Source: Methylobacterium tardum
GTDB lineage: Bacteria > Pseudomonadota > Alphaproteobacteria > Rhizobiales > Beijerinckiaceae
Assembly (NCBI RefSeq): GCF_023546765.1
Contig: NZ_CP097484.1
Location: forward strand, 1,615,501 to 1,679,500
Reading direction: 5' to 3'
DNA: 64,000 nt
The translations under genes and the position numbers were made by a program. The notes under the pieces are model-generated. The model searched no databases. It was not told the DNA's origin and saw nothing but the letters and a program-made list of their open reading frames with translations. Positions 1 through 64,000 of the stretch are shown piece by piece; positions within the stretch are counted from its first letter, which is position 1; each line of letters begins with the position of its first letter.

Positions 1-3000
1 CCGCCGCGAAGGAGAAGTAGAAGAGGCTGCCGAACGTCTCGATGCGGCTCGCGATCCCGCGCTCCTCGAGCAGGGTGTTGAGACGGCCGACGAAGCCGCG
101 CGCGCGCCGCCCGAGCTCCTCCTGGAGGGCAGGCCCGACCGCCTTGAGGTGACGGAGCACCGCGCGGGCGGAGGCCAGGGCCAGCGGGTGGCGCACGAAG
201 GTCCCGGCAAAGAACGTGACGCCGACCTCGGGGGCGGACTCGTCGCCGAAGCGCCAGTCGCCGCCGTCGAGCGCATCCATGAAGCGGGCCTTGCCGGCGA
301 GGATGCCGATCGGCATGCCACCGCCGACCACTTTGCCGTAGGTCGCCATGTCGGCGCGGATGCCCAGCACCGTCTGCATCCCGCCCGGGTGCATGCGGAA
401 GCCGGTGACGACCTCATCGAAGATGAGGGCGATCTCGGCGGCTTCGGTCAGCGCGCGAAGCGATCGCAGGAAGTCGGTCGGGCAGAGGCCGGGATGCCGG
501 CTCTGCACCGGCTCCACGATCACCGCGGCGATCTCATCGCCGTGGGCACGGATCCAGTCGAGCGCGGCGGGATCCGCGTATTCGAGGACCATCATGGACC
601 CGACATTCGGGCTCGGGATCCCGGGCGCCGCCGGCAGCGCGCGCTCCGCGCCGGAACGGCCGCCGCGCTTGACCAGAACCTCGTCGAACTGGCCGTGGTA
701 GGAGCCGGAGAACATCACGATCCGGTCGCGCCCGGTGACGCAGCGCGCGATCCGCATCGCCGCCATCACGGCTTCCGAACCCGTGTTGCAGAAGGTCGCC
801 CGCTCGTTGCCGGTCAGCTCGCAGACGAGGTCGGCCACTTCGCCGGCGAGCGCGGTCTGGGGGCCGATCTCGAAGCCCTTGTCGAGCTGCGCGCGCACCG
901 CCTCGACGACGAGATCGGACCTGTGCCCGAGGAAGGTCGGGCCGAAGCCGTTGAGGAAGTCGATATACGTGTTGCCGTCGATATCCCACAGGCGCGAGCC
1001 GCCCGAACGGTCGGTGACGATCGGGTAGATCATCTCCTTCCACTCGGCGCGGAACCCCGACACGGCGCGGGGATCGGCCAGCACCTTGCGATGCCGTTCG
1101 GTGAAGGCTTTCGAGCCGGCGGTCTTGCGGGTGTAGCGCGCCACCAGATCGGCGATGTGGCGCTGCTGCGCGGGCGTCAGCGCGAGATCGCCGCGCGCCT
1201 GACCGCCGCCTTTGAAGATCTCGAACCGGTTCGGCGCCTCGGCGGGCTTGTCGGCCCGGGGAGCGCCGCCGGCCTTCGCGGGCGCGTCCGCGATTGCCGG
1301 GACGGCCGGGACGAGGGCCTGCACGGGCGCGGAGGCGTGCGGTGCACCGTTGAGCACCTTGAGCTGCTGCGCGACGAGTTCGCTCATGACGCGCAGCTGT
1401 TCGCGCATCAGCCCTTCGAGACCCGGCGTGCCGACCGGCGACGCGGCGGCCTCCGCCGACGCGGCGGGCGCCGCGGGCACCGCGGGCGCCGGGACTTGCG
1501 CGGGGCTCGGCTGCGGGACTGCAGGCGCCGCGTCTCGGAAGGCGGTCGGCGGCAGCGCGGCGAGAACGTGCTGCGTCAGCGCGTCGAGGGTCGAGAGGTC
1601 GCCGAGCAGCTGGCGGAACGCCACCTTCAGGCCGAAGCGCGCCTGGATCTTGCTGGCCGCCTGGGTGAGAAACAGCGAGTCGAACCCGAGTTCGAGGAAG
1701 CTCTTTTTCGGGGCTTGCGCGATATCCTCACCCGACAAGTCGGTGAAGATCGCGGCGACCGCCTCTCGGACCTTCGCTTCACGCCCGTCCTGCATCCGCT
1801 CCTCCTCCCTCTCGGTCGACACCGGCATCGGTTTCGTTTCCGCGGCCGGCGGCGAAGCCGGCCCGGTCAGCGGGGTCCCGGCCGTCGCGGCGCCGGACCA
1901 GGGCCTGGCCTCGATCCAGTGGCTCTGGCGCTCGAACGGATAGGTCGGCAGCGAGACCCGCCGCGGTCCGTCCCCGTGGAGCCTCCGCCAGTCCGGCTTG
2001 GCGCCCGCGACCCAGGCCCGCCCGAGCGCGCCGAGGAACGCCGCGCGGTCGTCGCCGTCGCCCCCGGCCGCCATCAGGGACGGCACGACGGTCACGTCCG
2101 GGCGCCGCACGCAGGCCTGCATGGCGAGCGTCGTGAGCGCCTGTCCGGCACCGGCCTCGATCAGGATCGCGGGCGTCTCGCCGACCAGGGTCAGGACGCC
2201 TTCGTGGAAGCGCACGGTCTCGCGCGCGTGCCGCGCCCAGTATTCGGCCGACGTCGCCAGCTCCGCGGTGATCCAGGTGCCGGTGACGCAGGAGATGTAC
2301 GGCGCGCAGGGCGGCCGCAGCTCGACCGTTCGGAGGAGATCGTGCAGCCGATCGACCATCGGCTCCATCATCGGCGAATGGAAGGCGTGCGAGGTGTGCA
2401 GGCGGCGCGCCATCACGCCGTCGGCGGCCAGGGCCGCTTCGAGCGCGGCGATCCCCTCGTATGGGCCGGACGCCACCGACAGGGCCGGCCCGTTGACCGC
2501 CGCGACGGCGACCCCGTCGGGCAGGCGCGGCGCCGTGTCCGCCTCCGGCAGCCGGACGGCGAGCATCGCACCGCCGGGCAGGTCGTTCATCAGCCGTCCG
2601 CGGGCCGCGACGACCCGCAGGGCGTCCTCCAGGGTCAGCACGCCGGCGAGGTGGGCGCTGACGAACTCGCCGACGCTGTGTCCGATCGTGGCGCGCGGCG
2701 CGAGCCCGAGGGTCTGCCAGAGCCGGGCGAGGGCGTAGGAGACGCTGAAGAGCGCGGGCTGCGCCATCGCGGTCGAGCGCAGGGCCTCCGCGGCCGCGTC
2801 CGGCGGCATGTCGTAGAGGACGCGGCGGAGATCGATGCCCTCGTGGCGTTCGAGGAACGCGGCGCAGCGATCGATGTCGGCGCGGACGCTCGCCACGCCC
2901 TCGTAGAGACCCCGCGCCATGCCGGGATGCTGCGAGCCCTGGCCGGGGAACATGAAGGCGATGTCGGCCGGGTCGGCGGGCGACGCCGCGCCGGGCGACG

Positions 3001-4567
3001 GCGCCTCCCGCAACGCGCGGATCGCCGTCGCGCGGTCGTCGGCGACGATGGCGGTGCGGTAGGGGAAGGCGCGGCGCCCGACCTGCAGCGTGAAGGCGGT
3101 GTCGGCGAGCGTCGGCGCATCGGGTGCCGTGAGCCGATCGGCCAGACGGCCCCGCGCCGCGGCGAGCGCTTCGGCGCTGCGGGCCGAGACCAGCAACACC
3201 TGCGGACCGGCCGCGTCCTCGACCACCTCTTGAGCGGGCGCTTCCTCGAGCACCAGATGGACGTTGGTGCCCCCGACGCCGAACGCGCTGACCCCGGCCC
3301 GCCGCACGCCGTCCCGCGCCGGCCAGTCGCCGAGGGCGGTGTTCACGAAGAAGGGGCTCGCCGCGAAGTCGAAGCGCGGATTCGGCGTCCGGAAATGCGC
3401 CATCGGCGGCAGGCGCCGGTGTTTGAGGGCCAGGCAGGTCTTGATCAGCCCGGCGGTTCCCGCCGCGACGTCGAGGTGCCCGATATTGGCCTTGACGGAG
3501 CCGAGGGCGCAGAACTGCCGGTCGCCGGTCGAGGCGCGGAAGGCCTTCTCCAGACCCGCCAGTTCGATCGGATCGCCGAGCGGTGTGGCGGTGCCGTGGC
3601 ACTCGACGTAGCCGATGGTGTTCGCGTCTACGCCGGCCATGGCGTGGGCGGCCATGATGCAGGCCGCCTGGCCGTCGACGCTCGGCGCCGTGTACCCGAC
3701 CTTGGTGGCGCCGTCATTGTTGACGCCGAAGCCGCGGATCACCGCGTAGATCGAGTCCCCGTCCCGAACGGCGTCGTCCAGCCGCTTGAGCAGGACCACG
3801 GCCGCGCCGCTGCCGAACACCGTGCCGGTCGCCTCGGCATCGAAGGGCCGGCAGGTGCCGTCCGCCGACACCATCCCGCCGTCCTGATGCAGGTAGCCGC
3901 GCTTCTGCGGCAGGCTGATCGAGACGCCGCCGGCCAGCGCCATGTCGGCCTGGTAGAGCAGCAGGCTCTGGCACGCCTGCGTGACGCACAGGAGCGAGGT
4001 CGAGCACGCCGACAGCGACGTGATGCTCGGACCGCGCAGATCAAGCTTGTAGGACGTCTTGGTCGCGAGGAAATCCTGCGCGGCGCCGACGAGCGTTGGA
4101 TAGCCGCCGACTTGGTATTGATTGGTGAAGTCGTCGATGACGCTTCGCTCGGTGCAGACGTTGTTGAGGAAGTAGGTCGGGACGCTGCACCCGGCGAAGA
4201 CGCCAATGGAGCCGGAACAGGCGGCCGGGTCGTAGCCGCCGTCCTCCAGGGCTTCCCAGGCGCATTCGAGGAAGACACGGTGCTGCGGATCGGTGAGCTG
4301 GGCCTCCCGCGGGTACATCCCGAAGAAGCCCGCATCGAACTGATCGACATCGTCGATGATGGCACGGGCCCGGACGAAGTTCGGCTGGGCGCGGGTTTCG
4401 GGCGGGAAGCTGTCCTCAAGGTCCGCCTCGCCGAACCGGGTGATCGAGTCGACGCCGGTTGTCAGATTCGACCAGAGCTGGTCGACAGTCCGCGCACCCG
4501 GAAACCGGCCGGACATGCCGATGACGGCAATGCCCTCGAGCAGCATGCCTGAATCGTCCATCGTCAT
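1..4567 (-). CDS. Type I polyketide synthase KS-AT-ACP-aminotransferase, partial (runs off left edge)
   Basis: The minus-strand frame stays open from ATG at 4567 (alternative ATG 4561) to base 1, at least 1,520 codons with no stop, so the gene is cut by the window edge. Reading the complement gives a ketosynthase with active-site SACSTSL (near 4000) and histidines in ECHGTATPLGDP (near 3600) and NIGHLD; an acyltransferase with GHSVGEF (near 2690) and HAFHSP (near 2370), the signature of malonyl selectivity; a carrier protein with LGFDSL (near 1690); an Ala/Pro-rich linker; and a class III glutamate-1-semialdehyde-type aminotransferase with PLP-lysine motif TYGKVVGGG (near 330). Such integrated AMT domains transaminate the beta-keto acyl chain to a beta-amino acyl chain. 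No KR, DH or ER is seen. Its ATG overlaps the TGA that the upstream NRPS gene would have after a one-base repair. Family and domain order are secure; the product is unknown. Confidence 0.93.
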   Translation of the reverse strand, partial: MTMDDSGMLLEGIAVIGMSGRFPGARTVDQLWSNLTTGVDSITRFGEADLEDSFPPETRAQPNFVRARAIIDDVDQFDAGFFGMYPREAQLTDPQHRVFLECAWEALEDGGYDPAACSGSIGVFAGCSVPTYFLNNVCTERSVIDDFTNQYQVGGYPTLVGAAQDFLATKTSYKLDLRGPSITSLSACSTSLLCVTQACQSLLLYQADMALAGGVSISLPQKRGYLHQDGGMVSADGTCRPFDAEATGTVFGSGAAVVLLKRLDDAVRDGDSIYAVIRGFGVNNDGATKVGYTAPSVDGQAACIMAAHAMAGVDANTIGYVECHGTATPLGDPIELAGLEKAFRASTGDRQFCALGSVKANIGHLDVAAGTAGLIKTCLALKHRRLPPMAHFRTPNPRFDFAASPFFVNTALGDWPARDGVRRAGVSAFGVGGTNVHLVLEEAPAQEVVEDAAGPQVLLVSARSAEALAAARGRLADRLTAPDAPTLADTAFTLQVGRRAFPYRTAIVADDRATAIRALREAPSPGAASPADPADIAFMFPGQGSQHPGMARGLYEGVASVRADIDRCAAFLERHEGIDLRRVLYDMPPDAAAEALRSTAMAQPALFSVSYALARLWQTLGLAPRATIGHSVGEFVSAHLAGVLTLEDALRVVAARGRLMNDLPGGAMLAVRLPEADTAPRLPDGVAVAAVNGPALSVASGPYEGIAALEAALAADGVMARRLHTSHAFHSPMMEPMVDRLHDLLRTVELRPPCAPYISCVTGTWITAELATSAEYWARHARETVRFHEGVLTLVGETPAILIEAGAGQALTTLAMQACVRRPDVTVVPSLMAAGGDGDDRAAFLGALGRAWVAGAKPDWRRLHGDGPRRVSLPTYPFERQSHWIEARPWSGAATAGTPLTGPASPPAAETKPMPVSTEREEERMQDGREAKVREAVAAIFTDLSGEDIAQAPKKSFLELGFDSLFLTQAASKIQARFGLKVAFRQLLGDLSTLDALTQHVLAALPPTAFRDAAPAVPQPSPAQVPAPAVPAAPAASAEAAASPVGTPGLEGLMREQLRVMSELVAQQLKVLNGAPHASAPVQALVPAVPAIADAPAKAGGAPRADKPAEAPNRFEIFKGGGQARGDLALTPAQQRHIADLVARYTRKTAGSKAFTERHRKVLADPRAVSGFRAEWKEMIYPIVTDRSGGSRLWDIDGNTYIDFLNGFGPTFLGHRSDLVVEAVRAQLDKGFEIGPQTALAGEVADLVCELTGNERATFCNTGSEAVMAAMRIARCVTGRDRIVMFSGSYHGQFDEVLVKRGGRSGAERALPAAPGIPSPNVGSMMVLEYADPAALDWIRAHGDEIAAVIVEPVQSRHPGLCPTDFLRSLRALTEAAEIALIFDEVVTGFRMHPGGMQTVLGIRADMATYGKVVGGGMPIGILAGKARFMDALDGGDWRFGDESAPEVGVTFFAGTFVRHPLALASARAVLRHLKAVGPALQEELGRRARGFVGRLNTLLEERGIASRIETFGSLFYFSFAA

Positions 4568-7034
4568 GACCTCGCGTGTTGCCGGAAACGACGGAGAGCG
4601 TCGCTCTGCCGGGTCGCGCGCGCCCGCGCATTCGGGCCGTCCTCGGATTCGGGCGCGCGGGGGAGGCGACGAGCGACCGGATGGTCGGTCGCGCGAACAG
4701 GTCGATGATGGTGAGATCCGGCGCCAGAACCCCGCGAAGCGCTTGGTGGATCGCCATCAGCTGAAGGGACGTGCCGCCGAGATCGAAGAAGTTGTCCTCG
4801 ACACCGACGGCGTCGATCCCGAGTACGCGGCGCCACTCTCGGGCGACGCGTTCCTCGTCCGGCCCCCGCGGCGGAACATAGGGGCGTCCGAGGTTGGGGC
4901 GGGTCCGCGCCGGCTGCTGGAGCGCGCGGCGGTCGACCTTGCCATTCGGTCCGAGCGGCAGCGTCGGCAACGCGATGACGGCACTCGGGATCATCGCGGC
5001 CGGCACACGCTGCGCGAGCGCTGTGCGCAGGCGTTCGGGCGCGGTTTCCGGCGACTCCAGCACCACATAGGCGACGAGGCTCTTGCCGCCGCCCGTGTCG
5101 GCCTGGACGACCGCGGCGGCGTCCCGGACGCCCGGCAGGCGGCGCAGGGTGGCGTCCAGGCCCTCGAGCTCGATTCTGTGGCCGTTGATCTTCACCTGGC
5201 CGTCGACGCGCCCCAGGAACGCGAGCGTTCCGTCGGGACGCTCGCGGACCAGATCGCCCGTCAGGTAGAGCCGCGCCCCGGGTTCGCGGGAGAACGGATC
5301 GCTCACGAAGCGCTCGGCCGTGAGATCCGGCCGGCCGAGATAGCCGCGTGCCAAGCCGTCTCCGCCGGCGCAGAGTTGGCCGACGGCGCCGCGCGGCAGC
5401 GGCTCGAGCCGGTGGTCGAGGATGTGGGCGCAGGTATTCGCGATCGGCCTGCCGATCGGGACCGTCTCGGCCGGCGGGAACCCGCGCGGTACCGTGTAGC
5501 AACACGTGAAGGTCGTGTTCTCCGTCGGTCCGTAGCCGTTGATCAGTCGACAATGCGGAAGTGCGTCGAGGGTCTGTCTGACGTGGCGCGGTGACAGCAC
5601 GTCCCCGCCGGCGAGCAGCTGACGCAGGGAGGCGAGGTCTCCGAGCGGGCCATCGGCCATCAGGTGGAAGAGTCCGGCCGTGAGCCAGAGCGTGGTGACG
5701 CCGTGGTCCCTGACGGCGCGGGCGATGGCGTCGACGGTGGTCGGGCCCGCCGGCATGACGACGAGCTGGCCACCGTTGAGCAAGGCCCCCCAGATCTCGA
5801 GGGTGGCCGCATCGAAGGCCAGCGGGGCGAGCTGAAGGACGATCTCGTCCGGACCAAGCGCCGCGAAATCGGTGTTGATCACGAGTCGCGCGATACCGCG
5901 ATGCGGGACCATCACGCCCTTGGGGCGTCCGGTCGTGCCCGAGGTATACATGACGTAGGCAAGATCCTCCGCCGCGCCCGGTCCCGGGAGCGCCGCGCGC
6001 GACGCGGGGAGGGGGGCGGGATCGTCGAGCCAGAGCGTCGGGCAGTTCCATAAACCCCCGTGCGCCCGCCCCGCGGCGAGACCGCGCCTCGAGACGACGA
6101 CGGCTGGGTCGCTATCGGCGATCTGCAGCGCGAGAAGTTCGTCAGGGTGAGCCGGATCGAGGGGGACGTAAGCGGCACCGGCCTTGAGCGCGGCGAGATG
6201 GGCCACGATGGCGGACCCGGACCGGTTCAGGAGCAGGCCAACGCGCGCGCCCGGTTTCGCGCCCAGGCCGATCAGGCACCGTGCCAGGGCGTCGGCCTCG
6301 GCATCGAGCTCACGGTACGTCCACGTGCGCGTGCCCTCCCGGATCGCCGCCGCGTCCGGACGAAGCCGGACCTGGGCCGCGAACAGGTCCGGAACCGTCG
6401 CGTCGCGCGGATACGGCCGTCGTGCGCCCATGCCGCTGGCGATCCGCGCGTCGCGATCTTCGGGGCTCAAGAGAGGCAGGCGAGCGACTGGCGTGTCGGG
6501 CGCGGTGCAAGCGGCCTCCAGAAGCCACCGCAGCGCAGCGAGCCAGCCCGCAAGACCTTCCGCATCGAGGATTCCGGCCGCCCCGGACGCCGTGACCCGG
6601 TACTCCGCCGTTCCCCGTTCCACGCGGAGATTCAGGCTGTCCGCCGTCCACCCATCGCCCGCCAGCTCGATCAGGATGCCTTGCCGAGCACGCGAGACAG
6701 GTCTTGCGGCCTCGATTTGCGCCTGAACCGCGTCGCGGAAAGCGCTCCAGGTCGGATCGTCCGAGATCTCCGTCTCCAGCTCGACGCCTTGCTCCGTGTC
6801 GCTCCCGCAGATGCGGAGACGCACCCGCGATGCCCCGGTGTAGCGATGGAAGACGGCGCTCGCCGCGGCGCAGAGCGACGCCAGCACCGCGGCGGAGGAC
6901 GAACCCCGCAGATCCGGCGCCGTGAGAAGCCGCTCAGGCAGCACACATGCCGCCGATCCGGGCCTTGCCGTAAATCCGTCCTGAGAAGCCTCGGCGACGC
7001 GCAGCGCACCTTCAGCGGCCATCGAAGACTGCAT
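4416..7034 (-). CDS. NRPS module, adenylation-PCP, likely valine-type substrate; C-terminal frame disrupted
   Basis: As sequenced the reading frame runs 7034 to 4416 (872 aa). The first ~190 residues look like a worn condensation-domain tail without HHxxxDG. The adenylation domain follows, with A3 YTSGTTGRPKG, A4 FDAATLEIWG, A5 NGYGPTEN, A7 YLTGD and A10 NGKVDRR, then a PCP with DNFFDLGGTSLQL. Aligning by eye to GrsA gives specificity positions D-A-L-W-L-G-G-T-F-K, close to published Val codes; this is an inference. The last ~80 residues are read through the next gene's 5' end in a different frame and look unnatural. Adding one C to the C5 run (plus strand G5, 4659-4663) moves the end to a TGA at 4566-4564, exactly overlapping the PKS ATG. 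The module probably loads the amino acid that the PKS extends. Alternative start: ATG at 7022. Confidence 0.9.
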   Translation of the reverse strand: MQSSMAAEGALRVAEASQDGFTARPGSAACVLPERLLTAPDLRGSSSAAVLASLCAAASAVFHRYTGASRVRLRICGSDTEQGVELETEISDDPTWSAFRDAVQAQIEAARPVSRARQGILIELAGDGWTADSLNLRVERGTAEYRVTASGAAGILDAEGLAGWLAALRWLLEAACTAPDTPVARLPLLSPEDRDARIASGMGARRPYPRDATVPDLFAAQVRLRPDAAAIREGTRTWTYRELDAEADALARCLIGLGAKPGARVGLLLNRSGSAIVAHLAALKAGAAYVPLDPAHPDELLALQIADSDPAVVVSRRGLAAGRAHGGLWNCPTLWLDDPAPLPASRAALPGPGAAEDLAYVMYTSGTTGRPKGVMVPHRGIARLVINTDFAALGPDEIVLQLAPLAFDAATLEIWGALLNGGQLVVMPAGPTTVDAIARAVRDHGVTTLWLTAGLFHLMADGPLGDLASLRQLLAGGDVLSPRHVRQTLDALPHCRLINGYGPTENTTFTCCYTVPRGFPPAETVPIGRPIANTCAHILDHRLEPLPRGAVGQLCAGGDGLARGYLGRPDLTAERFVSDPFSREPGARLYLTGDLVRERPDGTLAFLGRVDGQVKINGHRIELEGLDATLRRLPGVRDAAAVVQADTGGGKSLVAYVVLESPETAPERLRTALAQRVPAAMIPSAVIALPTLPLGPNGKVDRRALQQPARTRPNLGRPYVPPRGPDEERVAREWRRVLGIDAVGVEDNFFDLGGTSLQLMAIHQALRGVLAPDLTIIDLFARPTIRSLVASPARPNPRTARMRGRARPGRATLSVVSGNTRGHDDGRFRHAARGHCRHRHVRPVSGCADCRPALVESDNRRRLDHPVRRGGP

Positions 7035-7641
7035 GCTCTCGGCCTTGAGATTACGGATCTATAATGTGAGGCCAAAGCCCAACGGGCGACCCTCCTAACG
7101 TTATAATTCGATTGGCATTTGATTTTAATCAACTTGACGCCATCGTTCCGCATGATAACTGCGCAAACAGAATGAATCCGGCTCAAGTTTCAAATTTTGA
7201 GAGATGTTTTACGCTTCTAAGACGGGATTTAGATGCTCGTACGACTGCTTATTTGTGCGCCGCAAAAAATATGTCAATAAGGCAATTCAAAGTGACGCCA
7301 TCAGTTTCGCTAATTTCTACATCCCCGATTACATCCACGAAAGCCGCAATGTATCATGCAAACCAGTAAAAGAGTTTTAACTTTCTTGTTCTGACGAACA
7401 TCGACGCTGATTGGCTCACATCCGGGATGCGGGAAGAGCTATCCTGTTGCGTATAATGGACCATCTTGGTCGCGACGCTGCGAGGATGCCTCGCTCGATC
7501 CGGGGCCCGCGGGCGGAAGGTGCATGCGTGTTCTGCAAGCTGGACGAAACTTGGCTCGGGAACGACCGGCAAATTCACTCCGTATCGCTTCCCTGAGGAT
7601 CGATCCCATCGCGATATCGATATACGGCAACACTTAATCAA
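7035..7641. promoter_or_regulatory. AT-richer divergent intergenic region
   Basis: About 600 bp between the minus-strand NRPS start and the plus-strand methyltransferase. Base composition falls clearly below that of the flanking genes, especially 7085-7400. Short open frames exist on both strands but have no ribosome-binding site or codon bias. The divergent arrangement suggests promoters for both flanking transcription units; I cannot fix a -35/-10 pair with confidence. Confidence 0.4.
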
Positions 7642-8652
7642 ATGCATCCTCTATTTTGGAAAGACATTACTCACGTCATCGGTCTTTGCCGGCCAGTCGG
7701 CTCTGCTCTGACGATTCATGAGGTCATGGACAACATCAAATCCGCAGGAGCCAGCATCAATGAATGTCGAAGCCATAAAGCCCCCCTGCGCGTCCGCCAA
7801 GTCCGGCTCACCGGAGCCGCGCTGAACTGGATGAGTCGGCTGGCTCCGGCTCGGCGCGTGATCAACTTCACGCGGGTCGCACCTGGATTCCGCTTCCTGT
7901 ATCGAATGGCTCTCGGCTATCAAAGATCTTACCGGACATTGGAGGAGGCCGAGGCTGCGGTTTCAGCCTATGCGCAGCATGGTCACCAAAACCCTGCAAA
8001 TGCCGACCTTCATCTCACTCTGAACAAGCGCGCGCGCCCCAGTGACTATGCTGCGCTCTTCCACTTGCAGCGCCTGCTTCCCAACATCCGATCGATCTTC
8101 GATCTGGGAGGCAACGTCGGCAATCTATATTATTGCTACTCAGAGTTTTTCCCAGAAAAAGATCTGATCTGGACCGTCCACGACCTCCCGGAGAACGTCG
8201 CTCGCGGGCGAGCGCTGGCGCAACGGCGCGGCGCAGATCGGCTCTCATTCGCGGATACGTGGCGCGAAGCCAGCGGTGTGGATCTTCTCCTGATTTCAGG
8301 CGCCTTGCACTACCTGAAGCAGCCGCTCGCGGGCATGCTTGCGACGCTGGAAACCCTTCCAAGATACATTCTCATCAACCGGACGCCGGTAACGAATGGT
8401 CCATCGTTCGCGGCGGTGCAGGATAGTGGGCCCTTTCGGGTGGCCTGCCTGGTCAGGAACCGACAGGCGCTCCTGAAGGACCTTGAAGGCGCCGGTTATC
8501 GCTTGCTAGACACTTGGCATGCCGCGGAGCTGGCCCTCCAAATTCCGGGTGATCACGATCATACGGTTCCTTTCTATTCCGGGTTTCTGCTGGAACATAA
8601 CCCAGCTTCCGCCGCGACGCAGTCCGGACAGGAGATCCGCGCCGAAGACTGA
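7642..8652 (+). CDS. SAM-dependent methyltransferase, TIGR04325-like
   Basis: The 336-aa frame contains a SAM-binding motif I, IFDLGGNVGNLYY, then VHDLPENV, a motif resembling post-I acid positions, VDLLLISGALHYL, and a C-terminal RYILINRTPV strand, all typical of the TIGR04325 methyltransferase family often found in polysaccharide or natural-product loci. Family members are about 270 aa, so the first 40-60 residues may not be translated: ATG at 7726 (AGG just upstream) or ATG at 7831 are alternative starts, and 7642 has no clear ribosome-binding site. It is transcribed away from the NRPS/PKS genes across a shared AT-rich gap and could tailor that product, but the link rests only on position. 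Confidence 0.72.
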   Translation: MHPLFWKDITHVIGLCRPVGSALTIHEVMDNIKSAGASINECRSHKAPLRVRQVRLTGAALNWMSRLAPARRVINFTRVAPGFRFLYRMALGYQRSYRTLEEAEAAVSAYAQHGHQNPANADLHLTLNKRARPSDYAALFHLQRLLPNIRSIFDLGGNVGNLYYCYSEFFPEKDLIWTVHDLPENVARGRALAQRRGADRLSFADTWREASGVDLLLISGALHYLKQPLAGMLATLETLPRYILINRTPVTNGPSFAAVQDSGPFRVACLVRNRQALLKDLEGAGYRLLDTWHAAELALQIPGDHDHTVPFYSGFLLEHNPASAATQSGQEIRAED

Positions 8653-9126
8653 CGTGTCTCCTGCTCGGCCAAACGGCCAAGACCTTTTCTGACAGTGCAT
8701 CTGGCTTGCCCCACTGTCGTCACCGGCTCGAGCCGGTGCGACAGATGTGAGGCCCCAAGCGATCGAGCGTGCCGCCTGCGATAACGGATCGGGCAACGGT
8801 AAGAAACACGGCGCCCTACGTCCACGCTGCCGGTCCAAAGCTGATGTGAACGCGTCACGTCGCGTTTTGCCGGCGATCAATCATCCACAGGCGTTCCGCG
8901 ACCATCGAATAGCGCGCGGCGTAACACGGCTTTTTTTGAAAGTGAGCAAATACTGACATTACACCACATCTGTATCACGCATTCGAAGAGTCGGTGAGCG
9001 GATTTTTGTGTGAGATCTGACGAAACAAGATCCGATCCTTCTGGTGCGCGCCCATTGTATTGATAAATATCATTTTCTCGGCACCGACTTGTACAACAAT
9101 ATCAGCCCGTGAGAAGGAGAATACCG

Positions 9127-10035
9127 ATGACGACGGTGCAAAAGGGAGAGGCCGCCACTGTTCACTGGGCGACGCGCGAGCCTGCCGAGGTCTGTCGGCG
9201 GGCCCTTCACCATGAGCCGTTCCGGGCAACCCACCCGTTGGCCGCACATCCGCTCTTCACGATCGACGCCTTGATGCGCCTCGCGCGTGAGGTGAGTAAG
9301 CGCAAGGGCGATCTCTACTTCGACGCGGGCGACGTCAGCATCGGCGACAAATGGGGAAAGATCCCTGTACCGGACCGACCGGTGACCGACGTCATCGAGC
9401 GGATCGAGAGCGCAGGCGCCTGGATCGTCATGAAGCATGTCGAGTTGAACCCGGCCTACGCTGCGGTTCTCGCGGACTGGGCCGCCTTCGTACGCGACGT
9501 GGCAGGACCTTCGGGGGCTCACCTGCTCCGCAAGCCCGAGATGCTGGTCTTCATCACCTCGCCCAATCGGGTCACGCCGTTCCATTTCGACGCCGAGGTC
9601 AATTTCCTGGTGCAGATCGCCGGATCCAAGGATCTGTGGGTCTGCGATCCGAATGATCGCACCGTCACGACCGAGGAAGAGCTTGAGATTTATTATGCGG
9701 GCGACATCGCGGCGGGCCACTACAAGCCGAGGGTCGATGTCGAGGCGCAGCATTTTCAGCTCGATCCCGGCGATGCGGTTCATATCCCGACCCATGGTGC
9801 CCACTGGGTCAAGAACCACAACAATATCTCGATCTCCCTGAGCCTCAATTTTGAATTCCCGGCCTGGTATCGCGCCGACATCTACCGGGCCAATCACTAT
9901 CTCCGGCGCCTCGGCGTCACGCCACGCGGGCCCGGCTGCTCCGTCCTGAGCGATCGCGCCAAAGCGGCCACGGGGGCGGCGATCCGCCTGACGCGGGATG
10001 CGCGGAGACGCCTGGTCTCGGGTGCGCGGGCCTGA
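9127..10035 (+). CDS. JmjC/cupin-like protein, putative Fe(II)/2-oxoglutarate oxygenase
   Basis: A 302-aa protein with the double-stranded beta-helix metal site of cupin_8/JmjC proteins: HxD in PFHFDAE (H153, D155) and a distal histidine in HIPTHGAHW (H219/H223/H226 candidates). The segment VNFLVQIAGSKDLWVCDP between them matches the usual strand carrying the cosubstrate contact. I chose ATG 9127 because a strong AAGGAGA lies about 7 nt upstream; a GTG at 9109 would add six residues inside that site. It follows the methyltransferase with a ~470-bp AT-rich gap. Bacterial relatives hydroxylate proteins or small molecules; substrate here is unknown. It may be a tailoring enzyme of the adjacent NRPS/PKS locus, by position only. 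Confidence 0.78.
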   Translation: MTTVQKGEAATVHWATREPAEVCRRALHHEPFRATHPLAAHPLFTIDALMRLAREVSKRKGDLYFDAGDVSIGDKWGKIPVPDRPVTDVIERIESAGAWIVMKHVELNPAYAAVLADWAAFVRDVAGPSGAHLLRKPEMLVFITSPNRVTPFHFDAEVNFLVQIAGSKDLWVCDPNDRTVTTEEELEIYYAGDIAAGHYKPRVDVEAQHFQLDPGDAVHIPTHGAHWVKNHNNISISLSLNFEFPAWYRADIYRANHYLRRLGVTPRGPGCSVLSDRAKAATGAAIRLTRDARRRLVSGARA

Positions 10036-10203
10036 GCGGTGCCCGGCAGGACGATCTGCACGGATCGTCGTCGCGGGCGATGTTCGGTGACGGGGCACGT
10101 GCGATCCGATCAGGGTCTGAGCCCCGGTAGGGACGCGGACACCTCCTTGCCGCGGCTCGCGTCTTCTTCCCGTGTTTGTCGTTTCCCGCGCAGCAGGTTC
10201 GCG

Positions 10204-10910
10204 ATGGCACGGCTGTTCTGGCTCTCGGATGGAGCCTCGGGCGCGGCGCGAGCCGCACGGGCAGCCGGGCAAACCGCCGGTCGATAATAGGCCGGTGATC
10301 ACCGGCATCCTGCATGTGCCGAAGGTCGGCTGCCGCTGCCAGGTCACGCCCTCCGCCGACGGCCCACACACGACGATCGACAGCCACTCCAACAGGTGGT
10401 CTCAGCGCGGCGTGGTAGCCTCTGTTTGCCAGGATCGCAGTTGCAGGCCCCGTCCCGGACGCGTCGATGCTCGACGCGCTCCCCGTGAAAGCCCACCGTT
10501 CGACCGCAGGCGGAAAAAGGGAGCTTGGAGCCGAGCCATCGGGCGCTCGCGCGGCGGCGTCACGAGCAACATTCAGTGCTTGGCCGATGGTCGTGGCCGA
10601 CCGGTTGCGTTCGCCCTGACACCCACAACGGGGCCGACATCACATGGCACTGTCTCTGTTGCGGGCCTTGGTGTCGCCCGAGCGCCTGAGGAATTGCCGG
10701 AAGAACCACCGGGTTGACCACCCTCCCGTCCACGGCCACCCGAACGGTACCCTGCAAGCACAGCCGAGCCGCGACCGGCGGCGCAACCGGATCGTGCGCC
10801 TGTGTTTGGCCGCCTCATGAACTGGCGGTGCGTCGCGAGCCGTTATGACCGCTTGTCGTGCAACGACCGCGCCGCCGTCGCGCGCGTCTCCTGTGCCATC
10901 GCATGGGCCT
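10204..10910 (+). pseudogene. Decayed IS5-family transposase
   Basis: Fragments of one IS5-type (IS427-like) transposase can be followed through shifting frames on the plus strand: RLFWLSDG near 10210; NRPVITGILHVPKVGCR and TTIDSHSNRWSQRG at about 10280-10410, equivalent to the conserved N-terminal VISGI-HVLKSGCRW and TIYNRF-RW segments; AIGRSRGGVTSNIQCLADGR at about 10535-10595, equivalent to the DDE-region AIGRSRGG-TKIH; and FGRLMNWRCVASRYDRLSCN at about 10804-10865, equivalent to the C-terminal KDWRRIATRYDKLA-N. Several frameshifts and lost residues make it non-functional. No intact terminal repeats were identified. It separates the NRPS-linked block from the exopolysaccharide locus. Confidence 0.75.
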
Positions 10911-11307
10911 GGATGAGGGCCCCTGGCGAGCTGAGCGGCAGGTCCGCCTCCCATCCGTTCCGGTTGCAGGTCTCCGGCTTGCCAACACGGTGAAAGCGGC
11001 CCTGCAAGGTTCCGCAATCGGCTGCCTTCTGCCGCTCACCCGGACCGCGCATCACGTCCGCTCACCGGCGCATTGACCCGCGGCCGGCGCGACGGCCGTC
11101 ACGGGAGCGACGCGGCCAGGCAGATCTGGCTGAGCAGACCTGGCTGAGCAGACCTGGCCGTGGGCCCTGCCGCTCGAAGGCACAAGATTTCAGACAGGAT
11201 CCAAGATTAACCGTCTATTTACCAAAGTAATCGCGAGATATATCGATTGATTAGTCAATATTACCAATTCCAGCCCGAGGTGGAACCCTCACTGCGGTCA
11301 GATAGTT
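10911..11307. other. Intergenic region upstream of the exopolysaccharide operon
   Basis: About 400 bp with no supported gene. The left part is GC-rich and may be residual IS DNA. The last ~130 bp (11185-11300) is AT-rich and is the natural place for the promoter of the following plus-strand operon. Confidence 0.4.
11126..11158. repeat. 14-bp direct repeat, about 2.3 copies
   Basis: The unit ctggctgagcagac occurs at 11126-11139 and 11140-11153 and begins a third copy (ctggc). It lies between the IS5 relic and the AT-rich promoter region of the BgsB-like gene. It could be a small tandem duplication or paired binding sites; nothing else in the sequence tells which. Confidence 0.6.
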
Positions 11308-12621
11308 GTGCCCAAGGCGGATAGAATCGGTACCAGCTTTGCAAACAATCATACAGAGCTGAGGCTACGAATGCCCTGGAACAGTCGCTGGATGCGCGTG
11401 CTGGTCGGCGTGCTCCTCCTCAGTGCTGCCATCCTTGCTGTCCTACCAAGCTTCACGGGCTACACCAGCCTCGACGGCACAGTGAACGCCCGCTTCGCCG
11501 TCGTCTCGGCGCCCATCGAGGGCGTCGTCTCCGATACGCCACCGAAGGTCGGCACGGCGCTGCCCGAGGATACCTCGGTGTTCTTCATCAACAACGACCG
11601 CATCGCACGGACCGCGGAGGCACAGCTTGATGCGGACCTGGGCGCAGCGAAGGAAAAGCTGCGCGCTCTGGAGATGCAGGCGAAGGATCTCTCCGCGCTG
11701 AAAACCGATCTCGTGGGCCGCCTCAAGGAATACCAGCAGGCGAGCATAACGAGCATCCAGCAAGAGATCGTCATCCGTCAGCAGCGCATCGCAACAGCGC
11801 AGGCGAACAAGACGTCAGCCGAGGCGGACCTCGCGCGCAAGCAGACGCTGGGCGCGACCGGCGTGGTGGCCGGCAGTTCGGTCGAGCAGGCCCGCGCCGC
11901 CTCGGTCGGCGCCAGCAGCGAGCAGAACATCGCCAAGGCCGAACTGGAGCGGCTCCAGCGCCAGCTGGACGCGCTCAAGCGCGGCACCTTCGTGGGCGAG
12001 GGCCGCAATGACGTGCCCTACTCGCAGCAGCGCACCGACGAGGTCACGATCCAGCTTGCCAACGTCGAGGCGCAGATCCGGATCGAGAAGGCGCGCACCC
12101 AGCAGTTGAGCGTCCAGCTCTCCTTGGAGCGCTCCCGCAACGACCGGCTCTCCTTCGTCGCGGTGCAGATTCCCTTCAAGGGGGTGATCTGGCGCAACAA
12201 TGTCGTGGCGGGCTCGAACGTGCTGGTCGGCAACGAGTTGATGCGCCTGCTCGACTGCCGCGACCTGTTCGTGGACATCCTCGTGGATGAGGTGAACTAC
12301 GATGAGATCAAGCCGGGCGACAGAGCCGATGTGCGGCTGCTCGGAACGTCCCAGGTGATCGGAGGCCGGGTCGTGTCGGTGCGCGGGTCGGCCGCCGCCG
12401 TCGAGGAGACGGTGCTGGCAGCCATCCCGCCGCAGAGCCGGGGCAAGAACGCGCGCATCCGGGTCGCGCTCGACCCGAGCGATATGCAGACCGACTACGC
12501 CAATTTCTGTCAGGTCGGCCGCACGGTCCAGGTCCGGTTCGCGCGTGCCGGATCGTCCCTGCAAACCGCGCTCGATCCCGTCGTGAACTGGGTGAAGGGC
12601 CTGTGGTTCAGCATCTCGTAA
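11308..12621 (+). CDS. HlyD-family membrane fusion protein of a beta-glucan exporter (BgsB-like)
   Basis: A 437-aa protein with a short cytoplasmic N-terminus, one transmembrane helix (VLVGVLLLSAAILAVLPSF, ~residues 31-50), a lipoyl-like half (APIEGVVSD), a long alpha-hairpin with heptad character (~95-275), the second lipoyl half (VQIPFKGVIWRNNVVAGSNV) and a beta-barrel domain. This is the HlyD/Alg44-like periplasmic adaptor layout. Start GTG 11308 is possible; ATG 11371 would still keep the membrane helix. The gene overlaps the glycosyltransferase by 19 bp. This order, membrane fusion protein then synthase, matches rhizobial bgsBA for mixed-linkage beta-glucan. Assignment to BgsB is from gene order and size. 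Confidence 0.78.
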   Translation: MPKADRIGTSFANNHTELRLRMPWNSRWMRVLVGVLLLSAAILAVLPSFTGYTSLDGTVNARFAVVSAPIEGVVSDTPPKVGTALPEDTSVFFINNDRIARTAEAQLDADLGAAKEKLRALEMQAKDLSALKTDLVGRLKEYQQASITSIQQEIVIRQQRIATAQANKTSAEADLARKQTLGATGVVAGSSVEQARAASVGASSEQNIAKAELERLQRQLDALKRGTFVGEGRNDVPYSQQRTDEVTIQLANVEAQIRIEKARTQQLSVQLSLERSRNDRLSFVAVQIPFKGVIWRNNVVAGSNVLVGNELMRLLDCRDLFVDILVDEVNYDEIKPGDRADVRLLGTSQVIGGRVVSVRGSAAAVEETVLAAIPPQSRGKNARIRVALDPSDMQTDYANFCQVGRTVQVRFARAGSSLQTALDPVVNWVKGLWFSIS

Positions 12622-14603
12622 ACCTCGGGCCGACGCTGTTCGTCGCGGCCTTCTTCTTCCTCTTCACCCTGAACTGGCCTCGGGACCGCACGTGGACGCG
12701 CGCGATCACCTGCACCTTCGTGCTGCTTGTCGCCGTGCGCTATCTCGGGTGGCGCTTCTTCCACACCGTGCTGCCCTACCCGGCGGACCGAAGCTTCGGC
12801 TTCTTCTGGACGTGGTTCGTGTTCTGCGTCGAGATCGGCGCCTTCGCCGACATCCTGCTCTTCCTCGTGGCGATGAGCCGCTACGTGGATCGGCACGCCG
12901 AGGCCGACCGCCTGGAGCGCGATTTCTTCGCCCGCCCCTCCGACGGCCTGCCCACCGTCGACGTGTTCATCCCGACCTACAACGAGCCTCTGGACGTCCT
13001 GGAACGGACCATCGTCGGGGCTCTCGCGCTCGACTTCCCGCGGGACAAGCTGAACGTCTATGTCCTCGGCGACAAGCGCCGCGACTGGCTGCGGGAGTAT
13101 TGCGAGTCGAAGGGCGCAATCCACGTCACGCGCCCGGACAACAGCCACGCCAAAGCGGGCAACATGAACAACGGCCTGACGGTCTCGTCGGGTGAGTTCG
13201 TCGCGATCTTCGATGCGGATTTCGTTCCCTACCGCAACTTCCTGCGCCGCACGCTGCCCTTCTTCGAGGATCCGACCATCGGCATCGTGCAGACGCCGCA
13301 GCACTTCTTCAACAAGGACCCGGTGCAGTCGAACCTCAGCCTCGAGAAGGTCTGGCCCGACGAGCAGCGGCTGTTCTTCGATGAGATGGCCACATCGCGC
13401 GACGCCTGGGACGTGAGCTTCTGCTGCGGCTCCTGCTCGATCGCGCGGCGAAGCGCCATCGACGCGATCGGCGGCTTCCCGCACGATTCGATCACCGAGG
13501 ATCTGCTCACCACCCTCGCGATGCTCAACAAGGGCTACAAGACCCGTTACCTCAATGAGCGGCTGTCGATGGGTCTCGCGGCCGAGAACCTGAAGGGCTA
13601 CTTCGTGCAGCGCGGGCGCTGGTGCCGGGGCGGCATCCAGACGATCTACCTGCATAACGGCCCGCTGCGCGGCCCCGGCCTCAACCTCTTCCAGCGGGTG
13701 ATGTTCATCCCCCTGTCCTGGTTGGTGCAGTACACCGTCCGCTTCGTCATCCTGATCGTGCCCGCAATCTACCTGTGGACCGGGGCGGCTCCGCTCTACT
13801 TCACCGGCACGGCGGACATCGTGCGCTACCAGCTTCCCGTGCTGGTCGGCTATTTCCTGCTGATGGGCTGGCTCACGCCGACGCGCTACCTGCCCCTGAT
13901 CTCCTCGGCCGTCGGCACCTTCGCGACCTTCCGCATGTTGCCCGTCGTGCTCTCCAGCCTGATCAAGCCCTTCGGTGTGCCGTTCAAGGTCACGCCCAAG
14001 GGCTCGGGCAACGAGGAATCCGCGTTCGACGCCTACACGTTCTTCTCGATCGCCTTCTGGATCGCGGTCACGTCGCTGGGTCTCATCGTCAACATCGTAC
14101 CCGAATGGTCGCGCATCGGTGAGGGCGAGTTCTCAGTGGTCTCGGCCTACTGGGCCGTGGTCAACATCGTGGTCTTGATGATCGCATCGCTGATCTGCTT
14201 CGAGAAGCCGCGCCCCCTCGTGGAGTCGTTCTCCACCAACGAGCGCGCGCTCGTGCTCGGGGTGAGCGAGACGTACCGTGAGGCACGCATCGTCAGCCTC
14301 TCGCTGGAGGGAGGCATCGCGGAGTTCGCCACGCCCCCGGACCTGCGCAGCGGCGAGCATATGTGGATCGAGATGGACGCGTTCCCGCACCTGCGCTGCA
14401 AGGTCGAGAAGGTCGTGCAGTCGGAGGCGGGCAAGCCTGTCTGCGTGAAATTCAGCTACACGCTCGACGGCGCGTGCCGCGACCGCATGATCGTCAAGCT
14501 CTACACGGGCCGCTACAGCCAGGACATCCATGACCTCGACAAGTCCGCCATCGCGGGCGGGGTCTGGTCGCGGATGTTCGGTCGGAGCGCGCAGGCCGCC
14601 TAG
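12603..14603 (+). CDS. Family 2 glycosyltransferase, cellulose synthase-like beta-glucan synthase (BgsA-like)
   Basis: A 666-aa processive GT2 with N-terminal membrane helices, catalytic motifs PTYNEP, DNSHAKAGN, DAD in FDADFVPYR, TED in SITEDLLTT and QRGRW (about residue 335), then a block of membrane helices and a ~100-aa C-terminal cytosolic domain. That domain has REARIVSLSLEGGIAEF, which recalls the second PilZ motif (D/N)xSxxG but with Ser at the first position, and no clear RxxxR precedes it. The S. meliloti glucan synthase BgsA is similar in size and is reported to bind c-di-GMP through a non-classical C-terminus. GTG 12603 lies inside the preceding gene, suggesting coupled translation. 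Product is probably a linear beta-glucan; linkage is inferred. Confidence 0.85.
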   Translation: MVQHLVNLGPTLFVAAFFFLFTLNWPRDRTWTRAITCTFVLLVAVRYLGWRFFHTVLPYPADRSFGFFWTWFVFCVEIGAFADILLFLVAMSRYVDRHAEADRLERDFFARPSDGLPTVDVFIPTYNEPLDVLERTIVGALALDFPRDKLNVYVLGDKRRDWLREYCESKGAIHVTRPDNSHAKAGNMNNGLTVSSGEFVAIFDADFVPYRNFLRRTLPFFEDPTIGIVQTPQHFFNKDPVQSNLSLEKVWPDEQRLFFDEMATSRDAWDVSFCCGSCSIARRSAIDAIGGFPHDSITEDLLTTLAMLNKGYKTRYLNERLSMGLAAENLKGYFVQRGRWCRGGIQTIYLHNGPLRGPGLNLFQRVMFIPLSWLVQYTVRFVILIVPAIYLWTGAAPLYFTGTADIVRYQLPVLVGYFLLMGWLTPTRYLPLISSAVGTFATFRMLPVVLSSLIKPFGVPFKVTPKGSGNEESAFDAYTFFSIAFWIAVTSLGLIVNIVPEWSRIGEGEFSVVSAYWAVVNIVVLMIASLICFEKPRPLVESFSTNERALVLGVSETYREARIVSLSLEGGIAEFATPPDLRSGEHMWIEMDAFPHLRCKVEKVVQSEAGKPVCVKFSYTLDGACRDRMIVKLYTGRYSQDIHDLDKSAIAGGVWSRMFGRSAQAA

Positions 14604-15511
14604 CGCGTCCTCGTGCAGAGCGGCGCGTAGGCGCGGACGTAGTCGATCTGGTAGACCGCCGGGAACGGCGTGGTGGCGTCCGGGCTCCCCGGCCAGTCCC
14701 CGCCGATCGCCAGGTTGACCAGGATGTAGAGCGGCTTGTTGAGGTCGCTCGGCGGTGTCGTCGTGTAGACGGGCTGGCCGTCGAAGGACCACGTTATCTT
14801 GGAGGCTTCCCACAGCACGCCGTAGGTGTGAAAGGCTGCCGAGGTTTCGGGAACCTTGGCCGATCCTTGCGCCTGCGTATGCGTGCCTGTGGCCTGCGAG
14901 TGCACGGTCATGAAGATGGTCGCAGGGTCGTGACCCAGCATCTCCATCGCGTCGAGCTCAGGCGGCCAGGAGCCATCGGCCGGCAGCATCCAGAAGGCCG
15001 GCCAGATGCCCTGACCCGCGGGCAGTTTCGCACGCATCTCGAAGTAGCCGCCCTGCTGCATGAAGGCGCGATAGGTCGTGAGCATGCCCGAGGTGTAGCC
15101 GTAGCCGTTGATCAGGGGGCGGAACTTCGGATCGGCGGGGGCGGCGATCAGGCTCAAGATCCCGTTCGAGACGGACCAGGGCCTCACGGAAGCCGTCGGC
15201 GCGTAGCGGGAGTCGATGTACCATTGCTGCTCATGGTTCGACGCGAGGGTGACGCCATTCTTGCCCTGAGACCACCAGTAGGTCGTGTCCCATGTGCCGC
15301 CGCTGCCGTCCCAGAGGCTGAGCGTATCGAACTCATCCGAGAAGGTTAATTTTGCTGTATGGGCCAGATCGGAGGGATCGATGCTGATCGTGTCGTCTCC
15401 CAAGGCAGGTGTTTGCACATCCAGACACGCAAGCGCGACGACGATCCACGCGGCCCGGGCCGTCAAAGCCGCGCGGTGGGGGAGGGCGGACTTGCAAAGG
15501 GCCGATGACAT
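14600..15511 (-). CDS. Secreted GH16 endo-beta-glucanase
   Basis: Convergent with the glucan synthase, overlapping its end by 4 bp. The protein (303 aa from ATG 15511) has a signal peptide (hydrophobic AAWIVVALACLDVQTPALG) and a GH16 jelly-roll: FSDEFDTLSLWDG, YTSGMLTTY, GYFEMRAKLPAGQGIWPAFWMLP, the catalytic ELDAMEMLG (E-x-D-x-x-E) and a C-terminal QIDYVRAY. I prefer ATG 15511 because GGGAGG lies upstream; the open frame extends to 15604 but that extension is not signal-like. Family members hydrolyse or transglycosylate beta-1,3/1,4 glucans, so it probably trims the polymer made by the neighbouring synthase, as ExoK-like lichenases do. Confidence 0.88.
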   Translation of the reverse strand: MSSALCKSALPHRAALTARAAWIVVALACLDVQTPALGDDTISIDPSDLAHTAKLTFSDEFDTLSLWDGSGGTWDTTYWWSQGKNGVTLASNHEQQWYIDSRYAPTASVRPWSVSNGILSLIAAPADPKFRPLINGYGYTSGMLTTYRAFMQQGGYFEMRAKLPAGQGIWPAFWMLPADGSWPPELDAMEMLGHDPATIFMTVHSQATGTHTQAQGSAKVPETSAAFHTYGVLWEASKITWSFDGQPVYTTTPPSDLNKPLYILVNLAIGGDWPGSPDATTPFPAVYQIDYVRAYAPLCTRTR

Positions 15512-15924
15512 CCTTTTCCCTCCCGCGCTTGCCCGGACATCGATCAATGTCCGCGCACGTAAGGTCCTCATCGCGATGCGCACCGCAAGATGCGGAAGCC
15601 GCACGGCCAGCGCTGGATGGTGAGGGCGTGGGGGAGGATCCCGCGATTGGGCGCGGAGCAGCCCACGTCCAGACCCGCACCCGGACCAGCGCCGCGATAT
15701 CCCGATCGCTGAACGGCTGAAGCGGAGGCCGGGAGGCCGTCCGGACGATCAGCACGCCTCGCACGGCCAGCCCTTGACGTCACCTTCGGGCCGGCGCTCC
15801 AGCTCGGTGAAGACGGACCCGAGGACCATGAGCGGCCCGTGGGATTGGCGGCACGATCTCGGCTCGCATCCCGGACCTGCACCCGGAAACGTCGTGCCAA
15901 CCCCCGGCGATTGATGAAAACGTT
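15512..15924. other. Intergenic region without supported gene
   Basis: About 410 bp between the GH16 gene start and the small secreted protein's stop. Short open frames occur on both strands but none has a ribosome-binding site, a recognizable domain or consistent codon bias. It should contain the GH16 promoter. Confidence 0.35.
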
Positions 15925-16272
15925 CTAATTGGGATAGTTGCGAGCAGACGTCAGGCAAACATTCTGGGCTTCACCCGTCGATTTCAATTGGCCGCTCTTG
16001 GAGAGCTGAAGCGCTTTCTCCCCGGCATCCCACGAGGCGCGGGCAATTTCGGCCCGTTCACGGGATGAACACGTCCCGATGGTCACATCAGCGCTGATAC
16101 GTTCTTCCGTCGTTTTCAGAAGATCGCCGCCGCGCCCCGTGGCTGACTTGAAATTCCCGAGACATGTATTCGCAATATGGAGTTGGACATTGCAAGCTGC
16201 GAAGGCTCCATCGGCTACGCCCGTCAGCGCGCCGAGCATCAAGAGACCACCCGATACATATGCGAACGCCAC
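15925..16272 (-). CDS. Small secreted protein of unknown function
   Basis: I place the start at GTG 16272, preceded by GGGAGAG. The resulting 115-aa protein begins with a signal peptide (VAFAYVSGGLLMLGALTGV, cleavage after ADGAFA) and has four cysteines in the mature part (ACNVQ, NTCLGN, GTCSSR, NVCLTS) that could form two disulfides. The open frame continues upstream to 16872 but that part has no protein-like features. No family recognised; a role in the envelope or periplasm is inferred from the signal peptide. Confidence 0.6.
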   Translation of the reverse strand: MAFAYVSGGLLMLGALTGVADGAFAACNVQLHIANTCLGNFKSATGRGGDLLKTTEERISADVTIGTCSSRERAEIARASWDAGEKALQLSKSGQLKSTGEAQNVCLTSARNYPN

Positions 16273-17075
16273 AGAGACTCTCCCGTCGATGATGCCAAGG
16301 CGAAACCTTGGAACGGACAGCCTATACTGCGCGACAAATATCCGGAGCGTGAAAGTTCGGCACCCTGTTGGCCGGCGGCAGAATTTAAAGTGCGCGGCGT
16401 TAGCGGTTGATAAATGGTGCCCCCTGGTAACGTGATCCAGAATGCGATCGGGACGCCCGTCGGCGCGCCAAGACGTTGATCGAAAGGGCGCGCAGGCGGC
16501 GCCCCTCGAGAGCTCATCGACAGCCCCGGGACTGTCTCGGCCAGAAGCGGGCCGGCCGCGTCCACCGTGGAGGGTTGGCAAACCCGTGGGGCGGGCGTTG
16601 CAAGCGGTCGTCGTGCTGAGGCCTGCGACGCCAACGCGAAGGCCGGACGCCGTCAGGCCGCGATCGCTCCGATCCGGTCCCGTCGGCAGGAGCCCGTGAA
16701 GGCTGGGGCGGGTGGCTCTCTGCCTGTCCGCTTCCGGACGGCGCAGGCCTTGAAACCGACATCGGTGAGCTTGGCTGCTCCGATGGGGTCCGGGGTCTCG
16801 GAGGCCGTGGCGTTCCGGGATGTTGTGCCCGCGTTCGGAACGGGCTCGGCGGTCGTCCGGAGCCTTCCACACAGGGCCGCCCTCTCGGGACGTCAGCCCT
16901 CCTTCTGCGCGTCCGGGCCGAAACCGGGCCGCGGTCCCATTCGATCAAGCTGCCTTGCTCAGCCTCGGTATGCTGCCGCGCGCCGCGATCCGGTGTAAAA
17001 GTCCCTCCCTGCGGCCGAGCCGAGGTGTCCGCCCGCGCCTCCTGCGAGTCTCGCCGCCCCGCGACGCCCTGCCTC
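16273..17075. other. Intergenic region, 800 bp, no confident gene
   Basis: The first ~160 bp upstream of the secreted protein is AT-richer and probably carries its promoter. From about 16440 the DNA is very GC-rich with short overlapping frames on both strands, low-complexity Arg/Pro/Ala translations and no motif I recognise. It could be debris of an insertion element, but I found no transposase motif. Confidence 0.4.
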
Positions 17076-20000
17076 TCAGTTGCTGCTCGGGAGTTGGGCA
17101 AGGCTTGCCGCGAGCTCATCCTTTCGGAACGGCTTGGTCAGTCTGGGAAGATCGGGGGCGATTCCCTCCCGCTCGGCGTAGCCCGAAACTAGGAGCACGG
17201 CCACGCCGGGCCGGGCGGTCCGGATTGCGCGGGCCAAGTCAGTGCCGTTCATCCCCGGCATAAGGTGATCGGTGACGAGTAGATCGAAGGGACCACCTTG
17301 GTCGACGAACCTGATCGCCTCCTCGGCCGAAGCCGCTTCGATGATGCTGTAACCAAGGTCGCTCAGCATGTCGGCCGTGCTCGTGCGGACGAGCTCTTCG
17401 TCGTCCACGAGCAACGCCGTCCCGCGCGCCGCGGGCGGAGGTGCGTTGTCGGGAACTGCTTCCGGCAACTCGGGCCTGGCCGCGCTAACAGGTAGCCAGA
17501 GCTCGACATTGGTGCCGAGGCCGGGGCGGCTCTGGATGGTCAGCGCGCCCCCAAGCTGCGAGGCAAGGCCATGCACCATGCTGAGGCCCAGGCCCGTCCC
17601 TTTGCCCACACCCTTGGTGGAGAAGAACGGCTCGACCGCACGTGCAAGTGTGGCCTCATCCATCCCGGAGCCGGTGTCGGCGACTGACAGACAAATGTAT
17701 GCCCCAGTACGGAGCTTTGAGCGGTGGCCTGGGCCAACGGCCTCTGCGCTCGCCGAAATGCGGAGCGTGCCGTTGTCCGGCATCGCATCGCGCGCGTTCA
17801 CGCTGAGGTTCAGGAGCGCCATCTCGAGCTGGTTCGGATCGGCCTTGGCGGGCGGCAAGTCGTCGGGCGCCTCGACCAGCACCCTGATCTGTGGCCCCGT
17901 CGTGCTCGATACGAGGTCACCCATCCCATGCACCAGCTTCACGATGTCGACCGGCACCGCTTGGAGTGGCTGGCGCCTGGCGAAGGCGAGCAGTCGTTGC
18001 ACCAGCGTCTTGGCGCGCTCGGCCGACTGAGCGGCTCCTGTGATGAGGCGCTGTTCGCGCTCGCCGCCGAATCCCTTGCGCTGGAGCATGTCCAGGGCCC
18101 CTACGATGGGTGTAAGCAGGTTGTTGAAGTCGTGCGCGACGCCGCCGGTGAGCTGGCCCATCGCCTCCATCTTCTGGCTCTGGCGCAGAGCCTCCTGAGC
18201 GGCTTCGAGCTCCGCTTGCGTCGTAAGCCGATCGGAGATGTCGACCGCGTGGTAAAATGTACCAACGACCCGGCCGTCCTCCTCTAGAAGGGGCGTGTAG
18301 GTGATCTCCCAGCATGGCGTGCCGAGCTCTGGCCTGCCGAACTCCTCCAGCACCGTGAAGCGCTCGCCCGCCAGAGCACGTGTCATCAGCGCGCGCATCT
18401 TCGCCCCTTGTTCGGGGATGAACAGATCGGGGAATATGTCGCCGACCTTGGTGTCGAAGCCGTTCACCCGCCGGAACTCGGCATTGTGCGCTCGATTGAA
18501 CGCGATCACGCGGTAGTCAGTATCGAAGGCGCAGATCGGCGCCACGGTCGCATCGGCGATGTCGTGGTAGCGCCGGAGTGCAGCGGTGCGCGCGGCGACT
18601 TGCGCCTCAAGCGTCTCGTTCAGTTCCCGAAGCCGGTCCTCGGCACGGGCGCGTTCGATCGCGACCTTCACGCGCTCGCCGACCTCTTGGAATAAGCCCT
18701 CCTCAGACGCTGTCCACGCCCGAGGTGCCGCGCTCTGCAAGGCGAGCAGGCTGACCCACTGGTCCTCCTCGAACAGGACCACGTCGAAGTAGGCGCCGAC
18801 TTGCCTCGCCTGGAGCCCGGCTCGCGCTTCTTCGCTGAAGCGTGGATCTGTGCGAACATCGTCGACCTTGACGATCGGGCATTCGCGATAGGCGCGCAGC
18901 AGCTCTGGTCCGAATGCCGTCAGATCGTGTTCGCCGGCGATCGAGGCGACCCCATTCGTGTAGTCGCGCTCAACCCTCATCAGGCTGCCGAAATACTCCG
19001 CATAGAACACCCGGCTCAGGCCAAAGCGCTCGCCGAGAAGCTCGGCGGCCGTTGAGGCGATCTCCGCCGACGTCCTGAGTGAGCGCAGTGTGTCGGCCAG
19101 CGAGAGCAGGAAGGCTTGCCGCGCCTCGCTCTCGCGCAACTCGGCCTGCGCTGTCGTCCGCTCAATCGCGTCGGCGGCCTGCCGGGCGAGCACGTCGAAC
19201 AGCTTGAGATCGCGTTCCGGGGGCCTGAGCGGGCGCTTCCAATGCGTCGAGATCATGCCGATCGGCTTGCCCGAGCGCGACAGGAGTGGCGTGGTCTGGA
19301 CAGCGCGCATGCCCGTCCAGCGATAGGACTGAAGGTCGCCGCTTCCGACCGTCAGGCCGCTGTCTTCCACGTCGGGCACGACCACCCGCTCGCCTGTCGT
19401 CAGCGCGACGCCGCAGGTGCTTTCAGAGGTTGCGCGAACCGTCTGCCAATAAACCGCCGAGCGCGGGTCGTAGCCCCGATGTGCAAGCAGCTCGAGGTCG
19501 CCGGACGCGTTCAGCATCTGAATGCTGGCGCATTCCGATCCCATCAGGTCGGTCGCAGCGGTCAAGATCGCGTCGTACACTGACTGCGGAGCCTCGTCGC
19601 CGATCAGGCGCGTGCTGACCTCCTGCAGCTGTCCCAGCGCCTCCACCTCGGCCGCGAGCGCCGCCTGCGCCTGCCGCAGCGCCGCCTCAGCCTCGTGTTC
19701 GGGGGTGCGATCGCGGAAGATCTTGAGGTAGCCCCCGCCGGGCTGGTCGAGCCGCATGGTGACACCCGAGCCCCAAAAGCGGGTGCCGTCCTTTCTGATG
19801 TGCCAGCGCTCGTTGAGCGAGCGGCCGTCGGCCTTTGCTCGGTCCAGCTCGTGATCGGGGGCACCGGCTACGCGGTCTTCGGGCGTGAAGATGATCTCGC
19901 CTGACCGTCCGACGATGTCACCTTCCTCGAAGCCCGTGATGCGTGCGGCGCCCGTGTTCCAGCTCGTAATCCTGCCGTGCTCGCCGATCGTGGCAATCGC

Positions 20001-20960
20001 GAAGTCTTCGGCCCCCTCGACGATCTGCCGATAGCGCCCCTCGCTTTCGCGTACACGCTCTTCCGCTGCCAACCGCTCCGTCAAGTCAACTGTTACGACA
20101 AGGAGATTGCCGGACTGCCCGTCGTCGTTCAGGTGCGAAACCCGGCTGCTCGCCCAGACGGAGCTCCCGTCCGGCCGTACATAGCGCTTGTCGAGGGATG
20201 CGGCCTGACCGGTCTTCAATGCTTCGGCGATCGCGTCCATGCTCGGCCGCACGGAGTCAGGGTGGGTCACATCGACGATTCTCAGTCCGAGCAGTTCATC
20301 TCGTCCGCGCCCGACAATGCGGCACAGCTCCTCGTTCACCCGCAGAAAACGTCCGCCCAGATCGACCTCGGACAATCCGACAGTCGCGCCGGCGAAGATC
20401 GCGGCGAGGCGCGCCTCGCTTCCGCGCAGCGCCTCCTCGGTTCTGGCGCGCTCGAGTATCGCCCAGGTCTGCTCCGCGGCCTCTTCGGCGAGCGGATGAA
20501 ACACGCCCACCACTTGGCCGACCTCGTCGCGCACCGGCTGGAAGCTGCCGGTGAAGACGCGTTCCTTCAGGCCGCCGCACGAGGCGCACAGCGGCACCGG
20601 GTGCTCGCCGACGCGGACTGCCTCGCCGGCGAAAACACGGTCCAGGACGGGTCCGAGGAAGCTGTCGTAGGCGTCGCTCCAGTTCTCGGCAGTACGCCTA
20701 CCCAGCGCTTCCGGGTGGCGCTCCCCGGCAATCGGCACATAGGCGTCGTTGTAGAGCTGGACACGTTCGGGTCCCCACATCACCGACGTCGGACCCGGAG
20801 ACGTCAGCATAAGGTCGACCACGGTTCTGAGGTTCTGCGGCCAGGCTTCGATCGGCCCAAGCGACGTCGAGGCCCAATCATGCGCGCGAATGCGCTCAGC
20901 CATCTCACTGCCGTCGGCGACGAAAAAGATGCTTGCCGGGGATGATTGGATAACGGCCAT
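17076..20960 (-). CDS. Hybrid sensor histidine kinase with multiple PAS/GAF domains and C-terminal receiver
   Basis: A 1,294-aa protein without evident membrane helices. Order: N-terminal PAS-like region with a Cys pair in LCASCGG (~20-165); two PAS domains (~185-420; [31 protein letters not shown]); GAF (~450-600); second GAF (~625-775); PAS (~800-925); HWE-independent HisKA H-box [11 protein letters not shown] (His near 943); HATPase_c with [11 protein letters not shown] (N-box), DTGSGMDE (G1) and GKGTGLGLS (G2); and a receiver (~1180-1290) with ALLVDDEE and [11 protein letters not shown] 20960 has GGGAAGGGGAAG just upstream. It lies 426 bp downstream of two other hybrid kinases on the same strand. 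It is probably a soluble light/redox/metabolite sensor; the signal is unknown. Confidence 0.92.
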
Positions 20961-21386
20961 GCTTCCCCTTCCCGGGCGGCACCCTTCCGCTCGGCTACCA
21001 GCTTCAACGCCAAAAAGTAGGCCGGTTCTCCAGCGGAGTCATTGGCGAGCCCGGCTCTGCCAGAAGCCAGGTGTCAGAGGAAGTGGGCAGCGGCTGTCAA
21101 CGTGTTGAGCCGAGGAGCAGAGAGAGGCTCTTGACGGATCCATCGCGGCCAGAAGTTCACCCAATTGTCCCGAAGGCCGAATTCGGCGTCTGCTTTCTTC
21201 GATTTTAGAACCTAAGCTGCCGCGCCGGTTTCGGCCAGACTACGCCATGCTGAATCGCCAGATTCTGCAGGACCGGACGTTCGACTTTGCGGCCATCCCG
21301 GTCATTCAAAGCCGGAGGACAACATCTCCGATACGGACATCGCGATCTAAGCGGCGCTCCGTCTGCACCCGATAGCTGTCCATTGG
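20961..21386. other. Intergenic gap between two hybrid kinase genes
   Basis: 426 bp with no supported gene. Composition is mildly AT-richer than the coding DNA. It suggests the 1,294-aa kinase has its own promoter, separate from the two-gene unit upstream. Confidence 0.35.
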
Positions 21387-23470
21387 TCAGTCGAGAGTCG
21401 TATCCTCGCGAGAGTCGCTGAGCAAACTCCGTAACATTTCAACCAAATCGCTCGCGCGATACGGCTTCTGCAGCAACTCGAAGCCATTGGTGTCCTGATC
21501 TTCTCGGAGATAGCCAGAGGTCAGCAGGATTGGCATTTGCGGCCATCGCTGACGGATGGCGTGTCCAAGCTCGATGCCGTTCGTTGCACCAGGCATGTTC
21601 ACGTCGCTAAAGACGAGGGCGATGTTCGCCTCCATCTGCAGGAGACGCAAAGCCTCGCTCCCATCCTGCGCACTGAGCACCCTGAACGCGAGCGTCTCAA
21701 GGGTTGAGACAACGGTGGATCGAACATCAGCGTCATCCTCAACGACGAGCACGGCCTTGCCGGCACCGTTGATCGGGTTCGGCGTTCCGGCAGTCATCCC
21801 CGGATCGATGTCCTGAGACGTAGAAGTCCTGCTAACCAGCGCGGGCAACGTGATAATAAATCGGGTGCCCTGGTCAGGGCTGCTGTCGACCGAGATAGTT
21901 CCACCACTCTGCTGTACGAAGCCGTAGACCATGCTGAGACCGAGGCCGGTTCCCTTCCCAGCCTCCTTCGTTGTGAAGAAGGGTTCGAAGACACGGGCGA
22001 GGATAGCGGGCGACATCCCGGTGCCCGAGTCGGCGACCGCAATTTCTACGGAGCTTGAGTCTTCCACGCATCCGGCCGCAGGTGCGTCGCGACGCTGGAT
22101 GCAAATGCTCAACGTGCCTCCGTCCGGCATCGCGTCCCGCGCATTGACAGCGAGGTTGATGAGAGCGGCTTCGAGCTGGGCGTGATCGACGCAGACTTCC
22201 GGCAGGTTCGGCTCCACGTTCGCAGAGATCGTGATCCGCTCGCCGAGCGTGCGCTCGAGGAGCTTGATCAGGCCAGGGATGAAGCTCGTGAAGTCCAGCT
22301 CTCTTGGCTGGAGAGGAGAGCGCCGGGAGAAGGCCAGCAGACGGCTGGTGAGTTCTGCGCAGCGATGCGCCCCCTCGATGGCACTCTCGACGCGACGGAG
22401 CGCCTTCTCATTCCCCTGGAGCGAGCCCTTCATCAGGTCGAGATTGCCGATCACGATGCTCAACATGTTGTTGAAGTCGTGGGCGATCCCGCCAGTCAGA
22501 CGGCCGACGGCCTCGAGCTTCGAGGCGTGCTGCAAACTGAGCTCAAGCTCCTTGCGCTCAGTCACGTCGAACCACATCCCGAAGTGCTCGACCGCCGTGC
22601 CGCTCTCGTCGCAATTGACCGCGATCTGGTCGAGGATGTGCCGCTCCGTGCCGTCCGCGTTGCGCCAGCGATATTCCAGAGCTACTGCGCCAACCTCCGA
22701 GACGGTGCGCAGAGCGGCCAAAATGCGGTTTCTGTCTTCCGCTTCGAGGCGGGACTCCCAGAGGCTGGATTTGGCGAAAGCCTCGCGCGAGAAGCCGGTG
22801 ATGCGCTCGATGCTGTCGTTCGTGAAGTGGAGCCGCCGGTCTTCCACGCCGAGCGGTGAGGTATAGAGCGCGATCGGAAGGCCGCGCAGCACGGCGGCCT
22901 GATGCTCCGCCTGCCTGCGCAGCGCCTGCTCGGCCTCAAGCTTCTCACCGCGCACGCGCAGGTTCTCAAGGAGCAGCTGCTTCTCAGCCGCCGCCTTGCG
23001 CTTGATCTCTTCGGTCTTGCGATACAGGTCGACGAAGACGTCGACCTTCGATTTCAACACGAGAGGTTGGATGGGCTTGAACACATAGTCCACTGCTCCC
23101 GCCGAGTAGCCGCGGAAGATGTGCATGTCGTCTTTGTTGTGCGCCGTGAGGAACAGGATCGGGACACGGGACGTGCGCGAGCGGCTGCGGATGAGTGCGG
23201 CCACCTCGTAGCCGTCCATGCGCGGCATCTGCACGTCGAGCAGGATCACGGCGAAATCCTCCCGGAGTGCCCGGCGCAGGGCTTCCTCCGGGGAGTTTGC
23301 CAGGACGAGGTCGATCGCCGGATCAGCGAGAATCTCCGAGGCGGCGAGCAGATTGCGCTGATCATCATCGACGATCAGGATTTTCGCTCGGATAGCATCC
23401 GGGCCGGCGAGCGCAGCGAGCTGTTCGGCGGCAGCACCCGTACCAGTCGGATGGAAATCCAGTCGGTCCG

Positions 23471-23474
<4 letters not shown>
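21387..23474 (-). CDS. Hybrid histidine kinase REC-PAS-HisKA-HATPase-REC
   Basis: A 695-aa cytosolic protein. N-terminal receiver (~31-150) with [10 protein letters not shown], phospho-Asp in [13 protein letters not shown] and KPIQP; a short coiled coil (~150-190); PAS (~195-305) with [18 protein letters not shown]-box [11 protein letters not shown] (His near 333); N-box [15 protein letters not shown]1 DSGTGMS; G2 [10 protein letters not shown]; second receiver (~570-685) with [11 protein letters not shown] and VFSDVNMPG. The ATG at 23474 overlaps the stop of the giant HAMP kinase as ATGA, so the two are translated together and probably form one phosphorelay. The N-terminal receiver implies it accepts phosphate from another kinase, plausibly that partner. 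Confidence 0.93.
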
Positions 23475-29284
<5,810 letters not shown>

Positions 29285-29896
29285 TCGGATACAACCCCAG
29301 GGTAGCTGCTTACGGCCAGGCGAGGCGGTCGTCTGGAACGCAGGTGGCAGCGAAAAAGCACCGACGACGAAGAACAGCAATAGGGCCCAACGGGGATGGT
29401 TGCCCAATCGTTCGAGCCGCGGAGTGGGCCAGCACGTTGCACTTCTTGACGGGCAGCGATTGGACCGAAAATGGAGCGCAGGTCACCGGATATTGCTGTT
29501 TAGCTTTCACTGCGCGCATTGGACTTAATGCATGTTAGCAGCGTTCAGCTTTGGTTCGGAGCGCCTCCCGACCGCTCGCGGGAGTGAGATCATCACGGCT
29601 CGTGATTGCGGCATTGATGGTACTCCTCAGCGGCGGCGTCGGACTGACCCAGACGATGAGCATGCTGGAGACGATCACGGCGGCAACGTCTGAACGGCCG
29701 TGCTAGATGTTTGGTCAGTCCGCACTGGGTCCCTAGCCTTCGATGCATCCGGACCAACCGGAATGCGAGGGCGATCTCTCTCGGGCTGGGTCGCGGCCTC
29801 GTTCCTGCAAGCCTGCGGATCGCCGGGTTTGGTGATCGGACCGGATTACTGCGAGCGCATGTACGGTAGCCGCCCGAGCAGAGCGGGAGTTGTCTG
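29285..29896. other. Divergent intergenic region
   Basis: About 610 bp between the giant kinase (minus) and the binding protein (plus). Open frames here are short and lack ribosome-binding sites; one 65-codon plus-strand frame (29700-29897) touches the next start but shows no domain or codon bias. Promoters for both flanking genes are expected here. Confidence 0.35.
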
Positions 29897-31488
29897 ATGA
29901 AGCGGCGTACACTGTTGCAGGGAGCCGGGGCCTTTATGGCCAGCGCTGTCGCGGCACCATCCCTGGTCCGCGCGGAGGCTGCCGCAACCTTGCGCTTCAT
30001 CCCGCAGCAGGATCTCGTCACGCTCGATCCGGTGACGACCTTCGCGTACATCACCCGCAACCATGGCTACATGGTCTTCGACACCCTCTACGGCATGGAC
30101 GGCGCCTTCCGCGCCACGCCGCAGATGGTCGAGGGCCACCGGATCGAGGAGGACGGGCGCCGCTGGGACCTGACCCTGCGCGAAGGCCTGCGCTTCCACG
30201 ATGGCGCTCCCGTCCTCGCCCGCGACTGCGTCGCCTCCCTGCGCCGCTGGGCCAAGCGCGACCCGTTCGGCGGCTCCTTGATGGAGGCAACGGACGAGTT
30301 GTCGGCGCCCGACGATCGGACGATCCGGTTCCGCCTTAAGCGCCCGTTCCCGCTCCTGCCGATCGCGCTGGGCAAGGCCTCGGTGCCAGTCTGCGCCATG
30401 ATGCCGGAGCGCCTCGCCGTTACGGACCCGTTCCAGCAGGTGCCGGAACTCATCGGTTCGGGGCCGTTCCGCTTCAAGGCGGACGAGCGCGTGCCCGGCG
30501 ACCGCACGGTCTACACACGCTTCGAAGGCTACGTGCCCCGCAAGGACGGCACACCCACCTGGACCTCGGGGCCGAAGGTCGTCCACTACGACCGGGTCGA
30601 GTGGCGCGTCATCAGCGACACCTCGACGGCCACCTCGGCGCTGGTCGCCGGCGAGGCGGACTGGCAGGAATACGCCTCGCACGACCAGCTGGGTCTGCTG
30701 AAGGCCGCCAAGGGCGTGACCACCCGCGTGCTCGACGCGACCGGCTTCGTGACGATGCTGCGGGTCAATCACCTGCAGCCGCCCTTCAACAACCCGGCGA
30801 TCCGGCGGGCGCTCTGGGGCGCAATCGACCAGACGTCCTGCATGCAGGGCGTGGTGGGCGCCGACGATCCCAGCCTGTTCCACGTGCCCCTTGGCTTCTT
30901 CTGTCCGGACACGCCGATGGCCTCAACGGACGGGCTCGGGCCGCTCGACGGTCCGCGCGATCCGGCCAAGGTGCGGGCCGACCTGAAGGCGGCCGGCTAT
31001 GCCGGCGAGACCGTGTTGCTGATGGTACCGTCGAACTCACCCCCCTCTTGGCGCTCGGCCAGGTCGCGGCCGACCTGCTCCAGCGCGTCGGCATGAACGT
31101 CGAGGTCTACGCGGTCGAGTTCAACGCGATGCTGCAGCGGCGCAACCGCAAGGGGCCGGTCTCCGAGGGCGGCTGGAGCGCCTTCGTCACCAACTGGTCC
31201 GGCATGGATTGGCTCAACCCCGCCGGCTACATCGCCCTGCGCGGCACCGGCGAGAGCGGCTATGCCGGCTGGGCCACGACCCCGCGGATCGAGGCCCTGC
31301 GCGACGCGTGGTTCACGGCCCCCGACGAGGCGGCCCGCGCCTCCCTCTGCCGGGACATCCAGCTTCAGGCGATGCAGGACGTGCCCTACTATCCCCTCGG
31401 GCAGTACCTGCAGCCGACCGCCTACCGCTCCGGCCTCACCGGGATTCTCGATGGGTTTCCGACCTTCTGGAACGTGCGGCCCGCCTGA
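29897..31488 (+). pseudogene. Family 5 ABC transporter substrate-binding protein (peptide/opine type), frameshifted
   Basis: The N-terminal 375 codons from ATG 29897 encode a twin-arginine-like signal (MKRRTLLQGAGAFMASAVAA) and a family 5 periplasmic binding protein (DPVTTFAYITRNHGYMVFDTLY, LREGLRFHDGAPV, RFRLKRPFPLLP). At about 31040 the frame is lost and the family continues in the next frame (LLALGQVAADLLQRVGMNVEVY to GILDGFPTFWNVRPA, stop at 31488). Adding one C to the C6 run at 31040-31045 restores a single ~530-aa protein, the normal length for the family. This is probably an assembly error rather than a true lesion. No permease or ATPase genes adjoin it. The catabolic genes next door suggest a nitrogenous ring compound or dipeptide as ligand. 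Confidence 0.85.
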
Positions 31489-31501
31489 GCGCCCGGGGGC
31501 G

Positions 31502-32971
31502 TCACAGACCCGGGAAGGTCGGCGGCGCGATGGCCTCGGGGCCGCGCCCGGCCCAGTCGAGCTGCCGGATCTGCGCGAGCGCGCGGCCCTGCGCCTCCTC
31601 CAGCGCCGCCGCGGCGGCGGCATAGTCGATCGTCAGGGCCCGGCCGTCGCGCACGATCTCGCGGCCGCCGACGAAGACCTGCCGGACTGCGCGGTCGCCC
31701 GCCGAGTAGATCAGCGACTGCACGGGATCGCGACAGGGGCGCATGGCCGGATGCGCACAGTCCACGAGGACGAAGTCGGCCTTGCAGCCCGGAGCGAGCC
31801 GGCCGATGTCGGTGCGCCCGAGCGCCTTGGCACCGCCCACCGTGGCAGCTTGGAACACGTCCGCCGCGCGGGTGTCGCGGGGATTCTCGGCCACGACCCG
31901 GGCGAGGTATGAGACGAGGCGCATCTCGTCGAGCATGTTGTGCGGGTAGACATCGGTGCCGATGCCCATGTTGACCCCCGCCTGGACGTAGCGGCCGAAA
32001 TGGTTGAGCGCGATGCCGCGGCGGGCGAAGACCGTCGGGCAATGGGCGACCGTCGCGCCGCGCTCGGCTAGGCGGCGCATGTCCGAGCCTGGGCTGTGCC
32101 AGTGGGTCCAGGGATGGTCGTCGAGGAAGATCCCGTGGCCCACGATTGTGCGCTCGGTCAGCACGCCGAGATCGTCGAGCCACTCGATCGGCGTCATTCC
32201 GGTGCGGCGGGTGATCTCGTGGAATTCTGACAGGGACTGCAACGCCGCATGGGTGTGGAAGCGCAGGTCGCGCGCGACCGCCTCGGCGTGAGCGTCCTGC
32301 AGCAGCTCCGCCGTGCAGGTGTCGACCTGCGCCGGGCACAGCATGCCGAACAGGCGCCCGCTCGGATGGCGCTGCGCCGCCTCGATCTCGGCGAGCGCCT
32401 GCTCCAGGCCGCGCTGGCCCGCCGCCACGTCCCACTCGTACTCGACGCTGTGGCCGTTCCGGGTCAGCCAGCGCCCGGAACGGAACATCGGGGCGATGCA
32501 GACCCGCAGGCCCGAGGCGCCGAGGAGGTCAAGCCAGCCTTCGCTCGGCAACGCGAGATCGCAGACGGTGGTGACGCCCGAGAGCGCCAGCTCGGCGAGC
32601 GCCACCCCGTATGCGGCGCGAGTGCCCTCCGCGTCGGGCCGCAGGATCGGCAGATACTCGTAGAGCGAGGTGTTGTAGAGGCGCGGGCTGCCGACCTCGT
32701 CCCACATGCCCTTGTTCATCGGTTCCGAGAACAGATGGGTGTGGATGTCGGCGAGCCCCGGCATGATCAGGCAGCCGGCGGCGTCGATGGTCCGGGCGGG
32801 CGGCGGCCCCGCGTAGCCCGGACCGACATGGGTGAGAACGCCGTCAGCGAACACCACCTCCGCGCCGGTCTGGTAGACGTGTCCGCCGTTCTCGGGGTCC
32901 CAGGCGACGACCCACCGGGCCCCCGTCACCCGCGTGACGCTCGTCGTCCCGTCCGCAGCTTCGCCGTGCAT
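31502..32971 (-). CDS. Metal-dependent amidohydrolase, chlorohydrolase/deaminase (ATZ/TRZ) type
   Basis: A 489-aa protein with the amidohydrolase barrel: PGLADIHTHLF (first HxH), FHTHAAL, IVGHGIF (metal/base histidines) and GIGTDVYPHNM (catalytic Asp), followed by the C-terminal beta-sandwich strand GCKADFVLVD. This places it with cytosine/guanine/triazine deaminases and related hydrolases acting on C-N bonds of heterocycles. ATG 32971 is preceded by GGAAGAGGTG. It is convergent with the binding protein (13 bp between stops) and divergent from the racemase. Context suggests hydantoin, pyrimidine or purine-ring catabolism. The substrate cannot be told from the sequence. Confidence 0.85.
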   Translation of the reverse strand: MHGEAADGTTSVTRVTGARWVVAWDPENGGHVYQTGAEVVFADGVLTHVGPGYAGPPPARTIDAAGCLIMPGLADIHTHLFSEPMNKGMWDEVGSPRLYNTSLYEYLPILRPDAEGTRAAYGVALAELALSGVTTVCDLALPSEGWLDLLGASGLRVCIAPMFRSGRWLTRNGHSVEYEWDVAAGQRGLEQALAEIEAAQRHPSGRLFGMLCPAQVDTCTAELLQDAHAEAVARDLRFHTHAALQSLSEFHEITRRTGMTPIEWLDDLGVLTERTIVGHGIFLDDHPWTHWHSPGSDMRRLAERGATVAHCPTVFARRGIALNHFGRYVQAGVNMGIGTDVYPHNMLDEMRLVSYLARVVAENPRDTRAADVFQAATVGGAKALGRTDIGRLAPGCKADFVLVDCAHPAMRPCRDPVQSLIYSAGDRAVRQVFVGGREIVRDGRALTIDYAAAAAALEEAQGRALAQIRQLDWAGRGPEAIAPPTFPGL

Positions 32972-33113
32972 CGATCACCTCTTCCTTGGGTCGAGTGGGT
33001 GGGCAAGATCGGTGCCTCCTGAGTTGCACCGACGGTTGCGCGGCCCGGGTTTCGCTTCGCGGAATCCTCTGTCGTGAGCGGCAGGCTATCGCGTTGGCTC
33101 CGCAGGAGGCGGC

Positions 33114-33794
33114 ATGCAAGATCCCGGCGCCGTCAGGTCCGCGCGCATCCTGGTCATCAACCCGAACTCCTCTCCAAGCGTGACCGCCGCCATCGACACG
33201 GCGCTGGATCCGCTGCGTCTGGCCGGCGGCCCCGCCATCGTGGTGACGGACCTGCCCGAGGGGCCGGCAAGCATCGCGTCCCAGCAGGACGCCGATTCTG
33301 TAGTGATACCGCTCGCCCGCCGCATCGCGTCCGATGCGGCGGACGCCTTCGTCATCGCCTGCTTCAGCGACCCGGGTCTGCACACCGCCCGCGAGGTCGC
33401 CGGGGGCCGGCCCGTGATGGGCATCGCCGAGTGGGGCATCCTCCGATCGCTCACCCTCGGCGAGCGTTTCGGCATCGTCGCTCTGTCGGAAGGCAGCGTG
33501 AGGCGCCAGCGCCGGATGGTCCGCCAGATAGGCGTCGGCGAACGCTACGCTGGCAGCCGGCCCGTGGAGGCGCGGGCGGACGAGACCGCGGGCGCGGCCA
33601 TCCGCGATCGTCTGATCACAGCGGCGCGGATCTTGGTCGAGCGAGACGGCGCCGACGCCATCGTACTCGGCTGCGCCGGCATGGCGCCACACAGGGCCGC
33701 GATCGAGCAGGCGATCAGGTGCCCGGTCGTCGAGCCCTGCCAGCAGGCGGTGGCGGCCGCTCTCGGTGCGGTTCTGCTCCGCACGGCCACTTAG
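33114..33794 (+). CDS. Asp/Glu/hydantoin racemase family protein
   Basis: A 226-aa protein with the family start ILVINPNSS and the two catalytic cysteines: Cys near residue 82 in VIACFSDPGL and Cys near 186 in IVLGCAGM. Members racemise hydantoins, allantoin or acidic amino acids, or act as maleate/arylmalonate enzymes. ATG 33114 has AGGAGG 7 nt upstream. The stop is 13 bp before the dihydroorotase-like start, so the two form an operon. Hydantoin or allantoin racemase is the likeliest role, given that partner. Confidence 0.88.
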   Translation: MQDPGAVRSARILVINPNSSPSVTAAIDTALDPLRLAGGPAIVVTDLPEGPASIASQQDADSVVIPLARRIASDAADAFVIACFSDPGLHTAREVAGGRPVMGIAEWGILRSLTLGERFGIVALSEGSVRRQRRMVRQIGVGERYAGSRPVEARADETAGAAIRDRLITAARILVERDGADAIVLGCAGMAPHRAAIEQAIRCPVVEPCQQAVAAALGAVLLRTAT

Positions 33795-33807
33795 GAAGGA
33801 CCCGGCG

Positions 33808-35127
33808 ATGCATTACGACCTGCTGATCCGCGGCGGCACCTGCGTGACGCCCTGGGGCACCGAGGCGATCGATCTCGGCATCCGCGACGGGCGCATCGCC
33901 GACCTCGCGACGCCGGCCCACGCCACCGCAGAGACGGTGATCGACGCGGCGGGCCTGCACGTCCTGCCCGGCCTGATCGACAGCCACGTCCACCTGCGCG
34001 ATCCTGGCGACCCAGCGGTGGAGACGGTCGAGACCGGTACGCGGGCCGCGGTGCTGGGCGGAATCGCCACCCTGTTCGACATGCCCAACACCGTCCCGCC
34101 GATCGCCGATATCGAGCGCCTCGCCTGGAAGCGCGACTACGTGGCAGGCCGGAGCTGGTGCGACATCGGCCTCTACGTGGCCGGCACGAAGGCCAATATC
34201 GACGCACTTGCGGCCCTGGAGCGCGAGCCGGGCGTCTGTGCCGTCAAGGTCTTCGCGGGCAGCTCCACGGCGGCGCTGATGATCGAGGACGACGCGCATC
34301 TCGAGCTCGCCATGCGCGCTGGCCACCGGCGTATGGCCTTCCACAGCGAGGACGAGGATCGGCTCCAGGCCCGCAAGTCGCTGTTCAGCCGGGGCCAGCC
34401 CTATCGGACCCACATGGAATGGCGTGACGAGGAATGTGCCTTCCTAGGCACGCGGCGCCTCATGGGGCTGGCCCGGAAGACTTCCCGGGCGACTCATATC
34501 CTCCACGTCTCCACCGCGGAGGAACTCGCCTACCTGTGCGACTTCCGCGACGTCGCCACCGTGGAGGTGCTGGTCAATCACCTCACGCAGGTGGCCCCGG
34601 ACTGCTACGACACGCTGGGCGGCTTCGGCGTGATGAACCCGCCGATCCGCGACGAGCGGCACCGGGCGGCAGCCTGGGCGGCCGTGCGTGACGGGACCGT
34701 CGACACGATCGGCAGCGATCACGCGCCCCACGCGCGGGCGGCGAAAGAGCGGCCCTGGCCGGACTGTCCGGCAGGCCTCACCGGGGTCCAGACCCTGGTG
34801 CCGATCATGCTCGACCACGTGGCGGCCGGGCGGCTGTCGCTGGCGCGCTTGGTCGACCTGATGGCGACCGGGCCGGCCCGCGTCTACGGCCTCGCCGGCA
34901 AAGGTCGGATCGCCGCCGGGTACGACGCCGACTTCACCCTCGTGGACCTGAAGACCCGCCGCAGGATCGAGGAGTCCTGGATTGTCTCGCCCTGCGGCTG
35001 GACGCCGTTCGCCGGCACCGACGTCGTCGGTTGGCCGATCGCCACCATCGTGCGCGGCCACTTGGTCATGCACGACGACACAATCCTTGGTGCGCCCATC
35101 GGCAACCTCGCGCGCTTCGCCAGCTGA
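33808..35127 (+). CDS. Dihydroorotase/allantoinase/hydantoinase-family cyclic amidohydrolase
   Basis: 439 aa from ATG 33808, with AGGAAGGA just upstream; the frame opens at 33766 but the extra residues overlap the racemase. Motifs: DSHVHLRDPG (metal HxH), the lysine in CAVKVFAGSS that is usually carboxylated, HSEDEDR, ILHVSTAEE, MNPPIR and SDHAPH (catalytic Asp). The NPPIR and SDHAPH pair is typical of class I dihydroorotases and allantoinases. Co-transcription with a hydantoin-type racemase argues for catabolic ring opening instead of de novo pyrimidine synthesis. Exact substrate unresolved. Confidence 0.88.
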   Translation: MHYDLLIRGGTCVTPWGTEAIDLGIRDGRIADLATPAHATAETVIDAAGLHVLPGLIDSHVHLRDPGDPAVETVETGTRAAVLGGIATLFDMPNTVPPIADIERLAWKRDYVAGRSWCDIGLYVAGTKANIDALAALEREPGVCAVKVFAGSSTAALMIEDDAHLELAMRAGHRRMAFHSEDEDRLQARKSLFSRGQPYRTHMEWRDEECAFLGTRRLMGLARKTSRATHILHVSTAEELAYLCDFRDVATVEVLVNHLTQVAPDCYDTLGGFGVMNPPIRDERHRAAAWAAVRDGTVDTIGSDHAPHARAAKERPWPDCPAGLTGVQTLVPIMLDHVAAGRLSLARLVDLMATGPARVYGLAGKGRIAAGYDADFTLVDLKTRRRIEESWIVSPCGWTPFAGTDVVGWPIATIVRGHLVMHDDTILGAPIGNLARFAS

Positions 35128-35290
35128 CGGGCATCCGCCATCAGCCGCCACCAGCTAAGCGGAGAAATTCTTTGCTACAGGTCTGCATCGTTGCTTGAAG
35201 CAGACCTACTGCTTCGCGCCCATCCCGGCCTTTGAGCCGCTTGTTGAACCGTCTCGTAAGCGGACGCTGCCAGCTGCTCCTGGCTTGGCC

Positions 35291-36343
35291 CTAATGAGTT
35301 AGATGCGTGTCGAAGAAATGCGCGATCTCCTCGAACACCGCCCGGGTTTCCGGCGCGGTGTCGTCCCTGATGTATTGGGCGTGAGACTGGCCTTCACCGA
35401 CTTGGAGGAAGGCTTCCACGCCGGCCTCGCGCAGCTTGCGATGCACACGCACCGTGTTCGAGAGCAGCAGGTCTCGCGTGCCGGTGGTGAGGATGGTGGG
35501 CGGGAAACCCGTGAAGTCACCGTAGACGGGCGAGAGCATCGGATCCTTGAGGTCGTGACCGTCCGCGTAGACCTTTGCACCGTCGTCGCAGAAGCCGTCC
35601 GGCGAGACCAGCACGTTGTCGAGCATGGCGTTGGTCACGAAGCTGTCGCCGACCTTGGTGGTATCCGACATCGGCGTGCCGGGCGCGATGGCGGCCGGCA
35701 AGGGCAGCCCCTCCTGCTTCGCCCGCAGCACCATGGCGAGGGTCAGCGCGCCGCCGGCCGAGGTGCCGAAGATCGCGGTCTTGCGCGGATCTGTTGTTCG
35801 CGTCACGGCCTTCCAGACCGTCATGGCGTCGTCGTGGGCCGCCGGATAGACGGCTTCCGGCGGCATGCGGTAGTCGACCGAGATCACCTTGAAGTGGCCG
35901 AACCCGGCCATGAACAGCGCCTCCGGTAGGCCGGCCTCGCCGGGGTTGAGCACGTAGCAGCCGCCGTGAACGTGGACGAGGACCCGGTCGCGGTTCTCCG
36001 GCGTAACGACGTCCGGGGTCACGATGAAGGCCCGCACGCCGTCGATGGTCGTGCGCTCGACCTTCACGTGCAGGCGCTCGATCATGCCGGGCACGAGCTT
36101 CCTGAGCGCCTCCGCGCCCGCCTCGGCGACGGGCTTCCAGGCCGCGCCGTCCTTCGGGTGGATGTCCCAGTTCGCCCGCAGCGGCAGGCCGATGATCTTG
36201 CCCATCTGCGGGCTGACGTCGGCGGGCACCGGCACGGACTTGGCCGGCACCTGCAGCGGGGCGCCCTGCTGCTGCGCCGCGGCGAAGCCGGCGGCGAGCG
36301 CCGCCAGAGCCGCGCCGATCGCGATCGACATCTTCCCGATCAT
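35291..36343 (-). CDS. Secreted alpha/beta hydrolase, HSL-like esterase/lipase
   Basis: A 350-aa protein with a signal peptide (IAIGAALAALAAGFAAAQ) and the hormone-sensitive-lipase family layout: oxyanion motif HVHGGCYV (HGGG with the third Gly present and Cys at the fourth), nucleophile in GTSAGGAL, acid region TTGTRDLLLSN and histidine in GQSHAQYIRD. Start ATG 36343 with AGGTCA-type weak ribosome-binding site. Predicted periplasmic or secreted esterase for short acyl esters. It stands alone, downstream of broken genes. Confidence 0.85.
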   Translation of the reverse strand: MIGKMSIAIGAALAALAAGFAAAQQQGAPLQVPAKSVPVPADVSPQMGKIIGLPLRANWDIHPKDGAAWKPVAEAGAEALRKLVPGMIERLHVKVERTTIDGVRAFIVTPDVVTPENRDRVLVHVHGGCYVLNPGEAGLPEALFMAGFGHFKVISVDYRMPPEAVYPAAHDDAMTVWKAVTRTTDPRKTAIFGTSAGGALTLAMVLRAKQEGLPLPAAIAPGTPMSDTTKVGDSFVTNAMLDNVLVSPDGFCDDGAKVYADGHDLKDPMLSPVYGDFTGFPPTILTTGTRDLLLSNTVRVHRKLREAGVEAFLQVGEGQSHAQYIRDDTAPETRAVFEEIAHFFDTHLTH

Positions 36344-36362
36344 CGCCTGACCTCTCGCTGTC

Positions 36363-36489
36363 TCAGCGGCCGCGCGGCGCGGCCGCGTCCAGGAAATCCC
36401 GGACGGTTCGGTTCATGAAATCCACGTCCGCGGCCTTGGTTGCCGTGGCCGTCGTGTGGCCCTGCACGGACGGAACCGCGATGACGCTC
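36363..36489 (-). pseudogene. C-terminal remnant of an alpha/beta hydrolase-like protein
   Basis: About 42 codons ending in a stop at 36363, containing VQGHTTATATKAADVDFMNR and VRDFLD. The GH followed by an amphipathic ending looks like the catalytic-histidine tail of an alpha/beta hydrolase. It is fused in frame to the aldehyde dehydrogenase remnant at about 36490, where dehydrogenase similarity stops abruptly, marking a deletion junction. Assignment is tentative because the piece is short. Confidence 0.45.
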
Positions 36490-37310
36490 GCCTGAAGACG
36501 CCGAAGGCCGCGTAGTTCACTGCCCGCTCGACGTCGAAATCCTCGAACACCGTCACGGGCGTCTTGCCGCCGAGCTCCATGGTCTGGTGGGCGAAGACCT
36601 TGGCGGCGGCGGATCCGGCGATCCGGCCGGCCTCGGTGCCGCCGGTGAGCACGAGCTTGTTGATGTCGCGGTGCTCGGCGAGCGCCTTGCCGGTGGAGGC
36701 GCCGAGGCCCAGCACGATGTTGAACACCCCCGGCGGCAGGCCGGCCTCGGTGAAGATCTGCGCGAGCTTGAGCGTCGTGAGCGGGGTGTACTCGGACGGC
36801 TTGACCACCGTGGTGCAGCCGGTGGCGAGCACGACCGCCAGCGACTTGCACAGGATCATCAGCGGGTGGTTGAACGGTGTGCAGTTGGCCACCACCCCGA
36901 TCGCCGTCCTGCGGGTGTAGTTGAGGTAGTTGCCCTACACCGGGATCACGCCGTCGCGGCGCGCCAGCGCCACGCCCGCGAAGTAGCGGAGGAAGTCCGG
37001 CAGCCGGGAGAGCTGGGCCCGGGTCTCGTTGACCGGCCGGCCGTTGTTGGTGGTCTCCAGCCGGTACAGCGTGTCGAGGTTGGCCTCGAACGCATCGGCC
37101 AGGCGATTGACCAGCCGGGCGCGCGCCCGGAGATCCATCCCGCCCCATTCCCTGCCCTCGAAGGCGGCCCGGGCCGCGCGCATCGCCCTGTCGACATCGG
37201 CGGGACCTGAATTGGGAATCCGAGTGATCACCGCGCCGGTCGTGGGATTGCGCACGTCCCGGGCGGCCTCGAGGCGGTCGCTGACCGGGTCGGCGAGGCG
37301 GTGCGCGCGG
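36490..37310 (-). pseudogene. Aldehyde dehydrogenase, truncated at both ends and with internal stop
   Basis: Minus-strand similarity runs from VRNPTTGAVITRIPNSG (near 37250) through NTHTMYR-type N-domain (TLYRLETTNNGRPVNETR), an in-frame TAG near 36937 after GVIPV, NYLNYTRRTAIGVV, TPFNHPLMILCKS, VVKPSEYTP, GLPPGVFNIVLG and LTGGTEAGR to MELGGKTPVTVFED. The catalytic glutamate region is present but the sequence ends before the catalytic cysteine, so it cannot work. The 5' end is also missing at about 37310, next to another truncated gene on the opposite strand. Confidence 0.82.
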
Positions 37311-37314
37311 CGAC

Positions 37315-37845
37315 AGGCGGGCGGCCGGGCTTGGCAACGGCTACGGCGGCTTCGTGCTGCTGCTCTGCGCCCTGCGCCACCCGGAATTGTTCGACCGCCT
37401 CGTCTTCGCGGATTGCGGCGCCTGCTTCTCCGAGCCGGGCCGCGAGGCCTTTCGCGGCATGGCGCGCGTGGCGGCCGAGAAGGGGCTTTCGGCCCTGGCC
37501 GAGACGGCGATGCGCCGGCTGTTCTCACCCGCGTTCTAGGCCGCCCATCCGGCCTTGATGGCCGAGCGGCGGGCCGCCTTCCTGCAAACCGACATCGGCG
37601 TGTTTCAGAATGCCTGCGCGGCCCTCGCGGGCCTCGATCTGCGCCCCCGGCTGGCCGAGGTGCGCGCGTCCGCCCTGGTGCTCCTCGGCGAGCACGACGA
37701 GGCGACGTCGCCGGCCATGGCGCGTGAGCTCGCGGCCGGGCTGGCGGATGCCCGGTTCGTGATGCTGCCGGACTGCGCGCACGTCCCGCAGCTTCAAGCC
37801 CCGGAGATGTTCGCCCGCGAGACCTTGGATTTCCTTCAGCGGTGA
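37315..37845 (+). pseudogene. Alpha/beta hydrolase, 5'-truncated with in-frame stop
   Basis: Plus-strand similarity begins abruptly at LGNGYGGFVLLLCALRHPELFDRL (nucleophile-elbow region), continues through FADCGACFSEPGREAFRGMA and MRRLFSP, meets an in-frame TAG at 37537-37539, then goes on in the same frame with ERRAAFLQTDIGVFQN, SALVLLGEHDEATSP (acid) and MLPDCAHVPQLQAPEMF (catalytic His) to a stop at 37845. The first ~100 residues are absent. The break abuts the 5' break of the aldehyde dehydrogenase, consistent with one deletion or inversion joining both. Confidence 0.8.
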
Positions 37846-38157
37846 CCTGACCAGCGCGCGTTGGGCCTGTCCGGCCTGGGCACCCGTCGAACGTGAGCGC
37901 GTCGAAATCCGAGAGCATCGGATATATGCCTTGCTCACGGGACGAGCGCGGAGCAGCAGCGGCTCGAGCGCCGCCGCGGTGCGGTCGGAAAATGCCGGAC
38001 CGAACCTTTGCACGGATCCGCCCATGCCGGCCGCCTCGATCAAGCTGCCTCGATCCCGGCGGCCGACGCACCGCGTAATGTCCGCGGCGCGGCCCCGCGG
38101 GCCAACGATCCGAGCCCGCGCCGCGCGACCGGAGCGACGATCCTGCCAGTTCGCGCT
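37846..38157. other. Intergenic region, no gene seen
   Basis: About 310 bp between the hydrolase remnant and the end of the molybdenum hydroxylase gene. It is GC-rich with no convincing start, domain or RNA structure. Confidence 0.3.
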
Positions 38158-40379
38158 TCAGGCCCCCTGCAGGGCTGCCTTCACCTTGGCCGGGGTGAAC
38201 GGCACGGACCGCACGCGCACGCCGGTTGCGTCGAAGATCGCGTTCGAGACCGCCGCCGGCACGATGGCGGCGGAGGGCTCACCGGCCCCCCATGGCTTCT
38301 CGCTCGGGCGATCAATCAGGTCGATCACGACCTCGGGCACGTCTGGGAAGGTGAGGATCGGGTAGCTCGACCAGTCGAGGCTCGTCACGGCGCCGCGATC
38401 GAAGGTGACCTCCTCCAGCAGCACCCGGCTGACGGTCTGGATGACGTTGCCGTCGAGCTGGTTGCGCACGCCGTCCGGGTTGATGATCTGCCCGCAATCC
38501 TGGACCACGAAGAAGCGCGGCACCCGCACCTGCCCTGTGTTGCGATTGACCTCGACCTCGGCCACGCCGGCCACGTAGGTGCGGTTGAGCTCGTACTTCA
38601 CGTAGGAGATCCCACGGCCGCGCAGCACGTCGCCCGCGACGTCCTTCACCGGCGAGGGGCGCGCCTGCCACTTGGCGAGATCGGCAACCCGCTTCAGCAC
38701 CTCGATGCCGCGCGGATCCTTCAGCGCGCGCAGGCGGTACTCCAGCGGGTCGGCGCCGGCTGCCGCCGCGCACTCATCGAGGAAGGCCTCGTTGGCGTAG
38801 GTGTTCTGCATCCGCCCGGGGGTGCGGATCCAGGAGGGCCGGAACGGCGTCGAGGCCAGACGATGACAGACCGTGTGCACGTTCGGGAAGGCGTAGGGCA
38901 GGGCCGAGTTACCGATGATGTTGCCGGGCGCCATCGTGGTCTCGTGCGGCAGGTCGGCCAGTGAGGCTGCCACCAGCGGCACGTTGCCGGCCGCCCCTTC
39001 CGGAATATGGAACTGGGAGGACCAGGCGATGACGTTGCCCTGCGGATCAAGGCCGGCCTTCAAATCGATCAGGGTCGGCGGTCCTTTCGGATCCCAGCCA
39101 TGCTCGTCCGCGCGCGACCACTGGACCCGCACCGGCCGGCCGGTTGCACGGGCGAGGAGGGCCGCATCGCCCGCCGCGTCCTCGTGGCCGTTGCGGCCGT
39201 AGCAGCCGGAGCCCTCGACGTAGATGCAGCGCACCGCCTCCGGCGCGAGGCCGGTCATCGCGGCGAGCTGCTTGCGCAGGGCGTGCGTCATCTGCGAGGC
39301 CGTCCAGCAGGTCAGGAGCCCGTCCTTGAGCTCCGCGATCGCGCAGGAGGGCCCGATCGAGCCGTGGGTGTGGATGGCGAAGTCGTAGGTGGCTTCGAGC
39401 TTCCGCGCCGCCTGGCCGAGGGCCGCCTCGGCATCCCCCGTGCTGCTCGTGACGTCGTCCTTCGTCACCTTCGTGGCGCGCACGTGCTGCCAGAGCTTGT
39501 CCTGCTCGGGCAGGCCCTCCCATTTGGACCACGTCGCCTTGAGCTGGCGCGCCGCCTTGATAGCCGCCCATTCCTTCTCGGTGACGACGGCCAGGAAGTT
39601 CCCCTGGCGCACGACCTTGATCAGTCCCGGGATGTCGGCAACCGAGGCCTCGTCCACGCCCTGCAGATCCGCCCCGATGGTCGGGGGGCGGACCACGCGG
39701 GCATGCACCATGCCGGGCACGCGGTAATCCTGCATGTAGGTGAAGCGGCCGGTCATCTTCTCGGGGATGTCGATCCGCGCCACCGGCTTGCCGACGAGGG
39801 CGAACTGCGCCGGGTCCTTGGTCTTGACCGCCGGATCGACCTTGAGGTCGAGTCGCCCGTCCTTCACGAGGTCGGCGTAGGTGAGGCCCTGGCCACCAGC
39901 CTTCGGGCGGACGGTGCCGTTCTCGCTCACCAGCGCGTCGGCCGGTACGCCGAGGCGCGCGCTCGCGAGCTGCACGAGGCGGGCGCGGGCGGTCGCCGCC
40001 GCCTGCCGGATCTCGACGCCGCCCTTCTGGATCGAGAGGCTGCCGTAGGTCGGCCCCTGATCCGGCGTCAGCGCCGTGTCGCCCTGGACGACGGTCACGC
40101 GGTCGAGCGGCAGGTCGAGCTCCTCGGCCGCGATCTGCGTCAGGGCGGTCTCCACCCCGGTGCCGAGATCGACCTTGCCGGAGAAGATCGTGGCGCGGCC
40201 GTCGGCGCCGAGCGCCAGGAAGCTGTCGACTTGGTCCGGGGCGACCGGCTTCGCGAAGCCGTTGGTGGCGACCGGCGCGAAGGTCTGGGCGGCGGCGCCG
40301 CGGCCGGACAGCGAGAAGCCGACCACGAGGGCGCCGCCCTGGAGGAGCAGGCTGCGGCGGGAGAGGAGGGGGCGTTCAT
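38158..40379 (-). CDS. Molybdopterin-binding large subunit, xanthine dehydrogenase/isoquinoline oxidoreductase type; 5' end frameshifted
   Basis: The uninterrupted frame starts at GTG 40326 (722 aa), but in the preceding 50 bp another frame encodes a typical twin-arginine signal, LLSRRSLLLQGGALVVGFSLS. Adding one base to the G5 run (40368-40372, C5 on the coding strand) joins ATG 40379 to the main frame and supplies that signal. Family features: VDLGTGVETALTQIAAEELDL, QGDTALTPDQG, GRNGHEDAAGDAALLARATG, VQWSRADEHG and the active-site glutamate motif GAGEPSAAIVPA near the C-terminus. Paired with a 2Fe-2S subunit but no FAD subunit, this is the isoquinoline/aldehyde type that passes electrons to cytochrome c. 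Periplasmic location follows from the signal. Confidence 0.88.
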
Positions 40380-40393
40380 GGCAACAGCCTCCG

Positions 40394-40864
40394 TCAGAGC
40401 GTGCCGGCCGCGCGCTGGACAGCGCGCACGATCCGCTGATGGGTGCCGCACCGGCAGAGATTCTGGGCGAGCGCCTGCCGGATCGCAGTCTCGTCCGGCT
40501 TCGGTGTCTCGCTGAGCAGGGCGGCCGACTGCATGATCATGCCGTTGATGCAGTAGCCGCATTGCGCCGCCTGCTCGGCGATGAAGGCCGCCTGCACCGG
40601 GTGCGGCTTGTCCAGGCTGCCGAGCCCTTCGAGCGTCACGATCTTGGCCCCCGCCTTCAGACTCGAGACCGGAGTGATGCAGGAGCGCACCGCCTGCCCA
40701 TCGACATGCACCGTGCAGGCGCCGCACTGGCCCAGCCCGCAGCCGAAGCGCGGCCCGTGCAGGCCCAGATCATCGCGCAGCACGTAGAGGAGCGGCGTAT
40801 CGGGGTCGTCCACGCTCACGGGCGCCGCGCGCCCGTTCACGTCCAGCGACATCGGCTGCGCCAT
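40394..40864 (-). CDS. 2Fe-2S small subunit of the molybdenum hydroxylase
   Basis: 156 aa from ATG 40864, with CAGGGAGA upstream; the frame is open to 40885. Cysteines for the plant-type cluster are in GCGLGQCGACTVHV and RSC, and those for the second cluster are in CGYCINGM and CRCGTH, spaced as in CoxS/IorA-like subunits. It lies 14 bp upstream of the repaired large-subunit start, so the two genes form one operon. It has no signal peptide of its own and is presumably exported with the large subunit by the Tat pathway. Confidence 0.93.
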   Translation of the reverse strand: MAQPMSLDVNGRAAPVSVDDPDTPLLYVLRDDLGLHGPRFGCGLGQCGACTVHVDGQAVRSCITPVSSLKAGAKIVTLEGLGSLDKPHPVQAAFIAEQAAQCGYCINGMIMQSAALLSETPKPDETAIRQALAQNLCRCGTHQRIVRAVQRAAGTL

Positions 40865-40997
40865 CGGGCGTCTCCCTGGAACCATTCTGGGGTGCTCGGC
40901 CTATACCCGACGTAGATCCGGAGCAACGCGGCGCCGTGACAGCGATCCCCATTCGCTGCACGGGGCCGCGCCGGCCCCGGCGCCGTCAGGGAAGCGC

Positions 40998-41594
40998 ATG
41001 CCTTCGCAGAACCGCAGCCGATGCACCCTCGCCCTCGTTCTCGCGCTGTCCGCCGGCCCCGCAGGAGCCGCCGAGCGCCTCGCGCAGGACTGGCCCGAGG
41101 CGTCCCGCAAGGCCGCTGAGGCCGTGGCTGACAAGTACGGCGCACCGCAGGAGCAGACGGCGACGCTGCTGATCTGGCACCGCAACGGGCCGTGGATCCG
41201 GACGGTGGTGCACAAGGTCGGGGCCGAGCACGACTTCCCGGCCAAGCACAGCGACGTGCTGGAGCAGAGCCTGCCCTACAAGGTCCCGCTGAACCTCTTC
41301 AGCGCGGTCGCGACTTTTAACGGCAGCGTCATCCCGGACCGGACGCGCGGCACGCTCACCGCCTACGGGGCCAGCGAGGCCGAGAACGTCCTGAGCCTGA
41401 ACCTGGCCCGCGCGGTGGTGCGCGGCGAACTCACGGCCGAGCAGGCGCGGGACAAGGAGGTCGCGGCCGCGCAGCAGCTGGCGAACGGACAGGTGCCGGA
41501 TCTGGCGGCCAAGCTCACCCTCGACCAGCAGCAGGAGGGCGACGTGTCCGACCCGGACACCGCGATGATCCTGCCGCCCAGCCGAACGCGATAA
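40998..41594 (+). CDS. Secreted protein of unknown function
   Basis: A 198-aa protein with a signal peptide (LALVLALSAGPAGA). The mature part is hydrophilic and contains TLLIWHRNGPWIRTVVHKVGA and an Ala/Gln-rich helical region near the C-terminus. It is divergent from the molybdenum hydroxylase operon (133 bp between starts). I do not recognise the family; its position suggests, at most, shared regulation with that operon. Confidence 0.6.
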   Translation: MPSQNRSRCTLALVLALSAGPAGAAERLAQDWPEASRKAAEAVADKYGAPQEQTATLLIWHRNGPWIRTVVHKVGAEHDFPAKHSDVLEQSLPYKVPLNLFSAVATFNGSVIPDRTRGTLTAYGASEAENVLSLNLARAVVRGELTAEQARDKEVAAAQQLANGQVPDLAAKLTLDQQQEGDVSDPDTAMILPPSRTR

Positions 41595-41880
41595 CCCGGA
41601 AGATGCGGCCCTCTGTTTTGGCAACGCGTTGATCCACGCGCGCCCGCCGGCCGGGATTGTGGATCCTCACGCGGCGCGCTGTTCGACGCTCGATCCCGTT
41701 CGCACAATACGCCCGTGAAGGCCGCCGCGCCCTGTTCCAATCAGCGCGCGGCGGCCGCCGCATCCTGACGTCGAGGCATCGGGGCACTTGGGATCTCCCG
41801 GCGAAACGCCGCGATCCGGTCGAGAAGCGGCCGGCCCGCGCCGGGCCGGCTTGTTTGTGGCCGCCGCTCGGGACTGGGCG

Positions 41881-42115
41881 TCAAACGCCCAGAACGATCT
41901 TTCCGAAATGCTCGTGCTTCCTCAAGCGGGCGAGCGCGGCCGGCGCCTCAGCCAGCGCGTAGCGGCTGTCGATCGGCAGATGGAAGCTCCCGGCTACGAT
42001 CGCCGGCCACAGGTCGGCTGGGACGCACGCGGTGATCGCGCTCTGAACCTCGATTGATCGAGTTCGGCTGATAGCGCCGATGTAGCTGATGCGCTTCGTG
42101 GCGTGTCGGTCGAAC
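41881..42115 (-). pseudogene. C-terminal fragment of a quinone oxidoreductase/zinc-type dehydrogenase
   Basis: The last ~75 codons of a minus-strand frame match the end of NADPH:quinone reductase-like MDR proteins: SYIGAISRTRSIEVQSAI, LWPAIVAGSFHLPIDSRYAL, AEAPAALARLRKHEHFGKIV. Similarity stops near 42115, right beside the end of the DHH-family gene, so the N-terminal ~250 residues are lost. The piece cannot bind NADPH or substrate alone. Confidence 0.75.
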
Positions 42116-42136
42116 TCGCTGCGGCTCCAGGTCGTC

Positions 42137-42838
42137 TCAGTATGCAGCCTTGCGAGAGTCACCCGAGAGCGCGGCGATGAGCTCGGCCTTGACGGCTTCG
42201 GCGCGTGCGTTGGCGATCTGGCAGGTCCCGGCAGCTCGGTGGCCGCCGCCACCATAGTCAAGGCATAGCGCACCGACATCGACCTGTGAGCCGCGATCCA
42301 GGGTCGATTTTCCGATCGCGAAGACGGTGTTCTGTTTCTTCAAGCCTCACATCACGTGGGCCGAGACGTCGCAGTCGGGAAAGAGAGCGTACACGGTGAA
42401 GCGGTTGCCCGCGTAGATGACCTCCTCGTCGCGCAGGTCGATGAGCGCCAGCTTGCCGTGGACAGAGGTGCAGCGGCGGAGCTGGTCCACGAACGACTCG
42501 CGATGCGCGTTGTAGAGGTCGACGCGCTCCTTGACGTCCGGGAGCGCCAGGACTTCCGCGATGCTGTGGTCGCGGCAATGCTCGATGAGCTGCATCATGA
42601 GGTCGTAGTTCGAGATCCGGAAATCGCGAAAGCGTCCGAGCCCGGTGCGCGAATCCATGAGGAAGTTCAGCAGCACCCAACCCTGCGGATCGAGGATCTC
42701 CGCGCGGGTGAACTGCGCCGAGTCGGCCTTATCCACGGCGGTCATCAGTTCGGCGCTGATCCGCGGGAAGGCTGCGGCGCCGAAATGCCGGTATACGACG
42801 CGGGCCGCGGACGGCGCCGTCGGATCGATCATGAGCGG
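42137..42838 (-). pseudogene. DHH-family phosphoesterase, 5'-truncated and with a nonsense codon
   Basis: Two same-frame pieces read as one protein: MIDPTAPSAARVVYRHFG through DKADSAQFTRAEI, FRDFRISNYDLMMQLIEHC, FPDCDVSAHVM, then TGA at 42354-42352, then GLKKQNTVFAIGKSTL and the DHHA1 motif GGGGHRAAGTCQ to a stop at 42137. A TGG-to-TGA change after HVM would explain the break, since relatives have Trp there. The N-terminal catalytic DHH region is missing because an IS630 fragment abuts at ~42840. Function (oligoribonuclease/pAp-phosphatase-like) is lost. Confidence 0.82.
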
Positions 42839-42840
42839 CC

Positions 42841-43406
42841 CGCGAGGCTTGGTTCGAGGCGCAGCCCGAGCTCGATCCGGATCGGCTGGTGTTCCTGGAC
42901 GAGACGGCGGCCACCAACATGGCGCGCCGCCATGGTTGGGCTCCGCGCGGTGAGCGCTGCCGGCTCGCAGCCCCGCAGGGACACTACAAAACCACCACCA
43001 TCACCGCCCCCTGCGCACCGGTGGGCTGTGCGCCACCGCGCTATTGGACGATCCCATGAACGGCAGCCGCTTTTGCAGCTACGTCACCGAGACCCTGATC
43101 CCGGTGCTGCAGCCGGGCGATATCGTCGTCACGGATAACCTGCCAGCCCACAAGGTTGCGGGCGTGCAGGACGCGATCGAGGCTGCAGGAGCGCGGCTGC
43201 TCTACCTTCCGTCCTACAGCCCTGATTTCAACCCGATTGAGCAGGTCTTCGCGAAGCTGAAGGCTCTGCTACGCAGCGCGGCAGCCCGCACGGTCCCGGA
43301 TCTCTGGGCGGCGATCCGTCAGGCCTTCACGCGCTTCACTCCGCAGGAGTGCCGCAACTACCTCGCCGCAGCCGGCTACGAGAGCGACTTGGCCGTCGCT
43401 ACCTGA
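42841..43406 (+). mobile_element. IS630-family transposase fragment with frameshift
   Basis: The catalytic half of an IS630/Tc1-like transposase: LVFLDETAATTNMARRHGWAPRG (first Asp), GHYKTTTIT, then after a frame change near 43010 DDPMNGSRF, VVTDNLPAHKV (second Asp) and YSPDFNPIEQVFAKLK (Glu), stop at 43406. One base added to the C5 run at 43007-43011 fuses both parts. The N-terminal helix-turn-helix half is absent and the left end joins the broken DHH gene, so this is a partial element left by deletion. Confidence 0.85.
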
Positions 43407-43693
43407 CCGGGAACAGCTCTAGCTCGCCCAAAAAAGGCCCGATGCCATGGATGCTGACACGGGAAGACGCTGTGGGGCGACTGTCACATCACTTGTCTCG
43501 ACGCGCCGCTCGTCGGCATACACCGTGCAGCCGCCATGGAACTGATTCGGGATTTTCCAGCCTTCAAGCGCGCTTCGCGGGCGCGAAGCTTGTTGGCCAT
43601 CTTCGTCCGCTCCTGTCCCTGCGATCCACCCTCATCGGCAGGACACAAACTGGACACGAAAGACAACGAACTCGGCTAAGTGCCTGAGAACCC

Positions 43694-43737
43694 TGGCGCG
43701 CCCTACGGGAATCGAACCCGTGTTTTCGCCGTGAAAG
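43694..43737 (-). repeat. tRNA-Glu(UUC) 3'-part copy, probable left attachment site of the island
   Basis: On the minus strand the sequence reads from a 7-nt anticodon loop ctttcac (TTC anticodon) through a T-arm with acggg/cccgt stem and ttcgatt loop, a 7-nt acceptor strand agggcgc, discriminator g and encoded CCA ending at 43694. The bases upstream (above 43737) do not pair as an anticodon stem and no D-arm or 5' acceptor strand follows, so this is not a working tRNA. A copy of the 3' half of a tRNA next to an integrase is the standard mark of an att site. Confidence 0.8.
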
Positions 43738-43872
43738 CCTGCCTCTTGAAACTTTCGCGAACGCCTGCGAACATCGATAGACCGAGCCTTTACAACGGTT
43801 TAGTGTGTTGCTGTTCGCGAGCATACGCCAACGTTCGGGCTCGTATTCTCGACAGAAGTTGGGACAAGAGCG

Positions 43873-45141
43873 ATGGCACGAACCGTTCGCGATGCCAGTC
43901 TCGATACTCGCTCGGCGCGGCTGCGGCTGCCACCTGAGCGCAAGCACTGGCGCCTGATCGAAGGCGGCCTGCACATCGGCTACCGACGAGGCCCTCGCGG
44001 AGGCGCATGGCTTGCGCGGCGTCACACCGGCGGCCGCTACGTCGAGACCGTGCTCGGTGCCTCAGACGACAAGGCAGATCCTGATGGATTGGCTGTGCGT
44101 TCCTATCGTCAGGCGATAGAGGCTGCTCGCTCATGGTGGCAGGAGGCCATACGGCGCGAAAAGCTGGGGGACTGCCGAACCAGCCCCCTGACGGTGAACG
44201 ATGCGCTCGGCGACTATTTCTCAGAATGCGAGCAGCGCGGCGCGAAGAGCCTGGGCAAGATCCGCTCAGCAGCAGCCAGCAGCATCCGAACAGAACTCGG
44301 CACGCTGCAGGTGGCTGATCTGACGACGAAGCGGCTCAAGGACTGGCACGCTGCACTGGTCACGCGATCAAGGCGTCGCCGATCATCGCGTGACAGTGCG
44401 GTCGACGAAGATGCTCTCAGATCGCGTAGGGCAACGGCGAACCGGCACCTCACAATCCTGAAAGCCGCACTGAATCACGCGTTCAAGGAAGAGGCGGCTT
44501 CGGACGATCGCGCGTGGCGACGTGTCCGGCCTTTCAAGGGCGTGGACAAGCCTTTGGAGCGCTACTTGGTCGAAGCAGAGGTGAAACGCCTCATCAATGC
44601 CGCTGGCGCCGATCCGGATTTTCGCGCCCTGGTAAGAGGGGCGATCTACACGGGGGCCCGCTATGGAGAGCTTGCCCGCATGCAGGTCGCCGATCTCGAC
44701 CTGGAAAACGGTACGCTTGCCATCAAGGTCGCGAAATCGGGCAAGCCCAGGCACGTGGTTTTGACGGCCGAGGCTGTCACCTTCCTCCGGCAGATGGTTG
44801 CCGGCCGGGCGCGCGATGCCCTCGTGTTTCAGAGGGGAGGGCGGGAGTGGCGCGCATCAGAGCAGCTCCGGCCCATGCGCGAAGCCTGCAGAGGCGCTAG
44901 CATCCAACCACCCGTCGGTTTTCATATCCTGCGGCACTCGCATGCCACGATGCTGGTCTCGCGCGGCGTACCGATGGCGTTCGTGGCGGATCAGCTCGGC
45001 CATGCCGATCTCAGGATGACCACCCGGCATTACGGTCATGTCGCCCCTGATGCGAAGGCGCAGGCAATCAGAGCCCAATTTCCATCGCTGGACGAAGAGC
45101 GCTCAACCACAGATCCAGTTTCGGCGGTATCTATTCGATGA
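43873..45141 (+). CDS. int: Tyrosine-type site-specific integrase
   Basis: A 422-aa phage/ICE-type recombinase. An Arg-rich N-terminal arm-binding region and SAM-like core-binding domain (~75-210) precede the catalytic domain with GARYGEL (Arg near 262), FHILRHSHAT (HxxR near 350), QLGHADLRMT (His) and the nucleophile in TTRHYGHV (Tyr near 386). ATG 43873 starts 136 bp inside from the tRNA-Glu remnant, the usual geometry for island integrases. Its TGA overlaps the next ATG by 4 bp. It should catalyse integration and excision at tRNA-Glu. Confidence 0.93.
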   Translation: MARTVRDASLDTRSARLRLPPERKHWRLIEGGLHIGYRRGPRGGAWLARRHTGGRYVETVLGASDDKADPDGLAVRSYRQAIEAARSWWQEAIRREKLGDCRTSPLTVNDALGDYFSECEQRGAKSLGKIRSAAASSIRTELGTLQVADLTTKRLKDWHAALVTRSRRRRSSRDSAVDEDALRSRRATANRHLTILKAALNHAFKEEAASDDRAWRRVRPFKGVDKPLERYLVEAEVKRLINAAGADPDFRALVRGAIYTGARYGELARMQVADLDLENGTLAIKVAKSGKPRHVVLTAEAVTFLRQMVAGRARDALVFQRGGREWRASEQLRPMREACRGASIQPPVGFHILRHSHATMLVSRGVPMAFVADQLGHADLRMTTRHYGHVAPDAKAQAIRAQFPSLDEERSTTDPVSAVSIR

Positions 45142-45821
45142 ATAAGGCTTGCTCAAAGATCGATGTGAAGCAATTGATGCAACGCGCAGACATGATTAAC
45201 TTCATGAATCGGCGGTCAGACATCAAGAAAACTATTATATCAGCTTTTTCAAAAGCTGATATCAACCCTCACGAGGAGGCGGTGGGTTGGCTATCCCGTT
45301 GGGGTTGGTGGATCTCTGACGAATTCTTATTCCAAGATACCGAAGCACATAGGCTAACAAAAGCCGTTTCAAATGCAGCAATGAATTTATACACGGCCTT
45401 AAGCGAAGCGCGTCATCACAGCAAAATCGGCGACACCGATGAGGATTCCGATGCGAATTCGAAGATAAACACGTGCCTCAATATGCTTCAATATACGTCA
45501 GATGCTGACGAAATGGCGGCCAACGTGTTGACGATCGCGATGAGAGCAGAAGAGGCTCTCCGCGTTGGATTGGTCCACAAAAAGGGACAGCCGCCTCTGA
45601 TCGCATACTACGCTTTTGTCCGAGATTTTTATGAAGTATTTCGAACATCCGCTAACGCTGTCGGATACTACAAAACTTCCAACGGAGCTGAAGGGTCCTT
45701 CGTCGACGTAATTGAATGTGCTCAAGAAATTCTGCCGGAAAAAATGCGCCTCTCCGTTCGCAGCACGATCGGAAACCGCGTCCTGGCGGCATTGAGGGAG
45801 AGTAATCCAGCGTTGGGCTGA
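45138..45821 (+). CDS. Unknown AT-rich gene coupled to the integrase
   Basis: A 227-aa, mostly helical protein. Its ATG overlaps the integrase stop as ATGA, so it is translated with the integrase. GC content is visibly lower than that of both neighbours, and its codon use differs, suggesting it joined the island from another source. Features include WLSRWGWWISDEF and a SNAAMNLYTALSEA helix; no catalytic motif, signal peptide or membrane span. It could be an accessory recombination or island-immunity factor, but this is only from coupling. Confidence 0.7.
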   Translation: MNKACSKIDVKQLMQRADMINFMNRRSDIKKTIISAFSKADINPHEEAVGWLSRWGWWISDEFLFQDTEAHRLTKAVSNAAMNLYTALSEARHHSKIGDTDEDSDANSKINTCLNMLQYTSDADEMAANVLTIAMRAEEALRVGLVHKKGQPPLIAYYAFVRDFYEVFRTSANAVGYYKTSNGAEGSFVDVIECAQEILPEKMRLSVRSTIGNRVLAALRESNPALG

Positions 45822-45902
45822 TTTCACCCCCGGATACAGATCGGCACATCTCTGCGACCGTCTCCGCACCAAGCCGCATATCGGCGGGTGTCGGAGGTAA
45901 AA

Positions 45903-46298
45903 ATGCAAGGAGATCAAAGCACTGTCGTTCCTCTGGCGGATCGGCTCGCATGGTCACCGGAGGAGTTCGGAAACGTCTCGGGGCAGGGGCGTACTCTCGT
46001 CTACGAACACATCCGCGCCGGCAATCTGGCCACCAGAAAATCAGGTCGCCGCACGCTGATCCTGCGCGAGGACGGGCTCGCCTTCTTGCGCAGCCTGCCG
46101 GCTGGGGGAGGGCGGCATGAGGCGGCCTGGGACCCTCGTGGGCGATCAGGCGGTTTACGCCGGACAACGCCTCATCGGTCACACGCGCAGCTCCGCTGGT
46201 GGCGTGACCGCCTTCCGCGCCGATGGCACCGTGCTCGGCAGCTACCCGTCCCGCAAAGCCGCTATGAACGCGATCAGCGCGCTCTCGATCGGCGGTGA
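45903..46298 (+). CDS. HTH excisionase-like DNA-binding protein; C-terminus likely frameshifted
   Basis: GGAGG sits 5-6 nt before ATG 45903. Residues ~12-62 (LADRLAWSPEEFGNV, YEHIRAGNLATRKSGRRTLI, EDGLAFLRSLPAG) match the winged-helix fold of AlpA/excisionase-type proteins, which are normally 60-75 aa. As sequenced the frame runs on to 46298 through the next gene with an Arg-rich, unnatural tail. Adding one G to the G5 run at 46104-46108 ends it at TGA 46118-46120, exactly overlapping the next ATG (46117). The repaired protein is about 72 aa. Likely role: directionality factor or regulator for the island. Confidence 0.8.
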   Translation: MQGDQSTVVPLADRLAWSPEEFGNVSGQGRTLVYEHIRAGNLATRKSGRRTLILREDGLAFLRSLPAGGGRHEAAWDPRGRSGGLRRTTPHRSHAQLRWWRDRLPRRWHRARQLPVPQSRYERDQRALDRR

Positions 46299-46323
46299 AG
46301 CAGGGGGAGTGCCCACGACATGA
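46117..46323 (+). CDS. Small island protein of unknown function
   Basis: A 68-aa protein with AVYAGQRLIGHTRSSAGGVT and FRADGTVLGSYPSRKAAMNA, a beta-rich first half and helical end; the pattern of a short strand pair followed by SRKAA resembles many small phage/ICE accessory proteins. ATG 46117 and stop 46323 each overlap neighbours in ATGA form (after repair of the preceding gene). No known family. Confidence 0.65.
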   Translation: MRRPGTLVGDQAVYAGQRLIGHTRSSAGGVTAFRADGTVLGSYPSRKAAMNAISALSIGGEAGGVPTT

Positions 46324-47408
46324 ATTGCGCCCCGCTCCGGGGCGAAAGGCATCCTGAACGGAGAAAGGCGGTCGCTGGGAACGACCGCCCCTCAAAATCC
46401 GGATTGGGATTGCTTGGGAAAGCCCCCTCTACATACAGCCCCGACACGCCTTCGCCAATAAGCAACGTCGAAGCTTTCCCGCTTGATTGGAAAACTCGGC
46501 GAGCTCGGGCGGCGTTCAGGCTGGCGGATATCATCAAGCTGGCCAGAGATCGCCGGCATCGTGGTCTGTCGGTCGACCCAGGCAACTTTGCCTTCGCGCT
46601 GGCTTCGACCCTCGGATCTGTGCCGGCTGGCCCATACGGAATCCCGGGCCGCCAGCGCTTTTTGCGGTGGTTCGGCTTGGATCTCGAAGCCTTGCGGATA
46701 ACGATCGAACGCGCGTGGCTTGGGAACTTCAGCGATGCCGAGCTCGAGACGATCATCCAGAGCGTCATTCGGTACAGCGCGGCTCACGGGCAGAAGCTCA
46801 TGAGCGCGACCGCAACGGGGCAACTCCTCGCGGTGACATCGGCCGAACGAGCGGAGTTCAAGCTCACGCAAATCGAGGCTGTTGACGAACCTCGGTCAGA
46901 TCGGATCGCACGGCAGAAGGAGGCCCGGCGTAAGCGCGACCGCGAGCGAAAGCGTGTCCAACGTGGACGACTGGCTCGGCCAATCTACGAGAACCGCTCG
47001 CTGTCGAAGCAGAAACCTTGGGCGGAAGAGGGCATCAGCCGACGTACCTGGGAACGGCGTCGGGCCCGTGACGCAAGTGTGTCCACCCATGTTCTATTCT
47101 CACAGGGTGATGGGACACACTTGCGACAGGGTGTGGCTCCTCAAAAAACCCAATCCGAACAGGGTCCAGCGAGACTCGGCGGAGCCAATCGAGGAGTTGG
47201 CGCTGACGTGCATTCGCACGGGGGCAAGACGAGCAGCACCAGGGCTGTGAAAACCGATCCGCTGCCGCTTTCGGGTGGTGATGGGAAAGGCGGGAGTGCA
47301 TCGCCCAGGCGGCCGATTGCGCCTTCCAGTTCGGGCGTAATCCGCGAGCACGTACCGCGATTCCTGATGGCACCAGTTCAGACCCCCTCACTGAACGGAG
47401 GCCCATGA
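46320..47408 (+). CDS. Putative DNA-binding island protein, possibly replication or regulation
   Basis: A 362-aa protein starting in ATGA overlap with the preceding gene. The central part is strongly basic (residues ~200-255: RQKEARRKRDRERKRVQRGR) followed by GISRRTWERRRARDA, which looks like a helix-turn-helix used to read DNA. The C-terminal third is low-complexity and probably disordered. Such proteins occur at the same place, after the excisionase-like gene, in Methylobacterium islands, but I cannot name a family. Its stop overlaps the next start. Confidence 0.65.
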   Translation: MNCAPLRGERHPERRKAVAGNDRPSKSGLGLLGKAPSTYSPDTPSPISNVEAFPLDWKTRRARAAFRLADIIKLARDRRHRGLSVDPGNFAFALASTLGSVPAGPYGIPGRQRFLRWFGLDLEALRITIERAWLGNFSDAELETIIQSVIRYSAAHGQKLMSATATGQLLAVTSAERAEFKLTQIEAVDEPRSDRIARQKEARRKRDRERKRVQRGRLARPIYENRSLSKQKPWAEEGISRRTWERRRARDASVSTHVLFSQGDGTHLRQGVAPQKTQSEQGPARLGGANRGVGADVHSHGGKTSSTRAVKTDPLPLSGGDGKGGSASPRRPIAPSSSGVIREHVPRFLMAPVQTPSLNGGP

Positions 47409-47620
47409 TGTGGCGGCTCTCATTCCTGCTGACCATCGCGCTGCCCGTGCTGTGGATCCAGCGTCGTCTATGGCCTTGGTGGCTAGAGGCGCTCGCACGC
47501 TGGGATCGGCGCGCGGCCGGCCATGCGGAGGCGCGTGGCGACAGCGATGCGGCGGTCGCCCATTTGGAGCGCGCCGAACGCCGGCTCATCCAGGCGATCT
47601 GCGTCATTCGCGGATCCTGA
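47405..47620 (+). CDS. Small single-pass membrane protein
   Basis: A 71-aa protein with one N-terminal membrane helix (LSFLLTIALPVLWIQRRLWPWW) and a charged helical tail. ATG 47405 overlaps the previous stop. Unknown function; the coupling places it in the same transcript as the preceding gene. Confidence 0.6.
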   Translation: MMWRLSFLLTIALPVLWIQRRLWPWWLEALARWDRRAAGHAEARGDSDAAVAHLERAERRLIQAICVIRGS

Positions 47621-47675
47621 ATTGCCTGCCCGTGCTGTTTCGGTGCGGGCAGATCCAATCAATTGCGACAGGGGG

Positions 47676-48719
47676 ATGCTTGTGGAAACTGGGACGCTCG
47701 ATCTCGACCGGTTCGCGAAGATCCGTCGGCTGCACGACAGCACCACCAACGCCGGCGAGAAGGCGGCCGCGGCCACGCGGATGAAGGTCATTGCTGAGAC
47801 GGCGGGAATGACCGTCGAGCAGGTGGCGTCCAAATTGGACGCTGCTGCACCCAAGCCTGTTCACGACGCATTTGTAGGAAGCTCATTCGCCAAGGCGTGG
47901 GCTGATTTGATGAATACGCCAGAGCAGCGCGCGTTTGAGGAGAAGCGTGCGGCCGAGCGCGAGAAGCAGCGACAGGAGGCGCTGAGGGAGCACGGGACAC
48001 AGGAAGCCCTGTTCGACGAGAACCCTTGGGAGCGCCGTCTCCGTGAGTCCTGTCAGCCTTTGCTCGGAAGGCACGCCGTGCATGGCTACACGACGTTGGA
48101 CGGCTGGGATGGGGTCGGCAGTAGGATACCAGCGAAAGTCCGGATAGCCGTCTCAAGCGCTTACCGGTTGCCTCGGACAGTCACTGAGGCCTGGGACGAG
48201 ACGCAGTTCTGGGAGCAGTTGCTCGACCACCGCTGCGCCTTCGAGCGTGATTACGAGCCCTGGCATTGGATTCGGGCTCGAATCCAGGTCGTTGAGGAGC
48301 TGTGCGATACGCTACCCTCCAGGGGAATTGAGGATCTTCAGAGGCGCGTGGAATGGATGCGCCACGTGAACAATCTCGGATGGTCCCGAGACGTGCACGA
48401 GGACAATGCTCTGATCGATCGCTTGGCTGCCGATGTGGCGAGTATGGCCGGCGTCGTCACCGCGCTCGCTGGTATGGTCGAGCGTGTCAGCCGGCAGGAA
48501 ATGACCTCAGCTGCTGTCCAAAGTGGACACGAGGATCATGCCTCACAGCATCCAGCTGCCGATGTCCGTTCTGGACGCCCCTATAGAACCAACGCTGACA
48601 AGCGCCGTGATGTGCTGGCACTGCTCGGACAGGGGCTCACGGATCGGGAGATCGCCAGACGTGCCGGCGTATCGCCCACCACCGTAGGTTCGATCCGGAA
48701 CGCTCAGAACGGCCGATGA
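47676..48719 (+). CDS. DUF2786-like N-terminus with C-terminal HTH, island regulator
   Basis: 347 aa from ATG 47676 (ACAGGGGG upstream). The N-terminal KIRRLHDSTTNAGEKAAAATRMKVIAETAGMT resembles DUF2786, a short helical module found in phage and plasmid proteins. The middle is helical and Trp-rich around DETQFWEQLLDHRC. The C-terminal LGQGLTDREIARRAGVSPTTVGSIR is a clear LuxR/sigma-type helix-turn-helix. Likely a DNA-binding regulator or replication-associated protein of the island. The second DUF2786-like gene at 49194 is a shorter relative of its N-terminus. Confidence 0.7.
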   Translation: MLVETGTLDLDRFAKIRRLHDSTTNAGEKAAAATRMKVIAETAGMTVEQVASKLDAAAPKPVHDAFVGSSFAKAWADLMNTPEQRAFEEKRAAEREKQRQEALREHGTQEALFDENPWERRLRESCQPLLGRHAVHGYTTLDGWDGVGSRIPAKVRIAVSSAYRLPRTVTEAWDETQFWEQLLDHRCAFERDYEPWHWIRARIQVVEELCDTLPSRGIEDLQRRVEWMRHVNNLGWSRDVHEDNALIDRLAADVASMAGVVTALAGMVERVSRQEMTSAAVQSGHEDHASQHPAADVRSGRPYRTNADKRRDVLALLGQGLTDREIARRAGVSPTTVGSIRNAQNGR

Positions 48720-48821
48720 GCTCGCGCCGGTGCTGGACAGCCAACTGAAAAGAATGCCAGCCTGTGCGTCCCGTATCGCACTGAGCGGCATCGGTCGGAA
48801 TGCACCATGGGAGCTTCGCCG

Positions 48822-49181
48822 ATGCTTGGCCCTCATATCGTGGCATTCAGCGTTGCGATCGCGTTCACGCTCGGTGCCTTCGCGATTGCGCGGGCAGACC
48901 GACACGCCGACCGAGCCACAACCCTTCTGGCCTCAGTTGCGGTGGGCCTCGGAATGCTGGCGCTTATTGAGGAGCTGTCTCAACTCAACGCACAAGGTCC
49001 GGCCGTATCGCAAGCCGATGCTCGGCCTGAATTCGGGATGAGCTGGCGGCCGCCCCGAGCCGTTCCCGATCGCGCAGGAGATCAGCTTATTGCGGGCGCA
49101 GGTCTCGAATGGGATCCGCCCCGAGCATTCAGACCGCTGGAGCCCGCGCGTCGTCGAGAAGGCGTGGGTGGTCCTGAATAG
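48822..49181 (+). CDS. Small membrane protein of unknown function
   Basis: ATG 48822 is preceded by GGGAGC; ATG 48807 is an alternative. The ~119-aa product has two hydrophobic segments (VAFSVAIAFTLGAFAIA and LLASVAVGLGMLALIEEL) and a Pro/Arg-rich cytosolic tail. No family recognised. Confidence 0.55.
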   Translation: MLGPHIVAFSVAIAFTLGAFAIARADRHADRATTLLASVAVGLGMLALIEELSQLNAQGPAVSQADARPEFGMSWRPPRAVPDRAGDQLIAGAGLEWDPPRAFRPLEPARRREGVGGPE

Positions 49182-49193
49182 GATGGCCAGGTC

Positions 49194-49643
49194 GTGAGGG
49201 CTTCAGCGATAAATAGCCAGCCCCTCGATCTGGACCGGCTTCGGAAATGCCGCGAGTTGATGCGGCGTGGCGCAACTCCAGGCGAGCGCGCTGCAGGCGA
49301 GGCCGCGGCGGAACGAATAGCAGCGGCGGCCGGCCTCACCCTGAAGGAGGCCCTGCGGCGTGGTGATGGTGTTTCAGCACCTGCATCGTCCCCACCCATG
49401 CCGACGCGGCCGGCCTCGCCTCCTCGAACCAAGGCGAAGCTGAAGCCTGCACCGAAGACGGTCGAGGATGCGATCGCCGAAAAGGCCCAGCGCGATGAAC
49501 GCCTGAAACGGCGCGCAGCGCGGGAGGAGAAGCGCCTGCGGAAGGTCTACGCGGCACAGGATGCGGCCAACGCCTTGCTCCGTGAGGAGCAGGCCAAGCG
49601 GGATCGCGAATGGGCCGAAGCGCGCGGGGCATCACCAGCGTGA
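49194..49643 (+). CDS. DUF2786-like small protein
   Basis: A 149-aa protein from GTG 49194. DLDRLRKCRELMRRGATPGE and AERIAAAAGLTLKEAL match the N-terminal module of the gene at 47676 (DLDRFAKIRRLHDSTTNAGE...). The rest is a Pro-rich linker and a charged helix (DERLKRRAAREEKRLRKVY), probably a coiled coil. It may modulate or compete with the longer relative. Confidence 0.62.
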   Translation: MRASAINSQPLDLDRLRKCRELMRRGATPGERAAGEAAAERIAAAAGLTLKEALRRGDGVSAPASSPPMPTRPASPPRTKAKLKPAPKTVEDAIAEKAQRDERLKRRAAREEKRLRKVYAAQDAANALLREEQAKRDREWAEARGASPA

Positions 49644-49906
49644 TATACAGCCGAAGGCCCCCTCCGTGCGAACCGGAGGCCGTTGAGCGGCGACGGGTGT
49701 CTGGGCGGTGTGAGGTGGCGGGCTGAGCCTAACGCCCGCCAGCGGCCCGGATTTCGAACGCGGGCCGTATCCTCAGTCTGGTCAGGCAATTCATTCCATC
49801 TCAGAAAGGGTTCGACAGCGGCCAACTCCCCCGGATTTCCGGGCAGTTGGATCCGTCTCGGGTTTCTCAACCCCGGACACCGAAGTGCCCGGGGCATAGT
49901 CCGACG

Positions 49907-50041
49907 TCACTTCTTCTTGCTGGTGTGGATGCGCTGGGTCTCGGTCGTGGACTTGTGGGTCTTCGCGTACCCACCGGTGACGAACCGCCCGCTCACAGAG
50001 CTGCGGCTCACCGTCTTCGTCGGTCCCTTGGTCGCCATCAT
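49907..50041 (-). CDS. Conserved-looking 44-aa basic small protein
   Basis: A minus-strand frame from ATG 50041 (or 50038) with GGAGG just upstream. It encodes VSRSSVSGRFVTGGYAKTH and ends TQRIHTSKKK. Short proteins with this SSVSG-FVT-GYAK-HPKTT-type pattern are frequent in alphaproteobacteria and are often found near toxin-antitoxin genes. It is divergent from HicA across a palindrome. Longer frames on either strand here have poorer codon bias. Function unknown. Confidence 0.6.
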   Translation of the reverse strand: MMATKGPTKTVSRSSVSGRFVTGGYAKTHKSTTETQRIHTSKKK

Positions 50042-50110
50042 GGCCTCCATCGCGCTCGATCATTCGAGCGTTGCGCATCGTTACACAACCATCTTGACGC
50101 CGCAAGTTTC

Positions 50111-50128
50111 TTGTGTACCTATACACAA
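50111..50128. promoter_or_regulatory. Palindromic operator candidate upstream of hicAB
   Basis: The 18-bp sequence ttgtgtacctatacacaa has 7-bp inverted arms (ttgtgta/tacacaa) around a 4-bp centre. It lies 53 bp before the HicA start and 69 bp before the divergent small-protein start, an apt place for HicB autorepression. Confidence 0.6.
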
Positions 50129-50181
50129 GTCGAAACGAGAGAGGCGGAAATGGCGGCACACCGTATGCAGAAGGGTTGGCA

Positions 50182-50391
50182 ATGTCTGCGAAATCACACA
50201 GTCGCAAGACCCGTGATGTAATCGCGGCGCTTCATAAGGATGGCTGGAATGTCATCCGAAATGGGCCCGGAGATCACATACAGTTTAAGCACCCAATCAA
50301 ACCTGGTCGGATCTCGATAGACAACGGTGAGCCGGAAATACCAACCGGTACGCTACGTTCGATTTATCGCGCAGCTGGATGGGAGTGGTGA
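50182..50391 (+). CDS. hicA: HicA-family toxin (mRNA interferase)
   Basis: 69 aa from ATG 50182 with AAGGGTTGG upstream. RKTRDVIAALHKDGWNVIR, GPGDHIQFKHP and the C-terminal IPTGTLRSIYRAAGW match the dsRNA-binding-like HicA fold; the catalytic histidine would be the one in GDHIQF. The canonical order is HicA then HicB, as here. A hairpin lies between the two genes. It should cleave mRNA when freed from its antitoxin. Confidence 0.88.
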   Translation: MSAKSHSRKTRDVIAALHKDGWNVIRNGPGDHIQFKHPIKPGRISIDNGEPEIPTGTLRSIYRAAGWEW

Positions 50392-50399
50392 TCAAGGTA

Positions 50400-50421
50400 G
50401 CGGGTCTCATGGGAGACCCGC
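50400..50421 (+). terminator. Stem-loop between hicA and hicB
   Basis: gcgggtct / agacccgc form an 8-bp GC-rich stem around catggg. It starts 9 bp after the HicA stop and is followed by a pyrimidine-rich gcctctttccc. It may be an attenuator or a processing site that alters the toxin:antitoxin ratio; hicB may then need its own promoter. Confidence 0.55.
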
Positions 50422-50469
50422 GCCTCTTTCCCTCGACGACCGCGCCATGCGCCGGCAGAGGATGAGATC

Positions 50470-50895
50470 ATGACAAATGTTGTAATGTTCATACACGAGG
50501 AGAACGGCAGCTACGGTGCGTCCTTCCCGGACTTCCCGGGTGCAACGACGGTCGCTGGCGACCTCGACACACTCTATCGCAAGGCGGCAGAAATGCTCGT
50601 CTTCCACGTCGGCGGTATGGCCGAGGATGGCGATGACATCGCCTCTCCTCGTACGCTGGATCAGTTGCGAGCTGATCCCGCCTTTCAGGAAGACAGCGAA
50701 GGGGCGTTGATCGGCCTCGTTCGCGTCGATCTTCCCGGCAGGTCTGTACGCGTCAACATCTCCATGGAGGAGAGCCTATTGAAGCGTGTCGACCGCGCGG
50801 CTGAGGCAAGTGGTGAGAGCCGTTCCGGCTTCTTAGCTCAGGCCGCAAAGGCACGTCTAAGCACCCATTCCGGCACTACCCCTCCAGCTGAGTAG
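50470..50895 (+). CDS. hicB: HicB-family antitoxin
   Basis: A 141-aa protein. The N-terminal domain has MFIHEENGSYGASFPDFPG and an EAA-type helix, the partial RNase H-like HicB fold. The C-terminal SMEESLLKRVDRAAEASGES and FLAQAAKARL form a ribbon-helix-helix for DNA binding. It would neutralise HicA and repress the operon, plausibly at the palindrome 50111-50128. Start ATG 50470 with AGAGGATGA upstream. Confidence 0.9.
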   Translation: MTNVVMFIHEENGSYGASFPDFPGATTVAGDLDTLYRKAAEMLVFHVGGMAEDGDDIASPRTLDQLRADPAFQEDSEGALIGLVRVDLPGRSVRVNISMEESLLKRVDRAAEASGESRSGFLAQAAKARLSTHSGTTPPAE

Positions 50896-50909
50896 AGCTT
50901 GATCAGCAC

Positions 50910-51125
50910 ATGACGAAAGAGTGGAGGGTCGGAGAGGTCGTGATGCTCGCCTCAGGGGGAGCTCGCATGACAGTCAGCCGGATCGGGAAGAATGCCGATG
51001 GTAGGCCATCGGTGTTTTGCGTTTGGCAAGAGACAAAAGGGAAAGGCTTCGTGCAGACAGAGCGCGAGTACCATCCTGATGTCTTGGTGAGTGGCGCGCG
51101 TCGCGCGATCGGCGTCAGCTTCTAA
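50910..51125 (+). CDS. YodC-like DUF2158 protein
   Basis: A 71-aa protein: GEVVMLASGGARMTVSRIG, then VFCVWQETKGKGF and YHPDVLV. The GD-VxLxSGGPxMTV--V-CxWF pattern is DUF2158/YodC. It follows hicB by 14 bp and may be co-transcribed. The family's function is unknown. Confidence 0.75.
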   Translation: MTKEWRVGEVVMLASGGARMTVSRIGKNADGRPSVFCVWQETKGKGFVQTEREYHPDVLVSGARRAIGVSF

Positions 51126-51293
51126 TAAGCACGAATGGCAGTGCCGCTCCGTCGCCTGATCCCATCACAGGTTGGCGGAGCGGCACCGCACCTCAATGCG
51201 TACGCCGACCCGAACCATCGCGTCGCAATTGATGCGCTCTATCTATCAATTCGAGGATTATGATAGAGAACGTGCATCAATGGGGTGGCGGCG

Positions 51294-51458
51294 ATGCGGC
51301 TCGACCTATTCAGCAGCGGGGTCCTGATCGGCTCGGTGGAGCGGGGCGGACCTCATCACGTGTACGCCTATGGCCCGCACGGTGACGCCATCGGCGCATT
51401 CGGCGATATGGACGCCGCAGCTGCCGCCCTGCTCCGTCGCATGCCGGTGGCAGCATGA
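51294..51458 (+). CDS. 54-aa protein coupled to MerR-type regulator
   Basis: ATG 51294 to TGA 51458, overlapping the next ATG as ATGA. It encodes GVLIGSVERGGPHHVYAYGP and ends AAALLRRMPVAA: two or three strands and a helix, the same small-fold style as the gene at 46117. A GGGGTGGCGGCG stretch precedes the start. Function unknown. Confidence 0.6.
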   Translation: MRLDLFSSGVLIGSVERGGPHHVYAYGPHGDAIGAFGDMDAAAAALLRRMPVAA

Positions 51459-51886
51459 GGCTTCAGGGCATTGCCGCCATCGCTGAGCAGCTCGACCTGC
51501 CGCAGCACGTCCTCCGCTTCTGGGAGAAGGAGTTTGGCCATCTACGGCCCATGCGACGAAATCGCCGGCGGTACTATCGCGCCGAAGACGTCGAGATCCT
51601 GCAGGGCGTCCGCACGCTGCTGCATGACCGAGGGTTGACGCTGGACGGACTGCGCCGTGTGTTCCAGGAGCGGGGGCCGACTTTCGTCCGCGCGGTTGGC
51701 CGCGGCGAGATCGCGAGTGATCCGCTCGACATGGTAGCCATGGGTCTTGCTCTCGCTCAGCTCCCTCCGGACCGCCAGCACGCTCTGATTGAGGCGCTCG
51801 CCGATCCAGCCACATGCCGAGCATTGGCCGACCAGTGTCTTGGGCAGACCCATCGCGCAGAGGCGGCCCATGCCCGGTCGGCCTGA
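51455..51886 (+). CDS. MerR-family transcriptional regulator
   Basis: A 143-aa protein beginning IAEQLDLPQHVLRFWEKEFG, RRYYRAEDVEILQGVRTLLHDRGLTLDG, the MerR winged-helix. Its C-terminal helix is short and has no metal-binding cysteines, so it is not a metal sensor. It is translated with the preceding 54-aa protein and its end overlaps the next start. Many island MerR-like proteins act as excisionases or regulators. Confidence 0.82.
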   Translation: MRLQGIAAIAEQLDLPQHVLRFWEKEFGHLRPMRRNRRRYYRAEDVEILQGVRTLLHDRGLTLDGLRRVFQERGPTFVRAVGRGEIASDPLDMVAMGLALAQLPPDRQHALIEALADPATCRALADQCLGQTHRAEAAHARSA

Positions 51887-52109
51887 TCGCATCGTTGCCG
51901 AGATCCGGAAGTCCGCGCGGGAGTCCGTCCGTGTGATCTTGCGTGAGAAGGGCGGACAACTTGGCGCCGATCTCCGCATCGCTAGCACCGCCGGCCAAGG
52001 ATCAATACGCGAGACCCAGAAAGGCTTGCGCATCCCACTCGGGCGGATAGGCGAGTTGATCGATGCCCTTCGCGAAGCGCAGCGCCTCGCCAGCCAGCTC
52101 GATGGCTGA
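51870..52109 (+). CDS. Small PC4-like or unknown DNA-associated protein
   Basis: 79 aa from ATG 51870, overlapping the MerR gene by 17 bp. ARESVRVILREKGGQLGADLR followed by KGLRIPLGRIGELIDAL resembles the strand-strand-helix pattern of PC4/p15 ssDNA-binding domains (EVRVSLREY...KGVTL-PELL-ELIAAL). The likeness is by eye and weak; otherwise unknown. Confidence 0.55.
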   Translation: MPGRPDRIVAEIRKSARESVRVILREKGGQLGADLRIASTAGQGSIRETQKGLRIPLGRIGELIDALREAQRLASQLDG

Positions 52110-52453
52110 CGTCCTCACATGTGCGGCCAAGGCTAGTTTTGCCTAAAATAGGCGCTGGCACCTGAGCCGCAGCTCGGAAGGCCGCAGAGCCACATGATGT
52201 GCCTCCCACAAATTGTACGCCAAAATCGAATTTTTCAAATCTAGTCTGCCGTCCATCTCGGCACAGCGCTACCCACGGTGCCACAGTGATATCAGTATTG
52301 ATCTAAATATATAACTTCATTGGAGCCTTCAACGAGGTCGATAGAGCGGCAAAACTATTTGACATTCCCAAATCGTCAATATATCACCATTGCCCATCAC
52401 ATCATGATTTGGTGTCTTGAATAGTTCCAGCGAATAAATCATAGGAGAAGAGC
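52110..52453. other. AT-rich intergenic region
   Basis: 344 bp with no supported gene. GC content drops sharply from about 52190. The right half carries a candidate promoter for the PAN-domain gene (52359-52388). Confidence 0.4.
52359..52388 (+). promoter_or_regulatory. Candidate sigma70-type promoter
   Basis: A perfect -35 hexamer ttgaca at 52359-52364 is followed after 17-18 bp by an AT-rich tatatcac that could serve as -10. It lies about 65 bp before the PAN-domain start. Confidence 0.42.
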
Positions 52454-53014
52454 ATGATTAAGTTGCTTGTGCGACTTTGTGTGCTTACGGTTGCAATCTC
52501 CTTTATGAATAGTATCGGTCTCGCAAATCAGTTTTCTGAACCTGGAATTGATCGTCCAGGAAATGATTACAAAAATTTCGACATCCCGCCGCCGCAGCCA
52601 GGGACATTAGGCTCTGATGGGCCGGATATTTGTGAGCTGAATTGTAACCGAGACCAGACCTGCAAGGCTTGGACGTACGTCAATGCGGGGGTTCAAGGTC
52701 CGCGGCCTAGGTGCTGGCTGAAAACTGTGATCCCATCGGCCGTCAGAAATGGATGCTGCACGTCAGGCGTGTCATCAGCCTACTCCCTGACTGACGTCGA
52801 TAGACCTGGATCGGACTATAAATCGTTTGATATCCAAGCTGCCGCGAGCGGGTGTGCAGATGCTTGTCAAAGGGATTCCGCTTGCGCGGCATGGACCTAT
52901 GTCAAGCCGGGCATCCAAGCCGCTTCTGCAAGATGCTGGTTGAAAAACAAGATACCAGACGCAAACAACAACAACTGCTGCACCTCGGGTATTCCAGCGC
53001 CTCGGCTGCACTGA
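52454..53014 (+). CDS. Secreted protein with two tandem PAN/Apple-like domains
   Basis: A 186-aa protein with a signal peptide (LLVRLCVLTVAISFMNSIG). Two repeats follow, about 34-108 and 115-180, each with DRPG(N/S)DYK(N/S)FDI, Cys in the ELNC/DAC helix, a C-x(3-4)-WTYV core and RCWLK-IP---N-CCTSG. Each has about five to six cysteines. PAN_4 domains bind carbohydrate or protein on secreted proteins. GC content is lower than that of the surrounding island genes, and the gene has its own promoter candidate and GGAGAAGAG ribosome-binding site. The target is unknown; it could be an adhesin-like or inhibitor protein. Confidence 0.82.
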   Translation: MIKLLVRLCVLTVAISFMNSIGLANQFSEPGIDRPGNDYKNFDIPPPQPGTLGSDGPDICELNCNRDQTCKAWTYVNAGVQGPRPRCWLKTVIPSAVRNGCCTSGVSSAYSLTDVDRPGSDYKSFDIQAAASGCADACQRDSACAAWTYVKPGIQAASARCWLKNKIPDANNNNCCTSGIPAPRLH

Positions 53015-53253
53015 GCCCCGCCGGTATATGCAAATCAGTAGCACAGCATGGGCGCCATTTCTGTGCGTCCCATGACGGCGATGGGGCTGTGCACCGCGTG
53101 CTTGGCACGATTACCGCTACTTGATCCGAGACACAGTTTCACGATACGTTCTCGTGTCGCCTTCGGCATAAGCCGTAGCCGCGACATGCCATAGGGCCGC
53201 CTGAGACAGGGTTGGCCGCGGGCGCTTCACCGGATCCCCGGAGGCCCGCTCGC

Positions 53254-53619
53254 ATGTCGCCCGAGAACCCGATTAGACGGAAGCCCGGCCGCAAGAGCAT
53301 CGTCGCTGCACACCCACAGCGCGACGCGATCGAGGCCGCCTGCGCTGCCGGCATCAGCCTACGGAAGGTCGCTCACCGGTTCGGCCTGCCCCGCATGGCG
53401 CTCTACCGGTATTGGCACAGCCTGCCGGCCGAGCATCGCAACGCCCTCTTCGCGGAAGCGGCCGACCTGGATGATGCCCGGTGGCGCGAGGTGACGACCG
53501 GTCTCGCCGCCATCGCTCGTCGTCATCCTGAGGTGCGTGCCGATCTCGATGAACTTGTCCAGCGCATCAGCATCCCGGTGACGTCATCCACGACAGGAGG
53601 CCACGCCCATGCCGCGTGA
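53254..53619 (+). CDS. HTH-domain island protein
   Basis: 121 aa from ATG 53254 with GGAGG 8 nt upstream. EAACAAGISLRKVAHRFGLPRMALYRYW is a helix-turn-helix like that of phage terminase small subunits or Hin-type resolvases. The C-terminal helical region contains LDDARWREVTTGLAAI. It overlaps the next start by 11 bp. A regulatory or terminase-small-like role is possible. Confidence 0.65.
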   Translation: MSPENPIRRKPGRKSIVAAHPQRDAIEAACAAGISLRKVAHRFGLPRMALYRYWHSLPAEHRNALFAEAADLDDARWREVTTGLAAIARRHPEVRADLDELVQRISIPVTSSTTGGHAHAA

Positions 53620-53752
53620 AGCCATCGCCGATGACCCGAATGCCAGAAGGGATAGGGGGCCTCGATTAAGGAACCGGATCGAGGGAGCAGCAACCGAATG
53701 GGAAGCCTTTTCCGAGAAGCGCGTCGAAAAAAATCGGCTTTGGACCCTTTAA
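53609..53752 (+). CDS. 47-aa unknown protein
   Basis: ATG 53609 is preceded by a strong CAGGAGG. It encodes MPREAIADDPNARRDRG and ends VEKNRLWTL. Overlap with the preceding gene and the strong ribosome-binding site favour a real gene; it may be the N-terminal piece of a longer lost protein. Confidence 0.45.
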   Translation: MPREAIADDPNARRDRGPRLRNRIEGAATEWEAFSEKRVEKNRLWTL

Positions 53753-53806
53753 AAGCGTCGAAGGGCGAGCCGTCCGGATCCAGGCCCAGCTGCAATCGGT
53801 AATATC

Positions 53807-53974
53807 ATGAGCGAAGACGATCCTATCCCCGAAGCCGTGGCATCCCTGATCGCGGCTGGCTACATGGTCGAGCCGTTCGCCGAAGATCCTTGCCTGTGGC
53901 GCGTGAACGGCGAGGTGATGACCGGCGCTGAGTTGCTCGACGAGGCAACGCGAATGGGCCTCATGGACGGCTGA
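53807..53974 (+). CDS. 55-aa unknown protein
   Basis: ATG 53807 to TGA 53974: acidic, with VASLIAAGYMVEPFAEDPCLW and VMTGAELLDEATRMGL. Strong third-position GC bias supports coding. No family recognised. Confidence 0.5.
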   Translation: MSEDDPIPEAVASLIAAGYMVEPFAEDPCLWRVNGEVMTGAELLDEATRMGLMDG

Positions 53975-53998
53975 GACCGCCTGCGATAGCTCTCCGTC

Positions 53999-54265
53999 AT
54001 GGCCAAAGAGATCCCCAGCGTCGGCGACCTGCGCCGGAAGTCCGAGGTGACGGACGACGAGATAGAGGCGGCGATCGCGGCCTATCTGGCAGACGAATCG
54101 GCCAAGCCGTTCGCCTTCAACTCAGGCCACACCATCGACGTGGCCAAGGCGATCGAGATGCACCCGCAGGCCAAGAAGCTCCTCGCGGACAAGGCCACCA
54201 CGCCCGGCCTGCGCCGCACGATGGTGATGACCGCCGTGATCCTGGGCTTCCCGCTCCAGGGATGA
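53999..54265 (+). CDS. 88-aa unknown protein
   Basis: Encodes MAKEIPSVGDLRRKSEVTDDE, IEAAIAAYLADES and HTIDVAKAIEMHPQAKKLL; mainly helical and charged. Its stop overlaps the next ATG (ATGA), so it is co-translated with the gene at 54262. No domain recognised. Confidence 0.58.
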   Translation: MAKEIPSVGDLRRKSEVTDDEIEAAIAAYLADESAKPFAFNSGHTIDVAKAIEMHPQAKKLLADKATTPGLRRTMVMTAVILGFPLQG

Positions 54266-54459
54266 GCGACGATGCTGCCGTGCACGAGATCGTCGTCAAC
54301 CGCGTGATGGAGCGCCTGAGCGGCTTCATCCAGAGCATCGCCATGAGTGCCCAGGACGCGCGGCAGATCGTGAGCCGCGCCGTCGCTGAGGATCCGTCGG
54401 CGCCCGAGTATGACATCGAGGCGAAGGCGCGCGCCTGGATGCTGATTGCGCTAGCGTAG
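54262..54459 (+). CDS. Small helical protein, family shared with 54845-55048
   Basis: 65 aa: MSDDAAVHEIVVNRVMERL, SGFIQSIAMSAQDARQIV, EAKARAWMLIALA. The arrangement MSDD... MxRLxGF...G/S..A..IV...A.....EA.AR..I..A is repeated in the protein at 54845, so the two are diverged duplicates. Function unknown. Confidence 0.6.
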   Translation: MSDDAAVHEIVVNRVMERLSGFIQSIAMSAQDARQIVSRAVAEDPSAPEYDIEAKARAWMLIALA

Positions 54460-54496
54460 CAACCCGGGTGGTGCAGCCGGTGATGGAGGTAGCTCG

Positions 54497-54781
54497 GTGA
54501 GAGAAGCGCAGAGGATCGCCGACGCAATCGCTACTCTCAAACGCGCACTCGCGCGGGCAGGGATCGATGCGCCTTTCGCCATCGAGTTCGATGAGTCGGC
54601 CGCAGGCTCTCGGCTGGCGGCCATCATCACGCGCGATCTGCCGATCGAGGTCATTATCTCGCGGCAGACCGGTCTTGCTCCGGAATTGTCTGGGCGGCGG
54701 GAGCAGGCTGAAATCAACGGCGTGAAAGTGCGCTGGCCGGGTCGGCCTGCTCAGCCCAGACCGGCCTTGGCTGGCGAGTGA
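54497..54781 (+). CDS. 94-aa unknown protein
   Basis: From GTG 54497 (AGGTAGCTCG upstream): AQRIADAIATLKRALARAG, FAIEFDESAAGSRLAAIITRD and a Pro-rich end. The fold suggested is helix then strands. It sits between the two related small proteins. Function unknown. Confidence 0.5.
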   Translation: MREAQRIADAIATLKRALARAGIDAPFAIEFDESAAGSRLAAIITRDLPIEVIISRQTGLAPELSGRREQAEINGVKVRWPGRPAQPRPALAGE

Positions 54782-54844
54782 CTTTCGCGTGGCACTGCAT
54801 CTTCCCCGACATCCGCCACGACCGCGGCGCCGAACGACGATGCC

Positions 54845-55048
54845 ATGAGCGACGATCCGGAAGCCGCACACGAGCGCGCTGCAATCCAACACATGATGCG
54901 GCGGCTGGATGGGTTCGCGCGCGGGCTCGGCTTGGACGAGGCAGCCACGCGCCATATTGTCGAGGGGGTGCTCGCCGACATGCCGATGCGCACGGACGAC
55001 GAGCGGCTGATGGAGGCGCGGGCCCGGATGATCGTGGCGGCCGCATAG
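54845..55048 (+). CDS. Small helical protein, relative of 54262-54459
   Basis: 67 aa: MSDDPEAAHERAAIQHMMRRL, DGFARGLGLDEAATRHIV, LMEARARMIVAAA. Shares start, spacing and ending pattern with the 65-aa protein about 580 bp upstream. Function unknown. Confidence 0.6.
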   Translation: MSDDPEAAHERAAIQHMMRRLDGFARGLGLDEAATRHIVEGVLADMPMRTDDERLMEARARMIVAAA

Positions 55049-55119
55049 TGGGCGCACAGACCCAAAGCCGCCCTGTTGGGTTGTCCGATAGGTGGGGGAC
55101 CTTTCGACCAGAGCATCAG

Positions 55120-55512
55120 ATGCCGCGGTTCTACTTCCATTTGCGCGGCCCGAATGGGCTGGAACGTGACTATACGGGACTGGAGTTCGCCAGCATCGAG
55201 GCTGCCTACCTGGAAGCGTACCGCACTGTCCCGGGGCTGGGCGCTGACTTGGCCGCGCAGAGGATGGACCCTGCCCGGTACGTCTTCGAGATCACGGACC
55301 CGGCTGGCAGGCTCCTGATGGAGGTGCCGTTCACGGAAGTTCTGAACCGAGGGTGCAAGCCAGTTGCGCCGAGATCGCCATCACACGAGAGAGGACGCAC
55401 ATCCGACCTCATCAAAGCGATCCGCAAGGAGCATGCAGCCGTTCTGGACAAACTCGCCGAGACGCAGATGCTTCTCGCAAATTTGCGAACCGGCAGGGCA
55501 CGCCGCTGTTAA
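55120..55512 (+). CDS. DUF6894-like protein with C-terminal helical extension
   Basis: 130 aa from ATG 55120. MPRFYFHLRGPNGLERDYTG, then a helix with EAAYLEAYRTV and FEITDPAGRLLMEVPFTEVL match the ~70-aa DUF6894 proteins common in Methylobacterium. A ~50-aa C-terminal extension (KAIRKEHAAVLDKLAETQML) adds a coiled coil. Function of the family is unknown. Confidence 0.72.
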   Translation: MPRFYFHLRGPNGLERDYTGLEFASIEAAYLEAYRTVPGLGADLAAQRMDPARYVFEITDPAGRLLMEVPFTEVLNRGCKPVAPRSPSHERGRTSDLIKAIRKEHAAVLDKLAETQMLLANLRTGRARRC

Positions 55513-55623
55513 GGCGCAAGGCCACCAAGGCCTCACAAACGGCATAGGGCGTTCATTGATCCTGTGGGTCCTCGCCGTGAGCCGCGGGTTGGTCGGGAAC
55601 GGCCGGCGCGGTAGCCCGGCGCC

Positions 55624-55875
55624 ATTCCGAAGGCCCCATCGCCCTGCGGTGCCCGCCCGCGTCTGGACGTCCGCCCGCGGGTCCTAGCGGCGCTCACTCC
55701 CGAACCGTCCACCGCCACCGAGATCGCCGAGCGCGCGGGGCTGCCGGGCCGAGAGCGGACCATGCACGCCACCCGCGCACTGGTGCGCCTGGAGGCTGAC
55801 GGCCTTGCGCTCAGCCAGACCCGCCGGAATCGGACGCGCTGGCGCTCTGCAGCGGCCGCTCCCGCCGCTCAATGA
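55624..55875 (+). CDS. Winged-helix protein, start unclear or truncated
   Basis: The frame between the stop at 55612-55614 and TGA 55873 encodes VLAALTPEPSTATEIAERAG, TMHATRALVRLEADGLALSQ and TRRNRTRW, a typical winged helix. No ATG or GTG precedes the domain in frame (only ATT 55624 or CTG 55663), so the 5' end may be lost or shifted. It overlaps the end of the convergent gene by 65 bp. Confidence 0.4.
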   Translation: MPKAPSPCGARPRLDVRPRVLAALTPEPSTATEIAERAGLPGRERTMHATRALVRLEADGLALSQTRRNRTRWRSAAAAPAAQ

Positions 55876-56293
55876 TCCGCGCCCGGTCCCGTAGAGTCAC
55901 CTCGTGCGTCGGCCATTCCCTGCACGCGGCATCAAAGGCGGCCTTGGCCACCGCCAGCGGATAGATCGTCGCGAGGTGCAGCTCGATATTGCCGCCTGTC
56001 TCGCGCCAAACCTCGATCGTGTAGGGCACGCCGGGCGGCACCGGCGGGATCTGTTTCGCCGGTGGCGGCAGCGTGATCGCGGCGAGGCAGAGGTGCTCGT
56101 ACTTCCGCGTGGGCGGCGCCCCGGGCGGCCGCTGATAGGGGCACGAGGCCGTCAGGTGCCGCAGCACGTCGACCGTCGAGATATCCGCCCCATAGCGGCC
56201 GATCAGGCTGGCGACGGTGTAGCGCCCCGAGCGCTTGCAGGAGCTGCAATCGACGTAGACCCGGCCAGACTGCACATCGCCCAGACGCCCCAT
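55811..56293 (-). CDS. Unknown protein with N-terminal zinc-ribbon-like Cys pair
   Basis: 160 aa from ATG 56293 (ATG 56323 is an alternative). Near the N-terminus VYVDCSSCKRSGRYTVASLI carries a CxxC and a later Cys in LTASCPYQRP that could complete a metal site. The C-terminal half has PYTIEVWRETGGNIELHLAT and TLRDRARIIERR. Alphaproteobacterial phage and islands often carry such short Cys-containing proteins. Function unknown. Confidence 0.6.
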   Translation of the reverse strand: MGRLGDVQSGRVYVDCSSCKRSGRYTVASLIGRYGADISTVDVLRHLTASCPYQRPPGAPPTRKYEHLCLAAITLPPPAKQIPPVPPGVPYTIEVWRETGGNIELHLATIYPLAVAKAAFDAACREWPTHEVTLRDRARIIERRERPLQSASASDSGGSG

Positions 56294-56423
56294 TCTGGTG
56301 CCCCTCCGCCCGCGAACGAACACGGAACAGACCCGACCCGGCGAGACGCTTCAACCTGCATCGGCGGGGCTCGCCGAGATCACGGTGGAGCGGTGTGGAT
56401 GATGTTCGGAAAGATCAGATGCG

Positions 56424-56801
56424 TCAGGCGCTTCGACTGACCCGCGCCGCGAACTCCCAGACAGGCACCCCCCAGGTCTGACCCGGCTTCGTCCGGTAGC
56501 CGCTGAACCGTTCGAACACGATCCGGTCGGGCTCGACGGCGGTTGCGGGGCTATCGTTGACCATCAGCGCGCCGGCATATTCCACGCGCAGGAAGCCGTG
56601 CTCCGGATGGACACCGAACAGCTGCGGGGCGGTCCAGCCGAGCCGGTGTGCCTCGGAGCCGTGCTCGCCGAGGAACGCCAGCGCGTTCTCGCGCATCGCC
56701 TTCCACTTCGCCGGCAGGAGATACCGGCACGGCGAGGCGTGCTCGGACAAGCGCTCGATCTGGTCGCGCCAGGAGGCGACGGCGGGCGGGAGGTCGGGCA
56801 T
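56424..56801 (-). CDS. Unknown 125-aa protein
   Basis: Encodes LPPAVASWRDQIERLSEHA, WKAMRENALAFLGEHGSEAHRLGWTAPQLFGVHP and ERFSGYRTKPGQTWGVPVW. Similar short proteins accompany phage or plasmid DNA in this group; the AHRLGWTAPQLFGVHP segment recalls phage-encoded primase-accessory proteins, but I would not assign a function. Confidence 0.6.
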   Translation of the reverse strand: MPDLPPAVASWRDQIERLSEHASPCRYLLPAKWKAMRENALAFLGEHGSEAHRLGWTAPQLFGVHPEHGFLRVEYAGALMVNDSPATAVEPDRIVFERFSGYRTKPGQTWGVPVWEFAARVSRSA

Positions 56802-57083
56802 GGCTGGCGGCGTAGGCCTGCTGCCTTAATGGGGTGTCACCGCGGACCGCCGGCGTCATCTTCATCCAGACACACTGCGAGGGATCGGGGGTGAGGCTGA
56901 GGAAAGTCGCTCTGTGGCAACGCTTTTCGAGTAACCTTTGATTGAGCATCCGAAGGCTTAGGGCTATCTGAAGTGAGAACGGCAGACTGGCTCGCCGGTC
57001 AGAGCTACGTGCGGAACCAGGATGATCCTGAAGGCGCAAACTAGTCAGTTCCGCTTACAAAATCGCCGACACGCGAGTGCAAT

Positions 57084-58625
57084 ATGGCCAAATCAGGTCT
57101 CTACGGCGATCGTTGGAAAGTGCTCGATAATTTGGGCGGCGGCGGCCAAGGTGATGTCTACCGCGTCACAGATACGACTGGCGAGTTTGCTGGAGAATAT
57201 GCATTAAAGCGCTTGAGAGATCTGAGAAGGTTGGACCGTTTCAGGAACGAGGTTGAGGCGCTTAAGCGGCTCGATCATGATCATATCATTAAGTTGATCC
57301 ATTCGTCCGATTTGCAGTCGGAGGGCGATGACCAGAGACATTTCCTTGTAATGCCAATAGCAGCTGAGCGCGATGCAGAAAGGCGCTTGCCAATATTTAC
57401 TGGCAGTATTGAAAATACTGCAAAAGTGGGACTGCAGATCGCGAAGGCTTTGCACGCCGCTCATGGGCAGAAAGTTATCCACCGCGACGTCAAGCCTGCC
57501 AATATACTATTCCCTGATCAATCGCTTAATGCATGGCTAAGTGATTTCGGCATTTGTCACCTTGAGAAAGAAATCAACGATACCCCTTTCGGGGATGTGA
57601 TGGGACCGCGGCGCTTTGCTGCGCCTGAGATTGAGGCCGGTAGGGCGGATGAAGTGCCTCCCGACGTGGATGTTTACTCCCTAGGACAGACATTGTTCTA
57701 TCTGCTAAGCGGCGGACGTACTTTCCATCGAGAGGAAGTCAATTCTACCAATTACGACGCATCATTCCCGGCCGGTGAGCAGAGCGAGCTGCTTCGATCG
57801 CTTTTATCCAATATGGTAGCGCTTAGAGGTCATCGCATCGATAATATGGGAGATGTCGTATCTCGTTTAGAGCGTGTCATCTCTTGGAATGAGGAAGCTA
57901 GAACTTCCGGTGTATCGGCCGGCCTACAAGGTGCGATCCTTGCCGCTAGGCGTAGAGTTCAGGAGGCCAATAAAAATCACGACGACGCTCAACGTCGGCG
58001 AGAGCTTTACGACGGGATGCGTAGACGTGTAATTGATAGCATAAAAGACACTGTAAAAAGTCCGATGGTTGCTGCGGCCTCTTTGATTTCTGAAGGCGGC
58101 GAACTGACGGCGACAGTTGAGGAGACTGGGTCGGCAGCGTTCAACATCGCTTTCGGCCGGTTGACGATGAACCCATTTCAATCTTGCAATATCACTACTG
58201 CGCATGCGAGACGCCCGCACAAGATTAGCCAACTTCAATTTTGGTTGTGCTCTAAGAGGGTGATGCGGGTAGTGATAAATCAAGGCGCCGGGCGATCCGC
58301 TTTCGATAGCGAGCCAGCCGATGAAGAATTGGTGCTAATCCCGATATCGCTCGTTACTTACAAGGGAGCTCCGCAGAAGTCATACGCGGCTTTTGGTTTC
58401 GAGCATCCAAAGATACCAATGGTTGTTCAAAATCACAATCTTATTGTTGATACACAAAGTCTCTATGGATGGCAGAGACAACCCGTTTCCCAGAACCAGC
58501 CAATCAATGTTGCTATGCTAGAGTTCAAATTATCCGACTGGCCAGAGAAGCAGACCGATGTCATAAAACACGTAGACTCGGTCATAGCAGTATTTATTGA
58601 GCAAAGCTTCGCAGATAACGGATAA
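57084..58625 (+). CDS. Ser/Thr protein kinase with novel C-terminal domain
   Basis: A 513-aa protein with a complete Hanks-type kinase domain (~10-275): glycine loop LGGGGQGDVYRV, K42 in YALKRL, E56 in FRNEVEAL, VIHRDVKPANIL (HRD 133-135), SDFGICHL (DFG 154-156) and FAAPEIE (APE 180-182). A charged helical linker (~275-340) leads to a ~170-aa beta-rich C-terminal domain without a membrane span or known repeat. GC content is well below the island average, so it was acquired separately. No cognate phosphatase or FHA gene adjoins. Cytosolic eukaryote-like kinases in islands often belong to anti-phage or abortive-infection systems; this is an inference. Confidence 0.9.
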   Translation: MAKSGLYGDRWKVLDNLGGGGQGDVYRVTDTTGEFAGEYALKRLRDLRRLDRFRNEVEALKRLDHDHIIKLIHSSDLQSEGDDQRHFLVMPIAAERDAERRLPIFTGSIENTAKVGLQIAKALHAAHGQKVIHRDVKPANILFPDQSLNAWLSDFGICHLEKEINDTPFGDVMGPRRFAAPEIEAGRADEVPPDVDVYSLGQTLFYLLSGGRTFHREEVNSTNYDASFPAGEQSELLRSLLSNMVALRGHRIDNMGDVVSRLERVISWNEEARTSGVSAGLQGAILAARRRVQEANKNHDDAQRRRELYDGMRRRVIDSIKDTVKSPMVAAASLISEGGELTATVEETGSAAFNIAFGRLTMNPFQSCNITTAHARRPHKISQLQFWLCSKRVMRVVINQGAGRSAFDSEPADEELVLIPISLVTYKGAPQKSYAAFGFEHPKIPMVVQNHNLIVDTQSLYGWQRQPVSQNQPINVAMLEFKLSDWPEKQTDVIKHVDSVIAVFIEQSFADNG

Positions 58626-58637
58626 GCGCGAAGATGT

Positions 58638-58916
58638 TTATCGTCCTTGATGGTCCAAGGAATCGATGTCGTCGTGATTGCCGGCCAGCACAACGCTGAA
58701 ATGCTCGTGTGCGATTTGGATCATAGCAATACGAACTCGGAAGTTTGCGCGAATGGAGTAGAAGCGGGAGTTTTTTCGCTTCTTGAAGTGGAGCGCAGCA
58801 TGCGAAGGATCGCGCCTGAAAAGATCTAAAGCCGTCTCTATGAAATGCTGATCAATTTCTGAATGGCGGCCTACAGAGCGCCAGAAACGCTTTGTGAACT
58901 CAAGAGTTATTGCCAC
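58638..58916 (-). CDS. RelE/ParE-like toxin candidate
   Basis: A 92-aa protein: LEFTKRFWRSVGRHSEIDQHF, FIETALDLFRRDPSHAALHFKK, FYSIRANFRVRIAMIQ, VVLAGNHDDIDSL. The helix-helix-four-strand order with a basic strand ending and a C-terminal HDDI fits the RelE/YafQ superfamily. It overlaps the end of the upstream 205-aa gene by 17 bp and is convergent with the kinase (12 bp between stops). If it is a toxin, the coupled partner is the expected antitoxin. Confidence 0.68.
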   Translation of the reverse strand: MAITLEFTKRFWRSVGRHSEIDQHFIETALDLFRRDPSHAALHFKKRKNSRFYSIRANFRVRIAMIQIAHEHFSVVLAGNHDDIDSLDHQGR

Positions 58917-59517
58917 CGACGCGCGCCTTGAATAGATCCTTCAAGCTCTGATCGGGCGAGAGCACATCTCCTGACGGCTGCATGTCTGGGTCGATCTGAG
59001 ATTGTATGTCGAGCAACAGGTAAAATTGTTCGACCGCCTCTTCGTGACGCAAGGCGTAGGGCTTCAAGAGATAAGATAAAGCAAGCCGCACCCAATCTTC
59101 GGGGCGTTCGGAGTTAGAAACCTCCTGAACCAAGCCTTCGATGATACCCCCAACGGCATCGTGGGACGCGCGGATGACTTTTGCCTTCCGATCGGCCTCT
59201 GCGGTCAGCCGTCTGAGAGTGCCTAGAAGCGTCGAAGTGGGTTCGGCGCCCTGAATTACGGCCTCAAGCCGGCGCAGCCTCTGCCAGTGAGGCGCGTTCT
59301 CAAGCTTGATCTGCTCTTGATCGGCAAGCCAGGTCTGCTCGAGCTGGCGCATCAGCGCCGCACGATCCCCGAGGCGATCGACGATATCGATGACAGCTGC
59401 GGGAGACTGAGGCGGCTCTTCCACCAAAGCTGCCTCCACGTCCTCAAGCACCTTCCGAAGCGCACTCACGGCTCTCTCCTCAGCCCCTAATATGCGTGAC
59501 AGTCCCGGAGAAGCCAA
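58900..59517 (-). CDS. Unknown helical protein, coupled to RelE-like gene (possible antitoxin)
   Basis: 205 aa, almost wholly helical: ILGAEERAVSALRKVLEDVE, ALMRQLEQTWLADQEQIKLE, RLEAVIQGAE, LRRLTAEADRKAKVIRASHD, LALSYLLKPYALRHEEAVEQFY. It has no helix-turn-helix or ribbon-helix-helix that would mark a classical antitoxin and is more than twice the usual antitoxin length. Gene order (partner first, overlapping the RelE-like gene) still fits a toxin-antitoxin operon. Confidence 0.65.
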   Translation of the reverse strand: MASPGLSRILGAEERAVSALRKVLEDVEAALVEEPPQSPAAVIDIVDRLGDRAALMRQLEQTWLADQEQIKLENAPHWQRLRRLEAVIQGAEPTSTLLGTLRRLTAEADRKAKVIRASHDAVGGIIEGLVQEVSNSERPEDWVRLALSYLLKPYALRHEEAVEQFYLLLDIQSQIDPDMQPSGDVLSPDQSLKDLFKARVGGNNS

Positions 59518-59587
59518 CTGCTTGCACTGGCCCTCACATAGGGCCCTTGTTAGAAGGCTTGTGCGAGGTGGTCGGGCGAGCCTCAGG

Positions 59588-59842
59588 TCATTGCGTCGGT
59601 GGAGCGTGCGGCTCGCCTAATCCGTGAATGGGACCCACGCCCTTCAACGGGAAGAGCCGCACCTCGGTCGTCGGTCGCAGCCGAATAGGCGAGGTTGTGA
59701 CGCAGATCGTCGGTAGGCAGCCGAAGTCTTCCGATTGGGGCGGCATGCGAGGCCGACGGCGGCGCTGCGGATCGCGATAGCTGCACCAGGGCGGCACTGA
59801 GGCCGTCCAAGGCACCGGCGCTGAACTGGCTGTGACATTCAA
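59588..59842 (-). CDS. Doubtful 84-aa ORF
   Basis: The minus-strand frame ends with EVRLFPLKGVGPIHGLGEPHAPP, which looks protein-like, but the N-terminal half is Arg/Pro-rich and another frame (59583-59870) overlaps it fully. No ribosome-binding site is clear. Listed because the 490-bp stretch 59518-60005 otherwise holds nothing. Confidence 0.28.
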   Translation of the reverse strand: MNVTASSAPVPWTASVPPWCSYRDPQRRRRPRMPPQSEDFGCLPTICVTTSPIRLRPTTEVRLFPLKGVGPIHGLGEPHAPPTQ

Positions 59843-60005
59843 GGTTTTGGCCCCGCCCCGATCTGCTCATGGGGCGGGGGAGCGTCCGATCTCACCAGCA
59901 TGGGCCGAGCCGATACGCGACGCGGCTTGAGGGTTGAGCCGCCGCCGTGGGTTAGCGGAAGGGCAGCACTGACAGCCAAGGTGTCAGCCGGTACGCTGTC
60001 GGCCG

Positions 60006-60236
60006 ATGCACAAGCTTCCACCGACCAGCATCTATCGCCTCCGATCCCTCGCGGCGGCCGGCCCGCGCTTCTACCAAGTGAACGCCTTCACGCGGCGCTT
60101 GGAGGTGCTCGGTATGATCTGCCCCACAGGGCGAACGAACCCTGAGGACAGGACCGCAGAGTACAGAATCACCGACGCAGGCCTCGCTGAGCTGGAAGAG
60201 CGCTACGGGTCGTTACGCGCGCATAAGGACGGGTGA
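60006..60236 (+). CDS. Small winged-helix-like protein
   Basis: 76 aa from ATG 60006: YRLRSLAAAGPRFYQVNAFT, RRLEVLGMICPTGRTNPEDR, YRITDAGLAELEERYGSL. The ending YRITDAGLAEL is the usual wing-plus-helix of small transcription-factor-like domains. No partner gene. Function unknown. Confidence 0.6.
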   Translation: MHKLPPTSIYRLRSLAAAGPRFYQVNAFTRRLEVLGMICPTGRTNPEDRTAEYRITDAGLAELEERYGSLRAHKDG

Positions 60237-60402
60237 TGCTGACCCCATCGCCCTCTGCCCACGGAACGGGGGCGGCTGGACTCATCGCCGGCTCAGACTG
60301 ATCGCCGCCCGCTAGACAAGGCGAGACGTTACTCATCATTTGATGCCGACAGCGGCGGCGGATTTTGGTCGTGAGACCGCGTTCTCGCCGGCCGCCACGC
60401 TT

Positions 60403-60543
60403 ATGGATCAGATCACTCCCGCTCGTATCGTCTCCGCCCGCAAGAAGCCCCATCCGGCCCTTGTCATAGCGTCCGTGATCCTGGCCATGGGACTATGGTT
60501 CGTCATTTACGGAGTGTCCGGACGCGTAGTCTCGTTCTGTTAG
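60403..60543 (+). CDS. Small single-pass membrane protein
   Basis: 46 aa from ATG 60403 (the frame is open to 60340): a basic start TPARIVSARKKPHP and one helix ALVIASVILAMGLWFVIYGV. Followed 14 bp later by a stem-loop. Unknown function. Confidence 0.5.
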   Translation: MDQITPARIVSARKKPHPALVIASVILAMGLWFVIYGVSGRVVSFC

Positions 60544-60551
60544 GCGGCACG

Positions 60552-60583
60552 AAAAAGCCCGCCCAGACGGGACCCGGGCGGGC
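60552..60583 (-). terminator. Intrinsic terminator for minus-strand transcript
   Basis: gcccgccc (60557-60564) pairs with gggcgggc (60576-60583); on the minus strand the stem is followed by a T5 run (60556-60552). It lies 63 bp past the stop of the minus-strand secreted protein and may also slow plus-strand readthrough. Confidence 0.75.
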
Positions 60584-60645
60584 AAAGAACAATGGGACGA
60601 AGCTCGTCGCGTTCTCTTGGGCCAACGGCTGAGTTTCAGGGAGGG

Positions 60646-60894
60646 TCAGCCGCCGCCACCGCTGCTGCTTCCGCCGCCGCTGCCGGTCGATCGCGAACCA
60701 CGCGACGGCTGACCTGCATTGCCGCCCGCAGCAGAGCTCGTCGGACCGTGCCCACCGGTGTTGTTCGTTATAGGTGCTCCGGTCCGCTTGGCCGACTTCA
60801 TATGACGTGAGCGCGCGTCAGCGGGCGTGGTCGTCTGTGTCATCACGAAGGATGATAGGGCTAAGGCGCATACACCGAGTAGGAGCTTCTTCAC
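60646..60894 (-). CDS. Small secreted Gly/Ser-rich protein
   Basis: 82 aa from GTG 60894, with GGAGA upstream: signal peptide KKLLLGVCALALSSFVMTQT with likely cleavage after ADA, then a Ser/Gly/Asn-rich tail with SGGGSSSGGGG at the end. Followed by a terminator. Such secreted low-complexity proteins are common in Methylobacterium. Function unknown. Confidence 0.62.
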   Translation of the reverse strand: MKKLLLGVCALALSSFVMTQTTTPADARSRHMKSAKRTGAPITNNTGGHGPTSSAAGGNAGQPSRGSRSTGSGGGSSSGGGG

Positions 60895-61190
60895 GGCAGG
60901 TCTCCAAGTCACTTGTGCCCAGACAACCCGTGATGAAAGCATAATATCCGCAGCGCCGGACCGATTACCCGCTCTCGGCGCATCATCATGTCCATGAGCC
61001 GGTTGCCACGGACGGATCAGTTTACAGAAAACCCCCGCGCGGCGGTGCCGGCGGGGCTGAAGGTATTCGCAGAGGAGTGGTTGAGTATCGCAAAGGGCGG
61101 CCCAACAAGCGCCGCGTCGAAATTCTCCCTCACCCGGAGCCGGGCGACCCGAGCGGTCACGAAGCCAGCGAATGGACCGCCCCGCGACTC

Positions 61191-61403
61191 CTAATTCGCG
61201 TGGGCAGCAGCTTTCCGCGAAGGCTTGCCCAACTCAGCCTCCAAAGCCTGTTGGGCCGCCTGAGCCGCTTTCCGCGGGATCATAACCGCGGCGTCTTTCC
61301 CATCCGCAGCTCGGAAGTGCAGGACGATCGTGTCGCCACCGTCGATGCTCTCGGATCGGGAAAAGCAGCGGGTCGACAAAATGGCGAGGGCTTCATCGCT
61401 CAT
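61191..61403 (-). CDS. 70-aa unknown protein
   Basis: From ATG 61403, GGGGAG 8 nt upstream. Encodes SDEALAILSTRCFSRSESID, GGDTIVLHFRAADGKDAAVM and IPRKAAQAAQQALEAELG: strands then a helix, likely a small folded domain like those of type II regulatory or phage proteins. No family recognised. Confidence 0.6.
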   Translation of the reverse strand: MSDEALAILSTRCFSRSESIDGGDTIVLHFRAADGKDAAVMIPRKAAQAAQQALEAELGKPSRKAAAHAN

Positions 61404-61498
61404 CACGGTCACTCCCCTCGCCAGCAAGGCTGGGTTGCACCGCAATAACTTATGGTGGTGAGCCACGGTCTACAATAACACGTTGGTATGCGCGCATG

Positions 61499-61530
61499 AA
61501 AAAACCGCCTCGGCCGGAGCCGGGCGGTTT
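61499..61530 (-). terminator. Intrinsic terminator for minus-strand transcript
   Basis: aaccgcc (61503-61509) pairs with ggcggtt (61523-61529), with a further internal GC pairing; on the minus strand it is followed by T6. It lies about 60 bp past the stop of the 42-aa membrane protein at 61592-61720. Confidence 0.75.
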
Positions 61531-61591
61531 GAGGTGGGTCTTGCTGAGGATCAGAGGCTGGTAGACGCGCGGAGCAGCGCGGAAGTTCCGG

Positions 61592-61720
61592 TCAGCCGGG
61601 CGGCGGCCGCTGTCGATCCGCGACCCAGCCGCCGACGAAGAGCCCGACGATGAGACCGATCCCGGCCCACATCATGGTCTCGCCAGGATGGGTCCAGAGC
61701 ATCAGGTGGCGAGCTGACAT
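61592..61720 (-). CDS. 42-aa membrane protein
   Basis: ATG 61720 to TGA 61592: HLMLWTHPGETMMWAGIGL then a glycine-rich helix LIVGLFVGGWVADRQR. One membrane span. Supported by a terminator immediately downstream. Function unknown. Confidence 0.5.
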   Translation of the reverse strand: MSARHLMLWTHPGETMMWAGIGLIVGLFVGGWVADRQRPPPG

Positions 61721-61786
61721 GACGGGAGCGACACAAGAAGCACGTCTGCCACGCTAAACAGTCGGACCTTCGCTCTCGACAGCGCC

Positions 61787-61984
61787 TCACTGCCCGCGCT
61801 TGCCGGTCTGCGGAAGAGGCGTGGCAGGACCTGCAGCATCGCCGACGGGATTCTGACCAGCCTCCCTCACCTGCGATCGCGTTGAGCCGGTCACCTCCAC
61901 CGATGCATGGGACCGGTTTTCCCAATGGGAGAGCGTGACGCCGAATAGGATTAAGACGAGACCGATGGGGAAGAGCCAACGCAT
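61787..61984 (-). CDS. Small membrane-anchored or secreted protein
   Basis: 65 aa from ATG 61984: MRWLFPIGLVLILFGVTLSHW, a membrane helix or signal anchor, then a hydrophilic tail. It is followed by the 42-aa membrane protein on the same strand. Function unknown. Confidence 0.5.
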   Translation of the reverse strand: MRWLFPIGLVLILFGVTLSHWENRSHASVEVTGSTRSQVREAGQNPVGDAAGPATPLPQTGKRGQ

Positions 61985-62027
61985 GGGCCAGAAACCGGGA
62001 CGTCGCGCCCCGGTTCCGGTCATGCAG

Positions 62028-62300
62028 CTATCGAGCTGGTGCCGAGGTGCCGCCGCCCACGCCGACGCCTGGGCGAGCCGTACCCGTCCCGGGCACCGTC
62101 GCGGCGCCGGCTGCACCCGCTGGTGCACGGGTGCTCGTGCCGGTCGCCTCTTCAGTCGCCTTCTGCCCTTCGCTCTTCACCGAGCCCGGGTTGTTCATGT
62201 TGCCGGTCGCGCTGCCGCCACCGGCTGGCTGCTGGGCATAGGCCGTGCCGGTCAGGGCAATGGCGAGAGCGGCCGCGAGGCCGAATGTCTTGATGGTCAT
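62028..62300 (-). CDS. Small secreted Gly/Thr-rich protein
   Basis: 90 aa from ATG 62300 (GAGGAAACGCTC upstream): signal peptide KTFGLAAALAIALTGTAYAQ with an AYA-Q cleavage site and a low-complexity Gly/Thr/Ala tail. Similar to the protein at 60646 in design. Probably periplasmic or exported; function unknown. Confidence 0.65.
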   Translation of the reverse strand: MTIKTFGLAAALAIALTGTAYAQQPAGGGSATGNMNNPGSVKSEGQKATEEATGTSTRAPAGAAGAATVPGTGTARPGVGVGGGTSAPAR

Positions 62301-62482
62301 GAGCGTTTCCTCGGTTCGGCCCGTGTTCGGGCTCGCCAGGGCAACGCAGCGGAGGGTGCTCCGTTCGATGGAAGCTTGCTGATGCCTGAACCGGGTTCGA
62401 CTGCTGCTCCTGCGCTGACGCTGCGCCGGCCAACTGCCAGCGCTATGACATCTACCGCCGAGGCGGCCCGCCGCACTACAAA

Positions 62483-62935
62483 ATGTCGGACGAGGAGCGC
62501 GACGCCCGCCGCGTCGGGTACGCCGCCCGCGATCGCGCCCATGCCGCGGTAATCAGGGCCAAGCGCGCTCATGAGCGCGCGCTGGCCAAGGAAGCCGACG
62601 CCGCTCGGATGGCGGTAGAGGTCGACCGGATCCGCTCCGAGATCCGCGTCAGCGTGAAGTCCCCTACCGGGCGGCTCGCGGCCATCGACGCAGCCGGCAT
62701 GCTGATCCTTGGGCCTCAGGGAGCCGTCGGATGCGGCGGTGCTCTCCTGCGTACCCTGGAGGTCCTGGTGGGCAAGGGACGGCATCCTGTGCCGTCCCTG
62801 CTGGCCGTAGGGCCCTGGCAGGACGAGGCGGCTCTGAGGGCCGCCCTGGACGCCTTCCGGCCCAAGCTGGCCGCGATCGGACTGTGGGTTTGCCGGCGGA
62901 AGGCTGGGTGGCGGCTGGCGAAGGCGGCGACATAA
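62483..62935 (+). CDS. 150-aa unknown protein
   Basis: N-terminal charged helix (EERDARRVGYAARDRAHAAV, IRAKRAHERALAKEADAARM) probably a coiled coil, then LGPQGAVGCGGALLRTLEVLVGKG and a C-terminal AAIGLWVCRRKAGWRLAKA. No signal peptide. Not recognised. Confidence 0.55.
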   Translation: MSDEERDARRVGYAARDRAHAAVIRAKRAHERALAKEADAARMAVEVDRIRSEIRVSVKSPTGRLAAIDAAGMLILGPQGAVGCGGALLRTLEVLVGKGRHPVPSLLAVGPWQDEAALRAALDAFRPKLAAIGLWVCRRKAGWRLAKAAT

Positions 62936-63070
62936 CAACATAGAGGCCACGTGTTTATTGTCATTTATCCTGCGATTTTCAGGGGATAAACCAATAACGG
63001 CTGATTTCATGGGTGACATCATGGATTTTAGGTTGTCAGCATAGCGTGGGGTGTTCAACTTCAGGCTTTC

Positions 63071-64000
63071 GATGGCTTCGCTTGTAGCTCCAATCCTCTT
63101 TTCGCAACGGTTCAACATATCCCCGAGCGCCCTCGACGCTGCAGGTCTGCTAGATCCAATCCTAAACGCCGATACTAAGCTATTCATAGATCCTTTGTTA
63201 CTTTCATCAAGTAACAATGACACAATGCGCAGAAATGGCTTCGATGCGTTGAAGGATAGGTTCAACAAGATAGTTCGACTTGTTATTGCAAGTCAGCGCA
63301 GAGGAGATGTTGCTTGGCGAAACGCGGCGCGTCTTCTGGATCTCAATGAAAGACCTGAAACCGGACTTGGATATGGCGGCGCGAGCACAAGTGGTGCCTC
63401 AAGGCCAGATGACATCAGACAGAAAGTCCTGGCAACAGCGAAGGAAATCACTCAACTTGGCGAAACGGATCCCCAAATTATATCCTTGATGGGGATGTTT
63501 GAGGATGGAATCGGCCCGGATACCATAAGCGACCTTACAACGAATTCCATATTGCCTGTTCTGTGCAGTTTGACAGAAGATTTCTGCCGGTCGCAGAATG
63601 TACCGATAGAAAATTTTCCAAAATATGATGCGAACTTACCCGAAAACCCTCTTCGTCCTGGGACACCAGTAATATTAGTACCAAAAGATATATTGCGCGA
63701 ATTACCTCTTGCTGTGGATTGGTCTGATGTTTCTCGTGTTATTCTGGAAATTGAGGAGATTCGTGACTCCTTCAACAAGTTTCTCGGTCCTATGCTAGAG
63801 GTAACAGTTCGAGATAGAAAACGTGCGCTAAGGGCTGCTACCCTCGAAAATCTAAAGAACTTTCAGGATGCATTTTCAGTTGTGCTGGAGTCGAGTGATA
63901 ATTACGACCCGAACGCCGATGTATTAAATTTTTATAACTTCAGAAAAATTTTAAACTCTAATCTTTCGCAATTTGCGGGCTCGGTTACGCCTGCGGCTAC
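63071..64000 (+). CDS. Unknown AT-rich gene, partial (runs off right edge)
   Basis: From ATG 63071 the frame stays open to the window end, at least 310 codons, on the plus strand. GC content is far below that of the island. The protein begins LVAPILFSQRFNISPSALDA, has a DP-rich stretch (LLDPILNADTKLFIDPLLLS), DVAWRNAARLLDLNE, TGLGYGGASTSGAS and FEDGIGPDTISDLTTN, then a helical part. I do not recognise it with certainty. GLGYG and GIGPD-ISD patterns with AT-rich DNA inside an island are reminiscent of uncharacterised defence-linked proteins. There is no signal peptide or membrane span. Confidence 0.7.

Follow-up and report, generated by a model that had tools for sequence, protein, structure and literature searches.

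The Hanks-type kinase gene and the RelE-fold toxin pair that lie side by side in Methylobacterium tardum are probably two independent mobile stress or defence modules sharing one islet, separate in origin and probably also in action. The kinase is a rare, mobile gene whose relatives have defence-type neighbours, and the pair is indicative of a toxin-antitoxin group, seen repeatedly, that combines a RelE-fold toxin with a long partner whose C-terminus bears a conserved signature. Both reside in the window, the whole 64,000-nucleotide stretch of DNA that was analysed (contig NZ_CP097484.1), which includes the following features.

57084-58625, + strand: kinase ORF, Hanks-type Ser/Thr, cytosolic, 513 aa (Pfam match and motifs)
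57117..57752, + strand: kinase domain, residues 12-223 (PF00069, E 8.1e-31; catalytic motifs)
58104..58625, + strand: C-terminal region of the kinase, residues 341-513 (no Pfam match over cut-off)
58638-58916, - strand: RelE-fold toxin, 92 aa, GTG start
58900..59469, - strand: long partner of the toxin, a putative antitoxin of 189 aa (start GTG 59469)
58900-59517, - strand: longer ORF reading of the partner, 205 aa from TTG
56900..59848 (ends approximate): AT-rich insert holding the kinase and the toxin pair, delimited by the flank spacing in other loci
56424-56801, - strand: left neighbour, 125-aa gene outside the insert, with more copies in the genome and genus
59849-59927: right neighbour, repeated element of ~79 bp, 11 copies in the genome including this one

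All three genes are confirmed at the positions given by the initial annotation, with 12 bp separating the stop codons of the convergent kinase and toxin genes (ORF check). The partner and toxin ORFs overlap by 17 bp, with the partner upstream and the toxin second, which is the gene layout of type II toxin-antitoxin systems. The overlapping partner had been described as a 205-aa helical protein. The overlap is correct, but a start at GTG 59469 (189 aa) appears more likely from the local sequence than one at TTG 59517 (205 aa), and the helical character is seen only by residue propensity under a crude Chou-Fasman rule (50% H, 24% E). An AGGAGAG motif lies just upstream of GTG 59469, and the public record P0001 begins the partner at the same codon. 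At 189 aa, the partner is indeed longer than the short antitoxins that are usual. Records P0001 (partner) and P0003 (kinase) each represent four contigs, and at least one further assembly appears to carry both proteins. Promoter-like sites number 1 versus 1.8 in shuffles, and terminator-like sites 6 versus 2.9 (sd 2.0), neither count being decisive.

The kinase gene is AT-rich, as originally described (GC 0.498 versus 0.649 for the window), and GC is 0.491 for the toxin and 0.582 for the partner. An AT-rich import is likewise supported by comparison with ten loci in the genus; both flanks lie on a single contig in seven of these, and the other three have just the left flank. The gap between the 125-aa gene and the repeated element is 35-117 bp in five of the ten (L113, L114, L116, L117 and L120), 690 bp in L115 and 546 bp in L119; at L118 the repeated element follows a different gene, and L121 and L122 have no match to it. 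Beyond these ten, both flanks lie ~66 bp apart at G027:C53. In the window, the corresponding gap is ~3 kb of AT-rich DNA that holds the kinase and the pair. Many genomes of the genus carry the repeated element, in several instances immediately next to the 125-aa gene, and with 11 copies in a 6.9-Mb genome the adjacency of the two flanks is unlikely to arise by chance. The L119 gap is filled with GC-rich DNA (0.672), and that of L115, in a sister genome, with a different AT-rich insert (GC 0.474). The latter encodes a 183-aa protein (L115:1343-1894) that is HEPN-like by eye only and has no Pfam or PADLOC match. The two ends of the insert share no exact 10-base repeat in either direct or inverted orientation, and no tRNA genes are present within the window.

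Other portions of the window have a mobile character of their own. A phage-type integrase gene (43873-45141, PF00589) precedes small genes and the two members of a HicA/HicB pair (50113-50391 and 50470-50895), and the segment 43873-50895 is probably an integrated element that ends ~6 kb or more to the left of the kinase. At the right end of the window is a second AT-rich stretch (63051-64000), in which a gene begins that continues past the window (L162:1552-3006). Its 484-aa ORF has a partial match to the PADLOC model PDC-M36A (E 6.5e-12, residues 36-220), and so there may be another defence-type gene ~3.5 kb from the pair.

The kinase displays the catalytic motifs of a Hanks-type enzyme and can be considered catalytically complete, as had been proposed: the glycine loop (GGGGQG, 18-23), K42, HRD (133-135), DFG (154-156) and APE (180-182) are intact, and residues 12-223 match Pfam Pkinase with an E-value of 8e-31. 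Its assignment as cytosolic is borne out by hydropathy, which detects no membrane stretch (the highest 19-residue mean is 0.9). Outside residues 12-223 there is no Pfam match over cut-off, so the C-terminal domain is as unrecognised as the initial annotation had reported. The motif F..S.WP....D, close to the C-terminal end, is common to all four aligned relatives (alignment A1), and a structure model built from two sequences (pLDDT 32.9) gives no fold assignment for the C-terminal region.

Relatives of the kinase are sparse. They occur in two of 111 genomes of the genus, the source genome included (E 1e-30), in one of 397 genomes of the order, which is the source genome itself (E 1e-40), and in 4 of 72,556 plasmid records, among which three share one identical Rhizobium protein. 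No relative was found in phages at E 1e-20 or among the 50 viral-contig stretches that fit the search pattern. A scan with the generic motif HRD.KP.N, which gives no family-specific kinase count, returned only general kinases among the 80 matches listed; none of these aligned beyond residue 290, and no toxin or partner match accompanied them.

The company kept by these relatives agrees with the defence link that had been suggested for the kinase. In Methylobacterium sp. J-077 (G083, record P0004), a full-length relative with 75% identity lies downstream of a DUF2513 gene and adjoins genes that by eye resemble phage tail and terminase genes; it is likewise convergent with its downstream neighbour, which is a different gene. 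The Rhizobium plasmid kinase is flanked by a RelA_SpoT-domain protein and, on the opposite side, by matches to PD-Lambda-4_A (E 1e-228) and LmuB (E 5e-127). On a Burkholderia plasmid, the kinase adjoins CapH/CapP-like genes, the first of which matches RmrA about equally well, and an annotated integrase is ~6.6 kb away. Taken together, these three independent loci support a neighbourhood of defence or prophage cargo, and the kinase itself is most probably a defence-type cargo gene in its own right.

The small protein encoded opposite the kinase is confidently predicted by structure modelling to have the RelE (BECR) fold, which places it among the RelE-fold toxins. Its description as a RelE-like toxin is thus upheld by fold and not by a direct Pfam match, of which there is none; PADLOC, NCBIfam and PHROG models likewise give no match. 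That the toxin is a chance ORF can be dismissed on the basis of the confident fold model and the homologues. Some toxin relatives do match curated family models, and the toxin of the viral contig L094 falls below the cut-off of PF24732 (ParE_like). A search with the PF24732 family recovered 2 of 240 genomes, and the window genome was not among them. A profile built from four toxins (those of the window, L011, L094 and L009) matches 53 of 398 genomes of the phylum, including the source genome.

Thirty loci were fetched from the matches to this profile, one of which is the window. Among the 29 others, 18 loci contain 19 toxin frames, one of which (L143) is 288 aa long. In the remaining 11, the toxin domain resides within open frames of 691-731 aa and is therefore part of a fusion; these loci are absent from the frame count, probably as the frames run off the stretch. 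The fusion loci are L133-L136, L139, L142, L144, L146, L148, L151 and L152, and the plasmid matches H18-H22 are of the same kind. On Thermus and Meiothermus-type plasmids, such toxin-domain fusions are annotated as 3'-5' exonucleases, one of them close to brxL.

The gene directly upstream of the toxin varies considerably in length among these relatives. Five of the 18 short toxin frames (L125, L126 twice, L127 and L128) have a long partner there, and the other 13, including L140, have partners of ~66-115 aa, some of which by eye resemble Phd/YefM. Ranked by E-value, the best six non-self matches to the toxin profile all have a partner of the long class, of 174-197 aa according to which start is taken, and in the seventh, L156, the partner is short (at most 76 aa). 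The larger stretches add another long partner in L158 (187-197 aa), and L157 completes the second pair of L126 (partner 185-196 aa). L157/L126 thus carry two long-partner/toxin pairs in tandem on one contig. Long partners are recurrent but a minority among the toxin relatives. They are found directly upstream of a related toxin, with the kinase absent, in L011, L094, L125/L154, L126/L157, L127/L155, L128/L159 and L158. The partner is 165 aa in L011, a genome of the same class, and 193 aa in L094, in both cases ending at the toxin start. L009/L160, from the same genus, probably also represent a long partner without the kinase; the partner frame is in the same place and runs to 785-796 aa, with a start that is not fixed because the frame is open far upstream. 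In L094, the pair (1984-2825) lies just before a gene that by eye resembles a tape measure gene; the J-077 kinase is likewise near tail-like genes.

Detecting relatives of the window partner itself is more difficult. A search of 5.8 billion proteins returned only the partner, the plasmid collection contains none, and scans of viral contigs recovered only the already-known L094 contig. The genus search yielded one other match (G036, E 0.006), which has three internal stops and was taken as chance. There is no usable match in Pfam, PADLOC, NCBIfam or PHROGs, which makes the partner a concrete candidate for a new antitoxin type.

Pairwise comparisons nevertheless provide some indication of kinship, with the L009 partner entered as 183 aa, an arbitrary cut. 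The L009 and L094 partners are related by sequence (score 72 versus a shuffle mean of 31, 0/500 shuffles as good). Over the last 55 residues, the window partner scores 37 against L009 versus 19 +/- 3.5 for shuffles, again with 0/500 as good, and the full-length alignment does not stand out (54/500 as good). No signal is seen with the L094 partner (123/500 full-length and 129/500 C-terminal shuffles as good) or with that of L011 (420/500 and 169/500), and the match to NrS-3 is borderline (25/500 and 9/500). Since ten pairs were tested, these matches are only suggestive.

A C-terminal profile of seven long partners, in which the L009 cut is arbitrary, gives a weak match in which the window partner exceeds 4994 of 5000 shuffles (6 as good) and lies above all 163 non-member C-termini of the control set. 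The outcome depends on the composition of the profile: 66 of 5000 shuffles are as good with only the five distant rows, 199 with three rows, and 1869 with L009 and L094 only, where the window ranks 30th of 169. With full-length profiles, 36 entries stand above the window partner (eight long partners and 28 decoys), and 199 do so when the five distant rows are used. In a profile comparison, the same C-terminal stretch is aligned in register (P 0.077). By length and place, the window partner fits the group of long partners, which are ~165-197 aa and lie directly upstream of the toxin; it is regarded as a probable member. Overall, a toxin-antitoxin module with an atypical partner is the most likely identity of the pair.

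Whether kinase and pair constitute one system can be addressed by their co-occurrence. At three independent kinase loci (L003/L006, L004 and L005, with ~8-10 kb on each side), there is no toxin or partner match at E 1 (0/3), and none of ten related-toxin stretches (L154-L161, L094 and L097) contains a kinase match at E 0.01. The ten stretches measure 3.0-19.5 kb and derive from 8 genomes or records; in some, the toxin is close to an end. They include seven partners of at least 165 aa, one whose start is not fixed (L160), one of 129 aa (L097) and one that is short (L156). The initial annotation had grouped kinase, partner and toxin into a single system, and on this small sample the co-occurrence check is negative. 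Because kinase and pair occur separately in relatives, a conserved three-gene system has been dropped as the main reading.

The arrangement as two independent modules is consistent with the toxin fold, with the long partners beside related toxins that lack the kinase, with the kinase relatives that lack the pair and reside in prophage-like or defence company, and with the match of PADLOC mad6 and PD-T4-6 models to the kinase domain. It has weaknesses, in that it draws on no more than three independent relatives of the kinase and ten toxin stretches, the near-equal low GC of kinase and toxin and their single insertion site also fit joint transfer, 28 decoys outrank the window partner in the full-length profile and its C-terminal match is weak, partners are short in L156 and in 13 of the 18 short toxin frames, and the window toxin has no Pfam model. 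A variant differs from it solely in the role of the pair, which would be an addiction module that stabilises the islet, with the kinase as useful cargo and no signalling between the two. We regard this as unlikely, even though related pairs are found on their own in phages and chromosomes, in one case duplicated in tandem, and the insertion site carries other AT-rich cargo in the sister genome.

Conceivably, the three genes could instead form one system in which a kinase activated by infection phosphorylates the partner and frees the RelE-fold toxin, stopping translation and the phage. Kinase and pair share the same insert and the same low GC and lie 12 bp apart, and a kinase-gated antitoxin retains some probability because such a mechanism is real in vapKSC: in the authors' model, the kinase phosphorylates the antitoxin VapS and so frees VapC, a phosphomimetic change in VapS has the same effect, and the operon protects against a phage, although VapK activation could not be tested in that study (PMC13373217). 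In prophage Pf6, PfiA, the antitoxin of a ParE/RelE-type pair, is likewise phosphorylated by PfkA/PfkB (PMC13048266). There, however, phosphorylation neutralises the toxin, which is the reverse of the proposal, and VapK is a GHKL rather than a Hanks-type kinase. In addition, the genes in the window are convergent rather than in a single operon, and the separate occurrence at the kinase and toxin loci counts against a joint system, which we consider improbable. By analogy with VapKSC, a phage-sensing Hanks kinase that gates a long helical antitoxin and a RelE ribonuclease might have been assembled within this one islet from stand-alone modules, and the chance of this appears slim. It is highly doubtful that the kinase is a prophage-style regulator of lysogeny and defence, rather than an abortive-infection effector, as KKP kinases are reported to be in Pf prophages (PMC11341870). 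The closest kinase relative does lie in an apparent prophage, but the insert contains no second kinase or phosphatase, since it has no ORF over 119 aa besides the partner and the kinase.

With kinase and pair taken as two independent modules, a working scheme can be proposed for each. The pair would behave as a type II toxin-antitoxin module in which the long partner is produced ahead of the toxin and its C-terminal part would hold, and so neutralise, the RelE-fold toxin; upon loss of the partner, the toxin would become toxic by cutting mRNA on the ribosome, like YafQ, YoeB and RelE. The kinase would act separately as a self-contained, soluble Ser/Thr kinase of the type found in defence or as prophage cargo, like Stk2 and PD-T4-6. 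Its C-terminal region may sense infection or keep the kinase inactive, and phosphorylation of host proteins could then stop growth, a possible route to phage defence.

Among known systems, YafQ, YoeB, RelE and the PF24732 ParE_like family differ from the pair in the partner, which in the window is a 189-aa protein and not a short antitoxin. The words 'kinase', 'UvrD' and 'PF24732' are absent from the main text of a survey of RelE/ParE toxins (PMC11980606), and none of the open-licence papers listed concerns, by title, either a RelE pair with a long partner or a Hanks kinase next to such a toxin pair. The kinase recalls Stk2 and PD-T4-6 in being a soluble Hanks-type kinase with relatives in defence-type company; PD-T4-6 models of PADLOC match its kinase domain (best E 2e-36), the best of them spanning residues 1-222 only and one weaker model residues 9-324. 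Its best PADLOC match is mad6 of MADS, again via the kinase domain (E 2e-39), whereas its score with the NCBIfam MAD6 equivalog is 107.7 versus a cut-off of 460, and the scanned neighbours include one MADS match only, a marginal mad1 (E 0.0055). KKP, a kinase-kinase-phosphatase module, shares with it a Ser/Thr kinase and a prophage link, whereas two kinases and a PP2C phosphatase lie side by side in KKP (PMC11341870), and the single kinase of the insert places it outside that class. A parallel in logic is VapKSC, where a kinase is likewise combined with a nuclease-type toxin and an antitoxin of non-canonical type (PMC13373217). The components of VapKSC are a GHKL kinase, a STAS protein and a PIN nuclease in one operon, whereas the islet has a PF00069 Hanks kinase, a different partner and a RelE-fold toxin on opposite strands, and so does not belong to that system. 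If kinase and pair were coupled after all, they would constitute an independently evolved kinase gating of a toxin-antitoxin pair against phage, in which the logic of VapKSC is realised with unrelated parts.
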